NCBI RefSeq assembly: GCF_018320785.1
Contig: NW_024571684.1
Coordinates: forward strand, 30,877-94,876
DNA length: 64,000 nucleotides
Origin: Cheilinus undulatus
Taxonomy: Eukaryota; Chordata; Actinopteri; Labriformes; Labridae
Direction of reading: 5' to 3'
The position numbers were made by a program, and so were the translations under genes. Within the stretch, counting starts at the first letter, position 1; the number at the start of each line of letters is the position of its first letter. The notes beneath the pieces are model-generated. The model was not told the DNA's origin, made no database searches, and was given only the letters and a program-made list of their open reading frames with translations. Shown here piece by piece: positions 1 to 64,000 of the stretch.

Positions 1-917
1 CCACTTTTCATCAATTTTTCCCCACAAATTTTAACACTTATTTTGCCATTTTAAACTCTTTTTGCCACTTTTCTGCCTGTTTTTGCCACTTCTAAACCAA
101 TTTTTGCCATATAAGCCAAATGTTGCCTCTGTTGCCCTATAATTGCCACTATTAACTGCATTTGACCACTTTCTATGCACAATTTTCCCATTTTAACCAC
201 ATTTCACTATCTGATATGCCCATTTTTTGCCATTTTGACCAACTTCTGCCAATATCTGGTTATTTTTTCTTTCTTTAGCACTTTTTTGCCCGTTTATATC
301 GATGTTTCTTCCCGTTTCACCAGATATCCACTCATTTTTGCCAATTTAAAGCCTTTTCAGCCACTTTTTAATCCCCTTTTACCACTATTTATGTCCATTT
401 TAGCCACTGTAACCCATTTTTGCCTTTTGTCGGCTATTTTTTCCCATTCTTTTGTAATTTTTATAATTTTTGCCACCTCTAACATATTTATGCTACTTTT
501 AAGATCCAACTGCACCACCTTTCCCTCCATTTTTTACCACTATTAACCCATTTTTTCAAATTTTAACCCATGTTAATTCTTTTATTTAACAGAATTATTT
601 GAGAAGGCTTTATTCTACACACATGATTAAAAATAGACTTGTTTGATTGATAAGAGTGGTTATTTTTTCAGGTTAAATATAAACTATGGATATCACAGCT
701 TAACTTTACTGTAGACCATGGTTTTTAGACCTCCATGGTCCCAGTTTGGCTGGGCCCCTGAAAGCTCTCCCCTTTATGCTCCCTTATGGACGGCCTTGTC
801 TCCACATGACTGTTCTACAATGTTCCTGGCTGTTCAACCATCTTCAGGTCCAGGGGGGTCCCGGTCTCTGCCACCTTTATTTTGGGGGTCCCAGGCTGAA
901 AAGGTTGAGGGCCCCTG
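1..917. mobile_element. hAT-type MITE, right portion (cut by window edge)
   Basis: Positions 1-560 are a degenerate array built on a TTTTTGCCACTTTTAACCCA-like theme. It is followed by a unique tail (about 690-917) that also occurs in the element at 41663-42470: the 'tggatatcacagcttaactt' stretch, a 'ctccatggt' block and a closing 'gttgagggcccctg' at 904-917. That end matches the inverted CAGTGGTTCTCAAC-type terminus of hAT elements. The left end lies outside the window, so the target duplication cannot be tested. Short open frames here are low-complexity and not coding. Confidence 0.65.
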
Positions 918-1281
918 GATTCAGTGATGTACAAAGTGTTTGACTGTGACCCCAGCACGAGCCTCTGGCTCCATCTGGTGGACACTTCACATTAATGCGT
1001 GCTTTCAAGCATCAACATCTTCTGACTTTTTCTCTCCACTTCTAGCCACCGCTGTGTCCTTAGACAAGACACTCAGCAATCACAGTGATCAGTTAGCTAA
1101 ATAAAGGTTTAATGCTCTGATTAATGAATGCTCTAATGTAAACATTTACTCTTATTAGAAGAGTGGCAGCATTATTTTACAGGCTCACCAGCACTGATAC
1201 CTAATCAAAGTGTCTGACAGTCACTTCAACGTCTGCTGCATCAGTCAGTTTGATCTTTTTCTCCAACCTTAGAGATCAGAC

Positions 1282-2512
1282 CAGTGATAGTCAACGCGTG
1301 GCTCTGCAGCCACATGTGGCTCTTCAGTGATGGTTTGTGGCTCTTTTATGTCTAAGTTTGAAACATTATTCCCCCAGAAAACCTTTATGAAAGGAAACTA
1401 TGACCTCAGAAATTATCCATTACAATCAGTTTGAATCTCCACATTAATGCAGTTGGCTTCAATTTTCAACCTTTATTTTTTTCTGTATATTTCCATTGCC
1501 CTTATTTGCATTTTGCAAATTTTGTAAAATTTTTGCCACTTTAAATCCATTTTTACTGCTTCTATCCCATTTTTGCCAAGTTTGTTGTCTCTCTGCTTCT
1601 TGCTATTTGCATTTTTTTTTGCCACTTTTTGCCCATTTAAGCCATATTTTGCTATTAAATGCCACTGTTGTCAGTATTTTTGCCACTCTTTGCTGTTTTC
1701 TGACCATTTTCCCCATATTTTTGCCCATTTTAATCACTTTTACACAAATTTTTCACCATGTTTTTGCTGTTTTTTGACTATTTTTCCCACATTTTTGCCC
1801 ATTCTAGTCACTTTTGCTCTCATTTTTTGCCACTGTTTTTGCTGTTTTTTGACTATTTTTCCCACATTTTTGCCCATTTTAGTCACTTTTGCTCTCATTT
1901 TTTGCCACTGTTTTTGCTGTTTTTTGGCCATTTTTGCCACCTGTAAATCATTTTTGGTAACTACTCACCCATTTTTACCACTATCTGCCATATTTAATTC
2001 ATAATATAACTCAAATAACTCATTGGAGGATGGGGTGGAGAGAATGAAGAAGGTGGAGGCCATTGTGGGGAACATGGATCATCCACTTCATATCACCCTA
2101 AATGACTAAAAAAACAACAGTGGTGGACGGCTCCTCTCTCTTCGCTGCAGGACAGAAAGATATAGAAGATCTTTTATACATCAGCAATAAGACTATATAA
2201 TTCTACCGTAAACAGATGAGACTCCAGACAGATGAATTTCCCTTTGGGGATAAAGTTATTGTATTGTATAGTATTGTATTATTCTATTTTACCACTTGCT
2301 CTCCCTGTCTTTCCACTTTTCCCCCACTTTTTGCCATTTAATGCCCCTTTCACCCCCTTTTTTCCGCTGTTTGACCATTATTTGCCACCTTGTACTTATA
2401 TTTATTGCCATTTTAACCCATTTTTGCCACTTTCTACCACTTAGATTGTGGCTCTTCCAAAGGCATTTTTCAACAATGTGGCTCTTTGGTTGAGCAGGGT
2501 TGAGGAACGCTG
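1282..2512. mobile_element. hAT-type MITE with internal TTTTTGCCAC satellite
   Basis: The left terminus 'cagtgatagtcaac' (1282) is mirrored by 'gttgaggaacgctg' ending at 2512. Flanking 8-mers are gatcagac (1274-1281) and gattagac (2513-2520), a 7/8 target duplication of the nnnTAnnn form. Sub-terminal 'gtggctctt' motifs occur at both ends. The interior (about 1490-1990 and 2290-2440) is a degenerate tandem array of TTTTTGCCACTTTT-like units. An L2-like 3' tail fragment (aatttccctttggggataaa) lies near 2234. No transposase is present. Confidence 0.82.
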
Positions 2513-2520
2513 GATTAGAC

Positions 2521-3410
2521 GGTGACAGTCCTCTCGTACCAGCCTGATATTGTCTTTCTTTGTTTCTGTGTCAAATGTCTGCCTGACATGACTGGCATCA
2601 TTATCATTAGTACCATAAAGACCAATGATTTCATTAGAAATGGAGATTCAGACGTAGGAGACATCCTTCAAAATAAAAGCACATAATAGACGCTTTACTT
2701 TAAAAAGTGTGTAAAACTGCCTGATCAGCAAAAACTCCTGCGTAACATGTTTCTGCTTCTTAAATTTGGGATGTTACACACATCTGGTTCCTGATACTAA
2801 GTTTTTTCTACTTTCATCGGTGTTGTTAAGATTGAAATTTAGCCTTAAACTCCTGTCTGTCCATGGACGATCAGCGCTGTTTGCTCAATGCTGAAATAGT
2901 ATTTGACTAATAACAGCTCAGTGTCATCTGCTCACACAGGGACACAACAAGAATTGAACCTCCTCATATGAGTGTGCTATTGTAACCCAGCTGCAGTTTC
3001 AGTAATCCATTTCTCATTTAATTTTCTTTGAATATAAACTTTGTCAGTTTAATTTTGATTTGATATATTTTATGTTGTATATAAAATGCCCTCTAAGCAT
3101 CTACAGCTTTACATCACACTGCCTACAGTGTGTCTATAAAGTCATCACAGATACACCCTGTAGGTGTATCAGAATCAACATGATTGCATTAGTTAGACAT
3201 TACTTGAAACTAGCTCTTGCTGTAGTAACTCTGTAGGTCATGAAAGGCCTTAGTCGTGTTAGTAAGTCTGTCACATCTCTTATCACTGGACTACGGTAAA
3301 CAACTGCCATGCAAACACAACTGTGTCCATTTAAGAAAGCATATAGTGTTATTCTTACTGTTTGGAACAACTTTAAGGACCTACAGCATTACTCTATATT
3401 AAATATGCAA
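2521..3410. other. Unannotated stretch downstream of txnl4a
   Basis: AT-rich, largely unique-looking sequence beyond the txnl4a polyadenylation signal. I see no exon, RNA gene or clear repeat. Confidence 0.5.
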
Positions 3411-3415
3411 CCATC

Positions 3416-3421
3416 TTTATT
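3416..3421 (-). promoter_or_regulatory. txnl4a: txnl4a polyadenylation signal
   Basis: TTTATT on the plus strand reads AATAAA on the minus strand, about 240 nt after the txnl4a stop codon. This gives a 3' UTR of roughly 250 nt. Confidence 0.75.
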
Positions 3422-3657
3422 ACACCATTTCAACACTGAGTTTAAAACAACTAAATATGTTCACACACATTTATAAATGGCACAATGCAATACAACAATG
3501 ATCGATGAATAAAAAGAACACTGTCATGTTGCACTGGATGCCTGGAAAACAAGCATGTAAAAAGAATAGAAAAGCTTCCTTGCTTCCTGCATGTTTAGTC
3601 TCTGTTGCGTCACAAATATGAAGAAAAAGATGAAAACTGGAGAGGAAGAAAAAAAAA

Positions 3658-3829
3658 TCAGTATCTGTATTTTGTAGAATAATCCTTTGGGGACACCACG
3701 AGACCTCTTCCTTTTCTTGCACCGCGGTAAACGGTTTCAATAATGTCAATCATCTCCTGCTTGTCCTCCATTGTCCAGTTTATCTTGTTGTTGTTTCCAG
3801 TCCCCAGATCAATCATGATGTGCTTGTTC
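3658..3829 (-). CDS. txnl4a: txnl4a exon 3 (terminal coding exon)
   Basis: The acceptor TTTTTCAG precedes GAACAAGCACATC. The exon completes Arg86, then encodes NKHIMIDLGTGNNNKINWTM through the YRGARKGRGL segment to the TGA at 3660-3658. The length is 172 nt. Confidence 0.97.
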
Positions 3830-6800
3830 CTGAAAAATCATTAGAATGATAATAAATGAAACAGAGAAGTTCTGAGGTTTAACAGTGGTTCATTAACTAC
3901 GTCTGACGGAGGGTTTTAAATGACCAAGCCTTTATAGAGAAGAATAAGTTAACCTGTATTACTTTAATCATCATGAAATAATTAACATTTACTCTCATGT
4001 TGTTTGTCTATAAATGAAAATGTCATACCTGAAAAAGAACATGACCGTGCAGGGGTCATACAACTCGTACATCTTGTTGAAGTCAGGTACTTCTGTGATA
4101 TCCACCAGATAGATGACGGCAAAATTCTTGACCTGTCATGACAGGTTAGTGGTTAACAACAACACCTTAATAACAATAAATCAAAAAAGAAACCAAGAAA
4201 ACATTTATCTTGGACTTCTGGTTTTAAGGAGTTAAGGTAGCTGCTTTGTCAGTAAAGTAAAGCCATCATATCCTTCTAATATATTTACATTAGGCCATTA
4301 AAATAAACCCTGAATGATAACAAAAGCAATAAAATTAAAGTTACACCAATAAAGAACCTCAGATTTCACAACACTTTGCTTTGTGTTTGATGTTCCAAAC
4401 TGAGCCAGAAAACTTCAGACTGTGGATTAAATATCCAAAACCCTCTGAAGAGTCAACTAATCAAACCTTCAAAAGAAAAACATCAAATAAATTACATATG
4501 ATGAGGTATTAAAATTGCAGGTTAAATAGGATTTTCAGACAAGTTACTCCATGTCAAGAGCATTTTGATTATGAGCTACAGGTGTATAAAACAACAGCCA
4601 TAGATGACAACAAAAAAAGCTAAAAGGTGGAGAAAATAAAGGCTTGTAGGTCAAGGATTGGACACGATAAATCTTGGTTTTGGTTCAGTTGTTGTTCTGA
4701 CGTTATTCACTTAGAGCAGTGATACTCAACATGTAGCTCATTTGTGATGATTTGTGGCTCTTTTATGTCTAAATTTGAAACATTATTCCTCCAGAAAACC
4801 TTTAAAAAGGACAATTTTACCTCAAAAATCATCCACTGCAAGTAACATTAATCAGTTTGTTTCTCACGCTTATACAGTAGGCTTTAACTGTCATCTCTAT
4901 TTTTGTCTGTATATTTCCGTTGCCCTTATTTGCAATTTTTTGCTACTTTATTTCCATTTTTACTGCTTTTGAGCCATTTTTGATAGGGATGCACCGATCC
5001 ATTTTTTTTCCAGTTCCGATTACCAGTACCAATTCCGATATTTTTTTAACAATTATTATTGTTGTTGGTATGTGTGAGGTTACATGAGGCTGTAGTAAAC
5101 CACCCAGCTCCTCTTATTACAAATTAAAAACATACAAAAATGAATTAAATTTAAATGTATTCCAAACAAATTTATTGTAACTACTACTAAATATTGATTG
5201 ACTAGTCGGTTAAACTAATAACTTATCATTTTTTATGAACATGGGCTTGAAGTCCCTGTCTATAATGCTTTTTAATGAACCTCCCGCCACTAGAGACCGC
5301 TGTAGCTTCAGTCAATGGCCGCAGCCTTCCTCTCTGACCCTTCACCAGATATAAACAATGAGAAGCTCGGCGGTGGCTAACCTGTTAGCGTATAGTAGGA
5401 AGACCGCGGTACGACAGTTTTCCAAAGAAGTAAATGGAAATAAAGTGGTATGTGGGCTGTCGAGGGTTAAGCTCACGTATGACTACTCACCTGAAGTGAA
5501 AAGAGGCCAAATATCAAAGCACCATATTAATCTGTAAAGAGGAACAAAGGCGGGCGACGCTAGCGCTAGCCACGCTGTATTATCATGCTAACGTCACACC
5601 CACTCTTCTTTGTGTTCTCTCATCTTTAGACTAGTTTTGACTATTCTAAATATAAGTTTACGTTTAATCTACTCGGTAATTATATGGCAAAGAACATCCT
5701 AACTAATACTAGCTCAGCTACACAGACTGTCTCGTGTTAGACCGCGGTGCATTCATGGTCTACCGCAAACTGTAAGATGGATTTGGATCAGTCACTTGGA
5801 TCGAGATCGTCAGTCAGTTATCCGATCTATTAATTCCGATACCGATATCGGATCAGATCAGTCCCATCCCTGATTTTGACACTTTTATCCAGCTGTTTGC
5901 TAATTTTTGCACCTTTTCTTTGCCTTCTTTGCCATTTTTTGCCTCATTTAAACTGCCTTTTGCAATTAAATGTCACTACTTTCCCATTTTTCCACTTTGA
6001 TGCTTTTTGCCCATTTTCCCCTGTGTAATTCTGATTTTTGCCTTGTTAAGTCAAATTTCCCTAAGGGAACAATAAAGTGTATCATATCGTATTATATTTT
6101 ACTCATATTTCTCTTGGTTTTTGCCACTTTAGGACCATTTTTGCCACCTGTAACTCGTGTTTTTGCCAATTTGCACCCATTTTTGGCACTTTCTGCCCCT
6201 TTATGCCACTTTCCTCCCAGTGTTTGCCACTTTAGCCCATTTTTAACACTTCTTTTTGTCACTTTTTTCCCCTTTTTGACACTTTTATCTGTTTGCAAAT
6301 TTTTGCACCTTTTTATTGCCATTTTTTTTGCTCATTTAAGCTGCCTTTGCAATTAAATGCCACTAGTTTCCCTTTATCCCACTCTTTGATGCTTTTTGCC
6401 CATTTTTCTCCCCTTTATTCTGATTTTTGCCTATTTAAGTTACTTTTGATTTTTCTCCAGGTTTTAGCCACTTCTGAACCATTTTTCCACCGGTAACTCA
6501 TTTTTTGGTCTCTTTTCACCCATTTCTGACACTTACTTTCTGCCCTTTTATGCCACTTTTCTCCGAGTGTTTGTCGCTTTAAGCCCATTTTTCCCCTTTT
6601 TGACACTTTATTCCTGCTTTGTTTTATTTTTTGACCCTTTTCGCCAATTTAAGCTGCTGTTTGCAATTTAATGCCACTTTTCTCAGATTTTTCCCATTTC
6701 AGTCACTTTTCACTCATTTTTTGCAACGTTTTCGCCACTTTTAACTCATTTGGTCACTTCCCGCCCATTTTTGCCACTTTTCTCCCAGTGTTTGCTGCTC

Positions 6801-9800
6801 TTTGACCACTTTAGCCACCATCAACTTATTTTTATTCCCACTTAACTCCTATTAGATTGTGGCCTTTGTAAATGTATTTTTCAACAGTTTGGCTCTTTGG
6901 TTGAGTAACACTGACTTAGAGACTGACTGACTTCTGCCAGTGTTTACAAATATTCTCTGTTATGAACCAGTTTACCTACAGTCAGTGCTATTGTTCATAT
7001 TCACAGAGCAGCTAACGATGCTAACACCTAAACACACGCTGTTTATAAGCTGCCTCACCTTTTCAGCGATGCTAACACCTAAACACATTAGGCATGTTTA
7101 CATGGACCACTTGCAATCGGAATAAATTCCTGATCGGAATGAAAATGCTTCATATACACACTCCATTCGGAATGAAATCTTCCAATCCGGCGCATTCGGA
7201 AAGGAATTTCACACCGAACGAGAGGGGTGGTTTATGTCAATCATTCAGATCAGCGTCCATGAAAACACTTGATCTGATCACCTCTCCCCGTTTGGGGTGT
7301 TTTTGTCTTACTGCGCATGTCTGCCCCACGTGACATGCTTCGTTATTCTCCTCCTCTGAATGGACTGCAGAAGAAGCCTATGTACCGCTGAGCTGCTTTG
7401 ACAGGGGAAGCACCAGAATATCAGAACTGTCTGCAGCACACGATAAAGGTCTATTTCTAAGTACAATAAAGTAAAAATAAAGATAATATAAAGTACGAAC
7501 ACGAGTGGAAAAACCAATATTTTCGCACGGGGATGAATTGAAAAACACGAGCGAGCGTCCTGACGGTGTAAAGCAGGGTTCCTTACTTTTATCCCAAAAT
7601 ATTTCAAGATCAGAAAGCCGAGGGGCAGACATTGGATTTTTTCCATTACACCATTAAATGTTTTGGATGTTCAAAGATATAATCTAAGCAGGACAGACAT
7701 AAATGTGCTATGGATGACAACATTTTTTAATTTACATTTTTAGACTCATAGAGCTACAACCCTCACCTACTGAGTGAAAACTTGACTTTAGCGCACATAT
7801 GAGCCCTGCAGTTGTTCTTCTGCATATCCATTCAATCAGAATCCCCCTTACTCCCCTGCATGCGTCATGAACTGACCCATCTCTGTGTGTAATTTTGGAT
7901 GCCTTTTAGCACTGCACCAAGTCATAGGACAGCCTGTGTACAGATTAGGATTACATTTGTAGTTATAAAGAATTTGTTTTTACAGTGAGAGGAATTTTTA
8001 CCATTTGATGAGACCCGGAGTTAAAAACACCACAGGATGTCCCGTTTAACTAAGTGATCGAGACCATAATTGCACTTCTTGTTGACATAAAATTATATCG
8101 TATGTAAATAAATTTAGTTTAACTTAGTTTGGCATTAAAGATTTTTATAATAAGGGGTTAAATCAGGCTGAAACTGAACTGAATCACTCACCAAAGTAAG
8201 GTATGATGTCTGTGTTTGTGGCTGATGGACTATTACGCAGGGAAAGTATTTGCTATCCTGACAGCAGCTGTTTTAATCCCTCACAGATAGAAGTTTGGTT
8301 TTTAAAAGGCAAAAACCTCTGGCTCTGATATTTGTTAAGGCCTAGAGATGCAGACAGGACTGCACTCTGTGAGGGAGCGAATTGCAGCTATGCATGGTGG
8401 TTAAATTCTTCATCTTAAAAAAAATAAAACAAAAAAGAATTTAAAAAACATAAAAAGTAGACAAAATAAATTAATCTCCTTCAGTGTAAAAAATCGTGCC
8501 GTCTCAGCCTAGTTTTTGACAGCATGTTTGCAGAGCTGAGAGGATGTGCTGCTGGGCGCTCTGCTGTGTCTTTTAATGATGTTCCTCCCTGCTCTAAAGG
8601 GAGTCAATTTACCATAGGCTATTTAAATCATTTATCGCATTGTATTACGACCTTTCCTTGCTATAATGATAGATAAATTGTGATAAGTGAGTGGAAATTT
8701 GTATGTGAAATACGTTAATATTGTAGATTAATATTAAAAAATATCAATTTTTTTCCCCAAACGTCTTGTGGGCCAGATGACTCCTGTTGGCACTGGACCT
8801 GGCCCGCCGGCCGTCATTTGGGGATGGCTAGTGTAAGTCAGGAGGTTTGTTTACAGATGCAGAAGAAGAATTTCTTCCTCTATGGCAAACTGTCAGTAGA
8901 TTTAACAGGTGGGACGATAAGGCGCATGTCAGAACATTTATATTCAGATCAGACTGAGATGCCTGAGCACATGTATCTGAATCAGATTGAATCTTCCAGC
9001 GTCCGTGTGGACAGAAACGATTTCATCTCTGATCCGAATGAATTTAATCTGATAGTGAAAAAAAGGCTCCTGTAACCGCAGCTAGTGTTTATAAGCTACC
9101 TCACCTTTACAGCCATGCTAACAGCTAAACACTGTTTATAAGCTACCTCACCTTTACAGCCATGCTAACAGCTAAACACTGTTTATAAGCTACCTCACCT
9201 TTACAGCCATGCCAACATCTAAACACACTGTTTATAAGCTACCTCACCTTTACAGCCATGCTAACATCTAAACACACTGTTTATAAGCTACCTCACCTTT
9301 ACAGCCATGCTAACATCTAAACACTGTTTATAAGCTACCTCACCTTTTCAGCCATGCTAACATCTAAACACTGTTTATAAGCTACCTCACCTTTACAGCC
9401 ATGCTAACATCTAAACACTGTTTATAAGCTACCTCACCTTTACAGCCATGCTAACATCTAAACACTGTTTATAAGCTACCTCACCTTTACAGCCATGCTA
9501 ACATCTAAACACTGTTTATAAGCTACCTCACCTTTTCAGCTATGCTAACATCTAAACACTGTTTATAAGCTACCTCACCTTTTCAGCCATGCTAACAGCT
9601 AAACACTGTTTATAAGCTACCTCACCTTTTCAGCCATGCTAACATCTAAACACTGTTTATAAGCTACCTCACCTTTACAGCCATGCTAACATCTAAACAC
9701 TGTTTATAAGCTACCTCACCTTTTCAGCCATGCTAACATCTAAACACTGTTTATAAGCTACCTCACCTTTACAGCCATGCTAACATCTAAACACTGTTTA

Positions 9801-12800
9801 TAAGCTACCTCACCTTTTCAGCCATGCTAACATCTAAACACTGTTTATAAGCTACCTCACCTTTACAGCTATGCTAACATCTAAACACTGTTTATAAGCT
9901 ACCTCACCTTTTCAGCTATGCTAACATCTAAACACTGTTTATAAGCTACCTCACCTTTACAGCCATGCTAACATCTAAACACTGTTTATAAGCTACCTCA
10001 CCTTTACAGCCATGCTAACATCTAAACACTGTTTATAAGCTACCTCACCTTTACAGCTATGCTAACATCTAAACACTGTTTATAAGCTACCTCACCTTTT
10101 CAGCTATGCTAACATCTAAACACTGTTTATAAGCTACCCCACCTTTTCAGCCATGCTAACATCTAAACACACTGTTTATAAGCTACCTCACCTTTACAGC
10201 CATGCTAACATCTAAACACTGTTTATAAGCTACCCCACCTTTTCAGCCATGCTAACATCTAAACACACTGTTTATAAGCTACCTCACCTTTTCAGCCATG
10301 CTAACATCTAAACGTTGTTTATAAGCTACCTCACCTTTTCAGCCATGCTAACACCTAAACACTGTTTATAAGCTACCTCACCTTTTCAGCCATGCTAACA
10401 TCTAAACACTGTTTATAAGCTACCTCACCTTTACAGCCATGCTAACATCTAAACACTGTTTATAAGCTACCTCACCTTTTCAGCCATGCTAACATCTAAA
10501 CACTGTTTATAAGCTACCTCACCTTTTCAGCCATGCTAACATCTAAACACTGTTTATAAGCTACCTCACCTTTTCAGCTATGCTAACATCTAAACACTGT
10601 TTATAAGCTACCTCACCTTTACAGCTATGCTAACATCTAAACACTGTTTATAAGCTACCTCACCTTTACAGCCATGCTAACATCTAAACACTGTTTATAA
10701 GCTACCTCACCTTTTCAGCCATGCTAACATCTAAACACTGTTTATAAGCTACCTCACCTTTACAGCCATGCTAACACCTAAACACTGTTTATAAGCTACC
10801 TCACCTTTTCAGCCATGCTAACATCTAAACACTGTTTATAAGCTACCTCACCTTTACAGCTATGCTAACATCTAAACACTGTTTATAAGCTACCTCACCT
10901 TTACAGCCATGCTAACATCTAAACACTGTTTATAAGCTACCTCACCTTTTCAGCCATGCTAACATCTAAACACTGTTTATAAGCTACCTCACCTTTACAG
11001 CCATGCTAACATCTAAACACTGTTTATAAGCTACCTCACCTTTTCAGCCATGCTAACATCTAAACACTGTTTATAAGCTACCTCACCTTTACAGCCATGC
11101 TAACATCTAAACACTGTTTATAAGCTACCTCACCTTTACAGCTATGCTAACATCTAAACACTGTTTATAAGCTACCTCACCTTTACAGCCATGCTAACAT
11201 CTAAACACTGTTTATAAGCTACCTCACCTTTTCAGCCATGCTAAATGCTAAACACTGTTTATAAGCTACCTCACCTTTACAGCCATGCTAACATCTAAAC
11301 ACTGTTTATAAGCTACCTCACCTTTACAGCTATGCTAACATCTAAACACTGTTTATAAGCTACCTCACCTTTACAGCCATGCTAACATCTAAACACTGTT
11401 TATAAGCTACCTCACCTTTACAGCCATGCTAACATCTAAACACTGTTTATAAGCTACCTCACCTTTTCAGCCATGCTAAATGCTAAACACTGTTTATAAG
11501 CTACCTCACCTTTACAGCCATGCTAACATCTAAACACTGTTTATAAGCTACCTCACCTTTACAGCTATGCTAACATCTAAACACTGTTTATAAGCTACCT
11601 CACCTTTACAGCCATGCTAACATCTAAACACTGTTTATAAGCTACCTCACCTTTACAGCTATGCTAACATCTAAACACTGTTTATAAGCTACCTCACCTT
11701 TTCAGCCATGCTAACAGCTAAACACTGTTTATAAGCTACCTCACCTTTTCAGCCATGCTAACATCTAAACACTGTTTATAAGCTACCTCACCTTTTCAGC
11801 CATGCTAACATCTAAACACTGTTTATAAGCTACCTCACCTTTACAGCCATGCTAACATCTAAACACTGTTTATAAGCTACCTCACCTTTACAGCCATGCT
11901 AACACCTAAACACTGTTTATAAGCTACCTCACCTTTTCAGCCATGCTAACATCTAAACGTTGTTTATAAGCTACCTCACCTTTTCAGCCATGCTAACACC
12001 TAAACACTGTTTATAAGCTACCTCACCTTTACAGCCGTGCTAACACCTAAACACTGTTTATAAGCTACCTCACCTTTTCAGCCATGCTAACACCTAAACA
12101 CTGTTTATAAGCTACCTCACCTTTTCAGCCATGCTAACACCTAAACACTGTTTATAAGCTACCTCACCTTTACAGCCATGCTAACACCTAAACACTGTTT
12201 ATAAGCTACCTCACCTTTTCAGCCATGCTAACATCTAAACACTGTTTATAAGGTACCTCACCTTTTCAGCCATGCTAACATCTAAACACTGTTTATAAGC
12301 TACCTCACCTTTTCAGCTATGCTAACATCTAAACACTGTTTATAAGCTACCTCACCTTTTCAGCTATGCTAACATCTAAACACTGTTTATAAGCTACCTC
12401 ACCTTTACAGCCATGCTAACACCTAAACACTGTTTATAAGCTACCTCACCTTTACAGCCATGCTAACACCTAAACACTGTTTATAAGCTACCTCACCTTT
12501 TCAGCCATGCTAACATCTAAACACTGTTTATAAGCTACCTCACCTTTACAGCCATGCTAACATCTAAACACTGTTTATAAGCTACCTCACCTTTACAGCT
12601 ATGCTAACAGCTAAACACTGTTTATAAGCTACCTCACCTTTACAGCCATGCTAAATGCTAAACACTGTTTATAAGCTACCTCACCTTTACAGCCATGCTA
12701 ACATCTAAACACTGTTTATAAGCTACCTCACCTTTTCAGCCATGCTAAATGCTAAACACTGTTTATAAGCTACCTCACCTTTACAGCTATGCTAACAGCT

Positions 12801-15800
12801 AAACACTGTTTATAAGCTACCTCACCTTTACAGCCATGCTAAATGCTAAACACTGTTTATAAGCTACCTCACCTTTACAGCCATGCTAACATCTAAACAC
12901 TGTTTATAAGCTACCTCACCTTTTCAGCCATGCTAAATGCTAAACACTGTTTATAAGCTACCTCACCTTTACAGCCATGCTAACATCTAAACACTGTTTA
13001 TAAGCTACCTCACCTTTACAGCTATGCTAACATCTAAACACTGTTTATAAGCTACCTCACCTTTTCAGCCATGCTAACAGCTAAACACTGTTTATAAGCT
13101 ACCTCACCTTTTCAGCCATGCTAACATCTAAATACTGTTTATAAGCTACCTCACCTTTACAGCCATGCTAACATCTAAACACTGTTTATAAGCTACCTCA
13201 CCTTTACAGCCATGCTAACATCTAAACACACTGTTTATAAGCTACCTCACCTTTACAGCCATGCTAACATCTAAAAACTGTTTATAAGCTACCTCACCTT
13301 TACAGCTATGCTAACATCTAAACATACTGTTTATAAGCTACCTCACCTTTACAGCCATGCTAACATCTAAACACTGTTTATAAGCTACCTCACCTTTTCA
13401 GCCATGCTAACATCTAAACGTTGTTTATAAGCTACCTCACCTTTTCAGCCATGCTAACACCTAAACACTGTTTATAAGCTACCTCACCTTTTCAGCCATG
13501 CTAACACCTAAACACTGTTTATAAGCTACCTCACCTTTTCAGCTATGCTAACATCTAAACACTGTTTATAAGCTACCTCACCTTTTCAGCTATGCTAACA
13601 TCTAAACACTGTTTATAAGCTACCTCACCTTTACAGCCATGCTAACATCTAAACACTGTTTATAAGCTACCTCACCTTTACAGCTATGCTAACATCTAAA
13701 CACTGTTTATAAGCTACCTCACCTTTTCAGCTATGCTAACATCTAAACACTGTTTATAAGCTACCTCACCTTTACAGCTATGCTAACATCTAAACACTGT
13801 TTATAAGCTACCTCACCTTTTCAGCTATGCTAACATCTAAACACTGTTTATAAGCTACCTCACCTTTTCAGCTATGCTAACATCTAAACACTGTTTATAA
13901 GCTACCTCACCTTTACAGCCATGCTAACATCTAAACACTGTTTATAAGCTACCTCACCTTTACAGCTATGCTAACATCTAAACACTGTTTATAAGCTACC
14001 TCACCTTTTCAGCTATGCTAACATCTAAACACTGTTTATAAGCTACCTCACCTTTACAGCTATGCTAACATCTAAACACTGTTTATAAGCTACCTCACCT
14101 TTTCAGCCATGCTAACATCTAAACACTGTTTATAAGCTACCTCACCTTTACAGCCATGCTAACATCTAAACACTGTTTATAAGCTCCCTCACCTTTACAG
14201 CCATGCTAACATCTAAACACTGTTTATAAGCTACCTCACCTTTACAGCTATGCTAACAACTAAACACACTGTTTATAAGCTAACTCACCTTTTCAGCCAT
14301 GCTAACATCTAAATACTGTTTATAAGCTACCTCACCTTTACAGCCATGCTAACATCTAAAAACTGTTTATAAGCTACCTCACCTTTACAGCTATGCTAAC
14401 ATCTAAACATACTGTTTATAAGCTACCTCACCTTTACAGCCATGCTAACATCTAAACACTGTTTATAAGCTACCTCACCTTTACAGCCATGCTAACATCT
14501 AAACACTGTTTATAAGCTACCTCACCTTTACAGCCATGCTAACATCTAAACACTGTTTATAAGCTACCTCACCTTTACAGCCATGCTAACACCTAAACAC
14601 ACTGTTTATAAGCTACCTCACCTTTACAGCCATGCTAACACCTAAACACTGTTTATAAGCTACCTCACCTTTTCAGCCATGCTAACAACTAAACACTGTT
14701 TATAAGCTACCTCACCTTTTCAGCCATGCTAACATCTAAACACTGTTTATAAGCTACCTCACCTTTTCAGACATGCTAACATCTAAACACTGTTTATAAG
14801 CTACCTCACCTTTACAGCCATGCTAACATCTAAACACTGTTTATAAGCTACCTCACCTTTTCAGCCATGCTAACATCTAAACACTGTTTATAAGCTACCT
14901 CACCTTTACAGCCATGCTAACAGCTAAACACTGTTTATAAGCTACCTCACCTTTACAGCCATGCTAACATCTAAACACTGTTTATAAGCTACCTCACCTT
15001 TACAGACATGCTAACATCTAAACACTGTTTATAAGCTACCTCACCTTTACAGCCATGCTAACAGCTAAACACTGTTTATAAGCTACCTCACCTTTACAGC
15101 CATGCTAACATCTAAACACACTGTTTATAAGCTACCTCACCTTTTCAGCCATGCTAACATCTAAACACTGTTTATAAGCTACCTCACCTTTACAGCCATG
15201 CTAACACCTAAACACTGTTTATAAGCTACCTCACCTTTACAGCCATGCTAACACCTAAACACTGTTTATAAGCTACCTCACCTTTACAGCCATGCTAACA
15301 TCTAAACACTGTTTATAAGCTACCTCACCTTTTCAGCCATGCTAACATCTAAACACTGTTTATAAGCTACCTCACCTTTACAGCCATGCTAACATCTAAA
15401 CACTGTTTATAAGCTACCTCACCTTTACAGCCATGCTAACACCTAAACACACTGTTTATAAGCTACCTCACCTTTACAGCCATGCTAACACCTAAACACT
15501 GTTTATAAGCTACCTCACCTTTTCAGCCATGCTAACAACTAAACACTGTTTATAAGCTACCTCACCTTTTCAGCCATGCTAACATCTAAACACTGTTTAT
15601 AAGCTACCTCACCTTTTCAGACATGCTAACATCTAAACACTGTTTATAAGCTACCTCACCTTTTCAGCCATGCTAACATCTAAACACTGTTTATAAGCTA
15701 CCTCACCTTTACAGCCATGCTAACAGCTAAACACTGTTTATAAGCTACCTCACCTTTACAGCCATGCTAACATCTAAACACTGTTTATAAGCTACCTCAC

Positions 15801-16380
15801 CTTTACAGACATGCTAACACCTAAACACACTGTTTATAAGCTACCTCACCTTTACAGCCATGCTAACACCTAAACACTGTTTATAAGCTACCTCACCTTT
15901 ACAGCCATGCTAACACCTAAACACTGTTTATAAGCTACCTCACCTTTACAGCCATGCTAACATCTAAACACACTGTTTATAAGCTACCTCACCTTTACAG
16001 CCATGCTAACACCTAAACACTGTTTATAAGCTACCTCACCTTTACAGCCATGCTAACATCTAAACACTGTTTATAAGCTACCTCACCTTTTCAGCCATGC
16101 TAACATCTAAACACTGTTTATAAGCTACCTCACCTTTACAGCCATGCTAACATCTAAACACTGTTTATAAGCTACCTCACCTTTACAGCCATGCTAACAT
16201 CTAAACACTGTTTATAAGCTACCTCACCTTTTCAGCGATGCTGTAGAGAACTTCGTCCATTTTCATACACGTTGGGTCCCAGTCGTGTCCGAAGCGGATC
16301 ACCAGGACCCGGTCCTCCTCTGAGAGGATGGCTTGGTCCACCTGCCAGCCATTATGGAGATGTGGTAGCATGTACGACAT
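3658..16380 (-). CDS. txnl4a: Thioredoxin-like 4A (Dim1, U5 snRNP 15-kDa protein), complete CDS in three exons
   Basis: Complement of 3658-3829, 4029-4132 and 16228-16380 gives 429 nt, 142 aa plus TGA, the canonical length for this family. The product begins MSYMLPHLHNGWQVDQAI, includes FGHDWDPTCMKMDEVLYSIA and ends SPKDYSTKYRY. It has a thioredoxin fold without a CXXC redox pair (only DPTC). Known family role: Dim1/Dib1 sits in the U5 / U4-U6.U5 tri-snRNP and is needed for pre-mRNA splicing in the nucleus. TXNL4B is excluded by length and sequence. Intron 1 is 12.1 kb and is filled by a 47-bp satellite that reproduces the exon 1 donor; intron 2 is 199 bp. Intron phases are 0 and 2. The gene looks intact. 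The transcription start was not located. Confidence 0.97.
4029..4132 (-). CDS. txnl4a: txnl4a exon 2
   Basis: The exon is 104 nt, with acceptor CATGACAG before GTCAAGAAT and donor TTCAG|GTATGA. It encodes VKNFAVIYLVDITEVPDFNK and MYELYDPCTVMFFF, residues 52-85, plus two bases of Arg86. Confidence 0.97.
4717..6913. mobile_element. hAT-type MITE with internal satellite and a nested MITE
   Basis: The termini are 'cagtgatactcaac' (4717) and 'gttgagtaacactg' (ending 6913). They are flanked by a perfect 8-bp duplication, acttagag, at 4709-4716 and 6914-6921. The outer ends share 'tttgtggctcttttatgtct' with the element at 1282. The interior is TTTTTGCCAC-like degenerate repeats, broken by another element (4985-5871) and an L2-like tail near 6050-6100 (tttccctaagggaacaataa). 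The element lies in txnl4a intron 1. Confidence 0.87.
4985..5871. mobile_element. Nested agggatgcaccgatcc-type DNA transposon remnant with BED-finger-like fragment
   Basis: The left end 'agggatgcaccgatcc' mirrors the right end 'gatcagtcccatccct'. Target duplication is ambiguous (flanks tttttgat / gattttga). Plus-strand translation from about 5406 reads TAVRQFSKEVNGNKVVCG, then a stretch containing KLTYDYS and ending SKHHINL before a stop. This resembles the start of a BED zinc finger as found in hAT transposases, but the second Cys of the C-x2-C pair is absent. It is probably an internally deleted hAT copy. Confidence 0.6.
7013..7090 (-). repeat. Outlying copies of the txnl4a 47-bp satellite
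   Basis: About one and a half monomers containing 'tttataagctgcctcacc' and 'ttttcagcgatgctaaca'. They retain the G of exon 1 (gcGatgct) where most array monomers have gcCatgct. They are separated from the main array by the insertion at 7091-9085. Confidence 0.8.
7091..9085. mobile_element. About 2-kb insertion splitting the txnl4a satellite
   Basis: Satellite monomers lie on both sides. The left edge carries 'ggcatgtttacatggacca' and repeated 'tcggaat' words, as in teleost MITEs. The right edge has related 'ctgatccgaatgaatttaat' text. The middle (about 7650-8750) looks unique, with a 'gacctggcccgccggcc' patch near 8797 typical of other MITE ends. Exact termini and family were not resolved, and there is no intact open frame. 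Confidence 0.45.
9087..16240 (-). repeat. 7.2-kb 47-bp satellite carrying about 150 copies of the txnl4a exon 1 splice donor
   Basis: Head-to-tail monomers of 47 bp (some 49 bp with an extra 'ac'). On the plus strand each includes tttataagctacctcacc, ttttcagccatgc or tttacagccatgc, and taacatctaaacac. About 7,150 bp / 47 gives about 152 copies. On the transcribed minus strand every monomer reads CTGAAAAG or CTGTAAAG followed by GTGAGGTAGC, which is the exon 1/intron 1 junction. The final monomer is the real junction at 16228. Variants (ctaaatgct, aacacct, cagacatg, aacaact) recur in blocks: the block from about 14581 reappears about 850 bp later, so the array has also grown by larger duplications. 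Confidence 0.97.
16228..16380 (-). CDS. txnl4a: txnl4a exon 1 (first coding exon)
   Basis: 153 nt encode residues 1-51 (MSYMLPHLHNGWQVDQAILS ... MDEVLYSIAEK). The ATG is at 16380-16378 and the donor is GAAAAG|GTGAGG at the edge of the satellite. The last 13 or so exon bases are themselves part of the repeated monomer. Confidence 0.97.
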
Positions 16381-16766
16381 GCTCAAATCTTTGTCTCACT
16401 TCCCAAGCTGGAGAAAAACACATAACACACATCATGTAGCAGGCAGGGGGAGTAAGGTTGGGATGACATCCTTATTTCGCTCCTACATCAGTCCAAACAG
16501 GGACCGTGAGTTTAGGATCGAAAGGCTGGCCTTATGAAACTGAGCTAAGCTAACATTAGCCATTTAGCAACGACAAGTACAGACGGACATTAAAGAAACC
16601 CACTGGAGGAAATTATAAACAGTGTCTAATGAAACCCCTACCGTAAAAACGGAAACGGCGTCTGCCGTTAAGATAACTTGCAGATGTTGGTTACCAGAAG
16701 ATTCTTCTAATTCCAGTAAAGACGGCTGCTCATGGACCTGAACGAAAACGTTTTCCTTGTTTCCCC

Positions 16767-16817
16767 TACGTCATAAACAATCGACACTGTGAGTGCGGGC
16801 GCTTAGTGTTTACGTCA
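16767..16817. promoter_or_regulatory. Two CRE-like TACGTCA motifs upstream of txnl4a
   Basis: TACGTCA occurs at 16767-16773 and 16811-16817, about 390-440 bp upstream of the txnl4a start codon. This is a plausible ATF/CREB-type promoter element for a housekeeping gene. It is supported only by motif match and position. Confidence 0.3.
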
Positions 16818-16859
16818 TGCTTAGTGTTTACCATGGACTGCAGAAAGAATTGGACAAAT

Positions 16860-17660
16860 TAATTGGTTAAAGCAGTTACTTAAAAAACCTCCAGCTCAAT
16901 TTGGAAGATAGCTAGCTGCTCAAATGTCTGCTTTTTCTCGCCAAGCCTTCTTATCCTGGTCTCTCATCTACAAGCACAACTTTTCTCCTCACAAATATTA
17001 CATCTGGAATAACAAACACAAGTCTCTCTTCATAAAAAACTGTTATTTTACTGGTAGATCAGCTTTTTAATTGGTCTTCTTTTCACATATGAAGAATTTC
17101 TGTCAAATATAGCATACCTGAAACACCTGGGGATTTAGCAAATGTTTTTAATGTTTGATCACCAATAAAGTCAATTAAGTTTCCTTCAAGCTTACCAGAG
17201 GTTTTATCCATCAAACTTTCACATTTAAAACAGGTTTAAAACTGATTTCAGCTGTAGCTTCTGCGATCTATGTCCTGAAACTGTTGTACATTTATTTTGG
17301 CGTTGCTCTGCTGTAAAGAAATTCTGGCGAAAACTCTGATTTCATTCACAATAAAATAGATAAACACTCTGAATTACTATGGAGGAACTGGACTCATGGA
17401 AAACGGTACAATGAAAACAGCTGTTTATTCTTGATAAATCTTTTATTATATTGGTCAAATTCCATATCTATAGTTGTACATTTTCAATACATTTTAAAAT
17501 GAGTTCAAACAATATTTGAATTCCATCAAATTCTCTGAAGAACAAAAAGCAATTAAAAGAGTTTCAGCTTGTTACATGTTTGATATCTCTACATAGACAC
17601 TCATCCCCCAGCATTTAATGTTTACTTGTTTGTTTGTTCTGTCTTTTTTCAATTGTTAAT
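16860..17660 (+). mobile_element. Degenerate L1-type LINE, ORF2 3' portion
   Basis: Plus-strand conceptual translation, across stops and frameshifts, gives AFLSWSLIYKHNFSPHKYYI then WNNKHKSLF, and near 17270 a LLYIYFGVALL/FWR block. This resembles the post-RT region of fish L1 ORF2 proteins. It runs directly into the 21-bp satellite. It is a dead copy. Confidence 0.6.
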
Positions 17661-17666
17661 GCACCA

Positions 17667-19514
17667 AATACAACTGTATACATAAAATACACAACTGTAT
17701 ACATAAAATACACAACTGTATACATAAAATACACAACTGTATATATAAAATACACAACTGTATACATAAAATACACAACTGTATACATAAAATACACAAC
17801 TGTATACATAAAATACACAACTGTATACATAAAATACACAACTGTAAACATAAAATACACAACTGTATACATAAAATACACAACTGTATACATAAAATAC
17901 ACAACTGTATATATAAAATACACAACTGTATATATAAAATACACAACTGTATATATAAAATACACAACTGTATACATAAAATACACAACTGTATATATAA
18001 AATACACAACTGTATATATAAAATACACAACTGTATACATAAAATACACAACTGTATATATAAAATACACAACTGTATATATAAAATACACAACTGTATA
18101 CATAAAATACACAACTGTATATATAAAATACACAACTGTATACATAAAATACACAACTGTAAACATAAAATACACAACTGTATACATAAAATACACAACT
18201 GTATACATAAAATACACAACTGTATACATAAAATACACAACTGTATACATAAAATACACAACTGTATATATAAAATACACAACTGTATACATAAAATACA
18301 CAACTGTATACATAAAATACACAACTGTATATATAAAATACACAACTGTATACATAAAATACACAACTGTAAACATAAAATACACAACTGTATACATAAA
18401 ATACACAACTGTATACATAAAATACACAACTGTATACATAAAATACACAACTGTATACATAAAATACACAACTGTATATATAAAATACACAACTGTACAT
18501 ATAAAATACACAACTGTATATATAAAATACACAACTGTATATATAAAATACACAACTGTACATATAAAATACACAACTGTATATATAAAATACACAACTG
18601 TATATATAAAATACACAACTGTATACATAAATTACACAACTGTATATATAAAATACACAACTGTATATATAAAATACACAACTGTATACATAAAATACAC
18701 AACTGTATATATAAAATACACAACTGTATACATAAAATACACAACTGTATACATAAAATACACAACTGTACATATAAAATACACAACTGTATATATAAAA
18801 TACACAACTGTAAACATAAAATACACAACTGTATATATAAAATACACAACTGTATACATATAATACACAACTGTATATATAAAATACACAACTGTATATA
18901 TAAAATACACAACTGTATACATATAATACACAACTGTATATATAAAATACACAACTGTATATATAAAATACACAACTGTTTATATAAAATACACAACTGT
19001 ATACATAAAATACACAACTGTATATATAAAATACACAACTGTATATATAAAATACACAACTGTATACATAAAATACACAACTGTATATATAAAATACACA
19101 ACTGTATACATAAAATACACAACTGTATATATAAAATACACAACTGTATATATAAAATACACAACTGTATACATAAAATACACAACTGTATATATAAAAT
19201 ACACAACTGTATATATAAAATACACAACTGTATACATAAAATACACAACTGTATATATAAAATACACAACTGTATATATAAAATACACAACTGTATATAT
19301 AAAATACACAACTGTATACATAAAATACACAACTGTATATATAAAATACACAACTGTATACATATAATACACAACTGTATATATAAAATACACAACTGTA
19401 TACATAAAATACACAACTGTATACATAAAATACACAACTGTATATATAAAATACACAACTGTATACATAAAATACACAACTGTATACATAAAATACACAA
19501 CTGTATACATAAAA
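17667..19514. repeat. 21-bp satellite, about 88 copies
   Basis: Tandem acaactgtatacataaaatac monomers, with recurrent variants in the middle word: gtatacata, gtatatata, gtaaacata, gtacatata and rare taatac. The period of 21 is a multiple of three and the monomer lacks stops in several frames. This creates spurious open frames of 113-627 codons on both strands. L1-like fragments flank the array on both sides. It lies between txnl4a and znrf2. Confidence 0.95.
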
Positions 19515-20100
19515 TGAACCTCATTGTATTAATTGGCAAATTCCACAGACATAAAGCAAAGTTCTCAAAGTCCTTCCCAAACTTTTTTTTTTATGATAGA
19601 ATTCAATTCTTATATGAATATGTTAAACTATGTGACAATGTAACACATTTTATCATTTTACAATGAGTTATTTCCTGTAATTCCCACTGACTTACTGTAT
19701 AATCTTAATTTGTTGTGATGTTTTATTTATGTTATCTTTTGTAATATGTTAAGTTTGTTCTTCTTATATAATTATTTGCTTCCTTTGTACCATTAAAAAA
19801 CTGTTTCTTTTTTTGTATGTATTGTGACTTTCAGTTGTCTTCCCTTTAGCAATATTTTCTGTTTTTTTTTCCTTTGTAATGCTTATTAATTTGTTGAACT
19901 GTTGTGTTTGTATTTATGTTTGCCCTTTCACCTGTAGGCTCCGTGCTACGTGTGTGTTTAGTCTTTATGTAGACTCTTTTAAACAACAAAGAAAAAAAGT
20001 AAAATATATAACTTACTGAACCTAGAAACACAGAGAGGCCAGATAAGTTAATACAAGCAAAAAGTAGCCGAGGCATAAATTATGTTTGTAAGTAAATTCA
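19515..20100 (+). mobile_element. L1-like 3' fragment and low-complexity tail after the satellite
   Basis: The text after the array translates with interruptions as a KFHRHKAKFSK-like stretch followed by YDRIQFLYEYVKLCDN, reminiscent of fish L1 ORF2 C-termini. T-rich sequence follows. The match is weak and rests on recall of the family. Confidence 0.35.
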
Positions 20101-20892
20101 GTAAATTCATTCACCTGTTTAAATATGGTCATATAACACAAATAACCACTTACTGGAATGACCTGGTTGACTTTATTAGTACAACCTTTGAAAAAATACC
20201 TTAATGTTAGGAGGAGACCAAAAAGAATGCTGTGCCATCATAAACTATTTTTTAAATCAATAACTGACATCACCTAAACAGACAATAGGCATCCAGACAC
20301 ATTACTTTGTTTTAATTTGCATAAAGGTTAATTTTTAAGGATTTTATTTATTATTCAGTCTCTTTAGTGCCTTTACAAAATATTTCCTGAACACATATTT
20401 GCTGAAGAATTGTCTTTGATAAAAAGAAAAACCTCATCTTATAATAAATAGATATTTTTTTAAGAAAGTGATTTTTGAAGATTAAAGCTGTGTCTCCAGC
20501 ATCCTCCCCCTAGGACATCCCACTGGTAGATGGTGAAAATACCTAAGCGAAAGGCGTACCATACTAGACAGATGTATTTTGTCTGCAACACCTTGGGTAA
20601 ATTAAAAGCTGACATTTCCCAACACTGTTCATTCTGCAGCAGCCAGAACGAACACTTGAACGTTGTCCCAGCACGCCCACCCTCAGGGAGTCATACCACG
20701 TCTACACGGCCCTCTCCAGCTGACTAAACTTTAAATCACCATCATCACGGCTTGTTTATGTATTGCATAACAGAAATACCAGGAGACCTCTTCATCCTAA
20801 ACAAAATTTGGATTGTCTAATTAAACATCTATTGTGTGAATGTTTTCAAGTTGTGCCTGCCATAAAACCAAGAAGACAAGGTTTTTATGTCT
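20101..20892. other. Intergenic sequence, possible LINE remnant
   Basis: AT-rich up to about 20460. From 20530 a plus-strand frame contains a Cys-rich HCSFCSSQNEHL block, as in the region after the RT of L1 elements. It is too degraded to assign firmly. Confidence 0.3.
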
Positions 20893-20900
20893 GTTTAGAG

Positions 20901-22143
20901 CAGTGCTACTCAACCCTGCTCAACCAAAGAGCCAAACTGTTGAAAAATACCTTTGCAAGAGCCACAATCTAAGTGATGAAGAGTGGCAAAAACAGCTTGG
21001 AGTAGCAATAAAAATAAGTTAAAGGTGGCAAAAATGGTCAAAAAGCAGCAAAAATGTGTGAAAAGGGGAGAAAAAATGGAAAATTGGTCAGAAAAATGGG
21101 TTTGAAAAATTGGGGAAAAAAGGAAACAAGTGGTATTTAATGGCAAACGGGACCTTATTTAGACAAGAATAGGTGAAAAATGGTAAAAAAAAAAAAAAAA
21201 AAGGGGGGGGGGGGCAAAAGTTGCAAAAATTGGGAAAAAGTGTCAAAAAGAAGTTGCAAAAATGGGCAAAATAGATGTAAAAAGGGGTATTCAATGGCAA
21301 AAGGTAGCTTAATTGGTCAAAACGTGGCAAAACATTGTAAAAAAGGGCAAAAGTGGGAAAAAATGGGGGGAAAGTGGCAAAAGGAAGCTGCAAAATGGCC
21401 CATAAAGGGTATAATTGGGTATTTAATGGCAAAAAGTAGCTTAAATTGGTGAAAAGTTGCAAAAATGGTCAAAAAGGGGCAAATAGTGGCAAAAAAATGA
21501 ATGAAAGTGACTGGGCAACTGGGTAAAAAGCAGTCAAGAGTGGCAAAAATGGGCAAATAATAGGAAACAAGTGGTTTGTAATAGCAAAAGATAGCTCAAA
21601 TGTGCAAAAAGTGGAAAAAAATGGTGAAAAGGCCAAAACTGGGCAAAAAAGTGGCAAAAGAAGAGGCAAATATTTGGGAGAAAATGAAACAAATGGTATT
21701 TAATGGTAAAAGCTAGCTTATCTAGACAAAAAATGTCGAAAAATTGTTAAAAAAAAGTGCCAAAAATTGGGGGGAGTGTCAATAAGAAGTTGCAAAAATG
21801 GCCAAAAATAGGAAAAAAGGAGTATTCAATGGCAAAAGGCAGCTTAATTGGGAAAAAAGTGGCAAAAACATGGATAAAGGGCTAAAGTGAGATAAAATTG
21901 GATCAAAAGGGGGGAACGTGGCAAAAGGAAGCTGCAAAATGGCCCAAAAAGGATAAAATGGGGTATTTAATGGCAAAAGATAGCTTAAATGGTTGAAAAG
22001 TGGCAAAAATGGTGAAAATGGCAAAAAAAGTTTCCTTTTTAAGGTTTTCTGGGGGGATAATATTTAAAATTAAGACATAAAAGAGCCACAAATCCTCAGT
22101 AAAGAGCCACATGTGGCCCAGAGCTTCACGTTGAGTATCACTG
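20901..22143. mobile_element. hAT-type MITE with internal satellite (inverted orientation)
   Basis: The termini 'cagtgctactcaac' and 'gttgagtatcactg' are flanked by a perfect 8-bp duplication, gtttagag, at 20893-20900 and 22144-22151. The sub-terminal text is the reverse complement of the elements at 1282 and 4717. The interior consists of tggcaaaaatgg-like units (the complement of TTTTTGCCA), including a poly-A/poly-G run near 21185-21213. Confidence 0.88.
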
Positions 22144-22151
22144 GTTTAGAG

Positions 22152-23109
22152 GGTAAATGAGAATGGCTCATAATGTTCTCCCAACATATTAAAACAGTTT
22201 GTCTCTTTTCTAATCTTCATCTTGTCTCTCTTGAGAGAAACGCCATCCTTCAGACAAGAGTTAACATGTTAGGGTGTATCATCACTTTTCATTAACTTCT
22301 TAAGTAGCCAGACACGAAGACAAAAATTTATTGTTGTGCAATTATTACAGTACAAGTACAAAGTACAATAAACAAAAATTCAGAGGTTATACAAAAATTT
22401 CCAGTCTATGACATAGCAGCATATTATGGCACTCCTTGTAAGAGCATGAATCATCATTAGAATATTTTTAATTCCACCACGAAACTACACAATCACATTA
22501 CTGTGGTTCTGAAGGGCCAGTTGATTAACACAGACAGACTATTACATGTCTTACTATTTGGTCTAGGCGACAGGATTGTTTAACAGTGATAGCCACAATG
22601 AAATTAAGATTTCAACCATCCACACTGTAAGCCTCTCTTAAAGCTGACATGGGCATTTCTAATTCTCTATGGCTGTTTTTCACATTGCACAGCATCAGCC
22701 TAACAACCCTCTGACAGTCTCAGTCTAGATCACTGCTAAAAAGAGCTTTTTGTCCTCTATGTTGGTTATAGTCCTCTGTCATTAAATATCACCCTCCTCA
22801 ATAGAACAGTTCAGATTCCAGGTTGTTTGAGGCTACTTAAGGCCAGTAGGTGGCATAAAAACATTCACATATTCTCTCCTGACAAGCGACCCCACCAGTG
22901 GTTCTTTAAGCATCCCACGATGTCGAGGGAAGCACGTCCACAGTCCGCTGATACTCCATCAGACAAAATGATAAATCTGGTACGCAGTAATGTCTTTAAT
23001 TCCCTGAGGAGCGCTGATGCTCGGCTGGAACAGACAGTTTTGGGATGAGGTCAGGCACGCGGTCCACCACAGTGATGAACAGTCGGCTGAAACTGGACTC
23101 TTGTGGCTC
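22152..23109 (-). other. znrf2: znrf2 3' UTR and downstream flank
   Basis: About 780 nt separate the znrf2 stop from the proposed polyadenylation signal at 22327-22332. Nothing else coding is visible. Short open frames at 22827-23205 are antisense to the UTR or terminal exon. Confidence 0.5.
22327..22332 (-). promoter_or_regulatory. znrf2: znrf2 polyadenylation signal
   Basis: AATAAA on the minus strand, followed by TTTTTGTCTTCGTGTCTGG, a U/GU-rich downstream element. Confidence 0.6.
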
Positions 23110-23167
23110 TTAGTCAGCAGGATGCTCCGGACACGAGCGATTCACCTCAAACCACTCGTCTATACAC
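23110..23167 (-). CDS. znrf2: znrf2 exon 4 (terminal)
   Basis: The acceptor CTGTTTCAG precedes GTGTATAGACGAG. Its 58 nt complete Gly176 and encode CIDEWFEVNRSCPEHPAD and TAA, the distal half of the RING. Confidence 0.96.
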
Positions 23168-26100
23168 CTGAAACAGGGAGACGACAGAGAAGTTTGTACC
23201 TTTAAAACCAAGAAGAAACGCCATCATCTCCACGACTCATTTTCTAATACATTCAGTTTTTACAAAACATTTAAATAATGTCATTGCCTGTGCTGTTATT
23301 TTGTAAAAACATATCCCTCTTCTCTTACTATATTTAGCTTCACTCTGATTGGATGGGAGGAGTTAGATCAGTGTTTTTCAAAGTGACGGTCCAGACCTCT
23401 GAGGCAGGGGTGTCAAACTCAAGGCCCGGGGGCCAAATCCGGCCCATGGTACAGTTACACCCAGCCCACCAGGTCATATCGTATTTTTATCATAACTGGC
23501 CAACTGGTTTGAGGACAGCAGATTTCCTCCAGTTTAAAAATGTAAACGTAACCATGGCGATCTAAAATATCCTTGTTAGGATATCCTTGTTTGTGTTCTT
23601 TGTGTATTTAATTTTTATTTTTGCATCACTATTTGTTATTATTATTATTATATATACACTTTTATTATTATATTCTAATATTATGAGTATATATTAACAG
23701 ATAAACATTTTTATTTAATGTAAAATTTTTCTTTTTTTTCCTTTTCCTCCCTCTCTTCATCTCTCACTGTCTCTCATGTACCACTATAATATCACTCGTC
23801 TGTCTTGTTATTTCTCACCAAATTAGAAAAAAAATAAAATTTAAAAATCCTTGTAAAGTCTTGAAAATTAGAAAAAAGTTAAAAGTTAAAATAATTAGAT
23901 AAAAGTCAGGAATGTGGGACAACACATTTCTGTTTTTATTTCAGATTCTTAATTTTGCATTCAGTTATGGTTTGACTTTTTATTTTATATGTTGACCTTT
24001 TTAATTCACAATTTTGACTTTTTATCTTATTTTTTGACCTTATAGATCCCCAATTTTAAATTTTAAGTAATATTTTGACCTTTCAAATTCATTATTATGA
24101 TTTTTTATCTTATTTTTTGACCTTTTTAGCTCCTTACTTTGACTTTTATCTCATAATTTGACCTTGTAGATCCTCAATTTTAAATTTCCTTTAAAACTCA
24201 GTTTAAATATTTTTCTCACTCTTTAATGTTTTAAGCCGCTGATTTTGAATTTATCTAATATTTTGACTGTCAAGAATAATGATTTCAACTTTCTGTCTCA
24301 TATATTTGCCTTTTAAAAACATTATTTTGACTTTGAATGCCAAGTTTTAAACATTTTGAGCTAATAAGTTTGAATTTTTATCTCAGATTCTGAGCCTTTA
24401 AACTTATTACTTCAACCCTTTTCAATCTCAAAATCAATAATCATCAGTTTATCAGGTTTTTTCCCCCATAATTCATTGCTGGTGAAAATGCATTTGACAG
24501 TTTAGGGTTAAATGTGGACCCTGCTCAGCCCTCAGGTTGGACCCAAAGTCAGAATTTGGCCCCTGCTGGGATTTAGTTTGACAGCCCTGCTCTAAGGGGT
24601 CAGGGAATCAGGGCTCTAATGGAGACACGGAGGGAGGAAAAGTCAACCCATGACTCTATTTTTAACAGCAGCATTTTAATTTCTTTTTTCCTTAGTAAAA
24701 TTTGAACCTGCTATTTTTATCTATCTTTTTATCTATCTACTTTTGTATTATCTAATTTATCTACAGCTTTTATTATTTAGTATGTGGTACTTTGCACTGC
24801 ACCGCTGGTGAGAACTTCATCTCGTTTTTATTGTGTATGTGCATACACAGCGTAAAGTGACAATAAAGGAATCTTGAAAAAGATGCTACTGCTGATTATT
24901 AGAGTAATTCAGAGGTTAAAATGTACAAGCATCATCCATTACAGCTTGAATAGGATAAGGATAGGATTCCTCTGCCTTCTATTGTCCAGGGATAAGAGGA
25001 ATGGGCCTCTGATAACGTAAACTAGCATATTTGGCCAACTTTATTAGCTTCACCTCCATCAGTTAAGGAAGGTTCATACTTTAAAAGCAGACATAGTCTA
25101 GTCAGAGCAAAAAACATCTCACATCAGCACGCCTGGCTTTCATTTACAGCATCCTTTAGCGTCTTTTAGCTCTTAGCTAACTGATTATCATACTTTGGAG
25201 CATACATACAGTCTGCACAGAAACACAAACTTGGCTCACTGTTTTTTATTCCAAAAGAAGCTTAGCTAAGCCAAATATAGATAAGAGCTGGAATATCTGG
25301 AATTCTCATAGTTCTAAAATCAATCTCTCTTTTAGTATGGGTCTTTACTGATGTCCACCAGCTCATTTAAATTCTGTTTAAGCGTCACTGGTTATTAGTA
25401 CAACTACGAACAGTGCAAGAGGTGTCAGAACTGTGCAGGGCATTTTTATAAATACATCTGATTAAGACAAATGAAGAAGAATTTGCTAAAATGAGGGTCA
25501 TTTCCTTCCAGAACAACCGCCATTTGTGCTTATAGCCACTTATGCATGAATAATCACGAGTTTGCACATTTTAAAGGGAAAACTTTATTTTAGGTTAATA
25601 TAGCATTCAAATAAATATAACATACAAAAGTATAAGCAAGTGAAGTCTATCGCCCAAACCTGAGGGTGGACCAAGTGGACAAGTGGGTGTGCCCAGGCCC
25701 ATGAGGTGTGCCCCTAACGGCGCGGCTGCTATATGATGGTTGACACGGCGATGTTTGGGAGCCTTCAAATTATTCGACTGGTACAGTTCTCATCTCTGCT
25801 TGTTAGCTCTAAGACCTTAGCCTTAGCTTCACGTCTTTTTTTAGCTTCACTTAGCTTAGTTTAGCTTCGATTAGCTTACCTTAGGTTAGCTTTTGCTTCG
25901 CTTCACTTAGCATAGATTAGCTTCGCTAAGCTTGACTAAGTTCAGTTTATCTTTTTTATAGCTTCACTTAGCTTAGTTTAGCTTCGCTAAGCTTGACTAA
26001 GTTCAGTTTATCTTTGCTTAGCTTCACTTAGCTTAGTTTGGCTTCGCTAAGCTTGACTAAGTTTAGTTTATCTTTTTTAGCTTCACTTAGCTTAGTTTAG

Positions 26101-29100
26101 CTTTGCTTAGCTTACCTTAGGTTAGCTTTTGCTTCGCTTCACTTAGCATAGACTAGCTTTGCTAGCCTAAGTTCAGTTTATCTTTGCTTAGCATCACTTA
26201 GCTTAGGTCAGCTTTTCTTAGCTTAGTTTAGCTTCACTAAGCTTGACTAGGTTCAATTTCTCTTTGCTTATCATCACTTAGCTTAGTTAAGCTTTGCTTA
26301 GCTTAGTTTAATTCAACTTAGCTTAGTATATGTTTAGTTAGCTAAGCTTCACTAACTTTAGCTTAGCTTCACTTAGCTTAGTTTAGCATTGCTTAGTTTA
26401 GCTTCACTTAGCTTAGTTTAGCTTCACTTAATTTAGCTTCACTTAGCTTAGTTTAGCTTCACTTAATTTAGCTTCACTTAGCTTAGTTTAGCTTCACTTA
26501 ATTTAGCTTCACTTAGCTTACTTTAACTAATCTTAGCTTAGTTTAGCTTTACTTAGCTTATTTTAGCTTTACTTAGCTTATTTTAGCTTTGCTTAGCTTT
26601 GCTTCTCTTAGCTCAGTTTAATCTTACTTAGCTCAGTTTAATCTTACTTAGCTCAGTTTAGCTTTGCTTAGCTTTGCTTCTCTTAGCTCAGTTTAATCTT
26701 ACTTAGCTCAGTTTAATCTTACTTAGCTCAGTTTAGCTTTGCTTAGCTTTGCTTCTCTTAGCTCAGTTTAATCTTACTTAGCTCAGTTTAGCTTTGCTTA
26801 GCTTTGCTTCTCTTAGCTCAGTTTAATCTTACTTAGCTCAGTTTAATCTTACTTAGCTCAGTTTAGCTTTGCTTAGCTTTGCTTCTCTTAGCTCAGTTTA
26901 ATCTTACTTAGCTCAGTTTAGCTTTGCTTAGCTTTGCTTCACTTAGCTCAGTTTAATCTTACTTAGCTCAGTTTAATCTTACTTAGCTCAGTTTAATCTT
27001 ACTTAGCTCAGTTTAGCTTTGCTTAGCTTTGCTTCTCTTAGCTCAGTTTAATCTTACTTAGCTCAGTTTAATCTTACTTAGCTCAGTTTAATCTTACTTA
27101 GCTCAGTTTAGCTTTGCTTAGCTTTGCTTCACTTAGCTCAGTTTAATCTTACTTAGCTCAGTTTAATCTTACTTAGCTCAGTTTAGCTTTGCTTAGCACA
27201 GATGTTGTAACAGTGGAACAACTGCTTCTTTTGGGCTCTGTCCAAACAAAACAGAAACATCCACCACCTCTTCAAAAGTACACTAGCAAAGACACTTCAG
27301 CCCATCTTTGCTGAATGTGTAACCTTGAGACAGAAATAGTTTTCATCTTTAAAGCTGAGCTACTCTGGATGTAAGAGCAACAGATTTATGTAAAGGAGTG
27401 TGGTAAATCTTCCCATCTTTCTTTGAAAGCTAACACAATTTGTTAAAGTACACTTGTTGTAGCTTTATTTTTTGGGGGATAATTTAGCACACTTAGTTTA
27501 AAACTGAAAACACATGGTTAGTTTCACTTTTTCTCTATCCAGAATAATTCATGTTGAAGTAAACTTCTGTGACTTTTCTATTTTCCACAAAGAACTTTCA
27601 GCATTTCCATCTTTGTTTTCCTCTGCTGCTGCATGCTGGTGTTGGTGAATATCCAGTGGTGTCTATATCAAAAGGACACATCACCAGTTTAAATAAATAT
27701 ATTTTGTCTTTTTGTGAGACTATTATCACCCTTTTGCTTTTGGTCCGGCAGCATGGTAGCTTATTTTAGCATAGAGCTTGAAAACAGGGCATCTGGCATC
27801 CAAAGGTAAAAAACTCCCCATGTAGCACCTAAAAGTTGACTAATTAACATGCTGTATCACCGTTGTTTAATGCATAAAAGGGTTATGTAACACTTTTTCT
27901 TGGCTGTGTATGTAGGGCACATGTTAAGCATGCTAGGCTGAGTAAACTGGTCATTAGCATTTGCTTTCTATTTACTGCAGAAAATTCGGAGACGTTTAAA
28001 TTAATCATCCACTCTTGGGGGGAAAAGAGTTGTTATTGCATCAAATGTTAACCAGCAGAAATTAATGTTTAAAAAATGCATTGTGCATCTGTCCAACTAT
28101 TTCTAACTGAATTCATGTGTGTTTGCGTCAGTTACCCTTTATGGTAGATACAGAGGCAGGGCAGCCTGGCAATGGTATCTCCCTGCTCCAGCTCCTCTAA
28201 GCAGATGGCACATTCCCCGGAGTCTCTGGACAGGATGTCCTCTGATAAAGACAACATGGAAAGACAACAAACTGAGAAAAGAGAAGTGTACAAAACACTA
28301 TGTATCTGCTTTAGTGTTCAGTTCAGCTGAGGAACTCTGCATAACCAGGTGTTTAACCTTTGCTGCCTAAACACCAGGGGTCAGCTGTGCACAGGAGAGA
28401 ACTTGCATTTCTGCAGGAAGAAGAGGGCTGAACATTAATTTAAAAAACACTGAGTTAATGTCAGTAATCAGATGAACCCTAGATCAGTTATTGATGAAAC
28501 TTCCTTTTGTGTTTACCTGCACATTTATCTACGAAAGGCCCTTGAGTCAAGACTTGGGGCCTAGTTTTGAGACTCTTTATTTGCATTAGAATAAATCTAT
28601 GGGAGAAGAAGATAATTTCAAAAATGCATGGAGAAAAAGTGTTGATTTGATGAATTTTGCACGTGTGTATTAGCATGATAAGATGACACAGCGTGCTGCC
28701 AATGAGCCACATGCTCAGGTTCCACTTATTTATCAGCAGCAGGCATGCTGCCATGGGTGTGTGTGTGCCAGCAGTAAAAAGTGTGCATGTGCAGATCTCT
28801 GCATATTAAACATACAGACAACCTTCTCTTGTTTACCGATATGCATCGCTGTCAGGTCTGGGGAGTTTCTAACTGCAGGAAGTGTTTTGTGAAAGATGCA
28901 TGCTAACAGAGAAAATGTGTTTCCCTTTCCTGTGAGCACATGTAGGTGCATGTGCACGCCCAGGTGCTCACTCACTGCTGGTTTACTGTCATGTTTGTGG
29001 CTGTACCAGTGTGCAGCTGCATTTACTCTGACCATGTTATGCTGCACTCTTTAATGCCTGCAATGCAAGTGCATTTCTAAACTCAAAAGTGTGCATTGTC

Positions 29101-32100
29101 ATAAATATCCTTAAATGCTAGACATCTTTCATATTGTCTGACTACTCCCTGCACACGGTCTAGTTGTAGAAGCAAATTGATGCAAATTTCTCAAAGAAAG
29201 GCAGAAGAAGTAGGAGGCTGACAAGTACATGCTCTGCCCTTATGGATAATTTGACTAACTAGTGCCTGATTACTTACATTTACTGCTGGCTGTTGTTTCT
29301 TTTTTAAGTTTTAAAGTGTGTATTGCTCAACTCAAAACATACAATTATAAAGTGGCATAAAAAAGTTCTGCTTTCAAAAGAACTTTTTAAATTCCCTTTT
29401 TTAAAATCTATATTTTCTCTATCCTTTCTTTTATACACTGTACTTGGATACTAAGATGACCTTCAATATTTACTGCAGTTTTCAAAGCCGGCTGTAACCA
29501 GATGTGTGTTTTCATGGTGGCTGCCATGATAGAGTGACCATGACGAGACGAACAGTTTGTTACAGTTGCCGTGGAGGGACAGGATGTTATGTCAAAGACT
29601 GCCGAATGAGGAAGCATACCTCTGTAATTTGTAATAATTGTGCAGGATGTCATGCCATGTCTGTAATTTGCGGAGTAAAAATTCACGGGTAAGTTACCAA
29701 TCATATTTTAGCACACAAAAGCCGTGTTTCCATCAGGGGGTCCGGTTTGATTCGGTTTGGTTTGGTACGCTAAACCTCAAAATTGTTATTGTTTCCACAG
29801 ACATCCGTGCTCTCACTTGGTGGGCGGACTGTAAAGGTGATGAATGGGAAGTCACATGCAGCGCGAGTCAGCTGGTCCAGCCGCAGAGTTATAGAAAGGA
29901 TGAGAGACAGAAATCAGTCGGAAATAAGCATTAAACAGCTTTATTTCAGCTGAAAGTGCTTTTAAAAAAATAACTGCATCTTAATGATGTTAACCGCTGT
30001 CAGTACAGATCCTCAGCTGATGGAATACGTGTACAGAGACGTTTGAGTCGTAACGCTACGTTAATATGTGAATATATCTAGTCTAGAACAGTTTATACAA
30101 CGAAATATGAAAGTTTAGAGCTGTACTGTAAGAATATGCTACATTAAAAATAAGGTAAAAGTTCAGCTGGTGTTAGAATCAAACTAGATTAAATCAGAAA
30201 TCCTGGGTGCGCTGATCTTGTTTTAAAATAGGCTGCAACCTGAAGTTTTACAAACACGTCCAACAACCACAGAGCGACGTTTTCACAGGTTACCTAAAGT
30301 AAGAAGTAGATTAACAATAACTAGTTACAGTACAGGGAATCAACCAATCTAATGCTTTGTATTCACAAAACTTCAGCATTAATTTAGTTTCACATCCATT
30401 GCGGATAGACCAGGCTGATGTGAGCCTTCAGGCTCTACTTTGTGTTCTTAAAATCAGGTCCAGATAAACATCAGGAAACTTGATTTGTGGCCAGATATCA
30501 ATATCCACAGATTAGGAAACAGTTTGGATCTCTGTTGAGTCCAAATATCCCCGATTTAAGTAGACATCAGTGAGTTTTTCTCCCGTTTTTCCCACTCCTA
30601 ACAGCGCTGACTTCCGTGTTTTGCAGACTGAAGCTGAGCAGCTATGTCATACGCTGACATGACATCAGTACAACCCCCTATTGTTGTGTGTGTGTAGCTC
30701 CACCTTTGTGGGACGGATAGATAAGATAGGTACCCCTACGAAGGAGTGCCAAAAAGTGGGACAGTACAGGTGTTTTTTTTGGGAACCTTTCCAACTTTTG
30801 CTCTATGGAAATACAAAAAAATGCGTGCCATTCCGCACTGAACTGAGCCAGACCGCTTGGTGGAAACGACCTAATAGAGAGCCAGAAGAAATAGTTAGCG
30901 TGTAAAAATCAGCTTCGTTGTAATTTAGGATGGTAATTGTGTTTATACGATCCCTTTTTCTGCTATTTTTTCTATTTTTTTCTGATTAAAAATATGTGAT
31001 TGACACATACAAGTTATAAATAGTGTTTCCCTTTCACTTCATTTCAGCCTATGTGTTAAAATGACTTTATTTTACTTATTCATTGAAACTCTGCTGTCCA
31101 ATCCTGCTTGCATGCACCGCTACTCTCTTCATTCATGCAGCTGCTCTGCTTCCTACAGCTTCTCTTTGCAAGTGCCTGATCTTAAATCAGTATTATTCAG
31201 CTGTAAATTTCATGCATAACACAATTTATGATTTAAAATGTGTTCCTCAACTTTCATAACAATCCCAAATGCCTATAATGTCAGCATCAGCTGCATAGAA
31301 ACTGTTAAAAGTTACAGCAGAGGCTCATATTCTACATTAGACATCTATCTATGTCATGCATTAATGCTTCACTTTCTCTCTCTTCCTCTGTCTGATTGGC
31401 TGCAGATATGCACAGGTGACTCATGCAGCCTTGATGGGTAATGTGATTATTGGAGGAGATATTTCACTGGTTTATTAGTCATGGACAGCTAGCTACAGAT
31501 TAGGGCTGGGCAATTAATCAAAAAATAGATTAAATCACAATATGGCCTGCTCCAATTTTCAAATCACAGAAGGTGAAATGTTTCTTAAATTTCAAAATAC
31601 CCGTTTAAAACTTAATTTTGCAGCAGAGATGCAATGCATTACATAACCACGCAATCACTCGAATGCCATTTTTTTGGAATAGTCTACAAAAAATCCTACT
31701 TTCTTCATTTTTATACTTTTTCTTATTAAATATGAAAATGACATAGAAATATAGAGAGCCATTCAATACAAAAAATCATATTCAATTTGCAATATGTTTT
31801 AAAATCATCACAATAAAGTATTTTTTCAAAATTGTTCAGCCCTTGTTTAATCTAATATTGTGGTGGTTGTAAGAGAGAATTATTTATTGCTTGTGTTTGT
31901 TTGAAAACAAACACAAACATCGTCAGGAGCCAGCTGAGGTGGTTCGGGCATCTAATCAGGATGCCTCCTGGACGCCTCCCCACAGAGGTGTTCCGGGCAT
32001 GTCTGGTTGGGAGGAGACCTCGGGGAAGACCCAGAATATGCTGGAGGAATTACGTATCCTGTCTGGTCGGGGAACGCCTTGCGATCCCCCAGCAGGGGTC

Positions 32101-35100
32101 GGAAAGTGTCACTGGGGAAAGGGATGCCTGGGTAGACTTGCGACCCGGCTCCGGATGAGCGGATGAAGATGGATGGATGGATTATTCAAAATAAAAATTC
32201 ACTGTGCATTTTCATTGCTGCTGTCTCTGAGCACCCTCATGTTTTCCTTCAGAAATGCCCGTGAATTTGAAAACATTACAGACTTCCCTTATCCTGTGCA
32301 AATGTACCACCCAACTCTGATATCAGGGAAATTCACAAACTGCTAGAGGTTCACAGGTAATGCTAATGCTAGTACCATGCAAACAGTACTTTATTTTGGA
32401 TTTAAGAGTGTATTCAACAAAACCTCCACTTCATAAGGTGTTTTAGCAAAGAAGGTAAAGTGTTGTTTTTGTTTCATGGATGAAATTCAAATAATGTGCT
32501 GGAAAAGTTCTTTAGAAAGGACCTTCCTTGTTAGCACAGCAAGCTATCTCAGAAGAGTAGCTAACCGTCTAACAAATACAAAATTAGATTACAGAGTGAA
32601 AAATGAGAGGCTCACTGCCCACTTTGGGCCGTGAGCCCCCCAGGGCAGCGCAGGGTAGTAACAGGAGGGGTGCGGCAAGGCCAGGCTAAGCAGCACTGGC
32701 TGCTAACTTCAGCCCTGTAGAAGAGGAGAAGTTTACTGATGTCTCCAGATTCAACAATATTATTGCAGTTCTAGTCCAAGACATTGCCAACATTTTGGAC
32801 TGGAGTGGGAAAGGAGTGGTAGTAGCTAGGCACACTTTTTTTCTCCTTTTGCATCTACAAAACATAATCAAATCATAGCTGGACAGTGAAAATGAACGGA
32901 GTTTGGCAGTCTCACAGCTGCACCCAAGACGCAAAAAGATCTATAGCACCAGATAAGCCCACAGTAGTCAGTGAAACTATTGCACAACTCAGTATATAAA
33001 CCTTAAAGATGTTCATTAAGTTTTTCTTTTCAGGGAATTGTTCATCTTCAGAGAGCCAGATTTTTAAAACTCAAAAAATTTAGGTTTTATTTTTTTTATG
33101 TGAAATTTGCAAAAATTATAAAAAATGGTGTGTTTGTTGTCCTTTTTCATGTTTTTACATATGGGTACGTATGGTGAGGGGTAGAGGGGGGCCTGAAGAT
33201 GCCAGGATCTCAGAGAGTTGAGGAGTAAAGCCTTAGCCAGCTGAATTAGTGCTCTGATTATTCCAGGTTTTACCTATTTCACCTCTAAACATGAGATACT
33301 GGACCCTCCAAAGGGCTGTAAAGTAATGAGTGTATAACACATTTATAAAGATAAACAGAGAAAATAAAGCAGATACCCGATACTTTCATTTTCTCTCAGC
33401 TCTGAAATTCTTATAAATAAATCTGTCTATGACAGGAAATAAATGTGATGAACTGTAGGAGTAGGCATAGGTTTCTCAGACTTGGTCAAAGGTAAAAAAC
33501 GAAGAGAAACAATGTGATGTCTAATGCCAGATCTTAGAGGTTTCACCACTTTAACTGGTCTCTATAATAGAATCATTTTAAATATAGAACTGCTATTTTT
33601 AATCCTATAAAAATGGAAATCTAATCTGCACTCCTGCTGTCGTTAATCTGCTTCATGCATGTTTACCTGTAATAGAAAAGAGAGCAAACCTGTGGAATAT
33701 CACACGTTCAAAGCAGTTGTGACCAAAAACATCAACCTTTCAGACGCCACATGACTTTGTGAACTTTCTCCCCTGCTTTCTTACTGTTGTAGGTGAGCCG
33801 CGTTTTGCTGAAACACATGAGCAGGTGCTTCTCGATTTCATCCGCTGCCATAAACTTGGAGCAAAGAGGACAGTGGAAACCTGGGAGGAAAACACAAAAA
33901 CAAGAACATGTTAACGTCTGCCTCATAACTTTTTATTGACGTGTAAACATGGGAGGGCGTGGGACCGTTTTTGTTGGCAGATCTTACACACTCATAGTTG
34001 GCCTTGCACCCCTATGGACATGCTAGCTCTGTCTGCTGTAAACAATCTGTTACAATCTGCTTGGCTAATCACAGCGTCGCTGCACATTACAACCAACGCC
34101 AATCACATCGTTGAGCTAAGACGTAGTTATTGCATATTTTATTGCCCTTCATGAATCAAAAACGTCATTTATTAGTTCATAATTTGACCCACATACACAT
34201 GGCCTGACCCCGTTCATCATCATAGCTGCACAAAGATTACTGGGACATGTGCTGCTGGATGTGAGATAAGATAACGTCCTGGTTCCCCTTCAGAGAGGGA
34301 CGATGCACCGTATGTTCAGAACAATAGTCTTGGTTTCTGTTGTGAACATGCTTGAGAAAAAAGGGAACATTGTCAGGCCTGCAGAGTCACGCTCACATGG
34401 ATGTGATGTGTAAATGTAATTGATGACTATTTATGATTGGACTTCCTTATAGAAAACAAGGGGAAGACCAAAACGCTAGCATGGTTCTAATGGCTGTGCC
34501 TTAAGGAAATGAGGAAACTTCTTATTTGTGATTTACAGGGAATCACAAATAAGAAGTTTCCTCATTTCCTTATTTGTGATTTACAGAGAATCAAAACTAC
34601 AGCAGTAGGGGCAGGCGGTTTACTTCTCTATCTACAACAGGGGTGTTAAACTCAAGGCCTGGGGGCCAAATCCGGCCCGTGGAACAGTTAAATCCGTCCC
34701 TCATATTCCTGTTCTAACTGTCCCATCAGTCTGAGGTCTGCAGATTTCCTCAAGTATAAAAATATGAACTTATCCTGATGATTTAAGATTTCCTTGTTAA
34801 GTCACAAAATCTGAAAAAAGTAAGAATGAAAATATTTAGATAAGAAGTCAGGAAAAAATAATTAATTTGTGTTTTAATTTCACATTTTCAATTTTCAATC
34901 TCACAATTAGGACTCAAACTTAGGATTTTGACTTTTTATTTCATATTTTAGGCATTTCAACTCATAATTTTGACTTCTCATATCATATTTTGAGCTTTAA
35001 GATTACTAATTCTAATTTTAAAGTGATATTTTGACCTTTTTAACCAGTCATTTTGTATTTTATCTCATATTTCCAACTCCTAACTTTGACTTTATAATCC

Positions 35101-38100
35101 CATAGTTTGACCTTTTAGACTCACAATCGAAAATTTTGAATCATATTTTGACTTTTAATTTCATGATGATAAATTTTATTCCTTATTTTGACCTTTTAAA
35201 CTCATGATTTTGACTTTCTTTCTAATATATTTGCCTTTAAAAAAACATTATTTTTCAATTTCAATTTCATGTTTTGACCTTTTTGAACTAATAAATTGAC
35301 TTTCTCAGATTTTGAGCCTTTAAACTTATCTTTTTAAATTTGTAAATATCAAAATCATTTATCATCAGCGATAGTTTTTCATCTTTTATTACTGCTGAAA
35401 TGATAGTTTATGGTTAAAAGGTGACCCTGTTAGGCCCTCAGGTTAGACCTGAATCCAGAATCCGGCCCCTGCTGTGATTGAGTTTGATCTACAATGACGT
35501 TAGGCCTCTGCGATAGCTCTCTGTGCTGCTTTGACTCCTCTCTGTTGTGATCTGGTCTTGAGACAACCCACCAGCTGAGAGGCAGCTACACTTGCAGATT
35601 CAGGAAGTTTGTGTGCATGTGTGTGCGTGTGTGTGTGTGTCGGGCAATGTGTAACCAGCAGGAAGCCCTTATCTGCTGACCTACATAATGCACTGTTCTC
35701 CCTAAGAGAAAAACAAGCCATTTTTCTAAGACAGAGCGAAGGCAAAATAAGGCAGACAATGGCAGAGTGGAGTTTGGGGAGAGCCACCTGTGGCTTCAGT
35801 AAAACTGCCGGAGTGCTGAACAAAGGGCTCAGTCATCACGCTGCTATTACCATATGCAAGGTATCACATGTCCAATGGAAAAATACTAAGTCACTCTGAC
35901 TGATGCTTTAATTGGACATGAAAGATCCACTTTTTCAGATCGTATTTTGAAAAGAGATATGATGGTATCCACCACATCAGTGTAGCTTATACTGATGATG
36001 ATTTAAAGAAGTGCATGCCTGGCCTACTGCTCTGTAGAAAGATGTTCATGTTTAATGTCATTTAGGAATATTTATAACATTAGTAAAAATTTATTGATGT
36101 TGATAAGCTGTGTATATGTCCCAATTTTAGATAACCCATTGTTTTTAAATATTAAAAACTGTTGGTGAACTCCTGCACATCGTCTAGTGAGTGGCTCTCA
36201 AACGGTGTGGCAGGATACACTAGTGTGTCTTGAGGCAAGTCTAGGTGTGCCTTAACCCTTGGGGATCTGGCTGGGCCCCTGAAAACAACCCGGAGAACGG
36301 GCCCTCCCCAGCTGTGATTTATTGATGATACCCGTGTAAATGTGTTGGATCAGTAGCATTGGTGCTAGCATCCTGGCTAACAGTTACCTCATTTGGCAAG
36401 CTATTATTACGTTGAAATTGGTGTTAAAATTATTAATTCATGCTACCTCTAAGCAAGTTCACCATTTTTTCTACTCATTTTGCCACTTGTTTTGACTACT
36501 TAAACCATTTTTGTTGCTTTTTTGCAATTTTGCAACTTTTTAAAAATAATTTTTACCCACTTTTGCAACTTTTATCAAACTTTATGCCACATTTAACCAA
36601 TTTTGCTACCTTTTTGCTGTTTTTTGCCTACTTTTGCAACTATTTGGACATTTTTTGCCAATTTTTTTCATCACTTTTAACCCCTTTTAACCATCTTTTA
36701 GTAACTTTAACCCTCTTTGCCACATTTCTGCCACTTATAATCTATTTTGCCAACTTTTCACCACTTCAACCCATTTTTGCCACCTTCTTGCCAATTTTCA
36801 GTCCCTTTTCCTTTGTCTGGCCACTTTTTACCCAGTATTTGCCCATTTTTAAATTGCTTTTAACCCATTTTACCACCTCTCTACAACATTCAATCCTTTT
36901 TGGCCACTTGTTACCCATTTTTGCAACCTTTTTGACACTTTCAACATGTTTTGCCCCCTTTAACCCATTTTTTGGCACCTTATGCCAATTGTTACCCATT
37001 TTTGACTTTCTCTTGCCACTTTTTGCTCAATTTTGCTGTGTTTTTTCATCACTTTTAACCAATTTTGCCACCAATCCGCCACCTTTTGCCCACTTTTGCC
37101 ACCTCCAGTTTGCTGGGCCCCAGAAACCTCTCCCCTTTATCCCCCTTACGGGCCACCTTGACTGTTATAATATTAAAAAGTCTATTTTGTATTGATATGA
37201 ATATGGTGTGCCTTGAGGTTTTGGCTTAACCTAAGATGTGTCTTGGGTGAAAAAAGTTTGAAAACCACTGGTCTAGACTGCCCTGGTAATGTTCCAAAGA
37301 AGAGGTGGAACTGGCAGGAAGCAATAACCCTCATTATCACCACTTTTCCAAACATTGCCAACATGTTTGTGCAATTCAGACCAGTGGTTGTCAACTGGTC
37401 TAGCATCAGGACTCACCACCACATCCTTAAAGGCAACCCGCGGCCTAAAGTCCCAATGTTTCGCAATCATATCTAAATGCTTTTAATGGCAAAACAGAAA
37501 TTAGAAATGGAACAAAAGATGCAATGAAACAAAGGCGCTGAGGCATATCATTCAAAATAAAACCACATCATGGGCTTTTTTGTCTCTTTTTTTATTCTAG
37601 GCACACTTTAGCGACCCACCTTTGGGTCCCGGCCCACCAGTTGAGAAACAATAATCCACTTTTAAAAGCATGGCATTTAGGATAAAAATTTTTCCTTCAG
37701 TTTAGCAGTATGTGTGAGTTTCTCTGCAATTTATGATCAATAAAAACAAAAATTCCCAGTATTTGGTATCTAGGACTTCTGTTTTTGATGGCATGTATTG
37801 CTTTATCCTTACTAGGCTTATATCAAAGGTTATAACTCTGGTGTCATGTGTTATAAGTTTACACATGTATCAGCTTCAGCTACAAATATCAGGAGTGATT
37901 TTTAGCCCAGTAAAAGGGAGGATATCAGGCTTTAGCCTACTTTGGCACTAAAAACACTGACAGTATTACCAAAGACAGACTGTAAGAGCATAATGCTCCA
38001 CTGAGCCTCAACTTTTGGTAACAAGGACAGTGTGTACTTCAGGAACAACACGGAAATCAGAAGGTATAACAGATTTCCTAGGAAATAACATCATAAATAT

Positions 38101-38503
38101 GCATATGACAGCCTGCTTCCCGGGTGTTTTATGTGTTCTAATGTGTATTTTTGTGGATTAGCAGGTTTAAATTCTTACCTCCGAGTAGGCGTGGGGACAG
38201 GTGAGCAGGCAGGGAGCCGATAAGCAACCTGTGGCCTTCAGGAGGCAGCTGGCCCTGGTCGACACCATCCGTGCCATCGAGGCTCTGGTTGAGAACGTGT
38301 GACCCTGACCTGCCGGCCGGTATACTGAGCCCGGAGCTGGTCGGCCCACTCCCTGTGTACCGGATCCGTGGGCCATCTGGTCCATTAGTGTACCTGAACC
38401 CAGCGATCCTCTCCCCTCCGCTCGGGTTCCCGGACGGGAGATCGGAGCTGGAATAAGCCCGAGTCCTGCCATCAAATACAGGGCTGCTCTGCTTGGCCCC
38501 CAT
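23110..38503 (-). CDS. znrf2: ZNRF2 zinc/RING finger E3 ubiquitin ligase, complete CDS in four exons
   Basis: Complement of 23110-23167, 28136-28241, 33785-33880 and 38179-38503 gives 585 nt, 194 aa plus TAA. The start MGAKQS carries a Gly2 N-myristoylation signal. RTRAYSSSDLPSG and LLIGSLPAHLSP are ZNRF2-like rather than ZNRF1-like. A small zinc finger at residues 112-131 has C112, C115, H127 and C131. The RING begins with C151 and C154 (CAICLEELEQGDTIARLPCL), continues through C169, C171, H174 and C177, and ends CPEH (188-191). Family role: membrane-anchored E3 ligase on endosome/lysosome membranes, linked in mammals to mTORC1 and Na/K-ATPase trafficking. It is shorter than the roughly 242-aa human protein because the Ala/Gly-rich N-terminal region is absent. 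Intron phases 1, 1 and 2 match. Paralogue a or b is not resolved. Confidence 0.96.
23405..24589. mobile_element. hAT-type MITE (caggggtgtcaaact family) with TTTTGACTTTT satellite
   Basis: The left 'caggggtgtcaaact' mirrors the right 'agtttgacagccctg'. Flanks are ctctgagg (23397-23404) and ctctaagg (24590-24597), a 7/8 target duplication. GGCC-rich sub-terminal sequence occurs on both sides. The interior (about 23930-24420) is a degenerate array on a 'ttttgactttttatctcat' theme. Related copies are at 34638, 42541 and 45680. It lies in znrf2 intron 3. Confidence 0.87.
24770..24880 (+). mobile_element. L2-like LINE 3' end
   Basis: The sequence 'gcactgcaccgctggtgaga', 'atctcgtttttattgtgtat' and 'gtgacaataaaggaatcttg' resembles the 3' end of teleost L2-type LINEs. 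Only the tail is visible. Confidence 0.5.
24881..25800. other. znrf2 intron 3, unassigned
   Basis: AT-rich intronic DNA. A few TTAGC words appear toward the right, before the dense array. No exon or RNA gene is seen. Confidence 0.4.
25801..27198. repeat. TTAGCTT-based satellite with higher-order units
   Basis: About 1.4 kb is built from short words: ttagcttcac, ttagcttag, tttagcttcgctaag. The right half is ordered into higher-order units alternating ttagctcagtttaatctta with ttagctcagtttagctttg and cttagctttgcttctc. There is strong T-over-A strand asymmetry. The array lies inside znrf2 intron 3 and has no long open frame. Confidence 0.92.
27199..28135. other. znrf2 intron 3, right part
   Basis: Unique-looking AT-rich sequence. 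Nothing is recognised up to the exon 3 donor. Confidence 0.4.
28136..28241 (-). CDS. znrf2: znrf2 exon 3 (proximal RING)
   Basis: The exon is 106 nt, with acceptor TCTTTATCAG before AGGACATCC and donor CATAAAGG|GTAACT. It completes Lys141 and encodes DILSRDSGECAICLEELEQG through CLCIYHK plus two bases of Gly176. Confidence 0.96.
28242..29720. other. znrf2 intron 2, left part
   Basis: Intronic sequence with no recognised repeat. Short open frames at 28488-29047 and 29408-29934 lack splice or homology support. Confidence 0.4.
29721..30872. mobile_element. About 1.15-kb DNA-transposon-like element with inverted ends
   Basis: The left end begins 'gtttccatcagggggtccgg' and the reverse complement of the right end begins 'gtttccaccaagcggtctgg'. 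These are imperfect inverted repeats of about 30 bp with further similarity inward (ttcggtttggt against tcagttcagt). Internal sequence has no transposase frame. The target duplication was not identified. Confidence 0.6.
31502..31843. mobile_element. Short MITE, agggctgggcaat family
   Basis: A 342-bp element with 'agggctgggcaat' at the left and 'attgttcagccct' at the right. AT-rich interior includes 'aaatcacaatatggcctgct'. It matches a common teleost MITE style. No clean target duplication is seen. Confidence 0.65.
31890..32192 (+). mobile_element. 3' end of a GATG-tailed LINE (RTE/Rex3-like)
   Basis: Two overlapping frames encode a QLRWFGHLIRMPPGRLPTEV/GRRPRGRPRICW-type C-terminus, and the copy ends with a gatggatggatgga tail. 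The copy is 5'-truncated and frameshifted. A diverged relative ends at about 53192. Assignment to Rex3/RTE rests on the tail type and is tentative. Confidence 0.65.
32193..33784. other. znrf2 intron 2, right part
   Basis: Intronic DNA without an exon or clear repeat. A 'gagccccccagggcagcgca' GC patch lies near 32634. Open frames here are short and unsupported. Confidence 0.4.
33785..33880 (-). CDS. znrf2: znrf2 exon 2 (small zinc finger)
   Basis: The exon is 96 nt, with acceptor TTTTCCTCCCAG before GTTTCCACTG and donor TACAACA|GTAAGA. It completes Gly109 and encodes FHCPLCSKFMAADEIEKHLL to TRLTYN plus one base. Confidence 0.96.
34502..34572. repeat. Perfect inverted repeat, 32-bp arms with 7-nt spacer
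   Basis: The arm at 34502-34533 is exactly reverse-complementary to 34541-34572, with spacer tacaggg. Immediately after, 34570-34596 repeats the left arm's cttatttgtgatttacag in direct orientation. This suggests a template-switch duplication. It lies in znrf2 intron 1. Confidence 0.95.
34638..35486. mobile_element. hAT-type MITE (caggggtgtcaaact family)
   Basis: The left terminus is caggggtgttaaactcaagg and the right end stops at 'gagtttg'. A perfect 8-bp duplication atctacaa flanks it (34630-34637 and 35487-35494). The right terminal repeat has lost its last bases compared with 23405-24589. The interior is the same TTTTGACTTTTTATCTCAT-type degenerate repeat. Confidence 0.85.
35495..36189. 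other. znrf2 intron 1, unassigned, with a GT-rich microsatellite
   Basis: A gtgtgcatgtgtgtgcgtgt run occupies about 35610-35640. Otherwise I see no recognised feature. Open frames at 35500-35899 overlap on both strands and have no support. Confidence 0.4.
36190..37270. mobile_element. hAT-type MITE with internal TTTTTGCCAC satellite
   Basis: The left 'agtggctctcaaac' mirrors the right 'gtttgaaaaccactg'. Flanks gtctagtg and gtctagac share the core gtctag. Sub-terminal text is 'gtgtgccttgaggttttggc' at the right and 'gtgtgtcttgaggcaagtct' at the left. The 251-codon frame inside (36440-37195) is low-complexity TTTTGCC repeat, not a gene. Confidence 0.78.
37382..37652. mobile_element. Short hAT-like MITE
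   Basis: The left 'cagtggttgtcaactggt' mirrors the right 'accagttgagaaac'. Text near the right end, 'gggtcccggcccaccagttg', is typical of these elements. No clear target duplication; no coding content. Confidence 0.55.
37653..38178. other. znrf2 intron 1 next to exon 1
   Basis: Unique-looking sequence leading to the exon 1 donor CTCGGAG|GTAAGA. Nothing else is seen. Confidence 0.45.
38179..38503 (-). CDS. znrf2: znrf2 exon 1 (myristoylated N-terminus)
   Basis: 325 nt encode residues 1-108 plus one base, from MGAKQSSPVFDGRTRAYSSS to IGSLPAHLSPRLLG. The ATG is at 38503-38501. The exon is GC/CpG-rich, as for a promoter-proximal exon. Alternative frames here, including two antisense ones, are shadows. 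Confidence 0.96.
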
Positions 38504-39519
38504 GCTGTCTCAGGGTTTTATCGTGTACTTTAAAGTTCTTAGCCACGACACATGATCACACCGAGTTATGAAGAAGTGTCAGCGCGAGAGGAACTGCAGC
38601 TTTACGCAGACGTAACAATAAAAGCGAGCACATGCAGCATTTTAAAGTTTCATAGAACACCCTGTGCGTAAAGTGCGCACTCACTGACGCCTAACTTAAT
38701 TTCCAAATGATGTTTTTTTTTCTTGGCAGAGCCCTTCCCCTTTTCAAACAATAGAAAAATAAAAAGATCAGATCTCTTCAGCTTTGAGTCTTCACGTCAA
38801 CTCCTCCAGACGAGGACATCAGCGCAAATGTTGACCCAAAGCCCATCTGGTTCAAGTTTGTTTTTGTGCTCAACTGTGGCCGTCTGGAAAGAAAAATAAA
38901 AGGAGGGAATGCCCTCCTCCCCCTGTCAGCTCCGGGAAACTACCCAGAGTTCACCGGGACATGATAAACACGCCTTCAAAATAAAAGCGCTAGACAGCGT
39001 GGACAATGAGGAAGTCCCCGGGATGTGAAGTCTTTGTCTTTAGGGCATCTATTAATGATGCTGCCGTCTAAGTTCAACAGAGGTTCTTCTGGTTTGCATT
39101 TGCATGTTCTGCCTTCATTTGAAAGGCGACTGAATCCACAGGAGAGTTTTTGGAGCCTACCCAAATACTGATCAGGTTCTTGTTAGGATTTTTGCTCTAC
39201 ACTTTAGTATCGCTATCATCTGCTACTGTACAGTCAACACTACAGCACTAACACTGAGTCTATACAGCTATATTAACCTCTGCTAACCCCCAAAACTCTC
39301 TCTACAATTGATAATAGGCCACACAAAACTACTCTGTAGATTTATAAAGATTCTATTCAGGCCCATATATAAAGTTACTGCAGAAAACTCAGTTGTCAAA
39401 TGTGTACAGCAGGTCTAATGTTTTACAGTTAGTAGACCTTAAGAGAAGATGAACGCTAAACCCTCATAACAGGACAGCTTGCAGTCCCAAAGCATGGGTG
39501 TAGCACGTGTGTGTTGGGG
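38504..39519 (-). promoter_or_regulatory. znrf2: znrf2 5' flank / putative promoter region
   Basis: About 1 kb upstream of the znrf2 ATG, with moderate CpG content near 38500-38700. No TATA box or transcription start could be placed with confidence. Confidence 0.35.
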
Positions 39520-41110
39520 GCGGAAAAAAAAGCAGAGACAGAGAGGAAGATGAGGATGACTGAGGAGAAATAAGCAGGGACAGAGATCAAGATGAGGATG
39601 ATAGAGGAGAAGAAAGCAGGGACAGAGATCAAGATGAGGATGATAGAGGAGAAGAAAGGAGGGACAGAGATCAAGATGAGGATGATAGAAGAGAAGAAAG
39701 GAGGGACAGAGATCAAGATGAGGATGATAGAGGAGAAGAAAGGAGGGACAGAGATCAAGATGAGGATGATAGAGGAGAAGAAAGGAGGGACAGAGATCAA
39801 GATGAGGATGATAGAGGAGAAGAAAGGAGGGACAGAGATCAAGATGAGGATGATAGAAGAGAAGAAAGGAGGGACAGAGATCAAGATGAGGATGATAGAA
39901 GAGAAGAAAGGAGGGACAGAGATCAAGATGAGGATGATAGAAGAGAAGAAAGGAGGGACAGAGATCAAGATGAGGATGATAGAGGAGAAGAAAGCAGGGA
40001 CAGAGATCAAGATGAGGATGATAGAGGAGAAGAAAGGAGGGACAGAGATCAAGATGAGGATGATAGAGGAGAAGAAAGCAGGGACAGAGATCAAGATGAG
40101 GATGATAGAAGAGAAGAAAGGAGGGACAGAGATCAAGATGAGGATGATAGAAGAGAAGAAAGGAGGGACAGAGATCAAGATGAGGATGATAGAGGAGAAG
40201 AAAGCAGGGACAGAGATCAAGATGAGGACTGTGGAGGAGAAGAAAGCAGGGACAGAGAGCAAGATGAGGATGACAGAGGAGAAAAAAGCAGGGACAGAGA
40301 TCAAGATAAGGATGATAGAGGAGAAGAAAGCAGGGACAGAGAGCAACATGAGGATGACAGAGGAGAAGAAAGCAGGGACAGAGATCAAGATGAGGAGGAT
40401 GGAGAAGAAAGCAGGGACGGAGATCAAGATGAGGATGATAGAGGAGAAGAAAGCAGGGACAGAGAGCAAGATGAGGATGGTGGAGGAGATAGCAGGGACA
40501 GAGAGCAAGATGAGGAAGATGGAGAAGAAAGCAGGGACGGAGATCAAGATGAGGATGATAGAGGAGAAGAAAGCAGGAACAAAGAGCAAGATGAGGATGA
40601 TAGAGGGGAAGAAAGCAGGGACAGACAGCAAGATGAGGATGGTGGAGGAGAAAGCAGGGACAGAGAGCAAGATGAGGAAGATGGAGAAGAAAGCAGGGAC
40701 GGAGATCAAGATGAGGATGATAGAGGAGAAGAAAGCAGGAACAAAGAGCAAGATGAGGATGGTGGAGGAGAAGAAAGCAGGGACAGAGATCAAGATGAGG
40801 AGGATGGAGAAGAAAGCAGGGACGGAGATCAAGATGAGGATGACAGAGGGAAAAAAAACGGGGACAGAGACCAAGATGAGGATGATAGAAGAGAAGAAAG
40901 CAGGGACAGAGATCAAGATGAGGATGGTGAAGGAGAAGAAAGCAGGGACAGAGACCAAGATGAGGAATGTGGAGGAGAAGAAAGCAGGGACAGAGATCAA
41001 GATGAGGATGGTGGAGGAGAAATAAGCAGGGACAGAGATCAAGATGAGGATGGTGGAGGAGAAACAAGCAGGGACAGAGATCAAGATGAGGATGGTGGAG
41101 GAGAAAGCAG
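39520..41110. repeat. Purine-rich 42-bp satellite, about 37 copies
   Basis: Plus-strand monomers of gggacagagatcaagatgag, gatgatagaggagaagaaag and ca: 42 nt, 14 codons, almost all purine. Variants of 39 nt drop a single GAN triplet, and frames stay open on both strands (477, 542 and 569 codons). Translations (RMIEEKKAGTEIKM or PHLDLCPCFLLLYH) match no family I recognise. No splice, start-context or poly(A) evidence supports coding. The left half is nearly homogeneous and the right half more diverged. Confidence 0.93.
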
Positions 41111-41654
41111 GGGTATTTGAGGTTTGTCTTCGGGTTCTGAAAAGACATCTAAGTTATTGCGTCCTCCAAGTCTGTGAGCGATCCCTCACACACTTTATGA
41201 TTTGACAGTGGGACAGCCCTAAACCCACACAAACTTAGCGGGACTGAAAATCAGTGAGTGTGTGAGTGTGGACATTGAGACTTGACCAGTCTGGTCCTGA
41301 CCTGGTGCTGTCTGTCCTACAAGCCTGCAGAAACCACTTCACCTCTGTCACATAGCCTTTTTCCTGTCTGGCCCCATGGGCCTTCATTGGCTGTGCAGTC
41401 TAGAACAATGCATTTCTTTTTACTAGCCAAGCATCACTGACTGTGACTTTAGCTCTTTTGCTATCCTGGTAGCTTGTTTTGTTTTTTATTATGGTAGATA
41501 GGGTGAGTATTATAGGGTGGCGCCCCCTGTGGGGCTACAATGTGTACTGCAGGCATAAATGTAAACACTGTAGAAAAGAAATTCTCAAAACTCCTTTAGA
41601 CCAAAAACAAATCTCCTGCGACCCAACCATGAGCCCAGGATTTGGAAATGAGTG
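41111..41654. other. Intergenic DNA between the purine array and a MITE
   Basis: No recognised gene, RNA or repeat in this interval between znrf2 and mturn. Confidence 0.4.
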
Positions 41655-41662
41655 CTCTAGCT

Positions 41663-42470
41663 CAGTGGTTCTCAACGTGAGGGTTGAACCATTTGCCTCT
41701 TTACGCAATTTATGCCAATTTGAACCCGTTTTCATCATTTTTTCTAACCAATTTTTTACACATTTTTGCCACTTAAACCCCATTTTTGTTGATTTTAAAC
41801 CCCTTTTTCTGCCTTGTTTTGCTACTTCTAAACTGGTTCTTGCAACTTTCTGCCTATTGTTGCCTCTCTTTTACCCATTATTGCTGCTATTCACCACTTT
41901 TTATGCCCATTTAAATGACACTTCACTATTTATTTCACCCATTTTTGCCAATTTAACCCATTTTGGAATGTTTCAACCAGATTTTTTCCCATATTACCAA
42001 ATTTTGCACCTATTTAAACCCATTTCAGCTACTTATTAATTCCCTTTTACCACTTTTAATGTCCGTGTTTGCCACTTCAACCTATTTCTGCCATTTTTTA
42101 AACTCTTTAATCAATTTTTTTGCAATTTCTGACCATTTTCTGCAACTGCCAAAATCCCATTTCACCACTTTTTCCACCAATTTTTGCCACTTTTAACCCA
42201 TTTTAATTCTATTTTTAAGAAAAGGGATTTAGATTTTTAAGAATGCTATTTATTAAAACACGAAATAATTTAAAAAATGCTCATTTGATAAGAGTTATTA
42301 TTATTCAGGCTAACTATAAAATATGGATACCACAGTTTAACTTGACAAAGGATCGTGATTTTGCTGACCTCTGTGCATGGCTGTGTTTGCCCTCCTTCAG
42401 GTACAGTGGGGGTCCCCAGTCTCTGGCACCTTTATTTTGGGGTTGTGGGTTGAAAAGCTGAGAACCCCTG
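41663..42470. mobile_element. hAT-type MITE, cagtggttctcaac family
   Basis: The left 'cagtggttctcaacgtgagg' mirrors the right 'agctgagaacccctg'. Flanking 8-mers ctctagct (41655-41662) and ctctagta (42471-42478) match 6/8. The interior is TTTTTGCCAC-like repeats followed by the tail shared with 1-917. Confidence 0.8.
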
Positions 42471-42540
42471 CTCTAGTAGACAGACTTGTTTCTGTAGCAT
42501 TCGTAAATGCTTTAATAACCTGTACATACTCTGTTTACTG

Positions 42541-43459
42541 CAGGGATGTCAAACTAAATCACAGCAGGGGCCAGATTCTGAATGTGAGTCCAACCTTAGG
42601 GCCCAGCAGGGTCCACATTTAACCATAAACTGTCAACCTTGTTTCCAGCTGCAATGAATTATGGGGGAAGAAAATCCTGATAAACTGATGATTAATGATT
42701 TTGAGATTGAAAAGGGTCAAAATGATAAGTTTAAAGGCTCAGAATCTTAGATACAAATTCAAACTTATTAGCTCAAAATGTTCAAAACATGACATTTAAA
42801 GTCAAAATAATGCTTTAAAAGGCAAATATATGAGACAGAAAGTTGAAATTAGATTCTTGACAGTCAAAAATATTAGATAAATTCAAAATCAGTGGTTTAA
42901 AAAATCAAAGCGTGAGAAAAAAATTTAAATTGTGAGTTTAAAGGTCCAAATATTACTTCAAATTTAAAATTGAGGATCTAAAAGGTCAAATTATGAGATA
43001 AAAGTCCAAGTAAGGAGCTAAAAAGGTCGAAACATGAGAAAAAAAAATCATAATCATGAATTTAAAAGGCCAAAATATTATTTAAAATTTTAAAATTGAG
43101 GATCTAAACGGTCAAAAAATAAGATAAAAGTCAAAATTGTGAGTTGAAAAGGTCAGCATATAAAACATAAAGTCAAAAAATAACTGAGAGATGCAAAATG
43201 AAAACTCTGAAATGAAAACAGAAATGTATTGTCCCACATTCCTGACTTTTATCTAATTATTTTGACTTTTTCTAATTTTAATGTCTTAACGAGGATATTT
43301 TAGATCGTCATGGTTACGTTTACATTTTTAAACTGGAGGAAATCTGCAGCCCTCAAACCAGTGGGCTGGTTATAATGAAAACATGGTAGGATCTGGTGGG
43401 CCGGGTGTAACTGGACCACGGGCCAGATTTGGCCCCCGGGCCTTGAGTTTGACACCCTG
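42541..43459. mobile_element. hAT-type MITE (caggggtgtcaaact family), reverse orientation
   Basis: The termini are 'cagggatgtcaaact' and 'gagtttgacaccctg'. A perfect 8-bp duplication gtttactg lies at 42533-42540 and 43460-43467. Internal text is the reverse complement of the copy at 23405. Confidence 0.9.
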
Positions 43460-43890
43460 GTTTACTGCATTAAAAAGTTGCATGAACTGGCTCTAAATCT
43501 ATTAAGCTTAGATAAAAGCTTTAATGTTTTCAATAAAGTTTGAATAAAATATGTTGGATTTATACTTTATCTGAAAGCTGTGTTTGTTCTTTTTGCTTAA
43601 TTACAAGTAATCATACCGGTCTAATTAGGAGAAAACCATTTGCAGCGAGAATAAAGTTTTTGTGCTTTTACTTTGAAGGCCACCGCTCCACTTCCTGTTT
43701 GTGCCTCCCTTCCAGTCTGCAGCTTGACGCAGGCTTGAGTGGGCGCGTCAGGTGGCGCGTGACGTCAACCCCAGTAACACCAGCGGCTGTTGGCACAGCA
43801 GCAGGTCACCAGTCCAGTCTGTGATGAGAAGAGCCTCCATGTTTGGAGCTCCACAGAGGAAACAGCAGCCTTCAGGGCTCAGTTCACACG

Positions 43891-43896
43891 TTTATT
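43891..43896 (-). promoter_or_regulatory. mturn: mturn polyadenylation signal
   Basis: Minus-strand AATAAA followed by CGTGTGAACTGAG, about 1.35 kb after the mturn stop. Confidence 0.65.
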
Positions 43897-45239
43897 GAAC
43901 AATTTCACACACGTCGGAGGACAAACAGAAGATACACTGCATGATAAACATTCAAATAGGCAATAAAGTAAAACATTTACAAGCCAAAGTAACCGGGCTA
44001 AGGGGGAACCTCTGCAACAGTCTTGCATGTGGATCAGTGGGTGTCAGCAGTGGGGGCTAAAGCATAGCAGTGCACTGGATGTGACGAACAACAACACACT
44101 GTGAGAGTAGAGATTACAGGGGAGGCAGAGGGTGCCTGTCAAATAGGTTCTCTCTGTCCTGTGATATCACTCAGGGCTTTGGGTGTGCACTCTTTAAATC
44201 CATGGTTAAGAGAAACCTCGAAAGAAGCGATGAAATCATAACATACGCAGAAGAGGTTTTGGCTAGCTTTGGGAAGTTTTCTCATCGGATTGTGCTGAGA
44301 AAAGAGGGCGAACTGTGAACCACCAACAGCCAGGAAAGGAAGACTACAAGATAGAAGAACTAGGGCGTCATGTGACACTGAGACACCCAAAACAGGGCTT
44401 AAACTGCAGCATGGGGCTTTGTTGTGATGGTCATATGATAGTAACATTGATTTAATGTGACTTTAAAATCTTTGAGGTGAGAGAACCACCTCTTAAAATG
44501 ATCCATGCTACTGTAAAGCTGCACACTCTGATTTCAAAGTAAAGCGCCGGTGTGTAAAATTCATTTCATGAGTATTTTAGCTGTTTTTTAAAGTGGCATA
44601 ATCTGAGAGCGGCTCCTCTTTCACTTCTCTCCTTCTTTCCCTCCATGAGGTGGAAAATGATACCGCCTTCCCCTCCTCCTTCCTCCCCTCTTTATTCACC
44701 TGTGTCACTCCCACTGCTTCACACAGCCACAAACTGTCAGTTTTCACCCGCACCACTTTCATTTAGCCCTCCGTGCAGAGAAAGTAGGTTACCCGTCACA
44801 TTCATCTCCAAAGCCACGGGGGGAAACGTGTGTATTGCGGTAACATCTGACTGTATTTCTGCATAACAAAGCCAGCTGAGGCCCATGTACTATTGCTGTG
44901 CTGTGGAACTTGAACTAACCAGATGGTGAATCATTAGGATACTTGCATCATACATGGCTGCTGCTCACGTAGCCCCTGTGTGTGTGTGTGTGTGTTTGTT
45001 TCTGTGTGTTTGGTTTGTCGGGGGATTAAAACAGTGCAACAGAGTGCACTCTTTGGGAAGCAAAGCCACTGAGACATTCAAGAACATGGTGGTGCATTTT
45101 TAGCAAGTTGACTGCAAGTAGGTATGTAGTGTGTGTTCATATGTGTGTGTTTTTAGAAGAGTGTGTTGTCAAGTGTTTGGACGTATGAGTAGAGGCCCAG
45201 AGCAGCTCTGCCCCAGCTGCAGGCCTCGTCCCAGGCCTA
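43897..45239 (-). other. mturn: mturn 3' UTR (inferred)
   Basis: The interval between the TGA and the AATAAA at 43891. It contains a (GT)n microsatellite at 44976-44997. Short open frames in it (44139-44866) lack support. Confidence 0.5.
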
Positions 45240-45347
45240 TCACTGCTGGCTGACCCCCATCTGCTGGTGGTCGGGCCCTGGTTCTCCCTCCATGTCAGCG
45301 TGGTAGTGCTCGAAGCTGTCGTCCTCTATGTCTGGAAGCCCCAGCAG
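45240..45347 (-). CDS. mturn: mturn exon 3 (terminal)
   Basis: The acceptor CTGCCCTGCAG precedes CTGCTGGGG. 108 nt encode residues 95-129 and TGA (45242-45240): an acidic stretch, then the QMGVSQQ end. Confidence 0.97.
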   Translation of the reverse strand: MLGLPDIEDDSFEHYHADMEGEPGPDHQQMGVSQQ

Positions 45348-48300
45348 CTGCAGGGCAGAGAGGGGAGGTAACGTTAGTGGTTATAAAGTGGGCATTTGCA
45401 CCGTTATAATTTCCTCCTGTCCTGAACAGAGCGGTTTAATGAGACCGTGTTTATGGCCAAACAAACATACAACACCAGGCAGAGCATGGCGGTGTTTTAC
45501 ACATAATTAGGTCAGGCTTTACTATTTTATACTGACACTCACTGATGTGAAATTTCACATATAGGGATGTTCTGATACCATTTTTCCTTCCTGAGATGAT
45601 TCCGATACCCAGGTGTTGGGTATCGTCTGATACCGAGTACTGATCCGATACCAGGGAGAACTTTCTGGACTGACTGACAGTTATACCCAACCCAGCAGAT
45701 CATATATTTTTATTATAACTGGCCCAGCAGTATGAGGTCTGCAGATTTCCTCTAGCATAAAGATGTAAACTTAACCATGATGATTTATAACATCCTTGTT
45801 GAGTCATAAAAATTAGAAAAAGTAAACAGAAAAAATAATTTGATAAAAAGTCAGGAGCGTAGGTGAAATTTGTGTTTTCTCTGACCATTTGCTGACCATT
45901 TCAACTCCTAACTTTGACTTTTATCTAATTTTTTTTATCTAATTTTGACTTTTATTTCATAGTCTGATGTCTAAAATTCACAAATTTGATGTTTACCTCA
46001 TATTTTGACTTTTAAAACTCATGAATTTGAATTTTATCTCAGTCTTGCTGACCATTTCAACTCCTTGCTTTGACTTTTATCTCATTTTTTTAGCTTTAGA
46101 ACTCGTATTTTTTTAATGTTATTTCATATTTTGACTTTTAAAACTCACAAATTTGAAATTTAATCCCATATTTGAACATTTTAAACTTATGATTTTGAAG
46201 TTTATCTCACATTATGATTAAATATCATGAACTTTAATTTTATCTCAGTTTTGCTGACCATTTCAACTCCTAACTTTGACTTTTATCTCATTTTTTACCT
46301 TTAAAACTTGTGATTTTTGATGTTATTTCATATTTTGACTTTCAAAAGTCATGAGTTTGAAATTTAATCTCATATTTTGACATTTTAAACTCACGATTTT
46401 GATGTTTATCTCACATTTTGATTGGTAAATTTCATGATTTTGAATTTTATCTCAGTTTTGCTGACCATTTCAACTCCTTACTTTGACTTTTTTCTATTTT
46501 TTTTACCCTTAAAACTTGTGATTCCGAGTTTTATTTCATAGTTTGACTTTTAAAACTCATGAATTTGAAAGTTTATCTCATATTTTGACCTTTAAAACTC
46601 ATGGTTTTGACTTTTATCCCCTTTTCTGCCTTTTATAAATCATGGTTTCAGAATCTTACTCATATTTTGCCCTTTAAAAACATTATTTTGACTTTAATTG
46701 TCATGTTTTTACCTTCAAAATGTATAAGTTTGATTTTTTAGCTCAGATTTTGAGTTTTTAACTTTTAACTATCATGTTGACCTTATCACCTCAAAATCAT
46801 TTAAGTTGGCACACAGTGGTTAAATATCGACCCTGTTAGGCCCTCAGGTTAGACCCAAACTCAGAATCCGGCCCCTGCTGTGACTGAGGCTGACACCCCT
46901 GATTTAGACCTACTGTATATTTGACTCAACAAATAGAATCATAATAGTCAGCATCTCTGTGATCCTAGAGTTGTTTTCCTGCTGATTATTGAGTTTTACT
47001 GCTAAATATTAAAATATCATTAATACAGGGGGCTGCAGCACAGGCTCTCTCTCTCTCCTTTATTCAGGCAGTATGACGTGGTTACAGAACAGCCTGCTAT
47101 TGGCCGACAGACCCTCACAAAGGGAATACAATATGACGGCTAGCGTTCAAGCTAGCGGTAATAAATTATCGTAATTGGATTAAAATAGAAAAAAAGACGT
47201 TCAGTATCAGGTTTACTGGTGTGGATTTAGCCATTAAAGTCCCTAAAAGTCCCACGAGTTCCAGGCTCACTGAAAATGCTGCCAACAGGATTCAAAGACG
47301 TCAATGAGAAGGCACAACGGCTAGCTTCAGAGGAAAAACAAGTATGAGGCGACGATTTATGGTTCAAAAGTTATTTAACTTTTGATGGACTGTGCCACTT
47401 CCTGTCAAGTATGACAGCGCCGGTCTAGAAGGCGTTTTAACGATAACGTTCAGAGAAAAACTGTAACGCAGACACCATTCTTTGCTGCTGCAGTGGGTCC
47501 TTTGCTTCTTCTTCTCTGCTCTAAAAACGGTAGCTCGTGCATGCAGTGCTTTCCAGCAGTGCAAAAGAACTGATTTCCAGGTTTTAGCGTGGCTAAACGA
47601 AGCAAAATAAAAAGTTAAACCAAACGGTATCACAGTGTTAATTTTGTCAGCTATTTTTAATTTAAGTCTTAGTTTTAGTCTTTAAATGAAACACATTTTA
47701 GTTTTAGTCACATTTTAGTCATTTCTATCCTTTTTTAGCTTTAGTCTAGTTTTAGTCAATGAAAAATGAAAATATTTTAGTCTAGTTTTAGTCCATAAAA
47801 AGTCCTCACATTTTAGTCTTTAATTTTAGTCCAAGCATTTATTTTCTTGCCTAAATCTGGTACCAAATCATGGTAGTGTGTTCCCTGCACTCTGCTAAAC
47901 CTGGGGTCCCTGCTTTCTACAGCTGAGAGGCAGAATAGATGCAGATACATTATTTTTAGACAGATTTACCCACAGTGGAGAAATATCACAGATTTTGAAT
48001 GTCAGATGAAAACTACATTACATTTTAGTCTAGTTTTAGTCATTTTGAAGAAAACTAAACTAAGTTTTTGTCAGTTTTAGTTATCACAGATCTGTTTTTG
48101 TTAGATTTAGTCTAGTTTTTGTCATGGAAAAAAAGGCTGTTGACGAAAAGTCATAGTTTTAGTTGATGAAATTAAAACTGTCGGATCGGTGCGTAAACTT
48201 TGCACTCGATACCAAAACCTGCATTTAAGTATCAGACATATTTCCAGTACTGGTATCAGAATCCAAACAACCCTAGTAACATATTTAAGATTGATTATGT

Positions 48301-51300
48301 CATACTTTTACAGGAGTAACCTAACTGAAGCTGCTTTAGGCATCTGCACCATTGCTCAGTATAATAACACATCAGTGCCTTTTCTGCCATTTATGCATCA
48401 GGAAACGTCTAATAAAAACTATACACTATGAGGAAAGAGTAAAGCTCAATCTTGATAAAGCATTAATAACAAATGTAAATATCATCTATAAACACAGTCA
48501 TTAACCCTTTATAAGGCACTCATCAAATACTTGAAAATTCAAAATTTAAGCTGCAGAATATTATTGGCTGGCATCCCTAGACTTTTTACTTTTATTTTAT
48601 TATCATGGTGAAAGTCAAGATCAACTGAGTGACCACAGACCACATGCATACATGAATGTCTTCAGGATGAATGTGTTACCATCCTTGTGAAGTCTGGTGA
48701 CGACTGACACCAGCACTGTGGCGTAATAAGGAGTTTAAATAGATGACACACTCTGGGACCAAAAGAGATGTCAACATACATTTTACAAGTTCTGGAGGAA
48801 ACAGGAAATTTGAGATGCTCTGGGCCATTGATGATTGGTTGGATGCTGTGATGTCACTTTCCCTGACATTCTGAGGTTTACCTCTAAGATTATGAATACG
48901 ACTTAAAAAAGGGTGTTAGGGTTAGTCCAGGGTTAGGGTAAGTGGAAAGGTATGGGTTTTTTTCGCTGACAGCTCTCATTTTCAACACAAAGTCAGTCTA
49001 GTAATTTCAGAGCTCAGCACCCTGAGAGGAAAAAAACGCCCTAAACAGTTCAACTTTTGGAACAGCACTGGCCAAAGAAACTCAAGATGGGGTTGGACTT
49101 CTAAAAAAGGGGGACTTATCTTTTCAAGGGTAAAGTTTCAGGTCTAGAGCTACTGTTAATTAACCCTGCAAGGCAGATGGACTGGCCAGAATCCATGTCA
49201 ACAATCGGGTCTGAAACAACTGTGCCAGATCTGAAAACAAACCTGACCAATCAGCATCATTTGAGGAGAAAGAGGCAGAATCTAGGGGCGGGGTTTAGCC
49301 CTACTGGAAGCCAATAATGATGGCTGTTGTTAGTGTAGCATTTAGCTCTGATGTAGCTAGTGTAGCAGCAGATTTATCAAAACCGGACAGCATTTCTTTA
49401 TCAAATAGAGAGCAAAGAGCCACACTGAAAGCTTCTCCTGGAGGAAAAGATATTTGTGCTCTCCTTCCCACCTACTACGGCATGAGTTTGTGATCGTTAC
49501 GGGAAGGGTTAAGTAGCACCGTGAGCTGGTAAAAACAACTGTAGCTGTGGTGTAGCAGCATTTTGATCAGAACTGGGACACATTTCTTTATTAAAACAGG
49601 ACCAAAGAATCACAGTGAAACCCTCTCTTTGCAGAGAAGATGTTTAAGCACTTCTCTGATTAACTTTGACATGAGTTTTATCCACCAACAAGAGCCACCG
49701 TTCATAAACTACCACAGCGCCTGCCTGTCAAGCTCTGGCTACCACCAGAGCTGTGTATGCCTGCTACCTCATTTTTTCTTGTCGCTCTGATTGGCCCTTA
49801 ATGAATATGACAGACAGAATGCTCATCCAATAACCTTCTGAGAATTTCCCCAGAGGCTGTGCATGAAAGATTGTCCAGATGAATGAGAAATAAATATCCT
49901 GATGCTAAGGGATTTATGAACCAGACTATCTGGCGTGTCAGGTTGGCTGTTGATGCCAGGACAGGATTCCTTCCTTCATGTTGTTTTCATACTTTCTTGA
50001 TGATATTTCTTTGAAAAAAAAGGGTATTAGGGTTATGCTTTTCTAATGCATTAATACTGTGGTCAAAAATGATAAATTAATTAATTATTTGTAGATGACT
50101 TCAGCTTTATTTGACATATAATTTATTTTTACATATAAGTAATTATCACTGCTCATAAATCTTAAGAATTTAGTAATAATCTAACTCTGCATTTGAGTTA
50201 TGATGCAAAAAATCTTGCTACCACTTTTACTCGAGTTTGACCACACAGCTTTATCATGCACCGAGCGCTCTCCGCACTGGTATTTACTAAGTCAATTTTC
50301 TAGTTACTTCCTAAGACAAACAGCTCCTCATAACATCTTAATTTACTCCAATTATTCCTGAAACAAAGACCTTAAAGGTACAATCCAACACCTTTTTAAG
50401 CAGTTGCATCTGTCAGATATAAACCTACAGGCTGAGTCAGTAAAGACTGGAAATGAAGGAAACAGCAGGTTTAGCTCTGACAGACATGACCCTACACCTC
50501 TTAACCTCTTTAATGAATGCTTTATATCGTTTGTCTAATCAGCCATAAACTGCAGGGAAGAAATGACACATTGTGGTTTTATGAGGGACTGTTTTTCTTG
50601 GCTGAGTGAAGTTACTTCCTTGTTGTCTTGACCCTTGACCCTCCTGCTGTAAAAATGGTATTTCTAAAAGTAAGCACATTCTAAAGCCTGTCTATGCCTA
50701 TCTGTCCAGTTGTGTTTGGACTTTGCAAAATTTATATTTGACCTAAAAATGAATATATTTAACCCTCAGGCATCACTTTAATTTACCACCATTTAGAGCC
50801 ATTCAGGACAAAAATGTCCACTTCCAATAAACTGCTATAAAAACTTCACACATTCATATTTTTTTCTGCTTTTTTTTTGCATAAATCTCTTAAACAACTT
50901 CAGCTGTGCTCAAAACTACCAAACATTCAATCATTTAGAGGATTTTAACTGCCATTTCCAAAAACAGCAATAAAAATAGTATACATTAATATTTCTTTCT
51001 GCTTTTTTTTGGTCAAATCTTTGGATCAACTTCAGTTTTAATCAAAACAATTTATTATTGAATAATTTTAAGGATTTTAACCCTTTAAATGCCAGTTTGA
51101 CTACAGGATGGTCATAGTTTTTAGAAATAAACAGTAATTATTTTCCAGAAAACTAATGTTAGGGCGTTTGGGGTGTTTTTTTAACAAGCTAGAAAGTCCT
51201 ACAGGTAATTTGTTGACTTCATATATCCTGATAATATTCTGTAAAAAAAAGGAGCAGCATTTTAAGAACCCATAACAGAAGTGTAGTCATGTTGAATGAG

Positions 51301-53235
51301 TCAGTGCTGAGAGTTAAGCATGTTCAGTCCCAAGAGAACAGCCAGGCAGGCCTCACTGTGCCGTGGTTCACGCAGCGTGTTAAAAGAAAAGTGTGACTCC
51401 TGAGAGCTTCACACTTTAGTTTCCTTACAGGCCTGAAGGACGTGAAGACCTTCTCCAGGACCTCCAGCAGAGTCTTCTTCCCACAGGAGGAGATGTAGTC
51501 CTGGGCCAGCTGAAGGAAGGGAAGGCAGTCCTCACTCTCACTCCACACGTGCTGCAGACAAAACACAGATGTAGAGAAAAGTTTGATTTGAGCCAAAAGA
51601 ACGTCTCTGTTTCAAGGGTGCAACAGTGATATTTTTATAAATAAACTTGTGTTTTTGAAGAGGGAATTTGTTAAAATAATGGCGTGTTTCTCCTCCTCCC
51701 TGAGTTTAGCCTCCTGAGTAAATAAAGCCGGTTCGGGGCCGTGGTGGACATAAAAACTAGAACAAAGCAATTAAACCAGATTAAGAGACATTTCACCAAG
51801 GACACGCACACACAGAGGACTCGGGTTTGTACACAAAGTCCTGAACATTTATCAAAGAGTGAGAAAATAACTTTAACAGCACACGTGCTATTTTTAAAAT
51901 GTTTGGAAAACAGGGAATATCTAAATATGGAATTATAGAGTGCCAAGTGATGAATCTACTGGCCTTGTTTAAAGTGACTCAGTGCTTCATTATTATCAGA
52001 ATAGAGCCTAAAATGTTTGACAGTGAAACTGAAACTATGAGTAATGGTAGAGATGTTTGAGCTCTTTATGCTAGGGTTGGCATCACAGCAGGGTTTTGCA
52101 GTTTGATAGGATTAAAGGTAAAAATCAAACAAAATCAAGGCCTTTTTCCAGCATAGATAGAAGTCCTAGACTACAAATACAGACTAGTATCCTGTTTATT
52201 CTCCAGAAATAAATGCAGGCTCCTGACCACTGTTTAAACGGCACACTGGGAATGTTTAGTGAAAGTTAGACAGCATCACCTCCTCAGCTCTCTGTCTCTT
52301 TGTAAGAGCATAACTTTCACTCTTTGGGAACTTTTAAAGGGTCTGTCTTTTTAACGTTATTATAAATTCTGCATAATTTTAAAACATTTAGCATTAAAGA
52401 AAAAAATGTAGACAATCCTGCTAATGTTGCCCAGAGCAGGGCCAGTCCTTATCTTATATTTGAGCTGATTTTTGGGAAGAGAATCAGCTCACAAGTCAAA
52501 AGACTCCACGTACCGAGGACCAGTCTGAGCTGCCGGGTTCAGTACACCTTACCCTAACCCTTGCCTACTGCCCAACCGTCACGCCTATCCCTGCAGGTGG
52601 GGGCCCACAGGGTGGCGGCTCCATGTAGCCTTTTCAGGCTTCAGGTATGCTACCACCCTGGGTCTGGCTCCAGGGAGGTGCTGAGCTTTCCCTGTTCCCT
52701 GTAAGGTGACTTAAGACTGCAGATTCTGAATTATGAGGGTTTTCATAATATAATAATAATTCACTTCTTGTCTGGACCCTGCCCCAGGGCCAGTTTGCCT
52801 TGGGAGACAAGGGGCTAATATCCCGCTGGGTTCACTGGGACGCACAAACCTTCACCACGATAAGGTGGCGACTCTCAGAGATGTGTCAGAGTAGAGTCAC
52901 TGCTCCTTTGCATCCAAAGAAGACAGTTCAGGTGGTTCAGGCATCTGATACCTCCAGGTCGTCTCCCTGGGGAGGTCTTCCAGGCACATCCAACTTGGAG
53001 GAGACCCCTGTGCAGACCCAGAACTTGCTGGAGGGATTATATATCCCATCTGGCCTGGGAATGCCTCAGAATCCCTCAGGAGAAACTGGAAAACTTTGCT
53101 AAGGAGAGGGACGTCTGGGTTGACTTACTTCGCTTGTTGCCACCATGACCTGACCCCAGATAAACAGAAGAAGATGGATGGATGGCCCAAAACTCCAGCC
53201 TAAAACTCCACTAAGATCTTTGTTATTTACAGCTG

Positions 53236-53266
<31 letters not shown>

Positions 53267-56200
53267 TATAACTTTATTTATATAGCTCTTTTTAAAACAG
53301 TTGTTTACAAAGTATAGGCATATAGGCAGAATTTTATAGCTAAAATAGCATCTGTAGACATCAGCAGAAAATGTCATATCTGCTAATAGGCTATCATGCT
53401 GATAATATAGTGCATCCTTAGAAAGCATGGGCATCCTCTTCTTGATGTTTTGTGTTTATTTTCTTACTCAGTACTTAATCCTTTTAAAATGTGATGACGA
53501 ACAATACTTCCCCAAAATAAACTTTAGTCAAAGTAAAAAAAAGATCTTAAAAAGTACCCAGAAAAGCTGCTCAGTTAAAGTAATCTGAGTAAATGTAATT
53601 ACTTTCCACCTGTGCTCCTAGTATAAACTTAAACTAAACTGATGCCTGCAGCAGTCTGCAGCAACAAAAGCAGAAGTCCTAGGCTCTGTTTACTAAACAA
53701 AGTTTAGGGATGCATCGATATTGGATTTTTGCCGATATCCGATATGCTGATACTTTAAGATTCATTTTAGCCGATACTGATATCGCTACCGATATTCAAA
53801 TGCCCATTCCAGACAAAAAATGTCAGTCCTTTGGGACACTTTAAGGTTTGACCCTTAGAGCTCCAGCAGCACGGATCCGTGCCGCAGGCACACCCCTTTG
53901 TAAATTGCTTGGTAACTTTTGAACCATAAGTTGTAGACACTAACTTGTTTTTTCCAGTGAAAGCTCTGTGTTGTGCCTTTCCAAATCTGTCCTCCATGCA
54001 TTTGTAGCTCTTACAGAACATTTTGTAGTGAGCCCAGAACTTGGCTGACTTTCTGGGGTCTCTGAGGACGGTGTTGTCGTATACAGCAAGAAGTGACACA
54101 GTTTAGAAAAATGTAATAAACTTTTGAACCATACGTCACAGACACTCGTTTTTTACTCTGAAAGCTGACCTTTTTGGCATTCATTTGCTACCCTCAATGT
54201 CTCCGTAGCCCTAAAGGATGCTGTTCAGGTGAGCCTGAAACTTTGGTGACTTTTCAGGGTCTTTAAATATTAAAACCACGGCATTAGATCTGATAATAAG
54301 CATCTTTTTGTCCATTTTTAATCCATTTCTGATCATTTACTTTGGCTTTCTTTGGTGGGTAGTGCCATATTTGTTGAGGGCAATGTTTACATGCACAACT
54401 ACCACAATGCATTGTGGGAGTTGTAGTCAACCAGTTGCTTCTCTACTGCTTAAAGGAACAGCACAAATGAATCAAACTGCAGAAAAGTGCATGGACTTTT
54501 ATGGTATATATGTAGATATTTTGAAAACTGTCAGTCACAGAAAGTTTATTTTTTCACCGTTGTGTCCCCAAGACATCAGAGAACAAGTCTGTGCAAAGAA
54601 AAGGCTCATTCACTGATGTTTACTGTGTGTTATCAATGAAAATCTTTGAGTTTCAAATTCCGATTGTTTTTTTTATTTTGCCTTTAGAGTCCTATAACTT
54701 TTTCAGAATTCAAGTGATGTTACTGTAGTAGATATATTCTTAAAGCCCGGGTTGTCCTGAGTAAAAAAAAGATGACTGTGCACCACAGGTTGATGTTTTA
54801 CAAGCATTTTAAGAAAAAAGTCCAGACGAGACATGGTGGTGAAAAAAATAGCTGTGAGCTCTAAGGTTTAAGGATGACCAAAGAAACAATTTTTAGTCCT
54901 TAAAAAACACTTTCAAGTTTAAAGAATGAGGATAAATGAAGAAAAAGACCTCACCTGACATAGGTCTGGTGGTTCAGACTAAAACTCCACTAATTTATTA
55001 CTATATATGGACACAATTTACAGTGGCAGAAATTTTGATATATGCGATACGATACCAGACTAAGTTATGAGAGAGTGGGACGAGGACGAGGTGGTTCAAA
55101 GAGATCGGAGCCGGCTCCAGTTTCAGAGGTGATTCACTTTTTTCTTTTTTTTGTTGTTTTGAAGATAAAAATGGTACCAAATGTTTAATGTTTACCAGCT
55201 GTTTGAGAGCTAATGGACCGGCTCTTTTACATAAATATAGCCATGCTGTGGTGTACAAGAACAGTATCGATCTGTCAGCTGACGGTGTGGTTTTTAATGT
55301 GTTCCAGTACACTCTACATCTACAAACCACTCTACTCTGAAGGAAGACGTCCCTGATCCATATGCAGTCTGAACGATCAGATACCAAAGTTCTCAGTATG
55401 CTTTGAGGATTACCACTGTGTATCTCTAAAACTGATATACACCCGTGTTAATACATTATGTAAACAGAGGCTCAGACGATGCAGATGTTCACCTGCTGTT
55501 ATTGTGAGCTTTATTCCTCTCCTGAAAGGTGCAAAGTTAAGTAGTTTTTAAGACTTTTATCAATCACTAGAATAATTGTCCTTATTAAAGCATCAGAGTA
55601 GTACGTTTTGTTAACCATACTTAGGAAAGAAAACCGTTGTTCCTGCTCATAAAAATCTACTTCCTCATCAGAGCACACTCTCTAAAGGTGCAGAGTTTCC
55701 TCTTCACGTAGCGTGGGCGTTGTTTGATTTGAGTCTAACTGTCAGATTATATGTCAGGAAACCACAGAGCTTCTGATTGAAGATTTTCAGGTGATATCTG
55801 TAATCCTGAATCATTAGAGAGAAATTAAACAACATGTTGTAGACTTTAAATTGATTCTAGGGTTTAAATCCTCCTGAAGACCAGGGTGAACAGTAATTCT
55901 GTGCTGGTGAAGTCACTGTGCTTGGCTGCTAAACAAATTCTTATCTAATGATAGAGCTGCCCTAGATTACATCATCCTGGCTTTCAGCACTACTGTAAGG
56001 AATCTTGCTGTTATTTTTGATCAGGATGTGTTCTTCAGCTCCCACATACAACAAAATCCATGGACAGTCTTTTTTGTACCCACGTAACCTTGCAAAAATC
56101 ACGCCTCAAAATGTGCTCAGAAAACCGATCCATGCATTTATTACTCACTGCAATTCCCAGTTATGAGGCTGTTACTGGCATTAACTAGGGGAGAGATCAC

Positions 56201-59200
56201 ATTTCTTTAACATTAGCAGAACTGTTTCCTTATAGATCCCTGAATAAAGATTGAATCTATTTTAAGGGTGGCTATGAGTACAGTGTAAATGTCAGAGATT
56301 TTATCCCAACTCCTCCTGCCTAAATGTTAAAGTATCTCATGAACTCAAACCCTAAATTCCCCCCTAAAGGCAGTTGTAAAGTTAAGCTAATTGATCCCTA
56401 TTGGTTTAAAAATGTGTATCAATGATTCATTCTCCCTTATAACTGACTGTAACATCCCAGTGTACACAGATGACATGATATCGTATTGCTTTGCTGACTC
56501 TGTCAGTGATTTTCTTTCAGTTTCTCTCAGGATGCTCTCAAAGCCTGAAGCCTGTTGTTAATGGCAGCAAACAAAAATCAGGCTTTTTCTCAGGATATTG
56601 CTCCGGACAGCCGACACTTCTCCACGCTGGATGGAAGTATCAGTGTAGAAATGTCTGTGGCTCAATGAAACATTCACAATAAAATGCCATACTGATAATT
56701 CATCAGCAAGATTGAGCAGAAACTCAGCTTCTTGAGCAGAAACTGGTCTAACTTCCCTCTGAACTGTAGATAAAGTGGAATAGAGGCCGTCTTTGTGTCA
56801 TATTGTGATATATTATGGTGATATCATCAGCATGTGTGCATCCACTTCCACCCTAAAATCCTGTCACTCTTCTTACTACTCTGCTCATAACAGGGGTCCT
56901 CAAAAAACTCATTGTAAACTATATAGCAAAGGTGGTTGGATTTCTCAAGCATCCAGGCATGATCACAGATGCAGTATAGTACACACTGCAATATTATGCA
57001 AAGTGTCATAAACATTCAATTTTTTGTTTTTCAGTTAAACTCATGGTTGGTATTTTGTCCCAGGGCTCTTTGGATCACTGAAATCAATCTCAGACACCTG
57101 TGATCATTAGTTTACCAGGTGAGCCCAATTAAAGGAAAACTAATTTATTAATCAGGCCACAGGTTTCAGCAATATGAGAAAGAAAAAGGATCTCTGCTGC
57201 TGAAAGCCTCAAATAGTGCAATGCCTTGGACAAGGAATGAAAACATGAGATATTTCAGGAAAACGTAAGTGTCATCATCGTACTGTGCAGAAATTTGTGT
57301 CTGATTCAGAGCACAGATGGGTTCGTGCAGATAAAGGCATAATGAGGAAGGTTTCTGACAGACAAATTCATCAGATTAAGAGAGCAGATGCTAAAATGAA
57401 ATTACAAGGCAGCAAACAGGTATTTGAAGCTGCCTGTGCCTCTGGAGTCCCACCAACCTCAAGGTGTAGGATCCTCCAGAGGCTTGCAGTCGTGTATAAA
57501 CCTACTATTCAGCCCCCCTAACCAATGCTCACAAGCAGAAACGGTTGCAGTGGGCCCAGAAATACATGAAGACTCATTTTCAAACAGTCTTGTTGACTGA
57601 TGAGTGCCGTGCAACCCTGGATGGTCCAGATGGAGGAGTAGTGGATGGTTGGTGGATGGCCACCATGTCCTAACAAGGCTGTGATGTCAGCAAGGAGGGG
57701 GCGGAGTCATGTTCTGGGCCAGAATCATGAGGAGAGAGCTGGTAGGCCCCTTTAGGGTCCCTGAAGGTGTGAAAATGACCTCGACAAAGTATAGAGAGTT
57801 TCTGACTGACCACTTTCTTCCATGGTACAAAAAGAAGAATAGTGCCTTCTGCAGCAAAATGATCTTCATGCATGACAATGAACCATCTCATGCTGCAAAG
57901 AATCCCTGTGTGTCATTGGCTGCTATGGGCATAAAAGGAGACAAACTCATGGTGTGGCCCCCATCCTCCCCTGACCTTTAACCCTACTGAGAACCTTTGG
58001 AGCATCCTCAAGCTAAAGATCTATGAGGGTGGGAGGCAGTTCACATCAAAACAGCAGCTCTGGGAGGATATTCTGACATCCTGCAGAGAAATTCAAGCAG
58101 AAACTCTCCAAAAACTCACAAGTTCAATGGATGCAAGAATAGTGAAGGTGATATCAGAGAAGGGCTCCTATGTTAACATGAACTTGGCCTGTTAAGATGT
58201 TTTTGATTGGAATAGCTTTGATTTCAGTAAATATGACCTCCTAATGCTGCAGATTCAACAAATGACCATTTTCAGTTCTTTACAACCTATAAAATATTTT
58301 AAAACTCTGTTGTGCTTAATAATGTGGAACAGAGCATTTTGAGATTTTCTCACTTTTGTAAATAAAATAGTTATCATTGGGAGGTTAGTTTAGTAAAATC
58401 TGAATAATGCTCTAAAGGTTGATGACTTGAAAATTATACTGACTGTCATTTGCATTAATATTTAGGAAAAATCAGTGAAAAATATAACTTGCATAATAAT
58501 TTGGAATGCTGTGTAGAAGAATAGTAGAAATCAAAGCCAGTGCTGATACCAGTGTAGTGGTGGGACATAAACCAGTATCAACACTGTCAACACCAGCTTG
58601 AAGAAAACTCAGATTCAATCTGGACTAGAGTTCAACAAAAGGCATGAGGGAGACTCCATGGTCAAGAGGAAGAAAGTTCTTTGGTCTGATGAGACCAGAA
58701 TGGAGCTTTCTGGCCATCAGACAAGACGCCAAATACACCATCCCCACTGTGGAGCACGGTGGTGGCAGCATCATGCTGTGGGGATGCTTCTCAGCAGCCG
58801 GCCCTGGAAGGCTTGTAATGCAGATGACAATCACCCAAAGCATACAGAGAAAGCTACACAGAAACGGTTAAAAGACAACAAGATGAATGTTCTGGAGCTG
58901 ATGAGTCAAAGCCCAGACCTCAATCCGATAGAGAATTTGTGGCTGGACTAGAAACAACTGTTCACGCCCCATCCCCATGTTACCTGGCAGAGCTTGAGCA
59001 GTTTTGCAGGGAAGAATGGAGTAAAATTCCAGAGTCTGGATGTATGAGCCTGATAGAGACCTATCCACACAGACTCAGAGCTGCGACTGCAGCCTGAGGT
59101 GACTCTACTAAAAGCCGACTTTAAGGGGGTAGATATTTAAGCAGTCACTTATTTACAGCACATATTTTTGTTTCATCAACACTTTTCTGTATTAAACTGT

Positions 59201-60957
59201 TTTCACTTTGATATTAAAGAGGTTTATGCATTTTTTGTGAGAAAACCAAACTATATTGACCATGATTGATTTATAAAGTCAATAAAACATCCAAGGGGGT
59301 GAATGCTTTTAGCTCGGCACTCTAGTTTACAGTTAGAGACGACAAGGCAGGGACTAGCTGCTACTAGAGGCTTAGACTGCAGAGGAAACCATGCATCGTG
59401 CTATTTGTATTCATTAAAGTCTTGTGGCATGTTCCCATCATTTTGCTGGATGCTTCCTCTTCTTGCATCAATAGTTTCTGCGAGCTGCCTGCTGTTGCAG
59501 ACCACCTAGACTCCAGTTTCTACCACACTAATGTTAAGATGGTTTTGCTTTCTTTGCACATATGTTTCTGATTATTTTTAGCATTGCTGTTCAGGTTGGT
59601 ATTCTGTTATTTTTGTTTCCTGCCGGTGTGTCAGTTTGTTTGCCTGCTTGTTTTTCCTCTTTCTCTCTCTCTTTCTCAGCATGGGTAGTCAGACAGCTGA
59701 TGTCAACCAGGGAGTCTGGTTCTGATCGATGTTTTTCTCTGAAAGCAAGGTTTCCTTGCACGCACCATGCACTGGTGGATAATGTAAACAACACTGGAAA
59801 AAATCTCAGAGATGCCTAGATGGATTCTGTGTGCATGGGGTCATAGAGCAACTTTAGATGCAATTTTGTGCTAAATATGTGAAAAAAGGATTGATAAGAG
59901 CCCCCCAAAACTATAAAACACATCCCTTAATTGACTAAAACAGTAAAAGTTTTGGGATTCCTGCCCCCGATCTGACAGATTTAAGCCCAATTTCTTGGTT
60001 TAGATTGAGGTAATCAGTCAAGCATTAAAGGCATTTGATTTCATGCTTATTATTGGATTAATTCATATATTTAAAAGGGGGAAAATTGAGGCATTGGTTT
60101 TATCGTCTGCGGTGTAAGTTCTAGGAGTCACGAGGCAGTCATGTGAATCAGCCCAGGGAGACATTTCTGCACAGGTTTGTAGACAGGCCTGATATTGAGC
60201 CCTCATGCTGGGACTGCTGAGGGATGCTTGTTCCAGTCTGACACTGACGGATGGATTCACATGAGGGTGTGCCTCGGCAGCTCCAACAAAGCAAATCCAG
60301 TGGCTCTTCTTTTTTCTGCTGTTAAATACTGTGTCACATGACCCCGATGACTAAAGACTTACCCTGAGGGGAGAATGGCAGAGGTGGAAACACTAATGTG
60401 CTCTTATTTTGTCGGAGCTCATCTCACAGCACCCTCTAGTGATAAAGCAGGGCGGTGATCCAAAGATTTGAGGGAGGAAAAGGATAAACAGGGAGATAAA
60501 CAGAGAGAAGTGTGTATGTGAGAGAGGAAGAAGAGACGCCCTGCTGCTAACAGTATCGATCATACCAAAGTAACTAGATCTTAAGACTCCTGCAGAGCTT
60601 CTGAGGGTTATTCGAGCTGATTTCAGAGTGCATGGCAGAAGTGTGTGCATGTAAAAGTGTGTTTACATGGGTGTAAGGGCTGCAGCTTTTGACGTTGCAT
60701 TAGACTCAGCAGCAGGAAAGCTGAGAGTTGGAAGGGAGATAACTAACTGACACCATGATGTAATAATGCACCTACATCTTGTGTGTAGTGGTGTTATGTA
60801 ACACTCTGCTATGTTTTTCTTCTCTGTAATGATATTCTTAACGGGACTCTTTGACTATGCAGAGGCTGGGTTTTTTAAGTATCTCTTTTCCATCTGCAGC
60901 CATGGAAAGCCCCTGCTAAGCAGCCTTGCTCTGCAGTCTGGACGAAGGATGCGATTC

Positions 60958-60995
<38 letters not shown>

Positions 60996-63058
60996 AGCAC
61001 AGGCACGCTTGGTGTGACATAATGTGTTATTGACTACAGACGCTCTGGCTCCTGGGTCAACCCCATCTGCTCCCAGCCCGCCCTGCTAGCCTCTGTCACT
61101 GAGGCAGAGGAGGGTGCAGGGAAGGTCTAACCTAGGAGACTTCTGTCAGGACAGGCTGCAAAATATTACAGTAATGCTACAGCGATAAAAGCATGGAGGC
61201 GCTGCTTCTGGTTTAAGGGAGTCTGAAGAGATGTCAGGAGTTTGCAGAAAAAAAAACGCATGGTATTAAAGACTCTTATGTTGCTATAAATGAGTATTTT
61301 CTTTAATTTAACATCATTAAATAACAATAAATATCATTGGTCCATCTATTTTTAGGTAGGGTTTCATTATGGCATGCATTTAGACCTAATAATGACAAAA
61401 GAATGCATCCTATACGGTGGCTCTGAAGGCCACCACGATTAATATTTCAAAAGTGAAATATTTGTACATTTTTTGTGTCTTTTGTGATATATTTTTGTGA
61501 AATATTTTTGTATTGTGAAAAATTTTGATTTGTGAAATATTTTTGTGTTTTGCGATTTTTTTGTGAAATGTTTTTGTTTTGTGAAATATGTTTTGTGTAA
61601 TATTTTTGTGTTTTGTGAAATATTTTTGTTTTGTAAAATATTCATGTGTTTTGATGAAATATTTTTTGTGAAATATTTTTGTTTTATAAAAAATTGTGTG
61701 AAATATTTTTGGTTTTGGTAAAAAAAAATTTGTGAAGCATTTTTGTGTTTTGTGAATTTTTTTGTGTTTTTCTGAATTTTTTTTGTGAAATATTTTTGTG
61801 TTTTGTGAATTTTTTGTGAAAAAAAATGATTTGTGAAATTTTTTGTGTTTTGTGAATTTTTTTGTTGTGAAATATTTTTGTTTTAGGTAAAAAAAAATTG
61901 TGAAGAATTTTTGTGTTTTGTGAATTTTTTGTGTGTTTTTCTGAATTTTTTCGGTGAAATATTTTTGTGTTTTGTGAAATATTTTTTGTGAAATATTTTT
62001 TGTGAAAAATTTTTGTTTTGTGAAATATTTTTGTGTTTTGTGAAATATTTTTGTGTTTTGTGAAATATTTTTTGTGAAATATTTTTTTGTGAAATATTTT
62101 TGTTTTGTGAAATATTTTTTGTGAAATATTTTTGTTTTGTGAAATATTTTTGTGTTTTGTGAAATATTTTTGCTTTGTGAAATATTTTTGTGTTTTGTGA
62201 AATATTTTTTGTGAAATATTTTTGTGTTTTGTGAAATATTTTTGCTATGTGAAATATTTTTGTGTTTTGTGAAATATTTTTTGTGAAATATTTTTGTTTT
62301 GTGAAATATTTTTGTTTTGTGAAATATTTTTGTGTTTTGTGAAATATTTTTGCTTTGTGAAATATTTTTGTGTTTTGTGAAATATTTTTTGTGAAATATT
62401 TTTGTTTTGTGAAATATTTTTGTGTTTTGTGAAACGTTTTTGTGTTTTGGGACATGTATTTGTGTTTTTAATGAAGTTTGTTTTGCACACAAATATTAAT
62501 CCTGTTGTCCCGCAGGGCCACCGTATCCTAAATCAATGACACTACTAATTGGTGAAAAAATAAGGGGGAACACATCAAAAATTGCTTTAGAGAAGTCAGT
62601 GGATTACATGTTTTCAGAATAAATAAATTTGAGCTTTAAGAAGCACATTATGTTCATCGCCAGAAAAAAATAATGCAAAGAAAACATTGGAGGAAAAGCA
62701 GAAATTGTCTGAGGCTACTTCATTTTCATCTCATTGCGTAGGCTCCAAAAGCCACTTCATAAAGCCAAGAGCTTTTATTTTGAAGGTTACAGGCCTCGTG
62801 TTATTGTAACCTGGCTCGCGCGCTGGTGCTGGGTTCACCGGGTTATCGCAGTTGATTATGATGGAGGAAAAACAGCATCGACAGAGAGAGGGAGGGTGCG
62901 GGGTGTGGACCCAAATTAAAATGACATCATCCTCCATTCTTTCCCCCAGACCCCCCCACCACCACCTCTCCCCCCTCCCCATGCACGTCCGTGAGCTAGA
63001 AAACCGTGACCAAGCGCCACAAGCCCACCTCCCGCTGAGCCTCGACACACCTACGGTA

Positions 63059-63089
<31 letters not shown>

Positions 63090-63278
63090 GAGCCCGAGGC
63101 CCTGCAGAGGCTCACTTACAAAGCTGTCGGTGCCGCCGGGACACAGTACGTAGAAGGAGACGCCGGGCTCCGCGTAGAAGTCCAGCCGCCTCTCGTCGTC
63201 CTCCTCGGCGAAGATGAGGTCGAACGGGTTACCGGAACACCACTTCTCCGCCGCCTCCACCAGATGCTTGAACTCCAT
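45240..63278 (-). CDS. mturn: Maturin, complete CDS in three exons
   Basis: Complement of 45240-45347, 51429-51551 and 63120-63278 gives 390 nt, 129 aa plus TGA, against about 131 aa in human. Recognisable blocks are [13 protein letters not shown] and [15 protein letters not shown] (exon 1), [20 protein letters not shown] and [16 protein letters not shown] (exon 2), and [15 protein letters not shown] to the terminal QMGVSQQ (exon 3). Maturin is a small, acidic-tailed cytoplasmic protein known for promoting neural progenitor differentiation in Xenopus; no enzymatic domain is known. Both introns are phase 0. Intron 1 is 11.6 kb and intron 2 is 6.1 kb. Maturin orthologues neighbour ZNRF2 in human, which supports orthology. 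Confidence 0.97.
45680..46901. mobile_element. 5'-truncated hAT-type MITE with TTTTGACTTTTATCTCA satellite
   Basis: The body aligns with 23405-24589 from 'cagttatacccaacccagca' to the right end 'ctgaggctgacacccctg'; the first terminal repeat is missing. The interior units 'catttcaactcctaactttg' plus 'acttttatctca' recur at roughly 180-200 bp spacing (near 45890, 46050, 46255 and 46460), showing secondary tandem amplification. Confidence 0.75.
47632..48181. mobile_element. MITE with TTTAGTC repeats
   Basis: The left 'acagtgttaattttgtcagc' and right 'agttgatgaaattaaaactg' plus t form inverted repeats of about 21 bp with few mismatches. The interior repeats ttttagtctagttttagtc words. Confidence 0.75.
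48277..51428. other. mturn intron 2, unassigned, with a diverged direct repeat
   Basis: The blocks at about 49360-49470 and 49550-49650 are diverged copies of one another ('agcagcagatttatcaaaac' against 'agcagcattttgatcagaac', then acatttcttta, aaagagccaca/aaagaatcaca). No gene is seen. A few TTAGGG-like words near 48920 are too few to be a telomeric relic. Confidence 0.4.
51429..51551 (-). CDS. mturn: mturn exon 2
   Basis: The exon is 123 nt, with acceptor TTGTCTGCAG before CACGTGTGG and donor TTCAGGCCT|GTAAGG. It encodes residues 54-94 ([20 protein letters not shown] to VFTSFRP). Confidence 0.97.
51552..52499. other. mturn intron 1, left part
   Basis: AT-rich intronic DNA without a recognised feature. 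Confidence 0.4.
52500..53192 (+). mobile_element. Diverged GATG-tailed LINE 3' end
   Basis: Text from about 52920 (aggtggttcaggcatctgat ... ctggagggattatatatccc) parallels the copy at 31930, and it ends in gaagatggatggatgg. Upstream text 'gggcccacagggtggcggct' and 'caccacgataaggtggcgac' probably belongs to the same insertion. The coding frame is broken. Confidence 0.6.
53236..53268. repeat. (AAT)n microsatellite
   Basis: About nine ATA/AAT triplets, followed by 'aactttatttatatagctct', a common teleost retroelement-associated context. Confidence 0.8.
53705..55959. other. mturn intron 1 with one agggatgcatcgata element end
   Basis: 53705-53800 reads 'agggatgcatcgatattgga' and then repeated ccgatat words. 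This is like the left end of the 4985-5871 family, but no matching right end was found. The remainder up to 55959 is unassigned. Confidence 0.4.
55960..56690 (+). mobile_element. Degenerate LINE reverse-transcriptase fragments
   Basis: 55985-56160 translates as [18 protein letters not shown]..., like the region after the RT palm in L2/CR1-type ORF2. 56440-56540 gives [20 protein letters not shown], containing a YxDD box (YTDD). The order is inverted relative to an intact ORF2, so at least two fragments are present. Stops and frameshifts are frequent. Confidence 0.6.
56982..58513 (+). mobile_element. Tc1/mariner transposon, full-length but inactivated
   Basis: The left 'cacactgcaatattatgcaa' and the reverse complement of the right end (cacagcattccaaattatta, then tgcaag) are related termini, flanked by TA on both sides. 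The plus-strand transposase (about 57174-58195) is broken by frameshifts and stops. Intact patches include [28 protein letters not shown] (helix-turn-helix region), [12 protein letters not shown] (first D), [12 protein letters not shown] (second D) and LNPTENLWS (E), consistent with DD34E. The host TA duplication supports Tc1/mariner. It lies in mturn intron 1, opposite in strand. Confidence 0.88.
58580..59324 (+). mobile_element. Second Tc1-like transposon, N-terminally truncated
   Basis: Plus-strand fragments in shifting frames: [12 protein letters not shown] (first D), [17 protein letters not shown] (second D) and [15 protein letters not shown] (E). The 3' non-coding segment ends 'gaatgcttttagctcggcac' plus tcta, like a Tc1 right terminus at TA. 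The DNA-binding domain and left end are missing. It is a different Tc1 lineage from the neighbour at 56982. Confidence 0.82.
59325..61407. other. mturn intron 1, unassigned, with a (CA)n tract
   Basis: A (CA)n microsatellite occupies 60961-60993. Otherwise there is intronic DNA with no supported exon. Open frames at 59303-59819 and 60811-61017 have no recognisable homology. Confidence 0.4.
61413..62525. mobile_element. MITE filled with AAATATTTTTGTG-type tandem repeats
   Basis: The left 'tacggtggctctgaagg' mirrors the right end, whose reverse complement is 'tacggtggccctgcggg'. A 5-bp duplication tccta flanks it (61408-61412 and 62526-62530). The whole interior (61450-62470) alternates gtgaaatatttttgttt, gtgaaatattttt and gtgttttgtgaa words of 10-17 bp. 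The resulting 360-codon minus-strand frame (KNISQ/KYFTK repeats) is spurious. Confidence 0.82.
62531..63119. other. mturn intron 1 next to exon 1
   Basis: Becomes C- and CpG-rich toward the exon. A (CA)n tract lies at 63063-63089, within 60 bp of the exon 1 donor. No additional exon is recognised. Confidence 0.45.
63120..63278 (-). CDS. mturn: mturn exon 1
   Basis: 159 nt encode residues 1-53, from [20 protein letters not shown] to [10 protein letters not shown]. The ATG is at 63278-63276 and the donor is AGCTTT|GTAAGT. The exon is GC-rich. Overlapping open frames on both strands here are shadows. Confidence 0.97.
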
Positions 63279-63620
63279 CCTGTGTGATCCGGTCTGCGGT
63301 GTCCCTGGCTCCGGAGCTTGATCTGGATCTCTGTAGCCGTCACGGCGATGATGCTCAAGACGCAAAAAACAGCTGATCGGACAGCAGCATCAGCAGCCTC
63401 CACTACCGCATCTCCTCTACAGCACCGCGTGCATGGCCCGGGAACACAGAAAACACTGCTGCATAGACTGGACCGGCTCTGGTGCTCAAAGCCCCATTCC
63501 TCTCTTCCTCCCCACGTTATGAAATCAAGCCGTCGGTCGCATACATGCATACGCACGAGGACGCTGGAAAAACGCGATGACGAACAGTGGAGCCGGGCAG
63601 CCTGCGTCCATAGTGTATGT
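63279..63620 (-). promoter_or_regulatory. mturn: mturn CpG-rich 5' UTR/promoter region
   Basis: CpG density is visibly higher here than in the rest of the window (for example gtcacggcgatgatg, gtcggtcgcatac, gcacgaggacgctgg). This is consistent with a CpG-island promoter reading leftward into exon 1. The start site was not placed. Confidence 0.5.
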
Positions 63621-63742
63621 GAGGCTCTGTATGGGCCCACACCCAAGGATACAGGACTTTATTACCGTGCTACCATGTTCAAAGAATGTTCTGGAGTATC
63701 ACTGAAACTATGCCATACTGTACGGATGAGTGTACAAAACCA

Positions 63743-64000
63743 CAAACACAGGTACTAATATAGGTACAAATACCTGGGACAATAAAGCCTGTACAAAACC
63801 ACAAATACAGGTACTAATATAGGTACAAATACACAAACACAGGTACTAATATAGGTACAAATACACAAACACAGGTACTAATATAGGTACAAAACCACAA
63901 ACACAGGTACTAATATAGGTACAAATACCTGGGACAATAAAGCCTGTACAAAACCACAAACACAGGTACTAATATAGGTACAAAACCACAAACACAGGTA
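63743..64000. repeat. Short-period tandem array continuing past the window edge
   Basis: About 32-bp units of cacaaacacaggtactaata and taggtacaaata, alternating with a longer variant that includes 'cctgggacaataaagcctgt'. The array is cut by the window end. Confidence 0.9.

Follow-up and report, generated by a model that had tools for sequence, protein, structure and literature searches.

How does a gene go on producing a working protein when the intron behind its first coding exon opens with about 150 near-identical copies of that exon's 5' splice site? The question is raised by txnl4a of the fish Cheilinus undulatus, which lies in a window of 64,000 nt (the whole stretch of DNA analysed here). 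Work on donor choice among competing identical sites has relied mostly on engineered pairs. The txnl4a locus is a natural experiment in which 149 donors of one pre-mRNA share the same 9-mer, in a host gene found once in the assembly. The reading favoured here, at a probability of roughly 0.7, is that a minisatellite was born from the gene's own splice junction, expanded, became homogenised and was cut by a dispersed element; it would have no dedicated function and would be tolerated since the first donor wins often enough.

The host gene

The gene, which encodes U5-15kD/Dim1, is located on the minus strand and possesses three coding exons. Their joined protein of 142 residues is identical to its human counterpart at 139, and it matches both Pfam DIM1 (1.8e-71) and the U5-15kD structure PDB 1qgv (9.5e-97). 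All seven candidates in the 1.17-Gb assembly were scored, and a single copy of txnl4a was found. The coding part of the first coding exon (16228..16380, minus strand; M1-K51) ends in GCTGAAAAG, and exon reconstruction places coding exon 2 (VKNF...MFFFR) at 4029..4132 and coding exon 3, which runs to the stop, at 3658..3829, both on the minus strand. The exon 2 acceptor thus falls at 4132, exactly where it had been put from the initial reading of the sequence. The boundary between exons 2 and 3, at c.257/258, agrees with the human TXNL4A acceptor variant c.258-2A>G (PMC5602009).

Upstream of the ATG, one of several candidate 3' splice sites retained by a crude filter (GTTTTTCTCCAG; 16408..16423, minus strand) would render the first coding exon internal, with a length of 180 nt. 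The intron that follows this exon is 12,095 nt long, and its opening 7.1 kb consist of one 47/49-bp array. Searches of the window for tRNAs and for Rfam families at gathering score were both negative.

Anatomy of the array

Tandem Repeats Finder (TRF) delimits the array at 9086-16242, with a period of 47, 151.7 copies and 96% matches, in close agreement with the 47-bp monomer and the span of 9087..16240 read earlier. Donors were counted by splitting the units at the constant CTTATAAAC. This gave 152 minus-strand donors including the authentic one, with the first intron base at + 16227 for the authentic site and at + 9104 for the last; the minisatellite (9086..16242, minus strand) therefore comprises 151 donors besides the authentic one and 151 donor-to-donor units, which fall into 29 distinct sequences. 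The spacing is 47 bp in 138 cases and 49 bp in 13. With a slash marking the splice junction, the 152 donor cores are AAG/GTGAGG in 149 cases, the authentic site included, AAG/GTGGGG in two and AAG/GTGAGT in one. On the exon side, both of the forms that had been claimed occur, 61 donors (again including the authentic one) having CTGAAAAG and 91 having CTGTAAAG.

Each unit corresponds to the final 15 exon nt together with 32 nt of intron, that is, to a junction segment at 16196..16242 (minus strand), of whose exon nucleotides at most 14 of 15 match a unit. The earlier note had proposed a unit of about 13 nt of exon and 33 nt of intron; the joint amplification of exon and intron stands, and the sizes are hereby corrected. 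Minisatellites are defined by units of 15-100 bp (PMC3618361), a range that includes these head-to-tail units of 47/49 bp in 151.7 copies.

The units are very much alike, with a mean pairwise identity of 0.96 over 49 alignment columns (self pairs included). Since the locus lies on a contig of 94,876 bp where other tandem arrays abound, the length or homogeneity of the array might be suspected of being an assembly artefact. The 29 distinct unit types, the absence from the array of any block of more than six units that recurs exactly, and a separate array remnant across the inserted element described below all speak against this suspicion, which we regard as very unlikely to be correct. The copy number of about 151 is nonetheless to be taken as that of one assembly, as assembled.

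Origin from the exon edge

The final 15 exon nucleotides, AGCATCGCTGAAAAG, match the array unit at 14 of 15 positions at best, and the match ends further upstream in the exon. Six versions of this segment, which together cover 147 of the 151 units, were counted, and they match the exon at 14/15 in 58 units and at 13/15 in 87. Outside the array, 159 of the 160 GTRAG sites on both strands reach 9/15 or less against any array version. The one remaining site, at + 7058, matches an array version at 14/15 and the exon itself at 15/15.

The exon edge encodes SIAEK, and human U5-15kD is identical there. The array versions, by comparison, would code for SMAVK (69 units), SMAEK (46), SIAVK (18), SIAEK (12) and SMSEK (2) in the same 147 of 151 units, as would be expected if the exon is under constraint and the array is not. 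In the assembly as a whole, two DNA searches, in which very common words were skipped, found array DNA only in the array and its remnant; arrays elsewhere in the genome, as a dispersed satellite family would have, did not appear in them.

Taken as a whole, these observations support the view, already put forward in the earlier note, that the satellite derives from the exon edge and 5' splice site of txnl4a itself. A fortuitous resemblance between array and exon, or an invasion of the intron by an array from elsewhere, might be argued from the lack of a single unit that reproduces the exon edge in full: at column 40, where exon and remnant both have C, 121 of the 151 units have G and the other 30 have A. 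With up to two mismatches allowed, the junction pattern also has some scattered matches in the assembly (at least 173 in all, those off this contig among the matches listed being four single sites on four contigs). A chance match was rejected on the low similarity of the outside GTRAG sites, and an invasion on the confinement of array DNA to the txnl4a intron in the two DNA searches; the full exon identity of the remnant and the protein-level constraint on the exon also argue against both, and either origin is extremely improbable.

A dispersed element and the remnant beyond it

Derivation of the array from the exon is further backed by the remnant, which the earlier note had not mentioned and which was the one additional match in the genome search. 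It lies 2 kb beyond the array, at 7016..7086 (minus strand), and carries AGCATCGCTGAAAAG/GTGAGG, which agrees with the exon edge at all 15 exon positions. Between the array and this remnant are the 1,999 bp of a dispersed 2-kb element (7087..9085), copies of which are present on many other contigs, several of the matches spanning nearly its whole length. Scoring of 40 of the 1786 candidates gave at least 64 matches, the element itself included, and the others are 77-93% identical to it. Within 7087..9085, no ORF reaches 120 aa.

In an ungapped comparison of 12 loci including this one, the right ends of the element match at 53-57 of 60 positions in nine of the 11 other loci, and the left ends at 52 or more of 60 in five of the 11, with lower values in the rest. 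No target-site duplication was recognised and none was consistent among the 12 loci. Terminal inverted repeats were seen by eye only; the repeat finder listed five inverted pairs, none of them at the ends of the element.

When the flanks of the element are joined to reconstruct the empty site, the result is a 47-bp unit that matches a real array unit at 46 of 47 positions, the sole difference being the exon's C. As the empty site is a near-perfect unit, the array would once have run on beyond 9086, with the element landing inside it, and the far end thus isolated probably kept the older sequence.

The remnant may even preserve a trace of how the array began. The motif AGCATCG is present four times in the window, once at the exon edge, twice in the remnant and once on the other strand at 62874. 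The two copies in the remnant are separated by 51 bp, and the second may go back to the original intron, marking the site of slippage in the first duplication. On the favoured reading, a tandem duplication of the txnl4a exon/intron junction, taking in 15 nt of exon and about 32-36 nt of intron, would have given birth to the array, which would later have expanded and homogenised inside the intron before its far end was separated by the dispersed element. The remnant and the empty site together record the way in which a satellite can arise from a splice junction.

Strength of the donors

Scores for 5' splice sites were obtained with a human weight matrix (maximum 12.64), and U1 duplex energies were computed as well. 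The authentic site AAG/GTGAGG (16222..16230, minus strand) scores 11.26 on this matrix, with a duplex energy of -10.1 kcal/mol. The corresponding values are 8.69 and -9.3 kcal/mol for AAG/GTGGGG, 12.35 and -10.4 kcal/mol for AAG/GTGAGT, and 8.17 and -7.2 kcal/mol for the exon 2 donor. The two weaker array donors thus still score above the donor of exon 2, and one array donor is stronger than the authentic site, again on this matrix. By the same matrix, 150 of the 873 GT dinucleotides in the array stretch score at least as high as the authentic donor, which is counted among them, versus 3 of 6253 outside the array on both strands.

As 148 array copies have the authentic 9-mer, they would receive the authentic score from every model limited to those nine positions. 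Scoring of the monomers with a 5' splice-site model had been proposed as a check, and nearly all of them equal the authentic donor, the two at 8.69 being weaker. About 150 consensus-strength donors in tandem had been claimed, and 152 including the authentic one, 149 of them with its 9-mer, were counted.

Consequences of using an array donor

Past the authentic donor, the intron reads GTG AGG TAG, with a stop at its third codon. Computed splicing from each of the 151 array donors accordingly gives one identical 53-residue product ending in AEKVR. The stop precedes the last exon junction by 142 nt when the first array donor is used and by 189 nt with the second. The usual rule for nonsense-mediated decay (NMD) sets a limit of 50-55 nt, and a stop 142 nt or more before the last exon junction is expected to trigger decay by this rule; transcripts spliced from array donors are thus likely NMD targets. 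Of some 150 near-identical donors, the first alone would lead to a functional protein.

The yeast orthologue of TXNL4A is essential, and reduced TXNL4A dosage causes Burn-McKeown syndrome in people (PMC7876476). With one txnl4a found in the assembly, the first donor must therefore serve a sufficient share of transcripts, a conclusion that we infer from function, not from RNA. The array would persist because the first donor joins exon 2 often enough, and any use of a downstream copy would yield the 53-residue truncation. A spliceosome obliged to choose among these sites, or a mixed population of transcripts, as the earlier note supposed, would be a prediction from the sequence.

It is tempting to see in this uniform early stop a functional rheostat, in which regulated use of array donors would generate 53-aa nonsense mRNAs for NMD and so tune the amount of the U5 protein, perhaps by its own level. 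The identical outcome from all 151 array donors would suit such a device, as would a host gene encoding a dosage-sensitive core splicing protein (PMC7876476) and the use of two downstream repeat units as donors in the IFI6 minisatellite (PMC4526556). The donor cores, however, show no excess conservation. Sixteen alignment columns vary, two of nine in the donor core versus 14 of 40 elsewhere (P=0.34, on 47 columns and with low power in a homogenised array), and the array is homogenised, with only 29 distinct sequences among its 151 units. A regulated rheostat is accordingly judged improbable. A related proposal, that the array acts in cis as a sensor of splicing accuracy, the share of the first donor falling as splicing capacity or U1 changes and NMD tuning TXNL4A in response, is a speculation with little likelihood.

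Column variation gave no indication that selection has favoured or opposed the array donors, within the low power that a homogenised array allows, and none of the 151 units lacks GT at +1/+2 or G at +5. With core columns varying as they do, and GT and the +5 G never lost, the donors show no sign of being either preserved or purged. These results also bear on the possibility that the array is a landing platform for U1 snRNP, its 151 sites shielding the 12-kb intron from premature polyadenylation or keeping intron RNA on chromatin, unspliced. U1 does protect transcripts from intronic polyadenylation (PMC5499120), and the 148 array donors with the authentic 9-mer share its U1 duplex energy. The donor cores nevertheless show no sign of being preferentially kept, and nothing in the DNA sets the array apart from a neutral expansion, which leaves such a platform unlikely. 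The favoured reading remains that of a junction-born minisatellite with no dedicated function.

How the first donor may win

Several circumstances would favour the first donor. It alone ends a real exon, so that exon definition would favour it if the first coding exon is internal; if the exon is not internal, proximity to the cap would do the same. Order of transcription would likewise act in its favour, as it is transcribed before the array copies. Which of these rules keeps the first donor in use should be readable from junction counts along the array.

Local folding points the other way. The authentic donor has a chance of 0.004 of being unpaired, versus a median of 0.027 and a minimum of 0.007 among 36 array donors; being less accessible than the array donors folded, it would be at a disadvantage, against a first-donor preference. 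When competing strong donors are all bound by U1, the intron-proximal one tends to win, which would also speak against the first donor. SRSF1 is reported to push the choice toward intron-proximal donors, and hnRNP A1 toward intron-distal ones (PMC5585400). Possible hnRNP A1 sites (UUAG) number 302 in the array, two per unit, a number not clearly above that expected from composition (P=0.14, Markov sampling). Finally, a crude filter found no sense-strand acceptors for micro-exons over the intron's opening 328 nt.

Comparison with known systems

By anatomy, the txnl4a array is best placed with the junction-derived donor minisatellites, a class of which the IFI6/6-16 and CBS repeats are described members; the lack of precedent that the earlier note stated for the scale does not extend to the class. 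The minisatellite of IFI6 (also 6-16 or G1P3), reportedly described by Turri, Cuin and Porter in 1995, has a 12-bp unit in tens of copies, compared with a 47-bp unit and 152 donors in txnl4a. It provides multiple splice donors, of which two downstream units are used, enabling three mRNA species (PMC4526556). Both minisatellites supply multiple donors, putative ones in txnl4a, and the additional donors of IFI6 lead to protein variants, whereas the array copies of txnl4a would all lead to a stop.

In another example, a 31-bp VNTR of the CBS gene, reportedly the subject of work by Lievers et al. in 2001, is present in about 15-21 copies. It is situated where exon 13 meets intron 13, and higher repeat numbers were found to accompany lower CBS activity (PMC5188458). 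Like the txnl4a array, it is a tandem repeat at an exon/intron boundary, but it is polymorphic, with a 31-bp unit and far fewer copies than the approximately 151 of txnl4a. In Drosophila, novel intron positions have been ascribed to intron sliding or tandem duplication (PMC2891723). Tandem duplication is thus a shared source of new splice-site arrangements; the Drosophila cases, as presented in that source, concern new intron positions, whereas that of txnl4a is a long array inside an existing intron. Searches of the open-licence literature yielded no case with as many donors as the txnl4a array. The class to which the array belongs is already known from IFI6/6-16 and CBS, and what distinguishes the txnl4a array is the number of its donors, the uniform nonsense outcome of their use and a host gene that itself encodes a component of the spliceosome.

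Genome-wide occurrence of the junction pattern

Searched across the 1.17-Gb assembly with up to two mismatches, the junction pattern returned 161 reverse and 12 forward matches, and a control search with the reversed pattern gave a single match genome-wide. Among the matches listed, four single sites lie on other contigs, such as AGCATGGCTGTAAAGGTGAGT on contig C24. The sole txnl4a found in the assembly (46 contigs) sits on a contig of 94,876 bp, of which the window is the final 64 kb.

Antisense face of the array and neighboring sites

On the plus (antisense) strand, the units of the main array (9086-16242) resemble 3′ splice sites by sequence, with a putative branch-like GCTAAC motif and CTACCTCACCTTTWCAG; an acceptor-like pattern has at least 11 matches there, a count that excludes the 47-bp units, which its gap setting skips. 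Deep inside the same txnl4a intron, at 5490 on the minus strand, is a near-maximal donor-like CAG|GTGAGT (12.52 of 12.64). Upstream of the gene, at 16600-16640, plus-strand TTATAAACAGTGT appears by eye similar to an inverted array unit.

Other tandem arrays

A second satellite upstream of txnl4a (17670-19515) comprises 88 copies of a 21-bp unit, with several frames open on both strands in an ORF scan. Farther along, a long, degenerate TTAGC array (5-bp unit; 25841-27197) shows a higher period of 75 bp in part. Finally, 38 copies of a 42-bp unit occupy 39522-41105, where the ORF scan detected a plus-strand open frame of 477 codons (39592-41025) with a KKAGTEIKMRMIEE-like repeat; the minus strand likewise has long open frames.
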